A DNA stretch of 64,000 nucleotides from Astropecten irregularis (taxonomy: Eukaryota; Echinodermata; Asteroidea; Paxillosida; Astropectinidae), in contig OZ020249.1 in the NCBI GenBank assembly GCA_963971285.1, positions 4,898,001-4,962,000 on the forward strand, read 5' to 3'. Of this stretch, positions 1-64,000 are shown one piece after another. Position numbers and translations under genes: made by a program. The stretch's first letter is position 1. The number at the start of each line of letters is the position of its first letter. The notes below the pieces were generated by a model. It ran no database searches. It had not been told where the DNA came from and saw only the letters and a list, made by a program, of their open reading frames with translations.

Positions 1-1090
1 TTTGCACAGTTTACCAACTGTTGAGTCCATTTTCTGTCTCAAAAACTGTACGCAGCCTTACATTCTGTAAGGCTTGCGTGTTCTTGTCCTCTTGTCATTT
101 TAGCCTTTGATAAAGATCCTGCTAGGATCAAAATGTTTCAGGCCCTCTTATAAACTCCAAGCATTGTGTACATGTATCTGTAATGTATGCATTTTCAGTT
201 TACTTCTCAATCCAACAAGTCCTGTACACATTCTTAGATGCAAAGTCGAACATTCTGTCCTGTGTTATACACAATCAACTGCCAAGGAATTTGTTTTACA
301 ACAAACATTCATTTGATACACAATCGTACATGAACATTCGATAGGCCTTAACCAGTGAACTCTTTGCCCTCATTGTGACCGAATTACATCAGGGGTGCGT
401 CAATTCAAAGTTTTGTACATCCAGTCCTTCACCATCTCTCATAGCCACGCTGCCCAAGTTCACTGACACAGTTTGTCCTGCAGGGGCTAACTAGGCTGTG
501 ACGGACTGCCGACAGGGGCCCAGGTTTTGCAAGCTCGCTCCCTTGAATCAATATTGTGGTATATGTCTAATGCACCTTGGATTGCTCTTGTGGACAGATT
601 GTTTAAAGTGCAACTCAAATAATAACAGGAACTGATGAAAATGATTGGGAGGGGCCTTTTTGAGTGGGGAGACCATTCACAAAGTCACAAATAAATACAA
701 GTTTGTTTTGCGTTTTTTGGCGAAAAGAAATCTTTTGGAGAGGTTTTGAACAATCGGCGTACAATAAAGCACGTACAAAAGTTTTCAGGAGACCGGTTGT
801 TTGCTGCCCTCTGTCGACCGCCCGCTCCAAAAGTCTCCCATTTTAGATGCACATAAGATGTACTGATGTCGTATGTTAGCGGTGAAGACTCATGTGAAAG
901 CATCTTTTGTCAAACTTGTCCAACAATGAGTAAATTCTTATCTAGCCTCGTTTATTTCCACAGAGAAAATTTACAAAGCCAGTGAAGGGAGATGCTTGGA
1001 TCTTGTCGTAAAAAAACCAACAAAGGCCCTTCCACGATTACACAATTCACCTTTTGTTTTCATTTTGTTTCCTCTTTTGTCTTTGTCTAG
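1..1090 (+). other. Intron of the RhoGEF gene (upstream end outside the window)
   Basis: No coding exon is recognised before the acceptor at 1089-1090. The preceding DH-domain exon must lie upstream of the window, because the first exon seen here starts in the middle of the domain. Apart from the Penelope-like fragment at about 104-173, nothing recognisable was seen. The short ORFs on both strands at 615-903 overlap one another and show no domain. Confidence 0.6.
104..173 (+). mobile_element. Penelope-like end fragment, hammerhead-like (degenerate)
   Basis: The sequence has the GATCC-TGCT-AGGATC hairpin followed by AAAATG, then TCAGGCCCTC and CTCCAAGCATT. The same order of blocks occurs at 51042-51118, 58476-58550, 61202-61235 and, inverted, around 12821-13177. 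In the better-preserved copies the hairpin sits between GATGA/GATAA and GAAA, the layout of a hammerhead ribozyme. Here the core is mutated (GATAA and AAAA), so it is probably inactive. The link to Penelope-like elements comes from general knowledge of such ends and was not tested by a search. Confidence 0.5.
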
Positions 1091-1136
1091 TTGGAAGCAG
1101 TTGCAGATAGTTGGGATGCACAGACATCGACCATAG
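1091..1136 (+). CDS. RhoGEF, DH-domain exon A (internal, 46 nt)
   Basis: An internal exon of a Rho guanine-nucleotide exchange factor, the class of proteins that load GTP onto Rho-family GTPases. A T-rich tract ending in CTAG precedes it and GTAAGT follows it. It starts in phase 0 and reads LEAVADSWDAQTSTIG, with the last G codon split after its first base. The pattern 'W...(S/T)IGDLF' formed with exon B is typical of the middle of DH domains, between conserved regions 1 and 2. At 46 nt it is too short for ORF prediction. It is supported by perfect phase agreement with exons B, C and E. Which RhoGEF subfamily this is cannot be settled from this part. The gene's start is outside the window. 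Confidence 0.82.
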
Positions 1137-2016
1137 GTAAGTAAAAGATGCCATCATTGTCTTAATCCTAGGACTGAAAATGGTCTTTGCCTTGATGTGG
1201 ATTCCTCCCTTTGAACCTACTCTTGTTTCTCTGTTGGAGGTACCCCTTGTTGTTTAGTTAGAAAAATGGCCTTGGACTTCAAGAAGGATACTTTATCCGG
1301 CCAGATTATTTACCTATTATAAAAAATGGTTGTACTTTCCATCACAACTGCTCATCCTTTGCTTCAAGTGATGCAGAATCACTCATTGGACCATCTCAGA
1401 TGTTCAAGAACTATTTGGCCTTAAAATGAAGCTATTCAGAGTAAAGGGTTTATAATTCAAATCACAACATCCAAACTCTACCCCACCGATCTATGATACA
1501 AACTGGATAGGTCGCACTGCTCTGCAGGTGAAGCATCCGTGCGGCCATTTTGGGATATTCAATACATTGGCAGGCCCGTAGGCCGGCGTATACAGAGAAT
1601 TGCTGCACTGCTTGCTGTGCAGTCATGCAGTGCAATGAGTATTGTGCTGAATATCCTTACATGACCGCTGGTGACTTCACGGCTCGCCGTCTAATCACTG
1701 CACCCACGACCTATCCAGTTTGTATAGATCAGTGGTCTACCCACACTGCTACCCGTTTACAGTGGAAAGGAAGAATTTGTTGTAAAGTGTCTTGCATAGG
1801 GACACTAGCACCATGTTCCTAAAGGCAGGATGGGCTTGATCCTGTAGAATATGCCACAAAGATCTAGAGTGCATGTTACACGAAACCTGCTTAGAAGTAA
1901 CTTAATGGATATCAAATTTATTGTCACTAAAAATGTGAAAAGGCAATGTTTATTTGTTGCTCAGTTTCTTATCTTTTTCTCAATTTCTTATTTTTCTCAA
2001 TTGTTCAATTTTCCAG
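1137..2016 (+). other. Intron A-B (880 bp)
   Basis: The intron runs from donor GTAAGT to a polypyrimidine tract ending TTTTCCAG. Most of its centre is a fold-back MITE at 1477-1741. The ORFs here (90 aa at 1550, and the first part of the 79-aa ORF at 1851) lie in the MITE or run through the acceptor into exon B. Confidence 0.75.
1477..1741. mobile_element. Fold-back MITE, ~265 bp
   Basis: The two ends are imperfect inverted repeats of about 40 bp. The left end has CAAACTGGATAGGTCG and the right end CGACCTATCCAGTTTG. The complementarity continues inward (GGATATTCA against TGAATATCC), so most of the element can fold into one hairpin. It has no coding capacity and was seen once in this window. 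Confidence 0.75.
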
Positions 2017-2086
2017 GAGATTTGTTTGACGCTGAATTCCTGGGGGAATACCAGAACTACTTCGGCCATTTCAGGGTCATGCGATT
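2017..2086 (+). CDS. RhoGEF, DH-domain exon B (internal, 70 nt)
   Basis: The exon follows TTTTCCAG and ends before GTAAGT. It completes the split glycine codon from exon A and reads DLFDAEFLGEYQNYFGHFR followed by VMR, ending two bases into a leucine codon. The segment 'IGDLF....FL..Y..Y...F......L' is the DH pattern in which a long helix follows the W...IGDLF motif. The in-frame ATG inside it (near the 3' end) is unlikely to be a start. Entry phase 1 and exit phase 2 both fit the neighbouring exons. The 79-aa ORF that runs through this exon from the intron is an artefact of an open upstream frame. Confidence 0.87.
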
Positions 2087-4102
2087 GTAAGTCGTCCCTT
2101 CAAATTTAAACTAAATGACCGGGGGGAAAAGTCACTGTCCACCTAGTGTCCAGTGTCCATCACAAATTGGGAAGACTGGGAAGTTTTAATAATAGTTGCA
2201 CGTACCTTATGATTTTTCCTAGTAAAAAGCTGGAAATTCATTTGATATTAAGTTACCAGGGAAAGTGAAAAAAGTTTCCTCATTCATTTTTGAAATGACT
2301 GGTGCTGTGCAGAAGCCACTGGATGTTGTTGTCACAGAAAACATTTTCAAATTCTTCAGTTTTTAAGCACTTTTGTGGTGGACTTTTGGTGTTGCTGGGT
2401 AAATTTTGAGTCTAGAAATCTGAGGAAACTGTAAACGTGCTGGCCTTTCACAGAAAATGTCAACATGACCCAATTTGAGGAAACTTTTGACCACCAAGTG
2501 ACCGAGAAGAAGGTCTTGTACAAATCTTGAGGATGCATCCTGATTACTGGCAGATGGACTTGAGAGAGGACACCCCAATTAACAAGGAGGTTTGACTGAA
2601 AACCAGACGGGAGGAATTTTGCATCTTCCCTGGGCTGACCGCAGTTGAACTCTGCCGATGAGGTCAACCTTGCAGGATATTTTTGGACGAAGATGAAACA
2701 GGGTTTTTCTTTCACGGTAATCTTACCACTGCGACCCTCTTTTTTTTGGGGTCTACAATCCTGGATGCAGGGTCCTGAAAATTGGGGCTTTTGATTCAAT
2801 GTTGGGTATTAACTGGTTAGGGTTTGCCTTACTGTAGCACACAGGGGCTGGGCAGGGGTATATAGTAAACCTCCCAGGTGCAGGGTCACGCCCCCTCCCT
2901 CATCCACAAAGCATTGCACACTCTCAACCACCGAAAGCACCTCTCTCCGATGAACTTTGGTTTTGCAAAAGGCAAACAAATGTACATTTCCTCTCAGCCA
3001 GGGCACCGAGAGTCAGGATTCCAATGAAAATTTAAACACCGCTTGACTAGGATTAAGAATAAAACTTGGATCTGTTAAAGAATTGCCCTCTACATACGAA
3101 ACCAAAGCAAAACTCAACGAAATGTGTGTAGTTAAGAATATAGAATTTATAACATTTTGTTAGAGAAAATGGCGGAAATTTGTTGGACCTTAAATAACGT
3201 GTTGTGATTGGTCAATTTGTCAAGGGGCGGAGCTTACTGGATCGGTCTATTGGTCCATTTTTTATTTTCTGAAATATGGATCCATTTAATTTTTTCTCAC
3301 TCAGTAAATTTCCTTGCATCAACTGGATTTACTTCTAGGATTACGTTAACGAGGGAGGCGTGTCTTCTGTATCTTTGCCTCTCCAGATTCTAGCTGGCCT
3401 GTCATCACCCTCCTCCTCCTCCTCCACACCAACCTCTGTCCTTTTCAATCTCGCTGGTCAGATTCCTGGTGACCTCTTTTACATTGGACTACTAAGAAAT
3501 GACTTGATGACACCGATCTGATCACAAATTCTCTGTACCTCGTTACCACAGGGCATGTGATTAAGTTATCTCCTCTTCGGTCATATTACCTTCCACCACC
3601 CAAATACATGGCTTATCCTAGCTGTTGTTGTTACCCTGAGTTTGCTATTATATGGGGTAGGAGTTGGCATCTTGACCATGCAAGAGATGGGCTGGTGTGA
3701 GTCCATCCATATGGCGTCCCTGGTGGAACAGGACCACATGCAGTCACGGATTCTTGGAAACCATTTGTTACACACTCCCACATACCTGGTAATATGCCAG
3801 TAGGGCACCAGTGACCATCACTTAATAACTATCACCATGGCAATAACGTCAGTGACCAATGATGGATCATTATCCAAACCAAAAGACCATTCCTGCTATT
3901 ATACACAAAAACAAGGTTATTGGTCCCATTATTACTGACCACATTCAGCCTTCAGACTACAAAAACAGACAATCGCCTATTTACCAAAGGAAAACTAAAA
4001 CTGAAAAACTATTAACTGTTGGAAAATGACTCATATTCATAGGCATAGACCTCCCAGCTACCATTAATAGTATTATTTTGGAGCTGGAAGCTCTTCCAAG
4101 CT
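2087..4102 (+). other. Intron B-C, first part; no recognisable gene
   Basis: The intron begins with donor GTAAGTCG. No domain is recognisable in the 147-aa minus-strand ORF at 2356-2799 or in the shorter ORFs. A promoter-like patch at 3205-3256 is listed separately. The whole B-C intron is 7,563 bp. Confidence 0.6.
3205..3256. promoter_or_regulatory. CCAAT/GC-box cluster (possible regulatory patch)
   Basis: Two ATTGGTC motifs (inverted CCAAT boxes) flank a GGGGCGGAGC GC-box within about 50 bp. GATTGGTCAATTT recurs at about 4613 beside another candidate promoter. No TATA box or adjacent start was found, so the role is speculative. Confidence 0.2.
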
Positions 4103-4278
4103 CAGGGATGAGATTTCTCAGATTAAAATCTGATTTCAAACTTTTTTAGTTTTGGATTTCAGATTTGTTTTCCTCACAGGCTGTGTACAAAAGTATAGGA
4201 GATTTTCAGATTTCAGACTTTTTATGCTCCCTGTCAGCTGTTTTCAGACATTTTCATCATTGTCCAATTTCATCCCTG
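4103..4278. mobile_element. Small MITE with CAGGGATGA ends, ~176 bp
   Basis: The left end is CAGGGATGAGATT and the right end AATTTCATCCCTG, a near-perfect 13-bp inverted pair. The interior is rich in CAGATTT words and has no coding capacity. One copy was seen. Confidence 0.5.
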
Positions 4279-4557
4279 CATGAGCTTCATGGTATGATAT
4301 GATGTACCCTGTCTCATTATTTGGACAAAAGATCATCATAAAACAAATGTGTACTTCTTATTTTCTTGTACATGGTGCTGGTGTGTCTGCATGAGAGCCC
4401 TCAGACAGAGAGCGGTACATCACAAACATTTCTATTATTGATAGATCTATACACATAGATCTTACTAGTCTGAATATCACTCAATCTACTCCGTGCCACT
4501 ACGTATGAACGTCTGATACATGCGTGCATGCAAATTTTATGCAACATGGCACATCAT

Positions 4558-4704
4558 AGCCAATCAGATCTGTTTTTAGAACATTTCCGTGTGGATCTTG
4601 ACGGAGGATGTTGATTGGTCAATTTCTTGCGTCGCACAGTAGCTACCTGGTCTTGCGATAGACACGCTCGGCAAACGGTATGATAGTAGATGAACCTTGA
4701 TTGG
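4558..4704 (+). promoter_or_regulatory. Cluster of three CCAAT boxes, candidate alternative promoter
   Basis: CCAATCAG at 4560 and two GATTGGTC motifs near 4613 and 4699 lie within 150 bp. They sit 90-230 bp upstream of a start codon that is followed by a splice donor (4791-4813). No TATA box was recognised. Grouped CCAAT boxes are common in animal promoters, but intronic AT-rich DNA also produces them by chance. Confidence 0.25.
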
Positions 4705-4790
4705 TCAAAAGCTAGAGGTCAGTGCTGGGTTGGCTTGCATAATTAGTCAGGAAATCTGTACGCAAGCATGTGATGACGCTCGCTCCCTGT

Positions 4791-4813
4791 ATGGAGAGTG
4801 CGTCTATCGTAGA
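4791..4813 (+). CDS. Candidate alternative first exon (MESASIVE...), phase 2
   Basis: ATG GAG AGT GCG TCT ATC GTA GA is followed by the donor-like GTAAGA. The open codon (GA) would be completed by the first base of exon C, giving MESASIVE then LLVFLRNSNK. Supporting points are phase agreement with exon C, the CCAAT cluster just upstream and a position in the intron directly before exon C. Against it, the coding part is only 23 nt and phase agreement has a one-in-three chance. If real, the isoform would lack the DH domain N-terminal to exon C. Confidence 0.2.
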
Positions 4814-5166
4814 GTAAGATCTTACCTAGACCATGGCCATGGTAGAAGCGTCCACACCGCGGCCCTGGGTAATGCTAATTCTACCACCACCAAACACACA
4901 CTAACACTAACACATGATGCAGTTGCTAGGAGCTGTGTCCAGCTTTGACAGAAACACAACATCTGATGTGTGTTGCTACGATAAGAAGAAGAACTGGACC
5001 AGTGGAGGAATAAGAAGGTCCAGCTTTATACTAGCTTCATGATCTGATGATTATTGGACACAAGAGTGACAAGTACAGACTGGTGTTGTTTAATAGGCAA
5101 TTTGATTTGACTGTACGCTTCAACGAACGAACGAACAAACAAATGCAGGACCAGCCGGTTCCTGGT

Positions 5167-5345
5167 GATGATAATCACCAGTTAAGTGAGAATTTAAGGA
5201 CAAACTCCCAAAGGGAGTTTGATGGGGGGCATCAGGAGACAGATGATAATCACCAGTTAAGTGAGAATTTAAGGACAAACTCCCAAAGGGAGTTTGATGG
5301 GGGGCATCAGGAGACAGATGATAATCACCAGTTTGGTCAGGAGGG
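5167..5345. repeat. 75-bp tandem repeat, two identical units plus a partial third
   Basis: Units start at 5167, 5242 and 5317, each with GATGATAATCACCAG. The first two appear identical over 75 bp, which indicates a recent duplication. The unit is a shorter relative of the ~100-bp units downstream, sharing the 'CACCAGTT..GTGAGAA', 'ACAAACTCCCA' and 'GGGCATCAGG' blocks. Because 75 is a multiple of 3, a 100-aa ORF (5047-5349) runs through it; I do not regard that as a gene. Confidence 0.85.
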
Positions 5346-6300
5346 ATGAACTCTTAGAGGGTAGTGGGGTACATCAAGGGACAGGGTGTCCAGGGGCCGA
5401 TTTCACTAACGTTTTGCGATCATCGCTTAAGCCCAAATCCATCACTAAACAGGAAAATTGTCACGCAAAGTAGAGAGCGATTTTCCGTTTAGCGATGGAT
5501 TTGGGCTTTAGCGATGATCGCAAAACGTTAGTGAAATCGGCTCAAGGGTTTTCCTTCTTGCCTCCCCTGGTTGAAGTATAACCACCAGTTTGGTCTGGAG
5601 GCGGACAAACTCCCAGAGGGAGAGGGGGACATGTTCAGGGGACAGCAGGGAGCCCAGGATCTTCCTTCGTGCCTCCCCTGGATGACCACCACTTTGGTGA
5701 GAAGGAACCAACCCCCAGAGGGTGGTGTGGGCATCAGGGGACAGCAGGGCACCCAGAATCTTCCTTCTTGCCTCCCCTGGATCATGGAGCTAGGAAGAGA
5801 GGATGATGACCACAGGTTTAGTGAGAAGGGACGAACCCCCAGCGGGTGGTGGGAGCATCAGGGGACAGCAGGGCGCCCATGATCTTCCTTCTTCCTTCCC
5901 CTGAATGATGACCACAAGTTTTAGTGAGAAGGGACGAACCCCCAGCGGTTGGTGTGGGCATCAGGGGACAGGTCGCCCAGGATCTTCCTTTTTCCTTCCC
6001 CTGAATGATGAACACCAGTTTAGTGAGAAGGGACAAACCCCCAGAGGGTGGTGTGGACATCAGGGGACAGGTCGCCCAGGATCTTCCTTCTTCCTTCCCC
6101 TGAATGATGACCACAAGTTTTAGTGAGAAGGGACAAACCCCCAGAGGGTGGTGTGGGCATCAGGCAGGGACAGGTCGCCCAGGATCTTCCTTCTTCCTTC
6201 CCCTGGATGATGACCACAAGTTTTAGTGAGAAGGGACGAACCCCCAGAGGGAGCAGGAGACAGCAGGGCGCCCAGGATCAGGATCTCTAGCCTCCTCACC
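5346..6300. repeat. ~100-bp minisatellite array, about 7 diverged units
   Basis: Units begin near 5573, 5683, 5802, 5904, 6003, 6103 and 6206 with GATGATGACCACAAGTT variants. They continue through 'AGTGAGAAGGGAC', 'CCCCCAGAGGG', 'GGCATCAGGGGACAG', 'GCCCAGGATCTTCCTTC' and 'CTTCCCCTG'. Spacing is about 99-119 bp. A fold-back MITE (5394-5543) interrupts one unit. Overlapping ORFs on both strands (5508-6323) all come from this repetition. Confidence 0.85.
5394..5543. mobile_element. Fold-back MITE, subfamily G1, inserted in the minisatellite
   Basis: The ends GGGCCGATTTCACTAACG and CGTTAGTGAAATCGGCTC are inverted repeats. Inner arms repeat GCGATCATCGCT and AGCGATGATCGC around GGATTTGGGC, so almost the whole 150 bp folds on itself. 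Related copies lie at 41713-41836 and 58568-58719. The flanks CCAGG and AAGGG with TTTTCCTTC match the uninterrupted unit CCAGGATCTTCCTTC, so the insertion point is visible; AGG may be the target duplication. Confidence 0.85.
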
Positions 6301-6520
6301 CCCTGGAGATCACTTTTCCACACATTCCTTATCTATGTTGTTTGTAAGCTTTTTGGCCAAGCGTGAATAATGATGAGATGAGACCATGCAGCCTGGTCTG
6401 GTCTCATCTGATGGTCCTTCTGCTACAAAATCTAAAACTTATTTCCTATCTTCATTTACGAAGCAGTGCTCTTTCCGTTCCCAATGTTACAGTGAATTTT
6501 TTTTTAATAAATCATCATAA

Positions 6521-6620
6521 GGTGAACAAAGAAAAATTGACCGGAGCAGGATTTGAACCAGCGACCCGGGAATACCGTACCGGCACTCTATCAACTGATT
6601 GCATAAGTCCATCCTTACTC
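6521..6620 (-). mobile_element. tRNA-derived SINE fragment (diverged)
   Basis: Read on the minus strand it has a box-B-like GGTTCAAATCC followed by TCAATTTTTCTTTGTTCAC, as in the copies at 10237-10396 and 21281-21494. The box-A part is mutated (ATCAGTTGATAGAG). The 5' half is missing or unrecognisable. Confidence 0.65.
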
Positions 6621-7397
6621 TTGGGCAGCTTAGAACAAGTCTCTGTTTCAGATCTCCCCAACTTCAAGGCTCAAAGGTTTTACGTAGGCTTATGGAGATG
6701 GGAGCAGAGTTCTTATTATTGTGACAAACACTGATATGTTTATGCTGCCTTTTTGTGGTTTAATGAAAGTGTTAGAATTTGCTAACACATCCCTCCTTCA
6801 ATTTCGAGATTTGAGGCTCTACTCCACAGACTCAGTTTCTTTCCTGCTCTTAACTTTACCTCCCCCCATTAGCCCTATTACCTTTCAGTTCCAAAATGGC
6901 TCATTAATCAGAAACTCTCCCCCTCGGCCCGAAACAGTACCCTGACCGCAACACCTCCATAAACCTTTCCCTGATTCTACCAGCCTCACTGGCTTCATCA
7001 ATCCCTGTTGAAAGTCCCACCCGCATCAATCATTTATACCAGGACAAATAGTTTTATGGGAGTTTGAAACTCAATAAAGAGTTTGTGCTATAGAATATCT
7101 TATCATATATTCCAGTGAGGTAAGACCTATTGAGCAAGACACAAATTTTATGCTATACAGTTACATATTCTACGTGCATATTTCATCAACTCTGTGCAAT
7201 ACTAGTTATTGATTGCTTTGGATCTTCGGCCAAGTTTCACTTTCGTAGTTTTGCACATTCACCAGAGGAGATTTGAACTTGTTGTTAGTTGCATTGTTGT
7301 CCCGTCAAATGGTCCCGTAAACATGTTTGTTTGTTTTGATTTAAGTGACCTTTACTGTGTTGGAATGACCCTGCCCTCCCAATTTCCAGAGGGTTTC

Positions 7398-7606
7398 TTT
7401 TCTTTGAGTTTCAAGCTGAATTTTCGAGTTTCGAGTTAAGTTTTCGAGTTTCGCCATTTTCAAGTTTCAAGTTAAGTTTTTGAGTTTTAAGTTGAATTTT
7501 CGAGTTTCGAGTTGAATTTTCGAGATTCGAATTAAGTTTTCGATTATCTCAAAATTTCAACTCGAAACTCGAATATTTAACTTGAAACTCGAAACTCAAA
7601 CTAAAG
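7398..7606. repeat. Degenerate TTTTCGAGTTTCGAGTTAAG tandem repeat with an inverted arm
   Basis: About eight diverged ~20-bp units of TTTTCGAGTTTCGAGTT type run from 7398 to 7545. They are followed by the reverse-complement words AACTCGAAACTCGAA and CTTGAAACTCGAAACTC. The arms can pair, so this is either a tandem repeat that inverted or the remnant of a fold-back element. Confidence 0.65.
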
Positions 7607-8895
7607 TTACACTCTTTCCAGGTTTGACAGAAGAAAGTCCAAAGTACTGTGGCTTGTCTTGTGAAAAAAGTTCACCAGTCTGGCTACTTGTCAGAGTGCA
7701 TCTTACCATGGAGGACTAGGAAAGACTCCATGATCTTACTATGGAGGTCCTATACCTCCATGAACTATGTTTGTGGTGAATTCTTCGGGTTGTGGGTTTC
7801 CATTTAAAACTGGACCATCCATTCCGTGTCTACTTTTCATAATTTCAACACAGGTCAATGCACATTTCTCGCCACGAAAAGCGCTTTCAGGCGTTTGGCC
7901 ACCACCCTCTCAACACACGTCAAAATCATGTCAACATGGATGAACCGCTCTCAACTACTAATGCACCTCACAGTCACAAGTCAGATTAGTTTGAGCATGG
8001 GGTGGAGCACTTTTATGCACAGGTTCATGTCGTGTTGAAAACTCATGCTACTCGTGTCCCTAAGCAAAAATATGACCAATTGAAAGAGTACTCTTTAAAA
8101 ACAAATTTGCAGTATTTCAGAATAAGTGGTCAATGTGAAAGAAAGATGAAAAATGGGTTTTGAGGTTGGGTGATTCAATCTTATTTTGTTCACTCAATTT
8201 CACTCCAATTTTGCTCTAATTCTACATGGTGATAGCCAAGACATGGTTGTATCACATATTTGAATCTTGAAGTGATAATGACAGTATAATTTTCATATAA
8301 TAGTTCTCCACACAAAGTGTTGCGTTTTTTGGGGACACCCTGTATAAGTGCTTATTCTCCACATCCAAACTTTGAAGGAAAAAATACCCGCTGGCAAAAT
8401 AATTATTGAACACTGGTGCATGATTGCTAGGGAAGTTAACTCAATCACTGTTTTGTTCAATAGAATGACTAATAACGCAAACTGTTCAAGCTTTACCAAA
8501 ACAAATAAACACTTTACAAGGTTCCATTAATGTTTGCTCAAATTATCATAAAAGAAGTATTAAAAGATGCACAAATTTTCTCCCCCACCTCAAAAAAAGA
8601 GAACGGATTCATGGACTCATTGAAGTCGGCAGTGTTTCCTCAGCAAACATGCAAAACAAGTTTTTATCACCGTCCAGACAACATTACCTACCTTTGATGT
8701 GTTTAAACAGGACCCTCTCAGCCCTAGCAGCACCTCTGGCCAAAGTGAATGTGTACATTTCAGTGTTATTATTGTCAGGATGTCTGGGACTGGCGGGCAA
8801 TTTGCCCAATGATTATTAGGATCAACGACACCAACATTGTCCCTCTTCAAAACCTCAGCTTCGGCTTTCCCGCCATTTTGGCACTCGCTTCCATT

Positions 8896-9263
8896 TTAAA
8901 GGTAGTATCATACTTTGGTAAGACACCAAAACAGAAATGTTCACAGATTTACGTATAACTTACAGGGTATGAAGATGGCGGTGGTAGGAACATACCGTTA
9001 AAATTGTTCCGCCTGAAATGGTGTATTTATCCAGGAATAAGTCAAACAACGACTGAAAATCTTTTTGGTCTTTTGAAAGACCAAAAAAATAAAAGAGAAA
9101 AGACTTAAGAAATACCGTGGCCGTTTTTCACTATTTTCTCAAAAAGTGGTCACCGTATGGGACTGAAATTTTCACAGATGACTGTTAATGTATCAGTCTT
9201 GATATTTTTGCCCATGAATCTGTATTTTCTTTGATAAAAACTAAAGTATGATTTTACCTTTAA
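8896..9263. mobile_element. MITE family M1, full-length copy (368 bp)
   Basis: It starts TTAAAGGTAGTATCATAC and ends with the inverted counterpart, with TTAA at both edges. The interior contains, in order, CAGAAATGTTCACAGA, GGTATGAAGATGG, a central GAAAGACC hairpin, CTGAAATTTTCACAGATG and GCCCATGAATCTG. The same order occurs in every full copy here. There is no coding capacity. TTAA could be a target duplication (piggyBac-like) or part of the terminal repeat; some copies lack it at one edge. Confidence 0.9.
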
Positions 9264-9649
9264 AGCAACAGCTAGTATCAGAATAGAGGCTTTTGGTAAG
9301 GTGTTTAAGAAAGTTCCCAATCTTGAACAAGAAAGTAATGCTTAAACAGCATCGAAAAACAAGTTTTTGAATGTATGGAGACAAATTCGGAACAACGTTG
9401 TTGTTTTTGTTTTTTCAAAAAGGCCACAGATTGGTGCCCCAGCATTTTTTTGAAACTGTACTTATTGACATTTAATAAATATTCCATCACTGTAAAAGAA
9501 GTCTTGAAGCAGAAATGTTTGGTAGACTTACTTTTTGAAGGAATACTGCGATAAATTACCTCATGGCTGAAGAAGAGTATAGTTTTTATTTATTTTTTCT
9601 TCAGTGATCCTTTATTCCCTAAATTAAATTGTTTTTTGTTTTGGTCCAG
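9264..9649 (+). other. Intron B-C, last part, with acceptor
   Basis: The stretch ends in a T-rich tract and TTGGTCCAG, the acceptor of exon C. No other feature was recognised. The short minus-strand ORFs at 9305-9872 overlap the exon in other frames and are shadows. Confidence 0.6.
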
Positions 9650-9752
9650 GTTGCTGGTTTTCTTGAGGAATAGCAACAAGGACTTTGTCAATCTGTGTCG
9701 GGAGAAGCGAGGCACGTCCTGGCACACCTTGGACTCGCTGCTCTTGCTGCCG
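9650..9752 (+). CDS. RhoGEF, DH-domain exon C (internal, 103 nt)
   Basis: The exon follows TTGGTCCAG and ends before GTAAGTCC. Its first base completes the leucine codon of exon B. It then encodes 34 residues including LLVFLRNSNKDFVNLCREKR and a C-terminal LDSLLLLP, ending on a complete codon (phase 0). The pattern 'NKDFVNLCREKR....L.SLLLLP' is the DH helix that leads into conserved region 3, which continues in exon E as VQRISQY. The usual lysine before the proline (KPVQR in many DH domains) is leucine here; other RhoGEFs also lack that lysine. Subfamily not assigned. Confidence 0.92.
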
Positions 9753-10236
9753 GTAAGTCCACACTGAATTCCGTTTCTCCACAGCCTGCCCTGACGATAC
9801 TCCGACCTCACAGTGTAGGGCCCTATTGCCTGGAGGCAACGTGGCTAAGATTGGTGCTGAGCAAATTTTCAAGCTGAACTACAAGCCACAATAAAGAGAC
9901 TATAAGTAATCATGTTTAAATGATTTTGAAAGCATCATTCAATCAATCAGTGGGAGCATGCGCCGCGGCAGCGCAATTGTCGCATCTGCCTTCGAGGGGT
10001 ACTCTTTCGGTCTTCTGATGGCCATCCTCCAGGCAGCCACATGACCCATCCCCATCCCAGCAAAATAACAATCCATCTGATGCAACCACATGTCATGTGG
10101 ACGCCCTACCGGGCAAGTCCTACCAGTTCTCTCAAAGAGAGAATCTGCTTAATAACATGATAAAATTAGAATTTGTGTATGGTTAATTTAAATCATGATG
10201 TCCTGTATGAGAGAACCAGCTGTATAAAAATAGAAA

Positions 10237-10396
10237 TTGGCGGTGTGTGCCTGGTTTCGTGGCTTCTGACTGCCAAACGAACAAGGATAATTGACTATTT
10301 GGGTCACACCAACGTAGGGCTGGATAGCTCAGTTGGTATTCAGGAAGTCGCCGGTTCGAGTCCCGCTCAAGTCAATTTTTCTTTGTTCACTTTTCA
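10237..10396 (+). mobile_element. tRNA-derived SINE, complete insertion with 13-bp target duplication
   Basis: The body contains a box-A-like TAGCTCAGTTGG and a box-B GGTTCGAGTCC, then TCAATTTTTCTTTGTTCAC. ATAAAAATAGAAA occurs at 10224-10236 and again at 10397-10409, a perfect 13-bp target-site duplication. Compared with the copy at 21281, about 16 bp between the boxes (GAGCGCCTGTACGGTG) is missing. About 80 bp of non-tRNA sequence precedes the tRNA-like part. It is not a functional tRNA gene. Confidence 0.85.
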
Positions 10397-11172
10397 ATAA
10401 AAATAGAAAGCACGGATGTCTGACTTTCTTTTACAACTGTGACTATATTGAAAATGCAGTTTGGTTTTCGACATGCAAATAAGACAGCCACTTTCAATCA
10501 TAATTTGTCTACTGTCTAGGTCCGGGAACAACCCAGAAATGATCGGTCATACGACTGGCAAAATCAGATCATGGAAGGACTATAATAGAATATGCATTTA
10601 TAGCTACACTATTCTGATTGTTTACACCCCAAATGGAATCAAGTGGTACTTGTGTACGAGACTGATGGGTGATAGAGGATGCACTAAGTACCCTGTATAC
10701 CACAGATTCACCAGTCAGCCTGCCATTGAACCTGCTCTAAACGACCCTAAATCATCCATTTCGGCCAAACTTTTTAAAGAAACTAGCCAGCTATTATCAG
10801 GGTCCCTGACATTTCTTTATTACCCCTTTTGGCTGGTTACAAGCGAGGATATTGCCAGGGTTGACTCTGTTTATAAACATTTACAGGATGTAGGTTTTGT
10901 TTTATTGGGCTGGTTTTGTGTGCTTTGCTTTTTGACCATGAATACAAATTTGCCTTGACATAACTCAGTGGATGTGTGAAATCTGATTGATAAAAACTGT
11001 GTTGGCCCCTAATAACCAAGGACCCTCGTTTTTTGCTGTAGTGAGAAAGGGGCTTTTGACAAGCTGACCGTATATTCTTAAAACAGTGGCATTTTCCACA
11101 GTAGAGATATAGGCATATACTCTCATTGTGAACATTGCAAGATTGTGGTATCCTTAAGATTTGTGTACTTAA

Positions 11173-11250
11173 TAAAGATAATATCATACTTTGGTTTTGT
11201 CAAAGAAATGCAGATTCATGGGCAAAAATATCAAGACAGATATCGATATC
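11173..11250 (+). mobile_element. MITE family M1, truncated end
   Basis: It begins AAAGATAATATCATACTTTG and continues CAAAGAAATGCAGATTCATG and GGCAAAAATATCAAGACAGA, matching the right-end sequence of M1 in inverted orientation. It then stops matching at about 11250. Confidence 0.8.
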
Positions 11251-11659
11251 GGGTTGATTTCAACACGGATCGAAAAGGAGATAGTGTGAAAAGGCCTTTA
11301 CTCACACCAGCAACTTTTGTGATACTGTGTTACTGTGAGTAGTAAAAACTGTTTTGGGGATTGGCAAACTTTGCTAAAACGTATCATGCTAGTAAAGCTA
11401 CACCCAATGCATGCAGTTAGTTTTTGTAGAGATTGGCAACTATGGAATAGTGCTCTGTTGTTCACCTGTGCTGCACCAATCATCATTAGATTCCGTCACA
11501 TTGGCCTTCATAACTTGAGATTGGCAGTCAAGGCTCAGTCAGTATTCTAGATATATTCTCCCTCTAGACAAGAGCAGAAATCCTTGTCAAGGTTGTGACC
11601 ATTGTGGGATTATAACTACCATGCAATGGCAATCACCTAATATCAAAAGTAATTGGCCT

Positions 11660-11802
11660 GAGCTCTATTTCACGAAGCCCCACGATTGATCGCAACTCGA
11701 TGAAGGTAACCTATCGTATCCTACGTAGGGCTGCAATGCATTATATTATTAGTCCTGCATTTGATAGTAAGTTACGATGAATTTGGTGAAATCGATCCCT
11801 GG
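11660..11802. mobile_element. Fold-back MITE, subfamily G2
   Basis: The left part has ATTTCACGAAGCCCCACGAT and GATCGCAACTCGATGAAGG; the right part has GTAAGTTACGATGAATTTGG and TGAAATCGATCCCTGG. In the middle lies CCTACGTAGGG. Related copies are at 36588-36743 and 49697-49844, with a split copy at 59095/60561. The outer TTTCAC...GTGAAAT word pair is shared with subfamilies G1, G3 and G4. Confidence 0.8.
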
Positions 11803-12233
11803 TCACTTTTAATGACATACAAGGTGTGGCTGTTCCAATAGGCAGTGGTCACAATTCCCTTTCCCTACCTCCTTGAAATTTGGAAAATCCCTTTGAAAAG
11901 TATATTTTTAGAACTTTGGAGTTTTTTTTTTCAACTTTGCACAGATGCAATTATCTTTTGAAGTGAGGTGCTTTAGTTTGACTACTTTTAAACTCCTGTC
12001 ACATGACAAGCAGCTCTTCAACACCTCCTCACTCCCGTAGATCGGATAGCCCCACCCACAATATCCGCGCCCCAAATGTTTTGGTTTTTTTTTTTTAACC
12101 TGGAAGGAAAACTACAAATAAAACCAAACCATTCTGATGGTCTTTACTGTCTGAACTTATGCAAATTATTGTAACTTTTTTTAATTTTTGTAAAAATTAG
12201 GTATTTTTGTAACTTACAAAAGTAAAGTATTTT

Positions 12234-12360
12234 TATGTGGATCGGTTTGCGGAAACACCATTTTAGCATCTTTCGTCTTTTTGCACTTCTATTTCGTTCG
12301 CACTTCTTGTATTAAGGTCTCAACATTTCGACTAGCCTGCTCTAGTCATCATCAGGAGAC
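12234..12360 (-). mobile_element. Penelope-like end with near-intact hammerhead-like motif
   Basis: The block GGATCGGTTTG, AACACCAT, CACTTCTATTTCGTTCGCAC and GTCTCAAC is shared with 15636-15800, 48173-48320 and 60412-60513. On the minus strand 12316-12360 reads GTCTC, CTGATGA, T, GACTAG-AGCAGG-CTAGTC, GAAA, TGTT, GAGAC. GTCTC and GAGAC pair as helix I, GACTAG and CTAGTC as helix II, and CTGATGA and GAAA are the conserved hammerhead core. One extra base lies between CTGATGA and helix II. Hammerhead motifs are known in Penelope-like elements. Confidence 0.7.
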
Positions 12361-12814
12361 AAAGTATTTTTGTTATTCACGTCTTGGTTTTCAAAGTTCT
12401 CTTCGGGTTGTAAAATACCGGTTGGAATTCTGACTCTTGTCATTGACTAATTGGGCCTCTTTACCTCATCAGTCTTCATATTAATGTTGTCGAATACAAT
12501 GTGCAGTCACTGAACTATGTTAACAATGCTTCCCACGGGTACTGGATATTGTTGATCCTGTTCATCGAAATTAGATATAGTATGATCAGGATTGTCGGGT
12601 CGGGAAAGCATGATCAGGATTGTTAAGCATACTGTTCATCAATCATGTTAAGAGTTCGTTAACCCTTTGATGAACAAATTTGTAGTGATAAGTTCGGATG
12701 GGATTTTGAGGAAGACAGTAAACATACCAATGATATTTTGTGTGGATATATAGTGCTTACTGCCAGTTTGTAAAACTTAAATTTAGACTCAATGATGTGT
12801 GCAATTCATTCTAG

Positions 12815-13178
12815 CCAATACTTGGAGTTAGAAAGGCCTGAGGCCAGGCATGGTTCTAGAGCCAATCTTTTTTGGGGGGGCTAGAAGAGCCATTATTTTT
12901 GGGGGGCTAGATGACACAATATTTTGGGGGCTAGACCCTTCTTCTAACACTCGCTTCTGCTATGTCTTATTAGGAGTAGAAAAACATGCACTACACAACA
13001 CGTTTTTTATGTAATTGGCGCTTAATAACAGAAAAGATCCACTATTTTCCATTTTTTTTTCAATTGCATTTTTTGGGGGGCTAAACTAAATTTTTGGGGG
13101 GCTCAAGCCCCACCTAGCCCCTCCCTAGAACCGCCAGTGTCTGACGCATTTCGATCCTAACAGGATCTTCATCGAACG
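12815..13178 (-). mobile_element. Penelope-like end fragment, split by a MITE
   Basis: On the minus strand the right part reads GATGA, A, GATCC-TGTT-AGGATC, GAAATGCG, and continues past the inserted MITE with TCAGGCC and CTAACTCC. The core has TCGATGA in place of CTGATGA, so the ribozyme is probably degenerate. Confidence 0.65.
12838..13144. mobile_element. MITE (12842-13140) with CTGA target duplication
   Basis: The ends CCAGGCATGGTTCTAG and CTAGAACCGCCAGTGT are imperfect inverted repeats. The interior has runs of TTTTGGGGGGCTAG. CTGA occurs at 12838-12841 and 13141-13144. The flanks (GGAGTTAGAAAGGC on the left, CGCATTTCGATCC on the right) join into the block order seen uninterrupted in the inverse of 51060-51100. 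The MITE therefore inserted into an older Penelope-like fragment. Confidence 0.75.
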
Positions 13179-13718
13179 TTTATTACTTGTATTGACTACC
13201 ATTATTTTTCTTTAATTGAGACTCCGCTCAGTCTGCGCTGAACTTGTCTGCGGTGCAGCGTGGTGATAAAATCAAGCATGAGTTTAAGTTTGATGATCAT
13301 GAAAATATAAACAAGCCTTGAATGTACTGGAGACTACGGAGACCATGGCCTTTATAGGCTCCGGTCTTTGGCCTTGATACCCTCTTCAGTGTTACTATAT
13401 ACAGACATGTCCGTGTTTGTTGAAAACATCCCTTGCAATGTAAAAGTTGCCATACCAACTTTCAAACAAACTTCAGGGCCAAGTTTAATGTATAGCACGT
13501 CATCGGTCATGTTTTTTTGTTTTTTTGGAAGAGGTTGAGCATTTATTCCAATTATTCCATGGTAAACAATATCCTTCGGATGTTTTAATAGTTACATGAA
13601 AGATTCTTATTTTCATCAAAATGCTAACCTGGGGAAAAGGTATCATCCTTCTATTTTTCCTGCTCCGTCACTCAGTGACGACACTTTCAATCTACAGATA
13701 TACTGAAAATGTTACATT

Positions 13719-13865
13719 AATAGCACTGCGCACTTGCGCTAAAAATAGCACCGAACCTCAGACAAACATTGCAACCGGCCATGCAAACGTGTGGTGAGCT
13801 GAGCTGTATGTGTGCACGTGCATGCATGGTGTGACGTATGACGTCATTAGTGCGGAACGCTATTT
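13719..13865. mobile_element. MITE with AATAGCACTGCGCACT ends, ~147 bp
   Basis: The left end AATAGCACTGCGCACT pairs with the right AGTGCGGAACGCTATT. Inside are a TGACGTATGACGTCA word and CGTGCATGCATGG. A related element is at 26273-26443. Confidence 0.65.
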
Positions 13866-14390
13866 GCCAAACCTAATAGACATAAATCATACTCTTTTTT
13901 TTTTTTTTTAAAGTTGTGTGGCTTTGAAAAGAGCTTGTTAACTCAAAGTTACGGCCAGTATACTCTGGCTATCTTCAAAAGAAAGACAGCCAAGACCGTA
14001 GGCCTACACTCCGGAACGTCTAGTTTAAAACTAGCTCTTTTCAGAGCCTGAAAAGACTTAAGACTGATTTCAGACAGAATTTGGTTGATGAATGTTCACA
14101 AGCAGCGTGGAATCCTTTCATCTCATTCGAATACCATCTTCACTGTCAACTTGGCCCTTATAGCCTAGCTGATGGAGCTGTCATCCCATCCTGGGCTTAA
14201 TGACCCTCAGTATTAAATGACTCTGTCAAAACAATATAAGTCAATGACTGCTAGACGACTGGGTCATGAATCACTTGAAACCAAATCTGGCAGTCCAGCT
14301 GGGCCAAAAAATAATAATAATACAATGTAATACCAAAAATCATCACCTCGGTTTCTTTTACTGGGAAAGTGTCTGACAATTAGGCCTAAA

Positions 14391-14723
14391 AAAAAATTTG
14401 TTGGGTCGCCCTCAGCGACCGACCGTAAAATGGCAAAACTTTGGGTCGGGATTTTTCTTTTCTTTTTTTTTCTCTGAGTCCTAAAGTATAAAAACTCACA
14501 ATTTTTGACAGAAAATGTCAGATTTAGCAGTAAAAAAGCGTGTCTCCTCAAAACGAGACCGTTAATTTATAAGCCCTGGTGACCATACATCCTGTATTTA
14601 TTCTTAAATGTTTGAAAGTCTGCCAAAAAAAAAAAAAAAAAAAAAAAAAATCGACCGACCGACCCACCGACCCACCCAAAATTTTAATTTGAGGGCAACA
14701 CAAATTTTTTTTTTTTTAGGCCT
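14391..14723. mobile_element. MITE with TAGGCCTAAAAAAAAATTTG ends, ~333 bp
   Basis: The left end TAGGCCTAAAAAAAAATTTG and the right end CAAATTTTTTTTTTTTAGG are inverted repeats, followed inward by GGGTCGCCCTCA and TGAGGGCAAC. Inner arms repeat CGACCGACCG, and a run of about 29 A lies at 14623-14650. The minus-strand 95-aa ORF at 14264-14551 lies partly inside and is not coding. Confidence 0.7.
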
Positions 14724-14864
14724 TATGGTATTGGCACAGCTGTGCCCGGGCACTACTGATTCAGAACGTGGTTAATTTCATCAGCTGGTTGATCAGGAAT
14801 TAACCTATGGTAGTAAAATAAACTTTAGCTTAGCATCGAACTATTAGTGAATGTTTTTACACCA

Positions 14865-14937
14865 GGGGCTAATTTCACGAAGCACTAAGATTGATTGATC
14901 TTAGGTGTGAATTTGGTGAAATCCTGGTGTAGTTTGC
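14865..14937. mobile_element. Short G2-like fold-back fragment
   Basis: It runs from CCAGGGGCTAATTTCACGAA to TTTGGTGAAATCCTGG, with GATTGATTGATC between. This is a deleted relative of the subfamily at 11660. Confidence 0.6.
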
Positions 14938-15111
14938 AATGTTCATAAAATGCTTGTGCGACACTATCATGCATTTGACTAGCCCTTCAGAATGGCCTTT
15001 CACACAACAAAAAACCTCCTGGTTGTTCAGAGGTATGATTCTTGTAAATGTGATCCTTGTAAACGTGACTGACCTGTTCACACTGCAAGTAATTGAACTT
15101 CACCAAACCAG

Positions 15112-15328
15112 GGGCCTTTCTCAAAGTTCGTCTCCGGCTCCGGCTTTGTCTCTGTCGTCCATACTGAAAATATAGGTTTGTGGTTTTTCATTGAAGCTGA
15201 AGCTCTAGTTTTATTTTTCAAACCAAAGAATCTACTTCCGAACCACAGCCACAAGTCATATACACATTTTTTAAATGGATTCACGAAATGGAGCCAGAGC
15301 TCGAGCCGGAGCTGAACTTTGAACGCCC
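15112..15328. mobile_element. GGCTCCGGCTC fold-back MITE, diverged copy
   Basis: It starts GGGGCCTTTCTCAAAG then CTCCGGCTCCGGCT. It ends GAGCCAGAGCTCGAGC, CGGAGCTGAACTTTGA. The interior shares TGGTTTTTCATTGAAGCTG with the copies at 15937 and 16189 in inverted order. Confidence 0.6.
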
Positions 15329-15635
15329 GAGTGGTCCATCCATGGACCCAGTTTTGACCTTTCGACCTGTGATTTTATAGGCCAGAAGGACAGGAGAAAT
15401 GCAGCACCAAGAGAGAAAAAATGGTGAAACCATCGAGAGAGAAGCCCGACCAGAAATTCAAACTGGTTCCATGCTCTAGAGACCACTTGGTAATGTTTCT
15501 ACACAAACAATGCCCCTAGCGACCAACCAGTGGGAGCCAGTGATTGAATTGCTGAAAAATTATCCAGCATTTATATTAGCAATCACTTCATCAGTGTCGT
15601 TGAATGCAGTTTGTGCAGTGTAAATGAGGAATTGT

Positions 15636-15800
15636 GAAATCAAGAAAGATTTGAGGCTTTGCATGGTGACAATTGGTAGGTGGATCGGTTTGTGGAAACA
15701 CCATGTAAGAATCGTTCGTACTTTCGCACTTCTATTTCGTTCGCACTTCTCGTACGGGCTCAACGTTTCGACTAGCCTGCTCCAGTCCTCATCAGGAGAC
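15636..15800 (-). mobile_element. Penelope-like end with hammerhead-like motif, second copy
   Basis: This is the fuller version of the element at 12234. It has AAGATTTGAGGCTTTGCATG, GGATCGGTTTG and CACTTCTATTTCGTTCGCAC. On the minus strand at 15756-15800 it has CTGATGA, G, GACTGG-AGCAGG-CTAGTC, GAAACGTT. Helix II pairs with one G-U. Helix I is weaker here (GTCTC against GAGCC). The orientation is set by the ribozyme motif. Confidence 0.7.
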
Positions 15801-15936
15801 GATTGAAATGAGGGATGCGAGGTCCTTAATATAATGATTGCTTGGGATCCTGTTCTGTAAAGGAGCTTTGTGATTGGTGCACACTCGGGTGTGCGAGGAT
15901 TGTGAAATCAATATGTTTATAAATTGCAAATTATGC

Positions 15937-16178
15937 TAGGCCCTTTTCCAAACCTTGGCTCTGGCTCAGGCTCCGGCTCTGGCTTTATTTTGTGAATCCA
16001 TTCTAAAATGACGTGTATCAAAATAGAGGCTTTTGGCTACAGTTTGGAAGTAGATCATACTCATTTTGAACACGAAAACAGAGATTCAGTTTCAATGAAA
16101 AGCCATTTAACTTATGTTTTCAGCATATGGATGACATCACTGGAGCCTGAGCCAGAGCTGAGGTTTGGAAAAGGGCCA
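15937..16178. mobile_element. GGCTCCGGCTC fold-back MITE, copy 1
   Basis: The left TAGGCCCTTTTCCAAACCT with GGCTCTGGCTCAGGCTCC is mirrored on the right by GAGCCTGAGCCAGAGC and GGTTTGGAAAAGGGCC. The interior has AATAGAGGCTTTTGGCTAC. Confidence 0.8.
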
Positions 16179-16188
16179 TTATAGTGCG

Positions 16189-16411
16189 TTTACAAAACGG
16201 AGGCTCAGGCTCCAATTCAGGCTCCGGCTCTATTTGAATCCATTCTAACAGGTATCAAAATAGAGGCTTTTGGCTGCAGTTCTGAAGTAGATTTTCTAGT
16301 TTGAAAAGGAAAACAGAGCTTCAGCTTTAATGAAAAACCACAACCTATATTTTCAGCATATGGATGACAACGCCGGAGCCTGAGCCAGAGCCGAGATTTG
16401 GAAAAGGGCCC
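16189..16411. mobile_element. GGCTCCGGCTC fold-back MITE, copy 2 (adjacent)
   Basis: The left AAACGGAGGCTCAGGCTCC and the right GGAGCCTGAGCCAGAGCC with TTTGGAAAAGGGCCC share the interior of copy 1, including AATAGAGGCTTTTGGCTGC. Only about 10 bp separate the two copies. Its left end has lost the usual GGCCCTTTTCC start. Confidence 0.75.
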
Positions 16412-17052
16412 TAGTGTGCTTTCAGTCTTACATGTTGCCCTCTATTGACTGAGATCAGAAAGTTGCAGGCAAATGGTCTGCAGACTTTTGATATCAGATT
16501 TTGGATTCAGTTTGTGTTTGTTTTGTCGTCATTGTTTGAGGGCACTGTCATTAAAAGTTGTTGTCCAGCCCCGTGTGCAGGGTATCAAATTACCATCACA
16601 AATATTGAAATAATAAACCACAGGAAATATTGTAGTTTGCAGCCAAATTTGACAGATTACCAAAACAAATTTATACAGCTTTGGACCAAATTCAGTCGTG
16701 GGGTTTTGGTGTTGTGTGTTTTTTGTGTTGTTGATTGAGTCATTAAAATTCTGATCGACCCAACTATGTCTATTTGAAATGAAATTCCTATCACTTTGCT
16801 TGGAACTGTGGAATTTGTGATAAGGAATCCATTACAAGTCCGGCCGCAATCGAGTGACAAAGAGATAAGTCTTCCTGTTTCCAACCTTGAATTCAGTTCC
16901 TGATATGCTTGGAGTTGGACTTTTCGTGAACTTTTTTATCCTGGCAGCTGATTTGAACATGTAGATTAAATTAAAAAGAAATTTTTCCATTGTTTGTCTT
17001 TTCATGACCCTTGACATTCTCTTCTCCTCCTATTTTTTAATTTTTTTTTCAT

Positions 17053-17412
17053 TTAAAGGTTGTATCATACTTTGTTTTTTTTCAAAGAAATACAGATTCA
17101 TGGGCAAAAATATCAAGACAGACGCAGTCACAGTCATCTGTGAAAATTTCAGTCCCATACGGTGCCCACTTTTTGAGAAAGCAGTGAAAAAAGGCCACAG
17201 TATTTCTTATGTCTTTTCTCTTTTATTTTTGATCTTTTAAAAGAAAAAAAATTTGGTTGTTGTTTTACTAATTTCTGGATAAATACACCATTTCAGGCGG
17301 AAACATTTTAACAGTATGTTTCTACCATCACCATCTTCATACCCTGTAAGTTATACGTAAATCTGTGAACTTTTCTGTTTTGGTTTCTTGCCAAAGTATG
17401 ACACTACCTTTA
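17053..17412. mobile_element. MITE family M1, full-length copy (inverted relative to 8896)
   Basis: Starts TTAAAGGTTGTATCATAC and ends GTATGACACTACCTTTA. The interior order is the reverse complement of the copy at 8896, with the GATCTTTTAAAAG centre preserved. Confidence 0.9.
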
Positions 17413-18186
17413 TATTCCAATCATTGTCCTTCAGTTCACCTTGCTTAGGGGGTACATTAGGTCGTCAAGTTTTCACCAAGCGTCCGTCGGTTTATCTTAA
17501 ACTTTCTGGTTGATAAAACACCAGTCGTCAATTACGAACAGTTTTACGGAGATCTCCGTCATTGGACCGCAAGGAAAAGAAAACAAACCCACTGTCTGGA
17601 GGACAGTCTACAAAATGAGTAACTGTTAGAACTAAATGAGGATAATCGTGTCGTAAAAAAAATATAGGAACCGGTAAACATTTGTGTGGTCAAGGTGTTT
17701 GGACCGCTGGTACATTTTAAACTTGTTCCTTGAGCTTCGTCATTTTTTGTTTTTTACTAACCTTGCTTCTGGAACGTTTTTTTTGGGGGGGGACCTGCCT
17801 GGTATGGAGAGGATTGAGCTGTAAATTCTGAACAATTATGAAGGTTTATAACCTCCAGGAAGAAGGCAAGCCACTTAAAAGTCAGGGACAGGGTCTGGTG
17901 ATCAGCCCACCTCCCCCCAGGATAGCAACCCTGATCTTTACTTTTGGTTTGCCCTCAAGTAAAGAGGAACGACTGGATGTACAAGGATTTCAACCAGCCA
18001 TTTAATTACTGATCTTTGGCCTTGTGTATTGCTACAGTATAGACTTCTTTCTTTCCTTAATTGCTTGGTTGTAGGTCACGGTGTTCTATGAAAATTATCC
18101 CCCAGCCCCTCCTTCCCTCCCTCCCTCCTGTTTGGGCCATTAAAAATACTACCTGTCCTTAAAAGTTGAAGCAAACATTGTCCAGA

Positions 18187-18433
18187 CCAGGGACCAATTT
18201 CATAAAACTGTTAAGCACAAAAATTTGCTAAGCATGACATTTCTGTCTTAATAAAAACAAGGTTAACAACCAAATTTCCATGTGTTGTGTATCACTTGTG
18301 ATTGTTCTTTGACTGTTGTTCGCTGACCAGGAATATCGAAAGAAATTTTCAATGGTGGTTTGTTTTATTGGGCGAGACATTTTTGTGCTAAGCAATTTTT
18401 TGTGCTTAACAGTTTTATGAAATTGGCCCCTGG
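18187..18433. mobile_element. Fold-back MITE, subfamily G3
   Basis: Ends CCAGGGACCAATTTCATAAA and TTTATGAAATTGGCCCCTGG are inverted repeats, followed inward by GTTAAGCACAAAA and TTTTTGTGCTTAAC. The interior has TTCCATGTGTTGTGTATCAC and TGGTGGTTTGTTTTATTGG. Relatives: 35641-35870, 35911-36135 and 51841-52092. The 160-aa minus-strand ORF at 18228-18710 is largely this element. Confidence 0.85.
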
Positions 18434-18924
18434 TCTTGAGTGACCACTTAAAGAGTAATTCGTAAAATATCCCCCAGATACCATGGTCTGGAATTTTGGC
18501 CCTAAACTTGTAGGTCAGTTTGATACTGCAGTGCATGCTGCACAGGGACTGTGTATGGTTTATATAAAATAAATGCCCAGGCCAGAAACTCTTGACATTG
18601 CTTGTAAATTCATCTGTGTACATGTAAGCCGTCACTTCAGGCCAATCCCGGTATGCCACACATTTGATATTATTTTCTCTCAGATAAGCTTGGGAGGTCC
18701 GCAGGTCCAAGTTACAGTCAAAGTGACCTCAGTTGAGAAAAGGGGGATATTTTTCTGTGCAGGGCAGGAACTTGATTGAGGTATACAACAGAAAGCTAAT
18801 TTTGCCTTTTTTGTCTTTGGTCAATACCTTGAATTCTCAGTCGAAACATTTTAGCAGAATACAGTTATTTTTTATAAAACTTTTCAAAGCGCCCTTTACA
18901 GAGGGAAAATTGAGTCATTGCCCC

Positions 18925-19324
18925 TTTAGCCCTGTCCTCACTAGACTTTTTTTTGGGCAAAGTAACCGAGACTCTGGTTAGTTTACCCATTTTAAGTCCA
19001 GTGCGGACGTCTCAGGAAGTCTACCTCTCAGTTACTTTGCCCGAGCCGCGCGGGTATTTCTACCGGCCAACTTCTGCCCGGGTAGAATGCCCCAGACACT
19101 TTACCCGAGACGAATAGTCAGTGCGAGTGCAGTCAGTGCGAGTCAGGTACCTGCATGAGGCTTGTATTGTCAGCTCGGTAATTCTTCCGTGCGTGCACGG
19201 TTAAGTTACCCTCGAGTCAAAAGTCCAAGTGCGGACACCGGTAATATTTGCCTATTTTTCATTTACCCATTGGCTCGCTTAAATCCCCGGAAAAAAAAAC
19301 AATTCCAGTGCAGACAGGGCTTTA
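18925..19324. mobile_element. MITE with AGCCCTGTC ends, ~400 bp
   Basis: The left TTTAGCCCTGTCCTCACT and the right CCAGTGCAGACAGGGCTTTA form imperfect inverted repeats. Inner arms use GGGTAAA/TTTACCC and AAGTCCAGTGCGGAC/GTCCAAGTGCGGAC words. TTTA at both edges could be a target duplication. One copy was seen. Confidence 0.65.
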
Positions 19325-19505
19325 GACTACAAATTTCAGTCCTTCCTTGGTGAGAAACTTCCAAGAGATCCCACAGTGAACCCTTTTGCCACAAATGTTG
19401 TGCTGCTGCTGTCGTCAAGTTTCATGCCTAAGCACAGACAGCCAAGAACCATCGTAGCATTTCTCTATATGGCATGAAGTCTGGGGCTGGAATTTTGTGT
19501 TTGCC

Positions 19506-19804
19506 TTAAAGGTACAATACATGATTGGTAAAGGTCACAGGACTGCAGTCATACTTTGTCTCATCAATCATGTACATGAAATAATATACCTGTGAAAATT
19601 TGAGCTCAATCGGACATCTGAGTCACGAGAAAATAGCGAAAACCCGACTCGATTTTTCTTATAAAACATGAAGAGTAGTTTACTTTATGTTTGTTCCAAA
19701 AATCGTTTGGATGAATGACTGTTTGCACTGTTTACAAACATTTTCTGTCTCAAACTCAATATATTTTTGTTGGAGGCCTTGCAAATCCTATATGCTCCCT
19801 TTAA
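19506..19804. mobile_element. TTAA-flanked MITE family M2, copy 1
   Basis: Starts TTAAAGGTACAATACATGAT and ends ATCCTATATGCTCCCTTTAA. The interior has ACCTGTGAAAATTTGAGCTC and CTGTCTCAAACTCAATATA. The reverse complement of the same order occurs at 32848-33238, with 92 bp more. Confidence 0.8.
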
Positions 19805-20305
19805 GATTTCATAAAGGTCCTGAAAAGACAACCCCATGAAACACAGTGTATGCTTGGCCCCAAATTCAGCCATTTTCAAATAGTGCAACCTATTGTTTAC
19901 ACCACCTTTACAGCTTACGCTCAAACTGAATGAGCCAATCCATCTATTTCTGTACATTTTTCACAGAAGTGAAAAATTGGGTTTCTTTCTGTGTTACTCA
20001 AGAGGGAAATTCCATATTGCAAAATGCAGTATCCAGTGACGCAACTGCCTCACAATCCAGTCATGCTGTGTCTGAATTACTTTGAATTACTAAGTTAGGC
20101 TCTGGCTCTGGCTCTGGCTTGCAATTTTACAAACAAGTTTATGGAAGCTGCAGGTCTAGTCAGGTATAGGCCTACTAATTATGTGTGAGTTTAAGTCATA
20201 GCCAAATGATTTACACGTAGACATAGCCAGTACCAGTCTTTTACTAGCAATCTGTTGGATGGCCTAAAGACCAGATACCTTGTCCTGTATTCATAACGTT
20301 GTAAT

Positions 20306-20796
20306 GGGTACGTTCAGACAGCCTTGTATAAAATAAAACGAATTGAGTTAAACTGCTCGGCAACCGCGGGGTTAAGTCACAAGTTAAAAATCTGTTAAAA
20401 CAGATCGGTTTTATTTTTGGTTTTAAGAGGTCATGCACTTTACCTTGACCCCGTACTAGCTTCCAGTTATAAAATAAAGCGCACGGATTTATCTGTGTGT
20501 TGAATATAAACAAGCGCGCCACAACATGTGTTACGTAACCAGCTGCCAGGCTTCTCTGCACTGAAACAGGATGTCGGAAAGTTATTCTGTCCCAACAGTG
20601 TTTTAGCAGTAAACTCGATTGGTTTTAAGTGCTAAACCCTCCTTCCGAGCAGTTTTAACTTTGGTGTTTTAGCGGCGGATAAAACCGATCTGTTTTAGAT
20701 ATAAAACTGTTTTAGAGCGTCCAGACACATATTGCTAAAACCGATCGGGTTAAAACAGTTGTTTTAGTGAATTTAACACGCTGTCTGAACGTGTCC
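20306..20796. mobile_element. MITE with GGTACGTTCAGACAGC ends, ~490 bp
   Basis: The left GGTACGTTCAGACAGC and the right GCTGTCTGAACGTGTCC are inverted repeats. Inside are several inverted AAAACAGATCGGTTTTA / TAAAACCGATCTGTTTTA words, so the molecule can form multiple hairpins. The 105-aa minus-strand ORF at 20244 overlaps it and is not considered real. Confidence 0.7.
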
Positions 20797-21115
20797 TGTC
20801 TTCTTTCCCCTTCCTGTGTATTTATATACACAGAAGTGTTGCATTTCATCAGGATATTGCACCTGCCTAGGACTAGGAGTACAAGGTTCACACTCTCCAG
20901 TAGAGGAAGTCAAGGTGCTAGACTGTGTTTATGTGTTATTAATATGGATTAATTTACCATCTAAGGAAGTGGTACTCGGCCAGCTGCGGGAACATCCTTG
21001 TTGCCGGATTGAAACTGAAATTGAACGGTTTCTCAATCAGTTGTTTTGGTCGGATGACTCTTCTGGGATGAAGAGGGGGGATTTCCTTTTTCTTCCACGC
21101 ATGGTTTAAAGGTAA

Positions 21116-21678
21116 TATCATACTTAAGTGTTTGTCAATATACAGATTCATGGGCAAAAATATCAAGGAAGATACAGTAACAGCCATCGGTGAAAATTTC
21201 AGTCCCATACGGTGCCCACCTTTTGAGAAAACAGTGAAAAACAGCCACAGTATTTCTTAAGTCTTTTCTCTTTTATTTTTAGTCATTGAAAAGTGAACAA
21301 AGAAAAATTGACTGGAGCGGGATTCGAACCGGCGACCTCCTGAACACCGTACAGGCGCTCTACCAACTGAGCCATCCAGCCCTATGTTGGTGGTGACCCC
21401 AATAGTCAACTATCCTTGTTCGTTTGGCAGTCAGAAGCCATGAAACCACGCACACACCGCCACACCCCAGGGGTCGTTTCAATGATACACGCAACATTTT
21501 TGATCAAAAAAAGATTTTCGGTCGTTGTTTTACTAATTTCTGGATAAATACACCATTTCAGGCGGAACATTTTTAACGGTATGTTTCTACCACCACCATC
21601 TTCATACCCTGTAAGTTATAGGTAAATCTGTGAACATTTCTGTTTTGGTTTCTTACCAAAGTATGATACTACCTTTAA
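21116..21678. mobile_element. MITE family M1, full length, interrupted by a SINE
   Basis: Starts TTAAAGGTAATATCATAC and ends GTATGATACTACCTTTAA with TTAA at both edges. It lacks the usual central GATCTTTTAAAAGATC; at that point a ~214-bp tRNA-SINE (21281-21494) sits between TTTTATTTTT and CATTTTTGATC. Removing the SINE leaves ~350 bp, the family length. Confidence 0.85.
21281..21494 (-). mobile_element. tRNA-derived SINE, best-preserved copy
   Basis: On the minus strand it has GGCTGGATGGCTCAGTTGG (box A), AGAGCGCCTGTACGGTG, then GGTTCGAATCC (box B) and TCAATTTTTCTTTGTTCAC. About 80 bp lie upstream of box A (GGTTTCATGGCTTCTGACTG, AACGAACAAGGATAG). ATTTTT flanks both sides as a possible short target duplication. 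It is intronic and not a functional tRNA gene, because of its tail and insertion context. Confidence 0.85.
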
Positions 21679-22536
21679 TCATACTGGGATATATGTAAGA
21701 GAAATGGCAGATTTGTTTGCTCTCTCTGCTTGAAATTAAATACGCTGTTTTCTAGCCATGCAGTCAATTTAGCATCTTCATTTTGTTGCAGTGAGTCTCT
21801 TTTGTGTGTATTTTACCACACATAATTATAAAGTTATGACTAGTGAAAGGTTAGGAAATTAATATAATATGTACAGTAGCAAAAGTTATACTTTTCCTGC
21901 AGAACTAGTTTGGATTTTGTTTTTCAACACCCCCCCCCCTAATTGATTAACCATTTTACCCTTCTGTCCATCGTGTTGATCTTCGTCTTATTTTCTATTT
22001 TTGGAGTTCCCTTTTTCACTTGGTGTCAAAATACGGTCCCTCAACGTATTCTGTTCCCCCTCTAAACTAATGGTACACTCCAAGGGGGAGGAGCTTCCAA
22101 CATACTAAGCAATAGCAAAAGATTGACTTTTGGAATGCTACACTCACATCGGAGGGTTGTAAACAGTGCACCCCTAAAAGCATGGTGAAGGGATTTAGCA
22201 GCATGTTTTCATATCAGTGAGTTTTACCCCCAAGAAAAAAAGGTCATTCTGAGGTAAGCAGTGATAGAGTGTAGACGCTGTGTGATGTGATGAGTATTCT
22301 TGGTGCCAACTTGTACTGGTAACCGGTAGTTTTGGTTTTAAGTGTTGTAAATGATGTTCTGAATGTTAGGTGAAGACTAGCTTCCTGCTCTCACATGGCC
22401 ATGGTGGGAGGAAGGACTTCACACTTGCCATTGTTTATGTCCTTGTCTAACACTCTGACAGGCCATAGTACCACGATGACTGTGTTTAGTTCGTTCATTC
22501 ATGAAGACGGTGCTCTGGTGAGCAGACTTGCACTTG
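21679..22536 (+). other. Intron C-E, upstream of the alternative first exon; nothing recognised
   Basis: No repeat end, domain or RNA gene was recognised. The stretch may contain regulatory sequence for the promoter inferred downstream. Confidence 0.4.
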
Positions 22537-22543
22537 TATAAAG
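22537..22543 (+). promoter_or_regulatory. TATAAAG, possible TATA box for the alternative transcript
   Basis: TATAAAG lies about 880 bp upstream of the ATG at 23419. If it is used, the 5' UTR would be long (about 850 nt) unless spliced. The intervening sequence is free of recognised repeats and is less AT-rich than its surroundings. Overlapping ORFs at 22614-23191 have no recognised domain. Weak evidence. Confidence 0.15.
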
Positions 22544-23418
22544 TTGTAGTCCCCCACAACTGAGGATCTAGAGCGGAGCTATTGATGTGAGCGGCTGACT
22601 TCAGATCTGAGACTTGCTTCAGCAGGATCTACAGTCTACACCTTCAGCAGCAGCACCTTTCTGCTGTACTGAGGACAGACGTACAGACTGCATTGCAACT
22701 GAGGCCTCAAATTTCTTAGCAGCCGGCAAGATTTTCCTCAGTGAGTGTCTTGCTAGGCCTATGTCTTGCCAGGGGGAGTACTTTCCCTTGGTGATTTTGG
22801 TTTTACCCTTGGCTACCCAGTCTTTTGGGAATTTCGTCTTTGCTCCACCAGCCCAGGCCCAGCAAGCTTGAGGCAACACTGTCCATTCCATCTGCTGGAG
22901 ACACAGGTCCTAGAGCCTGTCTGACTAGACTGTGATGATGATGAAGTGAATGACCTAGTATTAATGCAGCTCCAGTTCTGTCCTGAGACTAGAAATGCAA
23001 CCACTCCAGAAGAGATAAGCACCAGAATCCCTAAGATAACCTGCTTTTCTTGGACCTATAGGCAGAGTGTTCCTAATCATCAGTCTACTGCCATTACCAT
23101 CAGCCCTATCTGCCCGGAGTTCCAACAGGATTTAGTTTCCAGCTGGAATCCACTTGAGTCTCCTCTTGAAATTATCTCAGATTCCTTTTAGTAGTTCTCG
23201 CTCCAGTAAAATTTTGGACTTCTAAAATGTGTTGCTGGTGATAACTGGAACCGCCTGATGGTTGTCTCCGCTTGTAAACTCTGAACACAAACAAAGTTTT
23301 GAAGAAGGCTTTAAGACAATGCGGAATTGATTCAAACTTTTCAGTTCTCGTTAACTGTCCAACTATCTGATCTGTTGAAATTTCTTTCGGCCGGACCTGA
23401 CTCTTTGCGTTTTGCACG

Positions 23419-23643
23419 ATGGCGAAAGACAGCATCTTGGTCTCGTCGCAGAAGCCGCGGAAGCGCTCCAAGTCCCTGGACCGGCGCTGGCCACGGCGCA
23501 ACAAGACGTCCACGGTACGTTTTGCCGAGGTGTCGGCTCCCATCAAGATATCTCAGCCGTCCCAGCCCAGGAGGATGAATTCGTTCTCCGATTGGGAGAG
23601 CTCATTGCGAGTGGATTCCAAACTTCCTGTAATCAGCCCTCCG
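23419..23643 (+). CDS. RhoGEF, candidate alternative first coding exon (75 codons)
   Basis: ATGG in a fair start context is preceded by an in-frame TGA at 23398-23400, so the start is well defined. The 75 codons end exactly at the donor CCG|GTGAGT, in phase 0. Exon E begins in phase 0, so the two join as ...VISPP|VQRISQY. Exon C also ends in a CCG proline codon. The peptide is basic and serine-rich: RKRSKSLDRR near residues 14-23, KTSTVRFAEV at 29-38, then a P/S-rich stretch. RSKSLD resembles a basophilic-kinase or 14-3-3 site, and TVRF is loosely like a PP1-docking motif; both are guesses. Local base composition is clearly more GC-rich than the flanks. The predicted isoform would lack the DH domain N-terminal to conserved region 3. 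A separate gene spliced to exons beyond the window is the main alternative. Confidence 0.65.
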
Positions 23644-26272
23644 GTGAGTTTAGTTACATTAGGCCCCTATCCTACACCCTTAATTGCAAGAAAACAAAAC
23701 ATTCCTTCTTTAAACTAGACTGGTTGAAAAGAGGGATTGACTTTAGATAATGATGTAAAACCCAGTACTAAGCAGGGGAAAGAACAATTTGTTGTAGATT
23801 TAATGAAATAATAATCAGTTGAATATGCCCTTTGATATTGGAAAATTTTGTACAATGAGCATGATGTAGTTTTTTTTTCATTGTCCTGTAAGTGGACCTA
23901 GTATTAAATAGTAATAAGTAATATGCAGAATTGAACACAATGTCCTTAATTATAGTGATTGATAAAACATGCACTGGACATGCAGAAATTTCATCTTTGG
24001 TTATTTCCTAAATTCCCTTCGCATAACAAATATAATGTGTTCTCATTTCAATGTCAAAATAATGATGATTTTCCTTTATTATTAATCATGACTTTGGTAC
24101 AATTTACATCATCTACCAGTAGTCTTGACAAGTTGACAGCTCCTGGCTGTCAAGAAATGGGCCATCAAAATAAAATGGACTGTTTGTGACAGCTCTCAGC
24201 CTCAGAGGCAACCGGGCTGGTTATTTCTAGGTTTTGCCATTCTTCACTCAGTTCACTGTGAAACTGTCAACTCTCTGCTCATAAATTCCCATGAAAACAT
24301 CCATTAATACATGGATTTGTTTAATGAGAGATGAATAGGGCCTAGTCAATTCATGGTCAATTTACCCATTCTCTCCTAGTGGTGACTAAAATCCATCATG
24401 TAATGTAATGTTATACCATAGAGGAACTCTACTGATCAAGCTCTGATATTCTGATAATTTTGCTGGAAATCCCCCCAGTCGGCCAGTATTTAGCAGTAAG
24501 GGCAGAGTCAGTTGCCATTAACATGCCATGACTAACCAGATAATTCTCATTGTAGTCACCATGGAATGCCAGTGTTGAAATGAACACAACATGTACTGTA
24601 CATAGCCAGAACAGAGTGCCGCTGCGTTGTTGTATTGTCAGGGGGATCGCTCATACATTCAGATGGAATTTACATCTGCAAGTCATTTTTAAACACCAAT
24701 TCCAGAGTCATAACTCTGGCCGCTGAATGTAACATACAGGGATATCTATTCCAATAATCAGGTCTTAGTTCCTGTGTGTCTCTCTCTCGTGGGATGTAGT
24801 CCTGCAACTTGAAGGATTTCAGTCACTAATGAATGTGGGTGTTCTATTCCCGGAATATCGAAGAGTGAACTTGTGTAAGGATGAGGAGAGGAAATCCTGT
24901 TTGGTGTTTATCATGTGTGGTCCTCTCAGATTTCCCTCTCTGCTCCTTACTTCCCTGTTTCCAAGGATGGAAGTTGCACCCATGACAGCCTCAGGGCTGC
25001 CTTCTCTTATCACCTTGTACAGGAAGGAAGTGGACCTAACACGTTTAACCTGTGGGTGATTTGGATGCACAATAATCATCCGTGCCTAATCCCAATTAAT
25101 TGCTTGAGTTCACTCATTAGAGCCTGGAGGGGCTAAAGGTGTACAATTGGACCAACCTGTCAATGATGTTCAAGGTGTTCCTTGCTAAGCAAACTAGCTA
25201 AGCAAAATTAAGTTGCTCTGCCAATTTGTTTGTTTCACGCTAAAGACAAGTACTGCATGTTGGGTTCTCTACAGTTTGGCAATACTCTGTTGTTCTCTGA
25301 AAATGATCGTGCTTGAGACTAGCTCTTGGAGCTTGGAATCTGGCCTGAGCCCCTTACACTTGACAGCCTCCCTACCCCTTCCCAAATCTGTAAACCCCCC
25401 TCCCTTCTGCTTCTGTATGCTTCCACCTATCGGCTCCACTTGTTTTTCACGCTTATGTACTCCGTTTGAAGTTAAACCTTATTGATAAGTTGAAGGGGAC
25501 TAGCATAAATTGTCTTTGGCAAATTGTGAGCTAGAACTTTCTTGTAGAAAAGACATATCTTAATGTCTGTTGAAATTCTTGAAGAGCACTTATTAGTCAG
25601 CGAATGATAAGTTGACGGAGAAATTAGAGAAGCAGTGGGTAGGAGGCTAATGTTTCAGGTCAACTAGGGACTGGGGCAATGCAGGAAAGGCAATGACCAG
25701 TTCCTGCAATGAGGCAATGACCAACAGGGCTCTCTTGCTGCGACCAAGGGCACCAAAGCAATTGGCCAAGGGCACCAAGGCAATGACCGGTCAGCAGAGG
25801 TGTAAACTATGAAGGTGGTGGTCATTGCTTACTTGAAGTTCAGGCCCGAGCAAAATTCACATGCTGACCGCCAGGGCCATGGAAACATAAAAAGAACAAA
25901 GCACACAAGAGAGAATCCGTCCACTTAAAAAAAATCCTTCAGAAACAAATTTGTTGCCAGGCAACAACTTTGACCAGACATTTTGATAAACCATTCATTC
26001 TCACACCTAATTCAAGCAAAGTGACAAAAATCACAGGTGCTGTAGAGGAATAGAGGATTTTTTTCTTTGAGGCCCATGTAGTTTTTTTATTTTTAGTATC
26101 TTCAAGGACAGTCTGGAGGGGAGTGAAGACCAATACAATTTGACCAAGGCTTCTTAGTAGTGATGCAGCATGCAGGAAAGATCCCCTGACTGACCTGCTG
26201 AAGCAATTACTGTTAGTGTTGGTTAACTTGGATTTTCATATTATTAGATCTGCAGGCATTGCTGCCAATAGC
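23644..26272 (+). other. Intron C-E after the alternative exon; no gene recognised
   Basis: It begins with donor GTGAGTTTAG. The ORFs at 24819-25485 overlap on both strands and show no domain. The only notable item is the minisatellite-like patch at 25676-25797. Confidence 0.5.
25676..25797 (+). repeat. Short cluster of GGCAATGACC / GGGCACCAAGG units
   Basis: GGCAATGACC or GGCAATGCA words occur several times, with GGGCACCAAAGCAATTGGCC and GGGCACCAAGGCAATGACC at the end. The last unit equals the 21-bp unit of the array at 63645-64000. The spacing is irregular. Confidence 0.7.
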
Positions 26273-26443
26273 ACTCCGCACTGAGGTCGAGTGATATGGC
26301 CATCGCGTGCATATACAAAATCCCCAGATGTCAAACAAACTTAACGCATGCACGTAGCCTACATGCACACAAGCATACCCTCACACATTTGCATTGTTTG
26401 TCTGAGATCCAGTGTGCTATTTTTTAGTGCAGAGCGTTATTGC
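26273..26443. mobile_element. MITE with AATAGCACT..GCACT ends, second copy
   Basis: The left GCCAATAGCACTCCGCACT is inverted on the right as AGTGCAGAGCGTTATTGCC. Internal CGTGCATATAC and GCATGCACG words and the ATTGTTTGTCTGAG block are shared in inverted form with the copy at 13719. Confidence 0.65.
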
Positions 26444-27655
26444 CATGGTCACAGAGATTTAGTAATAGGGTATGGTTCCGAAGAAAAGACCTTTTAAAAT
26501 TTGGAAATAGTATTCAGCTTTGTACAATCTTTGGGAAGTAGTTGCCACTGCAGTGTGACAGATGTCCTTTTCTTCGTACAAAACAATTGAACATTGCAAA
26601 TTCTGCAAGATACAAGATTTTATTGTATTTTATTTTATCCGAACATGACCGAGAATCCTTTTCATTTCCAGTGTAACTAATCAAGGTGTAGGTTTTGTAG
26701 GCCTATCCGTAGATTTTGTCTCAATTGGTCATTTGATTATTTCCGATCAGATAGGTTGTATTATTTGGATGGGCAGGCAGCTTGGCAAAAAAAGACACTG
26801 GTCCCCACTAAACTCAAGGTTCTGGAAATGATGGGGACCGACTTTTTACTCCCCATGTATCTGAATGTCACTCTGAACCTCCAAATTCCTTTTGTTATTT
26901 CACAGGATTTTGTAGGACTTTTTTCACGTAGAGATTTAACCCCTGTAGTACCCCTGTAGTACGCATGCGCAAAACAACGCGCGCATGCTCACAATTGCGT
27001 GCGCTGTTGACTTGAAGACCGGTTCTCCAAAGTTTCCCATTGCATTATGCCGATTTGGGGCTTGTCAATTTGAAATGTTAGTCATGGTCTAGTTCCAGGC
27101 AATGTAAAATGCAAATGTTCAGCTTCTCTGCTAGTCTAGTAGTAGTACTAGTTTTATTTCCAGATTCGGGACAGGAATCTTACCGGCACCCCTAGTAGAG
27201 AATTAGAGATCACTTTATTTGATTGATTTGAAGGATTGAGTATGTTCTCTATGAGCCTGACCCAAATATTATATCTTGTCCCGTAAGGATTTCATGACAA
27301 CACGCAGCGATAACTGTGCACAGTTTCGAGTTGGACCCGACTCCCAAGCAGACTGTAAATCCAATTGTACCTTGAAGTTGAGGAGAGAGTTAACCAAAAA
27401 AAAAACACCCAGCCAATGCCAAGAGGGCAGTGGGGTCGAGGTAGCAACCCCCTGCTGGGGAGTAGCTGGAGGGGGAAGGCCAGGCAATTGGAACATTTTC
27501 TCCTTTTTTTTCTATTTACAAACTGAGGTGGATTTATTCGCATTTAGTTCTTGTGTTTCTCTCTCCTCATGTCCTGATTCATTTCACGAAGCCAAATCAT
27601 TTCTGTCATCGTTGCCGAGAGAATGAAAGTATGAAACTCTTGGCAAATTTAGCCC

Positions 27656-27801
27656 TTAAAGGTAATATCATACTTTGGTTTTTATCAAAGAAATACAGAT
27701 TCATGGGCAAAAATATCAAGACAGATACGGTAACAGTCATCTGTGAAAATTTCAGTTCCATACGGTGCCCACTTTTTGAGAAAAACAGTGAAAAACAGCC
27801 A
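27656..27801 (+). mobile_element. MITE family M1, truncated copy
   Basis: Starts TTAAAGGTAATATCATACTT and runs through GATTCATGGGCAAAAATATC and CATACGGTGCCCAC. It stops at AAAACAGCCATTTTGGG, where other copies continue CACAGTATTT. Confidence 0.85.
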
Positions 27802-27818
27802 TTTTGGGACCCCCTGCG

Positions 27819-27837
27819 TTAAACAAACAGGCCCTTA
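27819..27837. mobile_element. End fragment of the AAACAAACAGGCCC element
   Basis: TTAAACAAACAGGCCCTTA matches the right end of the palindromic MITE at 37739-37871. No left end is visible. It directly follows the truncated M1 copy. Confidence 0.4.
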
Positions 27838-29062
27838 GATAAAACACGCACAACGAAATTCTCTGCAATTTTGCTCAAACAAATTGTTCCTTTTTTGGTC
27901 AAATGGAACATGAAATATTAAACACTACTTACAGAAGTTTGAGTCAATTAGATTATGCATTTTTTTATTAAGGCAATTTTATTCGCCATACTCGAGGGAA
28001 TTGCAGAACTTTGTTACTTTTGCACGGTCAAAGAAAGACAAAAATATGGCGAGTTGTCCATTATTATTATTATTATGTCAGCTTTCTTCACAGTCAATTT
28101 GCTCCAATTTGGTTCCCAGCGTGATACTTGAATTGAGAAACCCTGGGTCGAATTATCCAATAAGAACAGCCACTGCTTCAACCCGGTGAAGTAGGGTGGT
28201 GAACCCTTGGTGCCAAATAATGATGACCAGTGTGATTTGTAGTAGGAGAGGGTTATGTGTACATATTGTACATGTAGGGTGTGTACATGTACATGTACAA
28301 GTTCATTGACACACACACACTGCCATTTGGTGGTTTTGGGTTTCAACATTTCTGAGCGTGACTCGGCCCCGACCATTACAAGGTGCCTCCTTGTTCACTT
28401 GATAAAGAAAATAACTGACTTACTGGAGGGAGGATTATGAGGACAGTGATTCATCCTTGAAATATCTCCAATTTTGTTTTCTTCTTCTTCCTCTCATCTG
28501 GTAAAGCAATCCCATGCTTGATGGGCGATGAGAGAGACCTATTTCTCTTCTTATATAGGAATCATTATAATTTTATCAAGGCAATACATGTATTCATTTG
28601 GATCCAATTTCTCGTCATGAGTCATTTGTGTATGTTAAATGCATTTTGAAGTGGTGTCGAAAGAGTTATAGTAGGACTAGTCTGTCGTTTTTTCTTGTAG
28701 CCCTGGTATTATAATGTAAGCCTACCATTTTGCTGTTGCATTTTGCTGGTTTTTTTTTATCAATTGTCAGAAGTGTAAGTTTTAAACGCCAATGGATTCT
28801 TTGTTTATTCATTATTTTTGTTTGTTTATTTGTGTAATTTCCATTCATACAAATTGAAAAAGTGGCTGAGTCACTGATAATAATGTCTGCCATTGCACAG
28901 ATAGTATGCATTGCTTTTGCAATTCTCTAAAAATTGTCTATAATTTACATATTGGACTTAAGGCCTGATGAATTTGTTTCTTAAATTCTTTTTGTATTGC
29001 TTGTCTAATTTCCATCCATACAAAACGTGACTGAGATGCTCATTAACCCTTGAACGATACAA
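27838..29062 (+). other. Intron C-E; no gene recognised
   Basis: Contains short ATT and GTACAT simple repeats (near 28060 and 28255-28300) and a (CA)n patch at 28310. No domain was recognised in the ORFs. Confidence 0.5.
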
Positions 29063-29196
29063 TAGGTGCATTCGTTTAGCTCCCCCGGGTCGACACCAGT
29101 CAACCTCGTCACCATTCTCTTGCTTGTTTTGTGCAGTAAAACACGACCATTCCCAGAAAGAGCTGACCCGGGGGGAGCTTAACGAATACACCCTAG
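29063..29196. mobile_element. Small MITE with TAGGTGCATTCGTTTAGCTC ends, ~134 bp
   Basis: The left TAGGTGCATTCGTTTAGCTC then CCCCGGGTC is mirrored on the right by GACCCGGGGGGAGC and TTAACGAATACACCCTA. These are about 29-bp inverted repeats with few mismatches. One copy was seen. Confidence 0.75.
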
Positions 29197-29981
29197 TATA
29201 AGTGCTGGTAGTCCGCCCAAATATTTTTTTCTTCATTTCCAAGTCTGGCTAGGTCTTGAAAGACTCTGGATGGCATAGAGTAAAGTAGGCCAGTTGTAAC
29301 AGACTGGTTTTTTTTTAGAATTATTAATACTACTGCTACTAGGAAGTGCTAAGTACTAGAAAGTGCATTAACAATTCTACAAACATACAAAATGCCGGAA
29401 ATAATTTCTTTGAAAAATTCACTTGGAAATCTAGATCAGAAATAAATTGTGACCAGTAATACAAATTGGTAGTGTCAGGCAAGAGGTGTGACCAGTTGCC
29501 CCATTCACTGTCATAGGAGTCAACTTGACATGTGCCAGTTTGGATTAGAGGAAAGTTAACTTCCTGTTTGACCATAGAGCTAGGAACAGACTCTATGGTT
29601 TGACTGACAAGTCTGACACCATTAAATTGGGTTTGGCATGATATTATTGGCCTAGTACACCTCCATCCTGTGATTACTATGAGGGCCACACCACTCGCCC
29701 AACAGCACCTTGCTGGGTGACCAGAACAGAAACTATACAGGATACCAACCAGTACCAGCCCAAATATTTTCAGGTGATGACTATTTGACAGTGTGACTGG
29801 TTCCTTGCTTGGTTGTGATTTTTGCTTAGTGTGAACCTGAAAACTTGCTAAGCTTCCTTCCTGAGATTTCACTTTGGACTTCCTGTGTGTATACACACAC
29901 ACTGCCCTGCATGTGTGTATATCCATGTAGTTAATTAGTTTGATAATTAGGTGGAAGTGATTTGACTACAATTGAGATCCT

Positions 29982-31802
29982 GACCCCGTTCCCACTAGAT
30001 CCACCAATTGGGGGATCTGATCCACCTTTTGCCAAATTGCCGGATCAGATCCCCCAATTGGTGGATCAAGCGTGTAGTGGGGACGCAAACCGTTATAAGG
30101 TGGATCAGGATCTGATCCACCTTTCTTGATCCACCTCCAGAGTAGGATACAGATCCCCCAATTGGTGGATCAGATCCGGCAATTGGATTATCACGATAAG
30201 TGGAAACGCAAAAGGTGGATCTGATCCGGCAATTTTACCTGTCAATATCCGGCCTGTACACGAGTGGCGCGAAAATGTTGCGGTTTCGTGAAAGAAGACT
30301 TCGGCCATGTACATGTAGATTATGTGACAATCCGCAACGGGCTTGACATACACTATAAACAACAACTAAACTACTGTAAAATCTGTAGTGTGTGCATCAT
30401 GCATGTAGCTACACATGTATTAAAATCATGGAGGAAGGAAATCGTACAAGTAGACACGCATTTCATTTGAGATTTTGTTCCTTTTTTGCATTTTGCGAGC
30501 TTACTTTGATCGACTGCTTTGGAAAACACGAGGTATTTCACCCCGAACTGCCCGAAAGTAAACAGGGCGGATCGAACCAATTTCAGGCCAATTTGGGGGG
30601 TGACAGAAAAGTAAAATAGAACATTATATTTATTGGAATCAATTAATACCCATAAAATAAAAAGAGAACAGAGCAAAATGATTTCATAGATTATGTTAGT
30701 GCGATTTATCAGAGTCTTATATCATGAAAGAAAGGGGATAATATTTTAGTTGCCGATTTAATTATTTTATGGTTTATCTATTCCCCCTGCGTAGAATGGA
30801 TTGGTCCAAAATGGCTGTGCAACCACGTGCTGGATTTTGTAATATTCTCCGAAGTTCTGAGTTGATAAAAAATGTCTTTTTATCATCATAATCATTGAGA
30901 ATGAAATTTATATTTCGTGTGCTTTGTCAATTTGTTATTTTAAAGAATAAATACGCCCATTCGTACTTAAGTTCGACCCCAATAAAATCCTGAAACGAAC
31001 GTCCAGATCGGCACAGTGCATGCATTTTCACAAGGTACGTGAAATTTTTGTGTGTCCATCCAACAAATAATTATGTTTCGGTGATCTTTGTGACGGAAAA
31101 TAACTCAAAATACATCATTTATCATTTATTTTAAAGCACTAAAACATGCTGGGGTACACAAATATGACAAATATTCAATAATTTGTACATTATTCCTGAA
31201 CTAAACGATCGCTAAAATGGTAAACATGTGAAGAGCCGTCACCCCGGCCCGTTACTGAGCGACGATCTAGTACTTTCGTTTCACCCTCGTCAAAATGTGA
31301 GAATTAACCAAACAAAAATGGCCTTTAAAACCTTCCCCGATATTTCATCAAAAATAAAACTTTGTCTGCATTAATTCATGGTGATATTTTAACAGACTAG
31401 TTTATGCAAGGATTAGGCCATCTTAGCTCGAAAAACTTGATCAAATTTTGGCACGCTGTAACTGAAGACGTTGTAGGAATGATCTTTACGCTCTCCGATC
31501 TGTTACACACAGTTTGTTTCAGCGGGCCGCGGGACAGACATAACATTCTGGCGGCCATTCACGTGGCCGATCGCCCATGGGTCTTGCTTTGGAACACGCT
31601 GATCATGCCTACCCAGCATGGAAAGCAGAACGCGCGCTCTCCCTGTCAACTCTGACCTTTTAAGACTCGACACTTCCGCTTAAAAAGGAGGATCAAGCTC
31701 GAGTGGGAACGCGACTTGCGGTTTTGTTGTGGGTAGATAACGATCATTAAAAATGCCGGATCTTGATCCACCTTTCCCCAAAACAAGTGGGAACGCGGTC
31801 CC
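29982..31802. mobile_element. 1.8-kb fold-back element, GGATC-rich ends
   Basis: The left GACCCCGTTCCCACT and the right AGTGGGAACGCGGTC are inverted repeats. The first ~250 bp are packed with GGTGGATCAGATCC and CCAATTGGGGGATC words that are inverted within the same arm. The right arm has GGATCTTGATCCACC. Secondary AGTGGAAACGC and AGTGGGGACGC words (about 30095 and 30197) resemble the terminal motif. The 1.4-kb interior encodes nothing recognisable. One copy was seen. Confidence 0.7.
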
Positions 31803-31978
31803 TGTTTTACTCAAACCACAAACTATTAACACCTCATTGAGCTTTCCCAGCAGGCCCCCAAAATAGACTAGTAGTAGGCATGGGAAGTTATTTGCTGCTC
31901 ATTTGAGTGTGTCCAATAAAATGTCTGTGTCAGTCAAATGAGTGAACTCATTCAACTACATATTGGTTGAAGATCTCG

Positions 31979-32345
31979 TAAAGGTAGTATCATACTTTGG
32001 TTTTTGTCAAAGAAATACAGATTCATGGGCAAAAATATCAAGGAAGATACAATAACAGTCATCTGTGAAATTTTTCAGTCCCATATGATGCCCACGTTTT
32101 GAGAAAACAGTGAAAAACGGCCACAGTATTTTTTTAAAAGTCTTTGCTCTTTTATTTTTGATCTTTTAAAAGATCAAAAAGATTTTCGGTCGTTGTTTTA
32201 CTCATTTCTGGATGAATACACCATTTCAGGCGGAAAAATGTTAACGGTATATTTCTACCACCACCATCTTCATACCCTGTAAGTTATACGTAAATCTGTG
32301 AACAATTCTGTTTGGGTTTCTTACCAAAGTATGATACTACCTTTT
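31979..32345. mobile_element. MITE family M1, full-length copy
   Basis: Starts AAAGGTAGTATCATACTTTG and ends GTATGATACTACCTTTTAA. The centre TTGATCTTTTAAAAGATC is intact. The left edge lacks a clean TTAA (CGTAAAGG). Confidence 0.9.
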
Positions 32346-32847
32346 AATAAAAGGTCATTGGCCAACACAATGTAATTTCTTTGAACTTCTCACCTCACTA
32401 TTGAAAAAAAATGTGGAAATCATGGATCATTGCTGAAGTTGAGAATTAATTTGAGAAGAGTGTCTTCTCTTTCAATTTCTTCAGATGTTCACAGATGCGA
32501 TGAGGCATATTATTGGGTTGGGGCAAGATTTAATATTTCTTGACATTGAAGTCACCACCTGTATTATTCATTTATGACTTTTTAGTTGCACACAAATTGT
32601 AAGCGTGGCAGCCGGCCAGAGCCCAACACTGACCATTTGACCAGCATTGACCCCTGGACCAGTACATTTCCATTTTTTTTCCACTCAAAGCATTTTACTA
32701 TCATAATGTACGTAATGTTGCTGGCATTTAATGTGCTGTATTCTTAGTAAGGACCACCCAAAGTAAAGTGTTATTGTTTTGGCATTGTGACTGAGACCAT
32801 GGTGATATGCATATGAGATGGTTGTACCAGTAGACCACAAACTATTA

Positions 32848-33238
32848 TTAAAGGGAGCATATAGGATTTGCAAGGCCTCCAAAAACAATTTATTGAGTTT
32901 GAGACAGAAAATGGACTAGACAGTTCGTATTAAAACAGTGCAAACAGTCACCATGGGAAATCGTGGTTCATCAGATGCTGGTTTTTTTTTTTTCAAGCAA
33001 ATCAAGATTGAGTGTCTTTTCCAAAGATCGTTTTTCCAAATGATTTTTGGAACAAACATAAAGTAAACTATTCTTCATGTTTTATAAGAAAACTCGAGTC
33101 GGGTTTTCGCTATTTTCTTGTGACTCAGATCCGATTGAGCTCAAATTTTCACAGGTTTATTATTTCATGTACATGTTTGATCAGACAAAGTATGAGTGCA
33201 GTCCTGTGACCGTTACCAATCATGTATTGTTCCTTTAA
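32848..33238. mobile_element. TTAA-flanked MITE family M2, copy 2
   Basis: TTAAAGGGAGCATATAGGAT at the left and ATCATGTATTGTTCCTTTAA at the right. It is the reverse complement of 19506-19804 in block order, with an extra internal segment around 32960-33030. Confidence 0.8.
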
Positions 33239-33413
33239 TCCTGATTTTTCTGTGTTCTTTTCTTGAATACATCTTGCAGAAGAGTATTAATTTTATCTTG
33301 TAGGGGATCCATTGTCAGTAGAGGGCGCTGTTTGCTTACAAACCGCTCTCGCCTGCAAACACCTTTTTGCTATAAACACGAACTGCTCTCATAACATGCT
33401 CTCAAAGGTAGTA

Positions 33414-33782
33414 TCATACTTTGGTAGCATACCAAAACAAAAATCTTCACCGATTTACCATAAATTACAGGGTGTGAAGATGGTGATGGTAGAAACATAA
33501 TGATAACTTTTGTCTGCCTGAAATGCTGTATTTATCAAGAAAAGAGTCAAACTAATGGCCAAAAAACAATTTTGATCTTTTAAAGATCAAAAATACCGTT
33601 GAAAAGACTTAACTTTTAAGAAATAGGCCTACTACTGTGGGCGTTTTTCACTGTTTTCTCAAAAAGTGGGCGCCATATGAGACTGAACATTTCACAGATG
33701 ACTGTTACTGTATCTTCCTTGATATCTTTCCCCATGAATCTGTATTTCTTTGACAAAAACCAAAGTATGATATTACCTTTAA
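33414..33782. mobile_element. MITE family M1, full-length copy
   Basis: Starts AAAGGTAGTATCATACTTTG and ends GTATGATATTACCTTTAA. The internal sequence is clearly diverged (ATGGTGATGGTAGAAACATA and GGCGCCATATGAGACTG). Confidence 0.9.
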
Positions 33783-33947
33783 AGATAAATAATAACGGTG
33801 AAAATACTGTGGACGTTTTTCACTGTTTTCTCAAAAGTGAGCACCTTACGGTAAATTTCACGGATGACTGTTACTGTATCTTCCTTGATATTTTTCCCCA
33901 TGAATCTGAATTTCTTTGACAAAAACCAAAGTATGATATTATCTTAA
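33783..33947. mobile_element. MITE family M1, right-half fragment in tandem
   Basis: It repeats the right half: TTTTTCACTGTTTTCTCAAA, GATGACTGTTACTGTATC, CCCCATGAATCTGAATTTC and CAAAGTATGATATTATCTT. It directly abuts the full copy, which suggests a local duplication. Confidence 0.85.
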
Positions 33948-35010
33948 ACGGATAACAACATTTGCTGTGGAAGCAGCTCATGTTGTGATGCTTGTAGTTC
34001 AACTCTCCAATGAGAGTCAGTGGTTTGTCTGTAATTGACACTGCCTCGTGGCACAGTGTGGATCATGAGACCCAATATACAGCATGCATGGTCTTTGGCC
34101 CAAGACTTCCTGTTGCGGTAAGCCCTGGTGGTGAGGGTTGGATCATCCAGTGCAATCCAAAGTAAAATAAATGATCCTGTTTTAGAACATGAATCAGGGT
34201 CGACAAGAAGGCTTCTTGTTTTTTTCTGGAGGGAAATCAAATCAGGAGCCACAAGGAGATTTCGTAAGAGTGAAGTGGAGAAATGGTGAATATCCTTTGC
34301 CTAAACAATCAACTTAAGTCACAAATATTACCAATAAGCCATTTGCCAGTTAAATGTGAATAGTAACTGGTACAAAGACTTCTTTCATTGCATATAAAAC
34401 ACCCCAGTTTGAATTTCCCAGACTAAAAACTCTGTTGATATGGCACATGATTCGGGGTAAACTTTTGCATATAGTGATACCCATCTCTGGAATGGACTGG
34501 AATGGAATGGTTCCTTTGTGCCATTCTTTTCCATTATGAACAGTGCATTGGTGCAAGATGTCTGTTAATGTAACCAAGCAAATACATGCCCCGAATCATG
34601 TGATAAAGCAACAGTGTCTTTAGTCTTGAGAATTCAGGTTTTGATGTTTACGTACAGTGAAAGAATTCAGTGTATCACATATGATTAAAATTGTAACTCG
34701 CAAAAGGCATATTGTAGAGGATCAACATAACATCAAATATTTCACTATTTTTTAAAGGAAGGAGAATGTTTGCAGCTTTAAAAGGCAGAAGGATGTTTGG
34801 GTCAAGTGATTGATTTGGTGGGGTTGATTGAAACTTTAACTGGAGATCAAGAAAAACCCCTGCAAAGCGGGTGACAAGACCATGCTGTAGTTTTGGAAAC
34901 TCAATGCCATGCTGATTAAATAGGCCTAGTAGTGCAAAATATTCCCCCCATAATTACACAGCCAGAGCCTGTGAGCTGTATAAAGAGCCTTCCTTCTTGG
35001 GATCCCTGGT

Positions 35011-35377
35011 TTAAAGGTAGTATCATACTTTGGTAAGAAACCAAAACAGAAATGTTCACAGATTTGCGTATAACTTACAGGGTATGAAGACGATGGTGGT
35101 AGAAACATACAGTTAAAATATTTCCGCCTGAAATTGTGTATTTATCCAGAAATAAGTAAAACAACGACCGAAAATCTTTTTGATCTTTTAAAAGATCAAA
35201 AATAAAAGAGAAAAGACTTATAAAATACCGTGGCTGTTTTTCACTGTTTTCTCAAAGAGTGGGCACAGTATGGGACTGAAATTTTCACAGATGACTGTTA
35301 CTGTATCTGTCTTGATATTTTTTGCCCATGAATCTGTATTTCTTTGATAAAAACCCAAAGTATGATACTACCTTTAA
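35011..35377. mobile_element. MITE family M1, full-length copy
   Basis: TTAAAGGTAGTATCATACTT to AGTATGATACTACCTTTAA, TTAA at both edges, central TTGATCTTTTAAAAGATC intact. It is one of the best-preserved copies. Confidence 0.92.
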
Positions 35378-35640
35378 ATTGAAGGAGTTCACCTTTTGGA
35401 TCATTCCAGGCCACTGAGGCCAGATTGGCCCCAGCCACCTGTTGGCTTGTCATCAGAGTCTGGACTCCATGTTTGTTGTTGTTATATTGCTGTTTGTGCA
35501 GTGGAAGGTTGGCAATCACTGTGCACAGTAATCTTGTCATCAAGTCAGAATAATTCTGGACTCAAGGGCTTCTCTGCCTCTGTGTTGATCATTTCTTAGG
35601 CAAATCATGGAGGTAGAAATAAATTTTGTATGTTAGAGAA

Positions 35641-35870
35641 ACCAATTTCTTAGAGCTGCTTAGCATGAAAATTTGCTAAGCATGGCATTTCTGTCTTAAT
35701 AAAATCAGGGTTAACAACCACTATTTCCATGTGTTGTGTATCACTTGTGATTGTTCTTTGGCTGTTGTTCGCTGACCGTGAATATCAAATGGTGGTTTGT
35801 TTTATTGGCCGAGACATTTTTGTGTGAAGCAAATTTTTGTGCTTAGCAGCTCTATGAGATTGGTCCTCTG
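35641..35870. mobile_element. Fold-back MITE, subfamily G3, copy 2
   Basis: Starts ACCAATTTCTTAGAGCTGC and ends GCAGCTCTATGAGATTGGTCC. It shares CATGTGTTGTGTATCACTTG and GGTGGTTTGTTTTATTGG with 18187-18433. Confidence 0.85.
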
Positions 35871-35910
35871 TCAAAGTCTTAATAAGGACATGTGGCAGAT
35901 TGCAAGACGA

Positions 35911-36135
35911 GGGGCCAATTTCATAGAGCTGCTTAAGCACCAAAATTTGCTTAAGCACCAAAAACCTTAAAATCAGTTCGCCAGCCAAAACTCCTTGTGA
36001 ATGTTATGCTTAGAAAACAATGGCTGAATACAGGTTAAAAACAGTAAACATCACATAAACATTTGGTTGGTAATCTTGTTTGATCAAGGAAGAATTTTCA
36101 TGCTTAAAAGTCAAATTTTGTACTTAAGAGCCCCT
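35911..36135. mobile_element. G-type fold-back MITE, G3-like, diverged
   Basis: Starts GGGGCCAATTTCATAGAGCT and GCTTAAGCACC. The right end TACTTAAGAGCCCCTGG has lost the GAAATTGG word. Only 40 bp separate it from copy 2. Confidence 0.6.
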
Positions 36136-36143
36136 GGATTTAA

Positions 36144-36587
36144 GCACTTTTAAATTCATCAAATTATATAATTACTTAGAAAACAATAAGAGAATTGTTT
36201 AGGGCGCAGTTTGTTTTATAGCAGTACTTGTTCTGGTCTACACCACACCCCCACCCACACCCCCACCCCTGGTCCCACCACCCCTCACCTGGAGACAAAA
36301 CTGAATCAAGAGCGATGATTGGCAGGCTGAAAGTTATTTCTAGAATTTCTTGGAAGCATTAGGTATGATTCATAAAAGCGCAGTAATCAGTTAACTTTTT
36401 CTTAAACTGTGTTTTTACACCATGGAGCTATATATAAAAATGCTCCATGTTGTTTAAAACCTAGTTGACAATGATGTGACGTTTTTGGTCGTAAATATGG
36501 CAATTCTCAGTATTGAAATATTAAGGGTCGAGGAGAAAAATTGCCCTTTTGCCCTTTTCTGATGAATTGAGATCTACAGTATAGGGA
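36144..36587 (+). other. Intron C-E; C-rich simple sequence, otherwise nothing recognised
   Basis: CCACCCACACCCCCACCCC-type simple sequence lies near 36240-36290. CACCATGGAGC and GCTCCATG around 36420-36450 form a short hairpin. Confidence 0.4.
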
Positions 36588-36743
36588 CCAGGGGTCTATT
36601 TCACCAAACTCTTCGTAACTTACTATGAATCGTAGGACTTTTGATGCATTGAATCCCTACGTGGGATAGGCCCCCTACGATGGGTTATCTTTCGTAAAGT
36701 CGAGTTGCGATCGATCGCAGGGCTTCGTGAAATCAGACCCCTG
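36588..36743. mobile_element. Fold-back MITE, subfamily G2
   Basis: CCAGGGGTCTATTTCACCAA at the left and CGTGAAATCAGACCCCTG at the right. Inner arms include ACTATGAATCGTAGGAC and GATCGATCGCAGGGC. Confidence 0.85.
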
Positions 36744-37738
36744 CATGCGTAGCAATATGTCTAGCAATTAGATGCCGTTTAGATTGACACTTGAGGTGAT
36801 TTATATAGAAGGGCATATATTTTAAGGCTGACTCCTGTTGTGCCCCTGCCCCTAAGGGCGCACTCTGTGACCCCGAAATGTCGCCCTTCATGCCTCCATC
36901 ATTGTTTCCTGTCATTCCTCTGTAACACTGACGACACATAAATTGTTCATTTGTCACCGGATAACCCTGCCAAACTGTGTTGGCCTACAAAAGTACAACT
37001 TACAAGGAGTGCTAATGTACTGGTATTGGTATTGAATGTACTTATGTTGTGTCATTGGGGGCTACACCTGCTATGTACACCTATTAAAATGTCAAGAACT
37101 TTTTTGTTAGACTTAAAGAAAGATGAAGACATTTCTGAAAGATGAAGACATTTCTGAAAGATGAAGAAATCTGTAATTATGCCCCCTCAAGTTGGTATTT
37201 TGGGTGAACAACAACTGAAGTTAATTTTACACTGTACATGGTTTGGGAAAATCTGTCAAGTTAAACGGTTTGTGAAAGGTTTCAGATTTAATTCTGAAAA
37301 AGGTCTGGACAGATCATTGTTACTCACTGAAAATACACTGAACTTAATTTGGGGGTTTGCTGCCCTCTATAGTTTCAGTTGGTCCAGGTCATCAAACTTT
37401 TGCAGAATGGTGTGACTGTATTGAGAGTGTTGTGTAGGTTTTGGCTGACGTCCAAGCAATACAATGAACATTTGTAGTTTGCCAATTGCATTGTTAAGTC
37501 CCAGGCAAGGACATTGTTACAGTATGGGGAGTGTATTCCGTTAATTGGGAGTTCATCCAAAGAATCCATGGTACCGTGTAGTGTCAAGCCTTACGCCTCT
37601 AAATCAGGTTGACGTTGTTGTGTACAATTTACAAGTAAAATGTATGCTGTGCTTACGTACTTGGTGACAGAATTATAATGGTCACTAACCAATCAAGGAT
37701 AAACAGGTTTAGAGCTGTGATCAATATTGTGTTATCTA
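36744..37738 (+). other. Intron C-E; no gene or repeat end recognised
   Basis: A short direct repeat, GAAAGATGAAGACATTTCT, occurs twice near 37117-37160. No domain is visible in the ORFs. Confidence 0.45.
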
Positions 37739-37871
37739 TGGGCCTGTTTGTTTCACGCAAAGGATCATGAATCCTTCGGATCCGGATCCCATTTTAGCAT
37801 ACCCTGCATAGGAGGTGGATCCGAAAAATGGGATCCGGATCCGCAGGATTCGTCCAAAACAAACAGGCCCT
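37739..37871. mobile_element. Palindromic MITE with GGGCCTGTTTGTTT ends, ~133 bp
   Basis: The ends GGGCCTGTTTGTTTCACG and AAAACAAACAGGCCC are inverted repeats. Inside, GGATCCGGATCCCATTTT and AAAATGGGATCCGGATCC form a second pair, so the element is nearly one hairpin. Confidence 0.85.
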
Positions 37872-37979
37872 TTGAGTCAAGGGACCTTCAGGCTGAGAAC
37901 TTTTATATTTAAACTGGCCAAGGAAATTTTGGCTCGGCAGAGCAATGCACTTCTCAACTTCAAATGCGTCCGATAGAAC

Positions 37980-38356
37980 TTAAAAGTACAGTACAGGATT
38001 GGTAACATACCCAAACAGAAATGTTCACAGACTTACGTATAACTTTCAGGGTATGAAGATGGTGCTGGTAGAAACATACCATTTGAATATTTTCTGCTGA
38101 ATAGTGAACTGCTGTATTTTATCCAGAAATTTATCAAACAATGACCGAAAACAGTTTTGATCTCGGGATGAGATCTCCTGTGAATAGATTTGAAAATACT
38201 GTGAGCATTTGTCACTGTTTTCTACAGTTTCCGATCAGATGACATGAGCTGAAAATGTCATATGTTTGTTTTCATTCCATGACAAATCTAATATGAACAT
38301 TGAACAGCTTCTGCAGCTGTTCTGTCACTTTTACCAATCCTGCATTTTGCTTTTAA
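37980..38356. mobile_element. TTAA-flanked MITE with M2-like ends and M1-like interior
   Basis: Ends TTAAAAGTACAGTACAGGAT and TGCATTTTGCTTTTAA resemble M2 (AGTACAATACATGATTGGTAA). The left interior CAGAAATGTTCACAGACTTA and GGGTATGAAGATGG is M1 sequence. It looks like a hybrid of the two families. Confidence 0.7.
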
Positions 38357-39457
38357 ACTTTAAAGCGATGGATGTTGTTCCTGTTGGACCAGTTGGGGGG
38401 TCTGCTCCAGCATTTTAAACGTCGACCAATCCCCCTGCATTTGTTGTGATTTAGATCCGAAGCTTATCAACCCTTTTTTTCCAGCCATTGTGCTGGAATG
38501 GCATTATCATATAGCGGCTTCTTGCCTCGGACTTTTAAGCTCCCCTTCAGTGAATAGGAGCGGACCTGTGCTAATAGCGGGTCTGACATATCCTGTACGT
38601 GTCTGACTTGCAATCTTCACGGCTGCATTTGCGGAAATCTCCGGCTCTTTCTTTCTTCGTGTGATGCGGTGGTTTCTGAGTTGAATGAATGCCTCTTGGG
38701 TCAGGACTCGGGAGATAATCCTGATTTATCGGGGATTGCTGCAAGTTTTTTTTAGACACTTGAGGTTTTTTTAGATACCTTGAGTTGAGGTCATTCGGAT
38801 TAGCCGTGTTGATGCAGTAGAAAGTTTTCTGTCATTTAACAGTTGGGGATTTTTTTAAAGGAAAGGATCGTTTTGAGGGGCGTTTTGATTTTTCGTGGTC
38901 ATTCCTGTTTTGGGCAGTGAAATAAAGATTCCTGTCTATAAGAGAGCATACCCTGCGGTAAAAGATGTTCAAAATTAGAGCTGACTTTGGGTCTTGGGGT
39001 ACAAGAATGTGTTTGGGTATAGGCTATAATTATGAGTTGAAGGTAGGACTAGGAGGAAAATTTGGAAAACAAAATAGCACCTTGGTTGTGGAAATGGTCT
39101 GTAGTGGTTAACTTGATCACACTGTGATGGGTGCGTGCTGCGTTTTTTGTCAATCTATCATTTTTTCTCTTCTTTGCATTTTACCGAGCCAAATTCCCGA
39201 GCCATATTTTGGTTGCAAACCCAGCATGAATAATGGGGAGTCCTTGTGATGTGTTTGCAAAATAAAAACTCTTTCATGAATTCTGGAACCCACAGTAAAG
39301 AAGCCGACAAACGTTAGAATTGGAACTACAAAGCTAAGTATGTGTACTGTACGGAGATGTTTTGACAAATAAAATAGGCCTACTAAGTGGTTTACTGAAA
39401 TAACATAACAGAGAAAAACCAAGGGAAAGTTAATATTGCAAAACAGTACAAATTTAG
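38357..39457 (+). other. Intron C-E; no gene recognised
   Basis: Repeat-free as far as I can see. The 38460-38740 part is less AT-rich than its surroundings and could hold an enhancer or untranslated exon, but nothing specific supports this. Confidence 0.35.
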
Positions 39458-39816
39458 TTAAAGGTAGTATCATACTTTGGTTTTTGTCAAAGAAATACAG
39501 ATACATGGATGAAAATATCAAGACAGATACAATAACAGTCATCTGTGAAAATTTCAGTCCCATACGGTGCCCACTTTTTGAGAAAACAGTGAAAAACAGC
39601 CACAGTATTTAAGTCTTTTCTCTTTTATTTTTGATCTTTAAAAAGATCAAAAAGATTTTCGGTCGTTGTTTTACTAATTTCTGGATAAATACACCATTTC
39701 AGGCGGAAATTGTTTAACGGTATGTTTCTACCATCACCATCTTCATACCTTATAAGTTATACATAAATCTGTGAACATTTCTGTTTTGGTATGCAACCAA
39801 AGTATTATACTACCTT
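39458..39816. mobile_element. MITE family M1, full-length copy
   Basis: TTAAAGGTAGTATCATACTT at the left, AGTATTATACTACCTTA at the right. The right edge does not show TTAA. Confidence 0.9.
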
Positions 39817-41712
39817 ACTGCCTCTCAAAAGTGGGTTATAAACATCGTGTTGACACTGTAGTAGTAGCAGTTATTTTCACACGCATTTGATTATTCACAG
39901 ACCCTTTGAGGTATCATAGGGTCTGGAAGAAACAACATGGAAGATTCTAGAAGGGCTTCATCAACTTTTTGTCCTGAAAAAAACAGTTGTATGTCATTTG
40001 TGTAGGTCTTCTGGTGAGGGGCAGCTGTGACTGATGATGGGGCCTCCATTTTTAGGACAAATTGGCAATTTCAGAAGCCATCCATTCTCCGAAGGACACA
40101 TGTCCAGCTTTGTCTGGGCTTTTGCTGCACTGTTGTTGTTATGTACCTTGGAGCGTGGAACTCCATGGTTGGAGCATGGAGTGGGGCCCCACACAGCCAC
40201 AGTAGTTACAGGGACATTCAACAACGGTTGTAGGCTTCTAGCCCCAATGTATAGGCCTACCATTGGAAGTATCATAGGTGGTCAGTCACTTTGCTGTTTG
40301 TATGGACACCTCAAGGTCCCTTGGAGTGTTTACTTAGGTATTAATCTGCAGAATAGACAGGACATCTGACATGAATAGTATAGCATGACCCAATTCTCAG
40401 CATAGTTCAGATATGTTTTTTAGCAGCACTGAGAGTGAGATAAATTTACCCTATGCACCATACGAGATGTAAAGTTTAAATGCCTATATGAACTTGATAA
40501 AAGGTTGCCCATTCCAAAGAATGGAGATTGTTCCTGTTCTCATTTCACTTTTCACTCTGAAAAGTTTGTTCGGAATTTGGAAAAACAGTCTTCCAAATTG
40601 TGAAATCGGTGCTAGGGCCTCTTCGCAAGAGTCTTCTTTTTTTTACAGGCAACTTAAAAGGCAGTCAGCGTCATTCAGTGCATTACATGCAAATGAAACT
40701 GTTTTTGTGACATTTGCTTTACCGTCTAGAAAAAAAACATCTAGAAGGAGATTGTCTTAGAATTAAAAGCTTAATTTGCTTTTCTTCTAAGTTAAAAATG
40801 CCTTTTCATTGGCTTGTGTGACTTGACTCCTTGTGTTATCCATTAATAATGGATAACACCATAATAATGGACCATTATGAAATTCAAAAACCAAATTTTG
40901 ATTTTGAGCACTCTTCCACTACAAGTCCATTTAGAATGCTGCCCCCAGTTAAATTACTGAGACTGACCAGCATTTTGGACCAGAAGCCCCTGCAAGGTCT
41001 TGTCTAAATTATTTGGCTAGGGCTTAGATTTTACACATGTACATGGAAGTGGCTGCAACTGCTTCTAGCAGACTCCACTAATCCACAGCCACTGGCCAGG
41101 CGCAATTCCCAAATTGACTCGCATTGATTTGTGTTCGGCATATCAACCTTGTCTGATTGTGTGAAGCTGCCCTGAAATTGCACCAACTACATATGATTAC
41201 TAAGGCTAGGCTTAACGATTATATATGATTATACATGATTTTTTGTTGTTGGAGGACTCTGTCCGAACAATGACCGCCCCATAAAGGTCAGCGACCAACT
41301 GGGCCCCATTTCCGCTAATCACCCATGAAAGAGTGACCGACAAAAAGCCGATTCTAGTGTAACCCCGGGAGAAATAAAAAGCCTTTTCAGCAACCCCTCC
41401 AAAACCGCAAGGCCTTTTTGCAACTTGTGCTAATTGGCGTAACATGGTAGTTCACCCTACATACAAAAGACAGCATTAGGTAAATATGCATGTATATTAA
41501 CTCAACATGCTTTATTGTGTGGGAAAAAAAATAGTACAAGGTTATGATATTCTACTGACTACTGCACTGTGCATAATGTCCTCATTCATAATCATATGAA
41601 AAGTTCAAACTCATTTGCTGGTCTGTTTTGACTGTCGGCCGATATGAATCGTAATTTCCTGCCTACCCTTCGGTCCATTCATCAGCCATTCTGGACAGAA
41701 AACCAGAAAGCA
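39817..41712 (+). other. Intron C-E; no gene recognised
   Basis: A 23-bp near-palindrome, GTTATCCATTAATAATGGAT plus AAC, lies at 40836-40858. The overlapping ORFs at 39994-40369 on both strands show no domain. Confidence 0.4.
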
Positions 41713-41836
41713 GGGGCCGCTTTCACTAAAGTCATATTTTGCGATCATCACTATTTGGACTGTTACTTTGCGATTGATTCTCCATTTAACGATGGATTTG
41801 GGCTTTAGTGATGATCGCAAAAGTTTAGTGAAATTT
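41713..41836. mobile_element. Fold-back MITE, subfamily G1, copy 2
   Basis: GGGGCCGCTTTCACTAAAGT at the left. GGATTTGGGCTTTAGTGATG and ATCGCAAAAGTTTAGTGAAA at the right. The right tip (TCGGCCC) is lost where SINE-tail sequence begins. Confidence 0.75.
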
Positions 41837-41865
41837 TTCCTTTGTTCACTTTTTAATGACTATTG
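41837..41865 (+). mobile_element. SINE 3'-tail fragment
   Basis: TTTTCCTTTGTTCACTTTTT then AATGACTATTG matches the 3' tail of the tRNA-SINE (TTTTTCTTTGTTCACTTTTC, AATGAC). No tRNA-like part is present. Confidence 0.45.
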
Positions 41866-41958
41866 AATGAGTATTGTTTTGTTTTATTTTATCACCGATT
41901 TGTACCCAAGAATCTCGGAAAAGAAACAAATAGGCCTACAGGCTTTTCTCCTTTTAAA

Positions 41959-42327
41959 TTAAAGGTATTATCATACTTTGGTAGCAACTAGCATACCAGC
42001 ACAGAAATCGTTACAGATTTACCTATGACTTACAGGGTATAAAGATGGTGATGGTAGAAACATACTGTTATAAAAAAAAAAATTTGCCTGAAATGCTGTA
42101 GTTATCCAGAAAAGAGTAAAACCAGTGACCAAAATTATTTTTGATTATTTAAAGATCAAAAATAAAAGAGAGAAGACTTAAGAAATATTGTGGCAGTTTT
42201 TCACTGTTTTCTTAAAAAAGTGAGCAACGTTTGGAACTGAAATTTTCACAGATAACTGTTACTGTATCTTCCTTGATATTTTTGCCCATGGATCTGTATT
42301 TCTTTGACAACAAACCAAATCCTTTAA
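41959..42327. mobile_element. MITE family M1, copy with damaged right terminus
   Basis: TTAAAGGTATTATCATACTT at the left. At the right, ACAAACCAAATCCTTTAA lacks the GTATGATACTA of the terminal repeat, a deletion of about 11 bp. The interior is otherwise complete. Confidence 0.85.
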
Positions 42328-42957
42328 AGTATTAAATTACGACATCTACAGATTTCACAGAACTTAATTTATTGCCATGACCCTCAAAAAACCAACACAA
42401 ATTAAAAAAAATTCCACCCACTTAATAGTTTTCTTTTCTTTACTCATCCGTCCATTAATGAGTACCAGGAAATCTTTGGATGGTTAAACCATCGTGACGT
42501 TCCTGAATATTCGTCCCGTAATCGACTTTTGTTCTGTATTCCTTTGACAGTGACAGGGAAGAAAGGGATTTTATTGGATTTTTAAACCGTCCATGCACGA
42601 CGACGGGGCGGTTTGAGTGTGAGTGGAATCAGTGGGAGGTTTAATATAATCGGCTTGCCAGTATCAAGTACAGAGAACCATTCCTTGTCTTTACCAAGAC
42701 TGGTATGAGTTCACTGTGCTGTGGAGTCTATAGCTCTCACTGGGCCCACACACTAATCAATAAAAGGATGAATACCACAATCCAATAGAGAACAGACTGA
42801 TCTCTGTAATGTTACTCAGTATAAAAGCTTTTAATCCCAGCAACTGTCTCCACCCCATCCCAAGGTGGTTGGGAGGATTAAGTTATCAAAGCCCTGAAGA
42901 ATCTGCAGTGCCCACCATGGTTGTTTTGACGTGAGTACAGGGTCTTGTTGTTCTGAG

Positions 42958-43100
42958 GCCGTTTTTGACTGTTTTCTCAAAAAGTGGGCACCGTATAGGA
43001 CTGAAATTTCCACAGATGACTGTTACTGTATCTGTCTTGATCTGTTTGCCCATGAATCTGCATTTCTTTGACAAAACCCAAAGTATGATACTACCTTTAA
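42958..43100. mobile_element. MITE family M1, right-half fragment
   Basis: Contains GACTGTTTTCTCAAAAAGTG, GATGACTGTTACTGTATCTG, GCCCATGAATCTGCATTTC and AGTATGATACTACCTTTAA. The left half is absent. Confidence 0.88.
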
Positions 43101-45023
43101 GGTTTGTGTAGGAGTTTGAGGGCAGAGGATCACTGATTGCCAGTGAAGTTGATAAATTGTCGTATTTCTTTTTCAAAATCAGATTAATTTGAATCAAAAT
43201 TATGCTCAACCCAAAGTCACAATTTTTTTGGTGGTAGATTTTTCACCCTTCACTCCACCTCCAAAATTTTGTTTAACGATAATAACATGAAAATTGTAAT
43301 CATTAAAAATGAGCAAAATACATACGACAAAAAAATGAGTATTATTTTAAAAAATTTGTCATCATAAAAAGTAGATAAATAAATAATAGATGTACTAGAA
43401 CCTATCGCATGTTGTTTTGGGTTTTCCGAGGTCCTTCTGTCAGTCCATTTTATGACTTTAACCTCGGTTTTTTATTGTCATTCGGGTAAATATATAATTG
43501 TATGGTTGTTACAAGTGGTAGACTGGAAGGCTCGATGGCCATATAGTGTACAAACTACATTTTATATCTGCCCCTCTTGTAGTCAAACCTCTGGCCGAGT
43601 TTACAGTATAAATACAGTGCCGGGTAGCCGAGGATTTTCGGATTTTGGTTGGTGCCCAGCAGGAGTTTACCCAATCAATTAATCTGTGTACCATCTCGGG
43701 GAATACATCCTGCCATACCTCATTATTTGACAAGACTGGCATTCAACTGTTCCTGGAACTGAGCAGTCGTGTCACTTTTGCCCAACGAGTCCACAGCCAT
43801 CTCTGCCCGTTTATATATTATTTCTGGGGATTAAAGCCTGTAGACAAGCTCGGAACGATGTTTGTTCATTGGGGGCACGGGAAAAAAAGGAGGTCGTTCA
43901 ACAGATTTGGGTCACAGATTCACTTATAATCCAGTTCGGGGCAAATTTTTTCTTGACGAGTATAAAAGCAAGTAAAGTTTGCTCAACAGCAAAGTGTGCT
44001 TAGCCTGTGCTCTGTCTGTTGGCTAGCCACCGCTGCTAAAAATAGTCCGACCAGCCAGTTGTGATATTGTGCTGCTCAATTGGGAATTTAGGATTTAACC
44101 TTTGCCCTAAAACATCTTTTTCTTCATCAGAGAAAATACCACACTCTTTTAAAGTGTCTTGAACAATTGCCAACCACTTATATTTCATTAGAGTTACATG
44201 TACATCACAAGTTCCCCACATATTTTTCGTATGATTAAAAAAAAAATATTATAAAGGTGGATTTCTTTCCCTTTATTGGCAATAGTTTTCATCACAAAAT
44301 GTCAAATTTAAAAAAAAGTGCATTTCAATTTGTTTTCCGGTACAGTAATCAAATTTGTTTGATCAAACTTCTAAAGTTCTTTTATATTTCATCAAATACA
44401 GAATGTATGATTCACTGAAACCTTCTACCCTATTAGTCACCGTAGCAACTTTCTAAATACTTCTACCCCTTTTCCTTTTCATTCAAAACGTCATGCGACT
44501 ACACGTAATATTAATACAACCTTGATAGTCATTCGTGCTTGAAATTTCATTCATGGGAGCTGGATTCAAATGCAAATGACCCACTGCCCCATGGCTATTC
44601 CCCATTGGTTAAGCTGTCTATGAATATGCATGTGGTATGGGCTCACTCTCACTTCACATTGGAGCAGGCATTGTCATGCAAATGAGGCACAGCCTGCTAT
44701 TGGTTGGATGTGTGGAATGGAATGAGTGGGAGGGGCCTAGCCTGTGCTTGTGTGTATGTGACGTAGGCATCACCAATACAATTGGCTGGATGACTGTGAA
44801 TGTGTACATGTCTACACAATGATGAAGTAATCCCCCCAGGTTCCCCAGTAGTATAGTGTGCCGGACTGTGTACATATGTACTATTAAGTCACTCTCTAGA
44901 TGGCTATCGCTGAGCAGTGAGCAATGAGTTTGTGGATGGCCGCTCCATAGTCCCAGCGTAATCATCCTAAGCCTGGAACATTTTTTCCAACGGAGGATTT
45001 TTACCCAGGAACCTTTTCTGGAG
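43101..45023 (+). other. Intron C-E; no gene or repeat end recognised
   Basis: The ORFs are short and overlap on opposite strands. Several ATTGG/CCAAT words lie at 44600-44790, ahead of the candidate exon at 45099, but are not clearly clustered. Confidence 0.4.
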
Positions 45024-45098
45024 ATGAGGGAGGCCAATGCATGGGGATTAATACACGATTTATTTGTGCGATCGTCGCATCATCAGCGTGTCTCAGCC

Positions 45099-45122
45099 AT
45101 GGAGCAAGAGGCAAAGCAGGGA
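45099..45122 (+). CDS. Candidate alternative first exon (MEQEAKQG), phase 0
   Basis: GCCATGG is a near-ideal start context. Eight codons (MEQEAKQG) run to the donor GGA|GTAAGTCC in phase 0, compatible with exon E (MEQEAKQG|VQRISQY). A longer in-frame start exists at 45024 (MREANAWGL...). The ORF is open through the donor. Support is the start context, the consensus donor and the phase. No upstream promoter motif is convincing. An isoform from it would, like the one from 23419, carry only the C-terminal part of the DH domain. Confidence 0.35.
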
Positions 45123-45699
45123 GTAAGTCCAAAAACTTTTTTTTTTTTTCAATCAACAATATCGTGCAAGCGCTTCATTTTTTGCTGGATTTTTGACAAC
45201 CTAGCAGTGGTTGTTTTTTGATATTATGAAATGAAATTATTGACTTTATGATTGTACAGGTCTCTGAATTAGAAAGTGTTTATATTTTGTGGACATTGAG
45301 CCAAATTCTCATTTGTTTTAGCTACAATTACAGCCAGGGAAAACACGTGTGCATAAGGGGGCGGGGACAGGGGAGGGGGCTCATCACAAGCGGGGGAATA
45401 TCTAAATCAGATGTGTATTTCATATCCTTATTCCTTATATTTTGAATAGTTGGAAATCATCCAGTTTTGATAAAGAATGATGAAATACTGTTAATACAAT
45501 TTATGAAGGACCGACTAGCTGTCCATCCTCGTTAGTAGGTCAGGTATTAAGACAAAACTGTCATTATGTGTTTATTCAGCATGTTTATGGCTCTGGGAAC
45601 TAGACCATTTTTACTTCAGCACCCAATAAGCAGCACATTATCAATAAATGAGAGGACTAGTACTTATTAAACAGTTGTGAGCACTTGAGTCAAATTGTC

Positions 45700-45885
45700 A
45701 CAAGTCAAGTCACTTTTTTCCAAGTCAAGTCAAGTCAAGTCAAGTCAAGTCAAATCAAGTCAAGTCAAGTCAAGTCAAGTCAAGTCTCAAGTCATTGCTC
45801 TCGGGTCAAGTCATTAGTCACAAGTCACAGTGATTGGGGACTCGAGTCCCAGTCACCAAGTCACCAACTCAAGTCAATAACTTTG
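45700..45885. repeat. (TCAAG)n microsatellite, diverging at its 3' side
   Basis: A nearly pure run of TCAAG units (about 12 in a row, one interrupted by AATCAAG) spans 45721-45785. Scattered CAAGTC words continue to 45885. The ORF it creates (KSSQVKSSQ) is not coding. Confidence 0.92.
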
Positions 45886-48172
45886 ACTAGGACAGTACAT
45901 TTTAAATCACAAACCATTTCTAGTGAATTCCTGTATTACTTTGTGCAGTTCTACCTGATACATGTACTGTAGGTAGTACACAGTCACAAACACCGGTTTT
46001 CAAATGACAGGGTTTGAAAACTTATCTTCACTTTATACTTGCAATGTAAATTTAAATGGACAATTTCCACTCCCAATTTTCCACTCTGGGATGAAAAATG
46101 TTTCTATGAGAGTCGCATATTATAGGCCTACATTTTTTGTTATATGTATATGGGTTGTTGAGGCAGATTCTTCTGTACCTGGGATGAGTGAGTTTCACCG
46201 CTGACAATATTAGTCACCCTTGCCTCTGTTAAGCCCGGCAGTAACACTCCAGTGTGCACATTGTGCACTCCACATACCAGTCGGCCTACTGTACTTAAAA
46301 AAAAATGCTTTCACAGTTCCCTGAAAAAGGGAAATCTTTATGCTGTATGTATGATACTTGACTATTTGTTCTGGTTTTGTTGGGAGGATTCGGCAGATCG
46401 CCCATGGTTTCAATTGTTCCAACTGTCTCTTTCTCTGTGGCTTTTTGTTCAGGATGATGATTTGTAACACTTACACCATCAAGTTCATTGCTTATTTGCA
46501 TACATTTGCATTGAGTTCGGCTCATGACTAGAGCGAAGTCTGAAACGACGTCACTCTAGCGCCGTTCTGAATGACTAAGACCGTCGATCTTTCGGCATCA
46601 TGCGCGCTTAGTCGCTCCTAATTGTTTCAAATGTCAAATTTTCTCTGTACTTAATTCAAAGTTTGCCTTTCAATTGGATCGGCACGACGCTAGAACGCCT
46701 GTCTAAAACGGGGTTACACCTTCATAAGACACTGGTAACATTCAGATGCAAGTGTTACACACAGGTGTAGTGGTGTATGAGGCCCCTGCTGTATGATATT
46801 GTGAGAAAAACTGTATGGTAGATGTGGCTGGACTATTTGTGGTAGTTGTCTGTTTGGAACCTGTCTATTTGGAGCATACATGTAATTTCTGCTGGTTGAT
46901 CAATTCTTGTAGATTCTTCCCATAAAACTGTGTAACCATGGACAAATAATAAACTGCTGGAGTTTATTTTTGCACTTCGATTGTTTTGTTAGATTGTATG
47001 TGTCCCTATGGTTTGACGGTCTCTAATGTCGGACTTGTTTTTTGGTCAATCTCTGAGTGGAAGCTGAACGTTTTCTAGTATGACAATTGACAGGTCATCG
47101 TTGATCTGAATAATTTTTAGCGCTTTTTTTCTGGTATCTGCTCTTGATTATTGTCAGAACATTCTCCTCTCCCAAACATTCAGTGAAAAATATAAAAAAC
47201 ACATCGCTAGGGAAATTCAGTGGCATTTGCATTAACATTTCTTGATATGTTTTTATAATTTTGTTCTAGTTTCTCCTGAGTTTTGAATTTTTGCGCCCAG
47301 GAATCAACTTCCTGTTCTTTTTCTCAAGAGATACGTCAATGACATTCCCCTCTTGAGTACTTTTATTCTAAATTCCAAATTCTGAGTGGCGGAGATTTGG
47401 TTAAAATGTGGTTAGCCAGAGATCAGGAAGCTGGATATGTCTGTTCTATACATGATATTGTTTACATGGTAATAGTTATGGAATGAATCTACACGGTTTT
47501 ATTTGTTCCGGCGCAAACACGGACCTACTTGACTCGGAGCGATTTCCCTGAAATTTGTATCCATCCATCCATCCTCTGGCCATTTTCCGTCTTGTGAACA
47601 AAACTCTGAAAATTGTACCAAGTGTATTTGTCCCCCCTTTTGAAAGCCCTCATCTACTTTTACAATTGAGTCCATTGTCGTGACCTCATTGTGTGAAAAA
47701 AATTGGGTGAGCGGGTGCAGGGGGTTGTGTTGTGTTGTGTCATTAATGAAAAACCACAAATTGTTAGCGAGTTGATTCTGAGTCAGTACAACATGGGCTA
47801 CGTGCTTGTACTTGTACAATGCCAATAACAGGTCAGGAAGGCACTGAATGGAATAGGCATAACTCTCTTAGTGATAATAGTTATGATTTTTCCCCGCACA
47901 CTGAGTGTAGCCAGTCGGTATAAAGTACTTTTTGTGGCTTCTTCTGTTGGGTTCCTGTTGTGTGGTTTGAAAATTTGAACAGGGCCTAGGATTGTTCTGG
48001 TCAGGGATCAGGTGGCCTCGAGGTACGGAGGTAGACATGAGTCAAACACCCAAATATTTCTATGGGGGAAAATTAAACCGGGATTGAAGCTATTTATGTT
48101 GTATTTATGGACAGTTGAAAACAGCAAAACAAGTGCCATCTGTTTCAAGAAAAAAGACAACATTTGAAATGT
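45886..48172 (+). other. Intron C-E; no gene or repeat end recognised
   Basis: No domain was seen in the ORFs at 46004-46525 or 47499-47825. Confidence 0.45.
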
Positions 48173-48320
48173 TTTTGAGGCTTTGCATGGTTACAATTGG
48201 TATGTGAATCGGTTTGTGGAAACACCATGTAATTATCGTTCATACTTTCGCACTTCTATATCGTTCGCACTTCTCGCAATTAAGGTCTCAACGTTTCAAC
48301 TAGTTTGCTCAAGTCCGATT
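48173..48320 (-). mobile_element. Penelope-like end fragment, ribozyme lost
   Basis: Contains TTGAGGCTTTGCATGGTTAC, AATCGGTTTGTGGAAACACC and CACTTCTATATCGTTCGCAC as at 15636. The hammerhead part is decayed (GTTTCAACTAG, CTCAAGTCC) and the CATCAGGAGAC end is missing. Confidence 0.7.
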
Positions 48321-49696
48321 TAAAATGTTGCTTTTTTAATACTACTTTTGGAAACAAACAGATGATGTTTCCTGCCAAAGCATACATGTAATTTCTATCA
48401 AGAAAGACTTCAGAATGTCCAGGGCTGGAAATATCCACTAGACCTAGAACTGAGTCTAGTTATTTCAGTGTCGGTCTAGTATAAAAAGTGTGTACTGCAC
48501 TAGTCTGGCTGTCTCGTAATTTTGTTTTCCTTTCACAAATAAGATGGTTCCTAAATTGGTGATTTTTGACACAATCTTGCTGACAATTTCAGTTTTCATT
48601 TGTACATGAATGCCACAGGTTTATGTAAAATAAGTTCAGGTCTAGTAAAATGCTTCAGTTTGATACTAGATCTGCTGTCTAGAGATTTTTGTCACAAAAT
48701 TCAAGCCCCGATGCCTGGCAATTATCGCTTCAAACCAAAAGCATTTGTAACTAGAAAACTGAAAGAAAATTCTTTGAAAGAGACTGTAAAATCAGAAGTG
48801 CATTGGGATTATCATTTCCCCAGCAAACCACAAGACAAGCACAGTGTATTGATGTATAAATCTGTTATTGAAACTCTCAAAATTGTTACAACATTTGTGG
48901 CTTAAAAAGTTATAAACCGCATCAATTTTTTTTTTTTTTCAAAAGATTTTTTTTTTTTTTTAATATCTGAATCTGAATCCACTGCCATAATAACTTTCCA
49001 AATTTCCTATTTTGGTCGTGGGCGATCATTCATAAAAAAAAGAAAGAAATATTCTATTCTTTGGGCTAAAAAACCACAGAGATGTTTTTGTTTACCCTAT
49101 TCTGTAACAGGACTCACAGTTTTGCTGTTAAAACTCTTAATCCTTCATTTTTCATTGAATCACTGTGGGCAACCATCCGCAGCCCTCATTGTTGATATGT
49201 TTTTTTTTTACCCACAACCTTTGTGGGAGTTTGTTTGTTTGTTGCGAAGCAGTGGGGGGATCTTTTGAAGTACTACTGTAGCTTCTCGCGTGAGTACTCG
49301 TCTTTGCAGGGGGGAAATGATAACTGGAAAAATCTGTATCACATTCTGTAACAATGTCATAGAATGTTATAAATGGCATCCCGGTAACAAGAATTGAGAT
49401 CATCCTGAATCAAGCAAGTTGGCGGGTTTCAACCTTTATAACACTGGTCGTTTGGCCAAATGCCAGCCACTGAAAACACAGCGGAAAAATGATCCCAAAA
49501 AGTCTGGCAACCAGTCAAAATAATGTGCTCTCCAAAAGTGCAGTTGACAGTCTGAACCAAAATAGGAGCTAGAAAAATAAACTGGACTTTAAAGAGAAGT
49601 CAGCTGGATTAAAGTTCCTTAGAATTTGGATGCAGAGCAGCGAGTGACTAAAAAATTACTACTGACTATTCTGACAATAATGAAACCTCAGAGTTC
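48321..49696 (+). other. Intron C-E; poly-T tracts, no gene recognised
   Basis: T-rich tracts lie at 48927-48962 and 49200-49209. The 101-aa ORF at 48600-48905 has no recognised domain. Confidence 0.45.
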
Positions 49697-49844
49697 CCAG
49701 GGTCGATTTTCACCAAACTCTTCGTAACTTACTATCAATCGTAGGACTTGTGATGCATTGGAACATTACGTAGGATAAGTAGGATACGATGGGTTGTAAT
49801 TGAGTTATAATTGATCGTAGGGCTTGGTGAAATTGACCCCCGGG
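49697..49844. mobile_element. Fold-back MITE, subfamily G2
   Basis: Left: CCAGGGTCGATTTTCACCAA, TTACTATCAATCGTAGG. Right: ATAATTGATCGTAGGGC, TTGGTGAAATTGACCCCCGG. Inverted repeats run through most of the element. Confidence 0.85.
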
Positions 49845-51041
49845 TCACCTTTCAGTGAAAATGATCAGCCCGAGAACGACTCTGATCAGTGTGCATGAAT
49901 TTGAAATGCTGATGTTTTTTAACCTTTCAACAATTAAGTTCATTTTTAAAGACCATCCAAATTTTGCATTTTTAAAACCAAAACCTTTTAACCTGTCGTG
50001 TTTCAATTCACATGACAGGAACTTTGTTCTTTTAAGTTTAAGCAGTGCAAATTCAAGATTCCGATGCGTAGAATATTGACACGATTTAGGTACGGTGGAG
50101 TTTTTTGTGCAACGTGGTCTGCAATTGTGTTTATTTTGTCCGGCCGACCGAACACTTATTTTCAATTTAATATATTGGTTAGACTTGTGACATTGACTGA
50201 GCACGTTTCGTTGTAGCGATGCCCAATTGGTGACCCGTCGGTCGTCGGTAGGGTCCTTTGATGTGAGTACGGTGAATTAATACGGACAGAGGGCAGCCAT
50301 TGTCAGTTCTCAAACCAAGCACAGGATTGTTTGGGTTCTACCGGACCAATATTTCATGGTTCACGTGGAACAATGTGAACCAGGGTCGTACACTGTCCTT
50401 TAATAATCTACAGTCCACACTTCATCTATAGAACTTGTCTGTTAGGTGCGTTGGTTGGTGACCTAGACCTTTACTTGAGCAGTATTTCCTTAAGTTACAT
50501 GTATGACGAACTATAAAGTTGTGAAGGTTTTCCATGAATTTCACACTCGGTTATAATACGTGCCTTTTGAATGATTTTGTTACTTCTTTGAGGTCAAATC
50601 TGACAGTAAATGTCCTCTAAAGTTAAACTCAAGTTTATACGCCATTTTGTTTTTTACACATGCAGCTCGATGGTCCATTGGAATGATTTTCACTGTTTCG
50701 TTTGAACATTTAATAGAAGCTTGGTGCATCAAAGATAGCACAAGATGGACCCAAACGGGGTATGCGCAAAGCATTCTGGGTAAAATTGTTGCTAGGGCAT
50801 GGCCTGAGTGATGCACAAATCCACAAGATTACCCACTGTCCTTTGCGTGCGCAAGCACAGTGCCGAAATCAGGCTTATCTTCGATGAGGTCCATGGGTAC
50901 CAATTGATGACCATTGCCCATCTAGAAGCATCATTCTATTTCATTATTTTCATCAGTACATCACTTTAGATAGCTTCATTCTTTCACTTGGGTGAAATAA
51001 ACTGGCATCTTCAATAAAAAAAGATGCATACTGACACTTTA
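49845..51041 (+). other. Intron C-E; no gene or repeat end recognised
   Basis: The opposing ORFs at 49845-50204 are without a recognised domain. Confidence 0.4.
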
Positions 51042-51118
51042 TTTCATCGATAAAGATCCTGCTAGGATCGAAACGCATCAGGCCCTCCCAACTCTAACTC
51101 TAAGCACTTTATTTTATC
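51042..51118 (+). mobile_element. Penelope-like end fragment, hammerhead-like
   Basis: GATAA, A, GATCC-TGCT-AGGATC, GAAACGCATCAGG, then CTCTAAGCACTTTATTTTAT. The GAAAC box and helix II are intact; the CTGATGA core has changed to TCGATAA. It is the best reference in this window for the block order of this family. Confidence 0.65.
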
Positions 51119-51639
51119 AGAAGTCTTGCTGAAAAGGATTGTATTAATCATTTTATATGGATGTTAGTTACATGTAGATGGACACTGTCACAACTTATTC
51201 CTAACCTGGATGGAAAGATTGACCATGCACAATGTCCATGCACACACAAGAATACATATCCCATGACACAAAGTATTAGATTCCAGTACTGGTATTCACT
51301 ACAAGCTTTTGTATTGTAATTGATCCTAACAGTACCAGCAGTATCAAGTCAAATTTGCATTTTTATCATTTAATGACTGGACGTCACTGATTTCCTCATA
51401 AAATATGGGAATAATTCTGTTGGCAAATGCACACATGGCATATGCAACCTTAAATTAATATGTCAACGTGACAGCAGGTTGTGTACTGATTGATAGTGAT
51501 ACAGCTCTATACCTTTTGAAGTAGGTTGATTACTCTAAAAAAACCTTTGCCATGGTTACTAATAGAAATGATCTACAGAGCATGAACCATGTGGTAGCCA
51601 ATCCAGAAGCCATTAATCATTCAATTTAGTTTTATACAT

Positions 51640-51781
51640 CAGACATGCAACTTTTCCTCGGATCGGCTGATTTCCTCTATTTTTCGCCTTACTCATATGC
51701 CATCGAAAGGTGAAAAACATACATAAGTATGCTAAAGATTGGAATTTCCTCGTTTTTTGTTAAGTCCAAGTTGCATGCCTG
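51640..51781. mobile_element. Small MITE with CAGGCATGCAACTT ends, copy 1
   Basis: Left CAGACATGCAACTTTTCCTC; right TCCAAGTTGCATGCCTG. The interior TGATTTCCTC, AAGGTGAAAAACA, AAGATTGGAATTTCCT matches 53634-53777. Confidence 0.8.
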
Positions 51782-51840
51782 ATACATACACATTTTGTGT
51801 CTGACTTGTATTTAATCAGCTGTGTTTGTGCTAGAGTGCT

Positions 51841-52092
51841 GGGGCCAATTTCACGGCCCTGCTTAGCACAGAAATGTGCTAACCATGAAATTTATGTCTT
51901 CATAAAGACAGGATTAACTAACCAAATTTCCATATGTTGTGTATCCCAATCACTTGTGATTGTTCTTTGGCTGTTTTTCGCTGACCATGAATATCAAATG
52001 GAATTTTTAATGGTGGTTTGTATTATTTGAGGCAAGAAATTTTTTGTGCTAAGCACATTTTTGTGCTAAGCAGCTCCATGAAATTGGTGGGC
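51841..52092. mobile_element. Fold-back MITE, subfamily G3
   Basis: GGGGCCAATTTCACGG at the left, CATGAAATTGGTGGGCC at the right, CTTAGCACAGAAATGTGC and TTTTTGTGCTAAGCAG as inner arms. Interior as at 18187. Confidence 0.85.
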
Positions 52093-53633
52093 CGTTTCCT
52101 TCACAGGCGTTGTGGTTTCAGGGAGGTTTGGCAGAGGTGTGAAAAACCAGCAATTCATAGGGTGCTAATTGGATCACCTGCTCATTGTTCCTCTCTGTGT
52201 GTCTGTTCCAGACTGTCAAATGAACAGTGAATCCTGCCTGTGCATATAACAGCTGTACTGACCACATGGCAACCACAAGCCCTTATGCATTATAAAGTAT
52301 CATGTGCAAATTTGCCAAGTGTCCAACAGGTTTTGCCCTGTGCAAACGGTAGGAGGCTGATTTCATAGACTTTCTAACCAGAACAGTTTGCTGAAGCGTG
52401 ATAATGTTTCGCTTGGCAAAGATGGGTTGCCAGTCATTTCACAGTTGTAATGTAAACGGATTGTGTGGAAAGCCAAGGAAATGTTTTAATGCTCTCAGTC
52501 TCAGCAGGTCTATGGTTACCGGCCAAAATGTCTGTGAGTGATGTACACTCATAATTGTTGACTGGTACTCAGCTTGCTTGATTCTTTGACTCCGGCTTTG
52601 GCTTTTGAATAAATGCATTTTAGAGTATAGGAGGCAAGAAATTCTTGGCTTTTGGCTACGGTTTTGAAAGCTACATGGAGCGGCTTCTTCAAACGAGAGT
52701 TCCCTTTATTTGTAGGGGTTTCTGTTTTTGTTTGAGTTTGCCAGTTCCAGCCACAATCTTCTACCCGTAGTCCTTCACCCTCAAAAAGAGAAAGAAAGAA
52801 ATAAACACCCGAAACTTTGTCAATATCAATACCACCTTTTCATTTTCACACATTCCTGTGACATCCACTTGTGTCTTTTGCCTCTGCTAAATATCCGGGA
52901 GACACCTCTGGACATTCATACCAGATTCTTGGACTGCATTTTTTGGGAGGCCGAAGAGAGGTTTTCAGAGGAGAGCAAACTGTGGCCATTCAGACCCTAG
53001 CTCCAAGCGCTCCAAGTACCTCTTGAGATTGTTATCCTTATCCATAGGGCCTTTTCTGTTGTGTGTTTGTGTGTGGGGGGAGGGGGTACTAGAAGGAAAG
53101 ATCAGGAATGTTTGAAAAACCTCCTGATTTGCATGCTGGCCTAGTGTCGCCAGGAGCTCCAACAATGGGAGCATCCCTCCTTGAATGGTTTCAAAGACCT
53201 CGCTCCGGACCCTCCTCGAAAGAAACACAAATCTTAACGGGCATTTCAAAACAGTCTTCAGACTCTTAACAACCCTGGCCGGCCTACATGTTAAAAGTAA
53301 ACATGCGCTGGAGGTTATAGTTTTTGAAACGGGGTATATAGAGGCTTTTTGAAAAGGGCTCATTATTGTTCGGTTGTGAGAGTTTGGGGTTGAGCGTCGC
53401 CATTAAGGAGGCTCTTCAGAATAAGGAGTTTGGCATAATTTGATGTTTTTCTTTCACCCACCCTCTCCTCCCCAACCCCTTGCTGCAGTTGACTTGTGGT
53501 TGTTGTTGTTTTTGTGATGCATTATTCTTTGCCAGCAAGATGTAACAGACTTTTAAAAAAATGTAATGTGACCACGAATCAGGTACCTAGTCAGTACTTC
53601 AGAGTCAAGACAATCAAAGTGACCAGTCCATTG
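52093..53633 (+). other. Intron C-E; no gene recognised
   Basis: CTCCGGCTTTGGCTTTTG at 52590 resembles the interior of the 15937 MITE, without ends. The 132-aa minus-strand ORF at 52965-53363 has no recognised domain. Confidence 0.45.
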
Positions 53634-53777
53634 CAGGCATACAACTTTCCCTCAGATCATCTGATTTCCTCCTTTTTTTCACTTCATTCTTATGTCACTG
53701 AAAAGTGAAAAACACTGTACAAAGTGTGATGAAGATTGGAATTTCCTATTTTTTGTCAAGTCCAAGTTGCATGCCTG
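53634..53777. mobile_element. Small MITE with CAGGCATGCAACTT ends, copy 2
   Basis: Left CAGGCATACAACTTTCCCTC; right CAAGTCCAAGTTGCATGCCTG minus its first base gives the inverted end. The interior is shared with copy 1 about 2 kb upstream. Confidence 0.8.
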
Positions 53778-54371
53778 CCATTGCTACAAAAAAAGTGACC
53801 ATCCATTGCAAAAATGTACCACTTACTGCTAAAGTGAACGTCAAATCAGGTGGCTGATTCGTCTAAGATTTATCTTGACAACATTTGAAAACCCAAAAGC
53901 GATCTTGATTGAAACGATGCCCAATTTTCTTGGGGGAAGGAGCAGTAAAATTTTACAACAGCCTTAAAGTTATATGAAAATTTAAGTCTGTATACTATAT
54001 TTTACTGCGTATTGACACAAATAGGACAGCCTTATCATACTTCCCTCCCCCCTGCCCAAGAGACATTCAACATGGCCTACAGGTCATGATATTGTGTCTG
54101 GAACAATCTTAACTCTTACTCCTAGGAAAAATACTATCAAGTATCATATTCCACAACCATGTTTCCTTTTTGAACAATCAGTTGAGATAAGAACTGATTC
54201 CTGCCAGGGACTTGTCAGGTGTCATATTGGGATTGTCCTTGGTATGATGGTCCAGCCATTGAACAAATCAATAATTCATGACACCTATTGTGCTGTAGTG
54301 TAACGACGTTCTTTCTAGAAGGTCGTATTTCATGTCCTTATAATACACTGCTGCTGACATCAGAATGTATT

Positions 54372-54719
54372 TTAAAGGTAGTATCATACTTTAGTAAGAA
54401 ACCAAAGCAGAAATGTTCACATATTTACGTATTACTTACAGGGTATGAAGATGGTGGTGGTAGAAACATACCATTACAATTTGTCTGCCTGAAATGGTGT
54501 ATTTATCAAGAAATTAGTAAAACAACGACCAAAAATCTTTTTGATCTTTTAAAAGATCAAAAATAAAAGAGAAAAGACCTAAGAAATACTGTGACTGTTT
54601 TTCACTGTTTTCTCAAAAAGTGAGCACCGTATGGGACTGAAATTTTCATCTATCTTGATATTTTTGCCCATGAATCTGTATTTTTTCTGATAATAACCAA
54701 AGTATGATATTACTTTTAA
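54372..54719. mobile_element. MITE family M1, full-length copy
   Basis: TTAAAGGTAGTATCATACTT to AGTATGATATTACTTTTAA, TTAA at both edges. About 15 bp of the CACAGATGACTGTTACTGT block are deleted near 54648. Confidence 0.9.
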
Positions 54720-55926
54720 GTTTAATCTGGAAGACATTTGGGAATAAACCCAATGTGACTTGACCCAGATGGCAGAATGTAAGAACTTTTTTCAAATCAT
54801 TACAAGAGTTTCAGGGTAATAGAGAGATCTTGGTTTTTTTGACAGTCTGTGCAAGATACTAGGATGGGAATTTTCTTCTTGAAACACCAATCAGTTTTAC
54901 ACAGTTCTGTTTTTCAACATTCCTTTATTCTCCCTTAACCTTGTGTTATGGCTGGTCATTCGATACCCTAACCCTAGCCCTAGACTGGAACTTTTGCTGG
55001 AACATTGATAAGGACATCTGAACATTGATGTGTGGGAACACCATGAAGTTATCTGCTAGAGATGTTTGAATTAATAGCACCAGCACTGTGGTGGTCAAAG
55101 GCAGCAAGATAGTTTCCAATAGTTTCCTCTGTGAAAGAAAAGTTGCCAAGAGGTCCTCATCACCCTCAGGGTCTTGGAAATTTGACTGGAGGAAAATGCT
55201 CACACATCCCGCTGTCCTTGAGAAGCAAGTTTCTTCTTACATGTAATAGTGTCTGAGTTTACTTCCTAACAGAAAATGTGTTATGTCATGGGCAAATTGC
55301 CGTAATACTTGTAATAAAGGTTAGTTCAAATTTATTTGCGAAATACAGTGTTGGTGTAAGCATATTTCACAAGATTTTGCAAGACATTTGGGCTGCCTGC
55401 TGGCCCACATTCACCATGGATTTCCACTGTTATGTCACAAGCTTTTACGTAATGCTTACTTACATCAGATCTTTGAAATAGCAGTTACATACTCACTTGA
55501 GAGTAAGCATAAAATTGGCCATTTGATTGGAAGCAGGGCTATAAAATTGTCCCTTGATCCTTCTGTGTTTATAGTATTCCTCCCTTTTTGCCCCTGTTGC
55601 CAAACAAGAATCTGTCTTCCTATATCTACCCTCTCCCACCAAGCACACTTCAGGGTCCTCTTAAATCAGCATATGAATGGGCATTTATCTCCAGTCCAGG
55701 GATTTGTAGTCCTTGTCCAAATCTGGCCATTCAAGAGGAAAGACCAAGGAGGAGAAAGAAATAGACAAGAAAAGAAAAATGGTTGAAAAGAAATGGCACT
55801 TTAGCCCTGGGGGAATATGCTGGTTGGTTGTCATTGTTCAAGGAAGTATTAAAAAGATGTATTGTACATGTATGATCATCCCGCCAGGATTGCATTTGAC
55901 CAAAAGTCAGTTGAAGTGGTGAGTTG
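54720..55926 (+). other. Intron C-E; no gene or repeat end recognised
   Basis: The 132-aa ORF at 55388-55786 and its neighbours show no domain. Confidence 0.45.
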
Positions 55927-56180
55927 ATATTGGACGAGAAAGGGAGTTTGTATAGGAACTAGAAATTACGGATGATATTTTTGGATGAGTTTATAAAGAT
56001 TAGGCCCGCTTCAAATGTCAAACTTCTGCCGTGTCTAATTCAAATGTTGGCCCAATATTGGACGAGAAAGGGAGTTTATAGGAACTAGAATTACTGATGA
56101 TAATTTTGGATGAGTTTATAAAGATTAGGCCCGCTTCAAACGTCAAACTTCTGCCGTGTCTAATTCAAATGTTAGCCCAA
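55927..56180. repeat. ~128-bp direct tandem duplication
   Basis: ATATTGGACGAGAAAGGGAG starts at 55927 and at 56055. Both copies run through GAGTTTATAAAGATTAGGCC, CTTCTGCCGTGTCTAATTC and AAATGTTNGCCCAA. The second copy's end forms the left arm of the fold-back at 56128. Confidence 0.85.
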
Positions 56181-56536
56181 GTTTGAATTAGACACGGCAG
56201 AAATTCGACGTTTGAAGCAACTGCCGGTTTTCTGCCGAAAGATCGACAGGGCTTGCCACTTTTAACGGCAGAAGAGCGGCACGGCTTCAAACGTCGATGT
56301 TTTGCCATGTCGAATTCAATTGAAACGTCCCAAATCGGAGTTCCACACCCTACCAAAAGAGAGAGCACCGCCTTCTCGCAGAAGAATATAATGCAATATC
56401 ACAAGTCTCTCTTGGTCCGCCATGTTCGAATTTGCATTAAGGTTAACAGAAAACCGGCGTTTGAAACAACTGCCGAACTTCCGCCGCTTTGATGTCGATT
56501 GCAATGTATTGCATTAGACACGGCAGAAGTTTGACC
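56128..56536. mobile_element. Fold-back element with CTGCCGTGTCTAAT arms, ~410 bp
   Basis: AAACTTCTGCCGTGTCTAAT at 56144 is inverted as ATTAGACACGGCAGAAGTTT near 56514. A second inverted copy (GAATTAGACACGGCAGAAAT) lies at about 56184. TTCAAACGTC words and further CTGCCG words are repeated inside. A single complex element, with its left arm also part of the tandem duplication. Confidence 0.7.
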
Positions 56537-58475
56537 ATCTTAGTGTTGCCATCTTGGAGGAGATGAGCTAAATGCAAATTGTGTAATTGCCTGATTTGCG
56601 GAGAGATCTCATTTGAAGATTTGTTATGATTGAGAAAGAGAGGGAGTAAGAGAGAGCGCAGTGCTTGGAGAAAGCAGACAACTATCTTTTATTGAGTCGC
56701 CTTAGCCCCTGCTTTACACTGGGCTTAGGGATCTTCTATGGCCCAATCTGGGCTTAAAGATTGTGGATCATTAGAATGAATCGCTGTGTGGGCTTCTCGG
56801 CTGTTGCACTGGATCAATGGAATGGACGCAAATGGACCGCTTTGTTCCAAACTGGGACACAAATACCTTCCGTTTTGTTAATCTCTCGTTTTGTGTATAA
56901 CGGTTCTCTCCTTATTTATAAAAAGGACCCCCCCCCCCCTTTTTTTTTCTCCTCGAACCAAAACGAAGCCCCTCCATTGATGAGCTTCAAAACACAAAGT
57001 GTGTGTTGTGCATTTTACTAATGCAGACAAGCTGGGTTCCAACCTGAACTCTCTTTTCTCGATTTCTCTCTCCTTTTTTTCTTCTTCTTTTAAAATTGAA
57101 AATCATGACAGAAAGGGACTTCTGAAATTCGAATTCTGCAGGCTACTTCCTGCCTATATACGTATCCCAAATCTCAACTCTTCTCTACATTTTGCTACCA
57201 TCCACAAATAAGAATATAAAGAGTGGAAGTGGAACTCAATTCTGGCTGGACGCCAATAAACGTCAGACTTTTGGTATTAAAGGATTGTTGACCGTCCTCC
57301 TAAAATGTTTATCCCATTTTCTTTTTAGTCCAGGATTTGTCTGTTTGTATGAGATTTCTTTTTTTGTCATCTTTTTTCTTTTTTTCCTAGTTTCTGATTT
57401 TGCGGAGTGGGTCATGCTGACTATTCATCCACTGAGTTTGGTGATAAATATCCGCCTCGTGATGGAAAAAATTAGCGAACTGCATTTGACACGTGAGGCA
57501 ATAAATAGCAAGCTCCCCTTTGTTGGAAAGCGTTCCGCTCGATACCTCTCGTGGAATTTTGAAATGCACGTGAACCTCAGTTGTCCTTTTGTGCCCCCTA
57601 CATCTGAAAGGAACAAAACTATATCTTTTTTTTTACGAACGTTTGTTACAAATTTTTCTATAAAAACTGCCTTGGAAAGTATGGTAGCCAAAGGGCAAAT
57701 TTTGTTGTATTCCTCTTCTTTCGTTTGACCTCCATCTTTTGACAACAGGGGCATAAAAATATCCAGGATTTTCAATTTTTTTTTTTTTTTTACGTTTTTA
57801 AGGATTAAACAAAGGTTGGATGCATAATGGAAGAGAAAAATAGGCCTAGCTTTTTATGCGAAAAAAAAGAATAACAACCACCACGGATGAAAAATCGCTA
57901 GGCCTTTCAAATTGGCAAGATCAAGGAGGAAACAATTGCAATATTCTGACCCCATGAAGTGGAGTGTAACGACTGACCCTGGTTCTTGTGGCACCATGCC
58001 ATAGGGTCAGCCTGATGTATTGTTCTTCATTGGTTATGAAACTCGCTGCAGTTTCTGCTATCATCGTCTGAGCGGCCATTTTGTCAGCCGGTCGTCATGG
58101 CAATATGCCAATGGTTAATTAATCTAATTGCGGCTTTTAGAAAAGGTCGTTTATGTTTTGCATCAATTTGCTTGATGGCGAAGTCAAGGATAGGTTATAA
58201 TGCTCTGTTTCTATTACTATAGTGCAATGCACTCTTAGCATCAGTCCTTATTCTTCATTGTTCAACTTTTTTCCTTCCCCTTTGGTAAAAACAACTGCGG
58301 TCAAAGTTTCTGAATTCATGGCAGTCCTGCAATTTTCTTTAAAAAGTAGAATTAGAGACGCATGAATATTGTAGCTTATTCTTTGTGAATCCTCATGTGC
58401 TTAGTCATTAGGGCCTATAGTATTTTGTGTTAGGGAAACAAAAACATGATTAAAAAATTACTTATTTTTAAAACC
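56537..58475 (+). other. Intron C-E; poly-C and poly-T tracts, no gene recognised
   Basis: Runs of C and T lie at 56928-56949 and of T at 57777-57791. The 178-aa ORF at 57192-57728 and the opposing 116-aa ORF have no recognised domain. Confidence 0.45.
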
Positions 58476-58550
58476 TTTGAGAAAGATCCTGCTTAGGATC
58501 GAAATATCTCGTCAGACCCTGCTGACTCTGAGCATTTTATTTTGCAGGGT
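58476..58550 (+). mobile_element. Penelope-like end fragment, hammerhead-like (degenerate)
   Basis: TTTGAGAAAGATCCTGCTTA, GGATCGAAAT, then CTGACTCTGAGCATTTTATT. GAGAA replaces GATGA, and the loop has one extra base. Confidence 0.55.
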
Positions 58551-58567
58551 CATGTTGAAACTGAACA

Positions 58568-58719
58568 GGGACCGATTTCACTAACGTTTGAGATCATCGC
58601 TAAAGCCGAAATCCATTGCTAAACGGCAAAATCAATCGCTATTTTGCGTGGCGATTTTCCGTTTAGCGATGGATTTGGGCTTTAGCGATGATCGCAAAGC
58701 GTTAGTGAAATCGGACCCT
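58568..58719. mobile_element. Fold-back MITE, subfamily G1, copy 3
   Basis: Left AGGGACCGATTTCACTAACG; right CGTTAGTGAAATCGGACCCT. The GGATTTGGGCTTTAGCGATG arm is intact, so it is the most symmetric copy of this subfamily. Confidence 0.88.
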
Positions 58720-59192
58720 GAAGACATGTACAGTAGTTCATTACCTGAACACATTACCTATTGTGATTCTCGTATGGTCGTTATATGTATAATTTAAGAA
58801 CCAGCAGTAATGGCACGTAATGATGTTTTGTGCACAATTACCATTATCTTCTGCATGTCTCGTTCACCTTGAAATTGCTCGCCGTTGCTTTGGTAACGGA
58901 CATCAAAATTCATGTCTGGGAATTTGTATGCAAATTTCGAGCCCATTAATTTCTTCTCTCTGTAATGTATAACGTTCCATTACTACTTGTATGTAAAATT
59001 TTAACAGTGACCATCAAATTTTTTTTGTTTCTTGATCAATTTCAAAGCAACAAACAATCCCCCCCCATCAGCATTCGATTTCTCGGATCCCTGCGATCGA
59101 TCGTAACTCAAGTTTATACAAAGGATAACCCATTATATCTAATATGTAAGGCAGCAATGCATAACTAGACCTGTGTTTGTTGACAAACACTG

Positions 59193-60392
59193 AGCTGTTT
59201 CGCGTATGTTTTATAAATAATATGAAAAACAAACATGAACGCAATTGGCCCAGTACAGAGAAATAGCGGTGTTTTAATTGTTGTAAACAACTATCAGGAG
59301 CGTCGTCACTCGTCCATAAATACACGTATACAGATTCGTGTACATACACATGCCCATGAGAAACACAGAAATGGCCGAGTCTATTACAGACCAGCGCGCG
59401 TAGTATGTATGGTTGTGTATGGGCGGTGGAAACAGCAAAATGATTGATTTTCTAGCGATGTCGTGCTCCGTTCACGTGTACAAAATTGGCCCACTACTAT
59501 AGATAGCCATATCAGCGGTCCAAAAAGTTCCAAAGACCGTGTTTTGTGTTATTTTTGACTCTAAATGGCAAAATTAATTATTTAAAAAAATCAGTCGATG
59601 ACGTCATCGTGACGTCACTTCACATTTGGGATAGTAATAGCGTTTCCTACCTACCCACCAAGTTTCATCAAGATCGGATATTCGCTTATATGTGTTTCTG
59701 TGAAAAAATTGCAACATTAATTATTCAAAAATCAATAAAAAATAAACCGATGACGTCATTGTGACGTCACTTCACATTTCGGATACTAGTACCATTCCCT
59801 ACCTACCCACCAAGTTTCATCACCATCGGATATTCCCTTATATGTGAATCAGAAAATCAGCTTTTTGATGACGTCATCATGACGTCACACCTTTTTGATA
59901 TTTTGTGACATGTGCCTATAGCCTAACAAACATATTGCCGAAAGAATTTCGAAAATACAATTTGTCGTTCATGAGATATAAAGAAAAGGTCCAAAAATTG
60001 AATAATTCGTATAAAATCACATGATGACGTCATCAACACGTGACTGCAATTTTTGTCTATAACACGTCCCCATATACTTACATACCAAGTTTGAGCTGCA
60101 TCGGACTTGCCATTCCGGAGATAAAGAGCCCTAAAATTTGCACTTTTATGATGACGTAATTGTGCACGTGATGACGTCACGATGACGTACATACGCGGGA
60201 CACTATTCGGGGTGTTGGTCTAACTGTGTGCCAAGTATGAAGTTGATCGGAATTTGCATAATGGTAGAAGTGGCTCTTAGAAAACCCCTGTGTTATGTCT
60301 ATGGGAAAAAAGTGGAAAAAGAAGAAGAAAAAAAAAAGAAAGAAAAAAAAAATAAGAAAAACAAAAGCTGTTCCGCTGCATGCGAAACAGCT
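59193..60392. mobile_element. 1.2-kb element with AGCTGTTTCGC ends and repeated TGACGTCA
   Basis: The left AGCTGTTTCGCGTATG and the right CTGCATGCGAAACAGCT are inverted repeats. The interior has a ~130-150-bp unit repeated with GATGACGTCATCGTGACGTC, TTCACATTT, CTACCTACCCACCAAGTTTC and ATCGGATATTCCCTTATATG. TGACGTCA or TGACGTCAC occurs near 59598, 59609, 59751, 59762, 59868, 59879, 60024 and 60172. An A/AAG-rich tract lies at 60305-60360. There is no coding capacity. TGACGTCA is the consensus CREB/ATF binding site. Confidence 0.7.
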
Positions 60393-60400
60393 AATAAGTA

Positions 60401-60524
60401 AAGTCCTATAACTAAGAAAGATTTGAGGCTTTGCATGATGACAATTGGTATGTGGATCGGTTTGTGGAAACACCATGCAAGAATCGTACAAACTTCTCGT
60501 AAGTCCTCCACATAAGTCCTATAA
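60401..60524 (-). mobile_element. Penelope-like end fragment flanked by AAGTCCTATAA repeats
   Basis: AAGATTTGAGGCTTTGCATG, GGATCGGTTTGTGGAAACAC and AGAATCGTAC match 15636-15730; the ribozyme end is missing. AAGTCCTATAA occurs at 60401-60411 and 60514-60524, an 11-bp direct repeat consistent with a target-site duplication. Confidence 0.7.
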
Positions 60525-60684
60525 TTGATAGTATTAAGTTACGATGAGTTTGGTGAAATCCAATCCAGAAATGAATGATTGACTTGCAACTGACTTAATT
60601 TGCTTTTTCTCTGTTTGTGTTTTTTGTTTTGTTTAAGAAAAGTAGCCATTAATTTTTATTTGTATTTTTTTTGTCCATTTCCAG

Positions 60685-60795
60685 GTGCAGCGCATTTCTC
60701 AATATGACAAGTACCTGTCCGAGTATTATGACCACATCCCACCAACCCACCCCGACTACACTAACGTCTGTCAAGCAACTCGCAACATCAGAACG
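60685..60795 (+). CDS. RhoGEF, DH-domain exon E (internal, 111 nt, conserved region 3)
   Basis: The exon follows the acceptor TTTCCAG, ends before GTAAAAT and starts and ends in phase 0. The 37 residues begin VQRISQYDKYLSEYYDHIPP and continue THPDYTNVCQATRNIRT. 'PVQR...Y...L.......P..HPDY......A...I' is conserved region 3 of DH domains, the long helix that helps form the Rho-binding surface. The proline before VQR comes from exon C or from the alternative first exon. Common DH domains have L-L-L after the tyrosine region; here it is DKYLSEYY, a noticeable departure. The rest of the DH domain and any PH domain lie downstream. Confidence 0.93.
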
Positions 60796-62654
60796 GTAAA
60801 ATATTTTCTTAAACCTCTCTTAACTTGAAAGCTGGCCTTGTATTTTTTTTTTATTTGCAGAATTCATAAGACTGCTTTGGCTGTGGTTAAAAAGTGAAAT
60901 AAGACGGCCTATCAAAGTCTTTGGCCTCAGTGTTTTCAATTCAATTCTCCTTTTTTTGTCCTTCTAAGGATGACTTCATTGGATAAAATATTGTTGGGGG
61001 AAATTTGAAAAAAAGTTTCTGAGGCCGAAACTGAGTCAAATTTCTGGCTGGGATTTTTAATCTCAATCTTTCATATTCTACAGTGATACAATTAGTGATC
61101 TGCCGCAAACTGAGCATCAACCCCCCAAATTACCCTAAAATATATCAAATGCTCCAAGTTATGGTATTTCGAGCCTGGTATTTCGATCCTAAGGTAAAAT
61201 ATTTAACCTTTGAGAAAGATCCTGCTAGGATCAAAAGCATACCTTAAATTGAACAAAGAGAAATTAGTAACATTTTCTTTAATACGCTCCAACCACTCCC
61301 CCCCCCCCCCAACCAAAAAAAAAAAAAAAGAGGCCAAGATTGGATTTTGATAGTTGAGCAGATTGGTATTCACGCAAGTACAAATATTCAGCCCGTGTGC
61401 AGCTCAGAATGACAACTTTATCTCTTGAAATAGACGCATGCATTTGACATGCAGTTCGAAACTCATTGCCAAACCTTGGACTTTACTCGATAAACTTCAT
61501 ATCGTCACCAAACGCTGCAAACTGTCAGGGACGATCCTCAGCCACGTTTGGCAGCAATTTGCCTAATACTGCGGGGATCAAAATTCAAATTTTATATTGT
61601 ATACTGCACTTCACTAATCCCACATTCCAGCCAGCCGTGCCGTCACGCACCCAGTCTCTTCACTGTAATTTCATTCTATTGGAATTTTCTTCATTTTTCT
61701 CGTTATCCTCCTGTTTTTATATTAAAATAAATCACCCTCAACTTCCGAATCATAGCATTCCTGTTGATGCATGTCCGAGCTTGATCTACCGTTCCAAGGC
61801 AGCAGCGGAAGTTCGAATCTCTTCTGAATATCTTCCTCCCCCCCCCCCCCCTTTGTATCAAATAATTAAATATGTACACAGGCGTCAAGTCCGTTATGCA
61901 TACAGATTACGGACCTACCCCCCACTAGTAGTGCCCAGCACCAAAGAGACTCTTTGTTTGTTTTCTGGAGGCTCAAGCCTGGCCTGCCAAAGAGGTAGCT
62001 CAGTTCTGTGCATATAGCTCTTGAGCCAACAGATTTGGTGGAGTTTGTCCCTGGGCACCCCCCCAGGTGGATAAATTTTGGAGCTGAGCCGAAAATAGCT
62101 CTGTGAAGAGCCCGTTGTCACTCTTTGGGAGAATGGAGATTGGGCTTGGATGGCTATTTTTGGCATTTCTTGCTTGAGTGATTACCCTGTGCACTTTGGA
62201 GATTCCTTGACTTGTTCTAAGATAATGTATAGGGTTTGTTATTGCTAGACTTTTGCTAGAAAACTTTTGAGAGAACCAGATGATAAATCAGACAGTCATA
62301 CCAGTCTAATTCATGCGGGTAGTATGAATAGTAAAGCGCCCTCTCCGGCTTTTGCAATAGACATTTGAAATAATACTTCTGATCACAAACTGAAACTTTC
62401 CTGATGACCCACTGGTCTGGCAATCTGACACTTTCATTTCATGAAAGTACTGTATAGTATTACAAGTCTACAGCTAGGTTTGTGGCTTGTGGAGGATTTA
62501 TGTTGGGTTGTGGGCTTTTATAAATTCCATTGGTCAATGCGTTAGGCCATTTTACTAGAGCATTTTAAAGAAATGCTGCAGAAATATGAGGCCATTTCAG
62601 ACTAAGAGCACTGGGCAGTAAGGCTAAGGTCTGCGCTTGTGCCTTGTGGCTCAT
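60796..62654 (+). other. Intron after exon E; no further exon recognised
   Basis: Donor GTAAAAT opens it. Low-complexity patches lie at 61298-61330 (C-run then A-run) and 61842-61851 (C-run). A Penelope-like fragment is at 61202-61235. The 183-aa ORF at 61466-62017 has no recognised domain. No DH continuation or PH domain was found, so the next exon may lie beyond 64000. Confidence 0.55.
61202..61235 (+). mobile_element. Penelope-like hairpin fragment
   Basis: AACCTTTGAGAAAGATCCTG, CTAGGATCAAAAGCAT. Same hairpin as at 51042 with GAGAA and CAAAA in the core positions. Confidence 0.5.
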
Positions 62655-62804
62655 CAGCCGATTTCACGAAATGTTGCATAACTTAAGCATTTGTATGTCA
62701 AATGGTGCATAAGTTGCGTGAAACGTGCATAACTTGTGCGACCAAAGACAGGAAATGTTGCGTAAGTTGCGTACTCAACATTTGAAGTTTTGTGAAATTG
62801 GCTG
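62655..62804. mobile_element. Fold-back MITE, subfamily G4
   Basis: CAGCCGATTTCACGAAATGT at the left; TTTTGTGAAATTGGCTG at the right. Inside, GCATAACTTAAGC, TGCATAAGTTGCG and TGCGTAAGTTGCG alternate in both orientations. A G-type end with yet another interior. One copy. Confidence 0.8.
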
Positions 62805-63644
62805 CAGAAACTTAGGCCTACGATATGTGGAAACATGTATACCTGGCCTTCTATTCTCTGTAAACGTTCCAAGTCTTGTTGACATCAACGGGCTTAGGGA
62901 AAACTTAGTCAACAAACTACTGTCATCGCCATGGCATTTCGCTTCCATAATGCAGCAAGTTTATGTAAAGCTCCGCACATAGCCTACACATACAAAATTT
63001 ACAGTAGATGGGTGGGTGCAATCCTAAACTGATAAATTCCTTAACCTGCATTCAGTAAGCACAAGATGTAGGCCTACATGTATTAGTAACCGAATTGCGT
63101 CGCAGTAATGCATCCAGCTTCAGTAGCATTCCGCGGGGGCGACATTTTGGGCCTCTGGATGGGCCGATGCCGTTGCCAATCTCCAAGAAGTCTGTCTTGG
63201 ACCTTGTCATCAAGCACCTGTGAAGCTGTTTGTATAATGCAGGAGATAATCGTTTAAGACCATGGCGAGGGGGAGAGAAAGCTGCCATTCACCCATCATC
63301 CAGCACCGGGCCGACCACCGTCCGTCGCTATGTGGACTTTTGCTCTTGGTGTTTGAGCTGTCGAGGTGGCAAGCTGACAATGACGATTGTAAAGAAATTG
63401 TTCAAACTTTGTAGGACCGTAATATGCAGCTTTGCTACTCCGGTAAAATCTTTGTGCAAACCGTTTTTCCTCGAGGAGGTGGTCAAGAATTCAGAAAGGT
63501 TACTCGTTTGTGGGTCAGATGCTGGATTAAAATCTTCAGGTGAAAAGAAAAATTCAAAAATGCTGTGAACGTTTTAGAGGCACCTGGATTATTTTCATGG
63601 GACGATAAGGGCGTCAGTTGGAGAAGCACTCAGGCGGGCAATTC
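62805..63644 (+). other. Intron after exon E; no gene recognised
   Basis: The region 63100-63500 is less AT-rich than its surroundings. Opposing ORFs (63052-63288 minus, 63230-63568 plus) show no domain. An untranslated or alternative first exon is possible but unsupported. Confidence 0.4.
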
Positions 63645-64000
63645 GCAGGGGCACCAAGGCAGTTGCCTCTGCTGTCTCTGTTAAGTTCAATCCCTGGGCA
63701 GTGGGCACCAAGGCAATGAATAGGGGCACCAAGGCAATGACCAGGGGTCACCAAGGCAATGACCAGGGGCACCAAGGAACTGACCAGAGGCACCAAGGCA
63801 ATGGCCAGGGGCACCAAGGCAATGACCAGAGGCACCAAGACAATGACCAGGGGCACCAAAGCAATGACCAGAGGTACCAAGGCAATGACCAGAGGCACCA
63901 AGGCAATGACCAAGGGAACCAAGGCAATGACCAGGGGAGGCAAGGACCAGAGGCACCAAAGCAATAACTAGGGGCACCAAGGCAATAACCAGAGGCACCA
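63645..64000 (+). repeat. 21-bp minisatellite, at least 14 units, runs off the window
   Basis: The unit is GGGCACCAAGGCAATGACCAG, slightly varied, running from about 63703 to the end. Earlier partial units are at 63645-63702. Because 21 is a multiple of 3 and the unit has no stop in several frames, ORFs appear on both strands (MTRGTKA / GHQGNDQ on +, VIALVPL on -). These are repeat artefacts. A related cluster lies at 25676-25797. Confidence 0.92.

Follow-up and report, generated by a model that had tools for sequence, protein, structure and literature searches.

A Putative Alternative First Exon in the DH-Domain Intron of an ARHGAP20-Like Gene of Astropecten irregularis

The 64,000-nucleotide stretch of Astropecten irregularis DNA analyzed here (hereafter, the window) contains a 75-codon open reading frame (ORF) that is probably a real, used alternative first exon. 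With moderate confidence, we propose that a gene with DH, PH, RA, and RhoGAP domains has an alternative transcript whose coding sequence begins with this ORF, and that the choice of promoter would switch the product of the gene from a combined GEF-GAP to a GAP alone. A first-pass annotation of the same DNA had described the ORF, its signals, and its place in a DH-domain intron, and had taken the gene for a RhoGEF whose short form might act as a regulator or dominant-negative. Our results supported that annotation in part: the description of the ORF largely held, whereas the view of the gene did not, because the same frame reaches an ARHGAP20-type PH domain, with RA and RhoGAP exons farther downstream.

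The predicted host gene and its domains

The analyzed region comprised the window (C12:4898001-4962000) plus 100 kb on each side (264 kb in all), and coordinates outside the window continue its numbering. The features are listed in Table 1. When exons A, B, C, E, F, G, PH1, and PH2 were joined, the phases matched and the resulting 914 bases contained no stop. In that single frame Pfam detected both a RhoGEF domain (2.7e-14) and the RHG20_PH domain (1.8e-34); this one-frame chain and the domains were computed directly. Addition of the CR1 exon, with 30 filler X residues standing for an unfound exon, gave a RhoGEF match of 6.5e-19 covering profile positions 1–176 of 180, so that, with the filler included, conserved DH regions 1 through 3 were present in the joined chain. 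Searches by pattern, by a phase-constrained scan, and with a small profile did not recover the DH exon expected between CR1 and A. Exon F aligned to the end of the DH domain as solved for collybistin, FARP2, and P-Rex1.

The RA and RhoGAP exons continue on the same strand beyond PH2, the open frame having been checked from A through PH2. The RA domain (PF00788) matched at 3.5e-10 and the RhoGAP domain (PF00620) at 3.8e-32, with the exon borders inside RhoGAP approximate. Against PDB, the RhoGAP exons were closest to 3msx (ARHGAP20, 6.2e-47), the next family scoring 9.5e-18. The arginine of the GIFR motif, which has a role in RhoGAP domains, was present in this match (GIFRKSAN here vs. GIFRQSAN in 3msx). 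The ARHGAP20-specific PH profile (PF22286) gave 1.3e-34 in the joined short product and 1.8e-34 in the long one. The PH also matched the SOS1/NGEF-like PH family in Pfam (3e-9), a type found after DH domains; such a match is expected if the PH and DH belong together. The exon assignments from G to RhoGAP lean partly on the human sequence, and the Pfam and PDB matches are independent of it. The locus looks like a DH-PH-RA-RhoGAP gene, an ARHGAP20 preceded by a RhoGEF domain, and from its predicted domains it seems able to switch Rho proteins both on and off.

Table 1. Features of the locus, in the numbering of the window
Feature	Position	Strand	Remarks
Other first-exon candidate	-38035 to -37430	+	202 codons, phase-0 end; strong first-exon score
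CR1 exon, DH region 1 (RLAVLNEIISSERVYCNLLQSIFMTYKEPL)	-10604 to -10502	+	Upstream of window; needs one base from preceding exon
Exon A, DH domain (LEAVADSWDAQTSTIG)	1091..1136	+	Pfam RhoGEF when joined; missed by exon scan
Exon B, DH domain	2017..2086	+	Pfam RhoGEF when joined; scan score 11.3
Exon C, DH domain	9650..9752	+	Phase-0 end, CCG; Pfam RhoGEF when joined
Putative promoter or 5' UTR region	23169..23418	+	CpG observed/expected 0.92 vs. 0.52 for window
In-frame TGA, 5' of ATG	23398..23400	+	Stop-to-stop frame begins at 23401
Putative alternative first coding exon (ORF)	23419..23643	+	75 codons, phase-0 end; ORF, codon bias, single copy
GTGAGT splice donor	23644..23649	+	Phase 0, directly 3' of ORF; PWM score 7.1
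Exon E, DH domain from VQRIS on	60685..60795	+	Phase 0 at both ends; weak donor (0.9); Pfam RhoGEF when joined
Exon F, last DH helix	66590-66709	+	Beyond window; phase-0 start; aligns to solved RhoGEFs
Exon G	79622-79704	+	Beyond window; phase-0 start
PH exons PH1, PH2	84818-85003, 85707-85901	+	Beyond window; ARHGAP20-type PH
RA exons	91232-91470, 91808 on	+	Beyond window; Pfam RA
RhoGAP exons	92428-92751, about 93360-93539	+	Beyond window; Pfam and PDB matches; borders approximate
Long last exon	ends 96687	+	Beyond window; terminal-exon score 273.8

Two results limit how the exon chain is to be read. A RhoGEF family search of the 475.7-Mb genome gave 41 matches, none of them at this locus, which was counted against the assignment; single exons are too weak to register in such a search, and the DH domain is visible only after joining. 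The exon scan recovered 10 of the 14 other assigned exons (one partially) whereas CR1, A, G, and GAP1 escaped it. Run on the window's minus strand, the internal-exon scan gave eight candidates above 10, the best at 26.9 and the next at 15.6. Because the minus strand gives comparable scores, it is homology, and not the scan score, that supports exons such as B (11.3) and E (14.7). Elsewhere in the genome (C29:1781697-1783883), three tandem DH domains lie in a single open frame of 929 codons.

Exon C ends in CTGCCG/gtaagt and exon E begins ttccag/GTGCAGCGC. The intron between them, annotated earlier as 51 kb, measures 50.9 kb; it interrupts the DH domain and contains the ORF. At the 5' end of the region, the other first-exon candidate may start the long form; exons bridging its phase-0 end to CR1 were not found, so its membership in the gene is a guess. 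Kinship between the two first-exon peptides was considered and rejected as too weak, their best local match (RRMNSFSD / RRLRSFSD) being equaled in 35 of 2000 shuffles. Farther upstream, at -47443 to -46550 and -42326 to -41349 on the + strand, two very similar transporter-like ORFs stand in tandem, as judged by eye.

The open reading frame at 23419–23643

Translation of the ORF gave 75 residues (MAKDSILV...VISPP). The stop-to-stop frame begins at 23401, which places an in-frame TGA, the annotated upstream stop, just before it, six codons ahead of the ATG. The start context had been graded fair; with A at -3 and G at +4 it is better than that grade. The phase-0 GTGAGT donor was present and strong. 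It scored the same as that of exon C (7.1), with exon F at 7.6 and exon E at 0.9, on a generic splice matrix. The shared last codon, CCG, which would keep a proline at the end of either exon C or the ORF, and the phase-0 start of exon E were likewise as described.

Coding potential was scored with a model of 3,814 codons taken from long ORFs and exons at this locus and at RhoGEF loci in the same genome, the ORF itself being left out of training. The coding-like composition, together with the donor and its phase, was computed directly. The ORF had a codon log-odds score of +35.9 bits in frame; the two remaining sense frames gave -16.2 and +19.3. Read antisense, the three frames scored +1.5, +26.1, and -12.9, each with at least one stop. 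The frame reaching +26.1 holds one stop and was counted against the coding reading; because of it, the codon score alone parts the two strands only modestly. The internal-exon scan listed no minus-strand candidate at the ORF. In bins of 10 codons from the ATG the scores were +5.2, 9.4, 7.0, 4.2, 5.0, 3.5, -0.9, and -0.8, the last bin extending into the intron; the bin directly before the ATG scored -8.9, and those past the donor -6.3 and lower. The coding bias sets in with the start codon and tails off at the donor.

With codon and donor scores combined (43.0), the ORF was the best first-exon candidate on the + strand of the window. On the + strand of the 264 kb it ranked ninth among 19 candidates above 20, and some of the eight that outranked it belonged to the codon-model training set. 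None of 100 simulated 64-kb strands, generated by an order-4 Markov model built from the window with the ORF removed, reached 43 (best, 12.9). The reversed window yielded no candidate above 20, and the reversed 264 kb yielded three (best, 27.0). The best score on the minus strand of the window was 6.0. Two minus-strand candidates exceeded 20 in the 264 kb (37.4 and 25.9), each lying opposite a + strand ORF taken as coding. These controls confirmed that the ORF exceeds chance. Tandem repeat tracts at about 5160-6290 and 63660-64000, recognized by eye, hold long spurious ORFs in several frames; the former, near 5.6 kb, was the source of the runner-up first-exon candidate in the window (24.7) and of the top minus-strand internal-exon candidate mentioned above.

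A repeat origin was ruled out, the ORF being single copy in the genome: a search with 701 bases of DNA from the region found no second copy, and the protein, apart from itself, had a sole match with an E value of 5, a chance match. The 75 residues had no match in Pfam or in PDB, and the N-terminal half of human ARHGAP20, searched against the locus, gave no match to the ORF. AlphaFold2 run on the single sequence returned a pLDDT of 64.9 and a pTM of 0.14, with one short helix at residues 56-62 and little other structure, which offered no fold to search with. The segment is basic and serine-rich, and probably disordered; these residues, described earlier as a gained tail, would form the N terminus of the protein. 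A tRNA-Thr (GGT) gene lies about 2 kb before the ORF on the - strand (21309-21381; 51.2 bits, Rfam).

Proposed promoter region, splice partner, and short product

The CpG observed/expected ratio of the region 5' of the ORF (Table 1) resembled that of the 250 bases 5' of the other first-exon candidate (0.91). Among the 14 other exons, one had a 5' flank above 0.9. The 3' flanks of both first-exon candidates had a ratio of 0.00, a value found for none of the other 14. This pattern fits a transcription start 5' of 23419 and is no proof of it. By the cut-off used for the ORF region, 18951-19300 and 31451-31850 were equally GC- and CpG-rich.

From these features we infer an internal promoter, a transcript, its splice partner, and the activities of the products, as follows. 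A long form, begun upstream, would carry exchange and GTPase-activating domains in one protein. An internal promoter directly 5' of 23419 would drive a short transcript, in which the 75-residue N terminus would be spliced in phase 0 to exon E, or to exon G with the remaining DH bypassed. The short product would lack DH regions 1 and 2, for which reason it should not catalyze exchange, and would retain PH, RA, and RhoGAP. Because these three domains follow downstream, we expect the short form to be RhoGAP-only, and not merely a dead or dominant-negative RhoGEF. Promoter choice would thus decide whether the gene yields a GEF-GAP or a GAP-only protein, and on the predicted domains such a switch appears a better idea than that of a merely crippled RhoGEF.

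The junction 23643-60685 proposed in the first-pass annotation preserves the frame, as stated there; it is not the sole choice, since exons E, F, and G all start in phase 0 and the ORF can be joined in frame to any of them. The acceptor scores (6.5 for E, 4.4 for F, and 6.6 for G) do not single out a partner. Exon E, the nearest acceptor, is our first choice, because alternative first exons usually splice to the next common exon; exon G is favored solely by the resemblance of its product to the vertebrate layout. Joined to E, the ORF is followed by a DH remnant of 42 profile positions that fails the family threshold: the ORF+E+F product kept positions 135-176 of 180, at 26.5 bits (8.7e-6) against a cut-off of 27.6, which bears out the predicted loss of regions 1 and 2. 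Joined to G, it would give a product without any DH, followed by PH, RA, and RhoGAP.

Four other explanations were weighed. If the exon joins E and RhoGAP belongs to a separate downstream gene, the product would be only a truncated, inactive or dominant-negative RhoGEF. Exon E is the nearest downstream acceptor, in phase 0 and with a score of 6.5, and the F-G junction is a prediction from the frame. We nevertheless judge this explanation unlikely: E, F, G, and the PH exons form one open frame with matched phases, the downstream PH is of the ARHGAP20 type, and no convincing in-frame terminal exon was found between E and G (best, 9.6, excepting read-through of F at 14.5 and 12.5). It seems quite improbable that the ORF instead opens an unrelated gene, whether one nested within the intron or one located farther downstream. 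Short partner exons may hide from a scan that missed 4 of 14 other exons; against this, at a threshold of 10 the internal-exon scan of 22–61 kb gave nothing but the ORF, exon E, and a 9-codon candidate, and no convincing phase-0 terminal exon was found at 23.7–60.6 kb (scores of 7.0 or less vs. 273.8 for the gene's own last exon). A more distant gene would have to be reached by leaping the whole RhoGAP part.

The same bases could also serve as a cassette exon (23452-23643) between C and E, in phase 0 at both ends and adding 64 residues to the DH domain. An AG precedes 23452, both phases fit, and the total score is 39.8. To this we give very little credence, because the acceptor is weak (3.0 vs. 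4.4 to 6.6 for E, F, and G), the coding bias is already present from the ATG, which lies 33 bases before the start of such an exon (+5.2 bits over codons 1 to 10), and the insert would disrupt the DH. Least probable of all is a chance ORF, an antisense shadow, or a relic exon without a product. The antisense frame with a single stop speaks for it, as does the fact that the ORF is known here only as a sequence prediction. Against it stand the score of 43.0, far from the simulated best, the sharp coding onset at the ATG, the intact donor, and the minus strand, which offered neither a first exon above 6.0 in the window nor an internal exon at the ORF.

Relation to known Rho regulators

Human ARHGAP20 (RA-RhoGAP, RARhoGAP), like vertebrate ARHGAP20, has the layout PH-RA-RhoGAP. 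The gene described here is like it in its PH (RHG20_PH), RA, and RhoGAP matches and in exon G, where 'KTLASRRRSAPSAALKTAL' resembles the human N-terminal 'KTLAERRRSAPSLILDKAL' (64% over 22 residues, E 0.10). It is unlike it in having a DH domain, which the human protein is not known to carry, upstream of the PH and in frame with it. If joined to G, the proposed short isoform would share the human layout.

BCR and ABR combine a DH-PH exchange module with RhoGAP in one protein; such a combination may be present here, given the open frame from A to PH2 and the RA and RhoGAP exons on the same strand. BCR was the best PDB match of the partial DH (0.0015); with CR1 and F included, the nearest was collybistin (7.9e-10), with BCR at 9.6e-8. 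BCR and ABR have a C2 domain between PH and RhoGAP, whereas the present gene has RA in its place, C2 being absent from the Pfam matches of the PH-RA part. Its RhoGAP was nearest to ARHGAP20, and BCR was absent from the 12 PDB matches at 1e-8. With the Dbl-family RhoGEFs collybistin, FARP2, and P-Rex1, the DH aligned along nearly its full length (30 filler X included). Those proteins are not known to have a RhoGAP domain, and here, unlike in them, an internal first exon would take away DH regions 1 and 2.

Published accounts touch on several of these points. The PH of ARHGAP20 is listed in a review (PMC7915224), its targets are tabulated as RHOA, RAC1, and CDC42 (PMC7281527), and 3msx is cited as the ARHGAP20-RhoA structure (PMC12240320). 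BCR is described as having both exchange and GAP activity and is called unique in joining Rho-activating and Rho-inactivating activities (PMC6505627). RhoGAPs were stated to have not yet been compared comprehensively with basal metazoans included (PMC7600811). Among the matches listed in our literature search, whose coverage is mostly outside subscription journals, no title or abstract opening named a DH-bearing ARHGAP20.

We tentatively suggest, at less than even confidence, that ARHGAP20 descends from a dual DH-PH-RA-RhoGAP protein, that this genome keeps the dual gene together with an internal promoter whose use removes the DH, and that the vertebrate protein is the short form, fixed when the DH exons were lost. 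Depending on the promoter, the gene would then yield either a protein potentially able to activate as well as inactivate Rho proteins or a Ras/Rap-bound inactivator. If true, this would suggest the origin of vertebrate ARHGAP20 and why its PH resembles those found after DH domains. Rho-activating and Rho-inactivating domains are rarely found in one protein; a second such architecture, with a built-in loss of one half, would allow a clean test of why one polypeptide should hold opposing activities.
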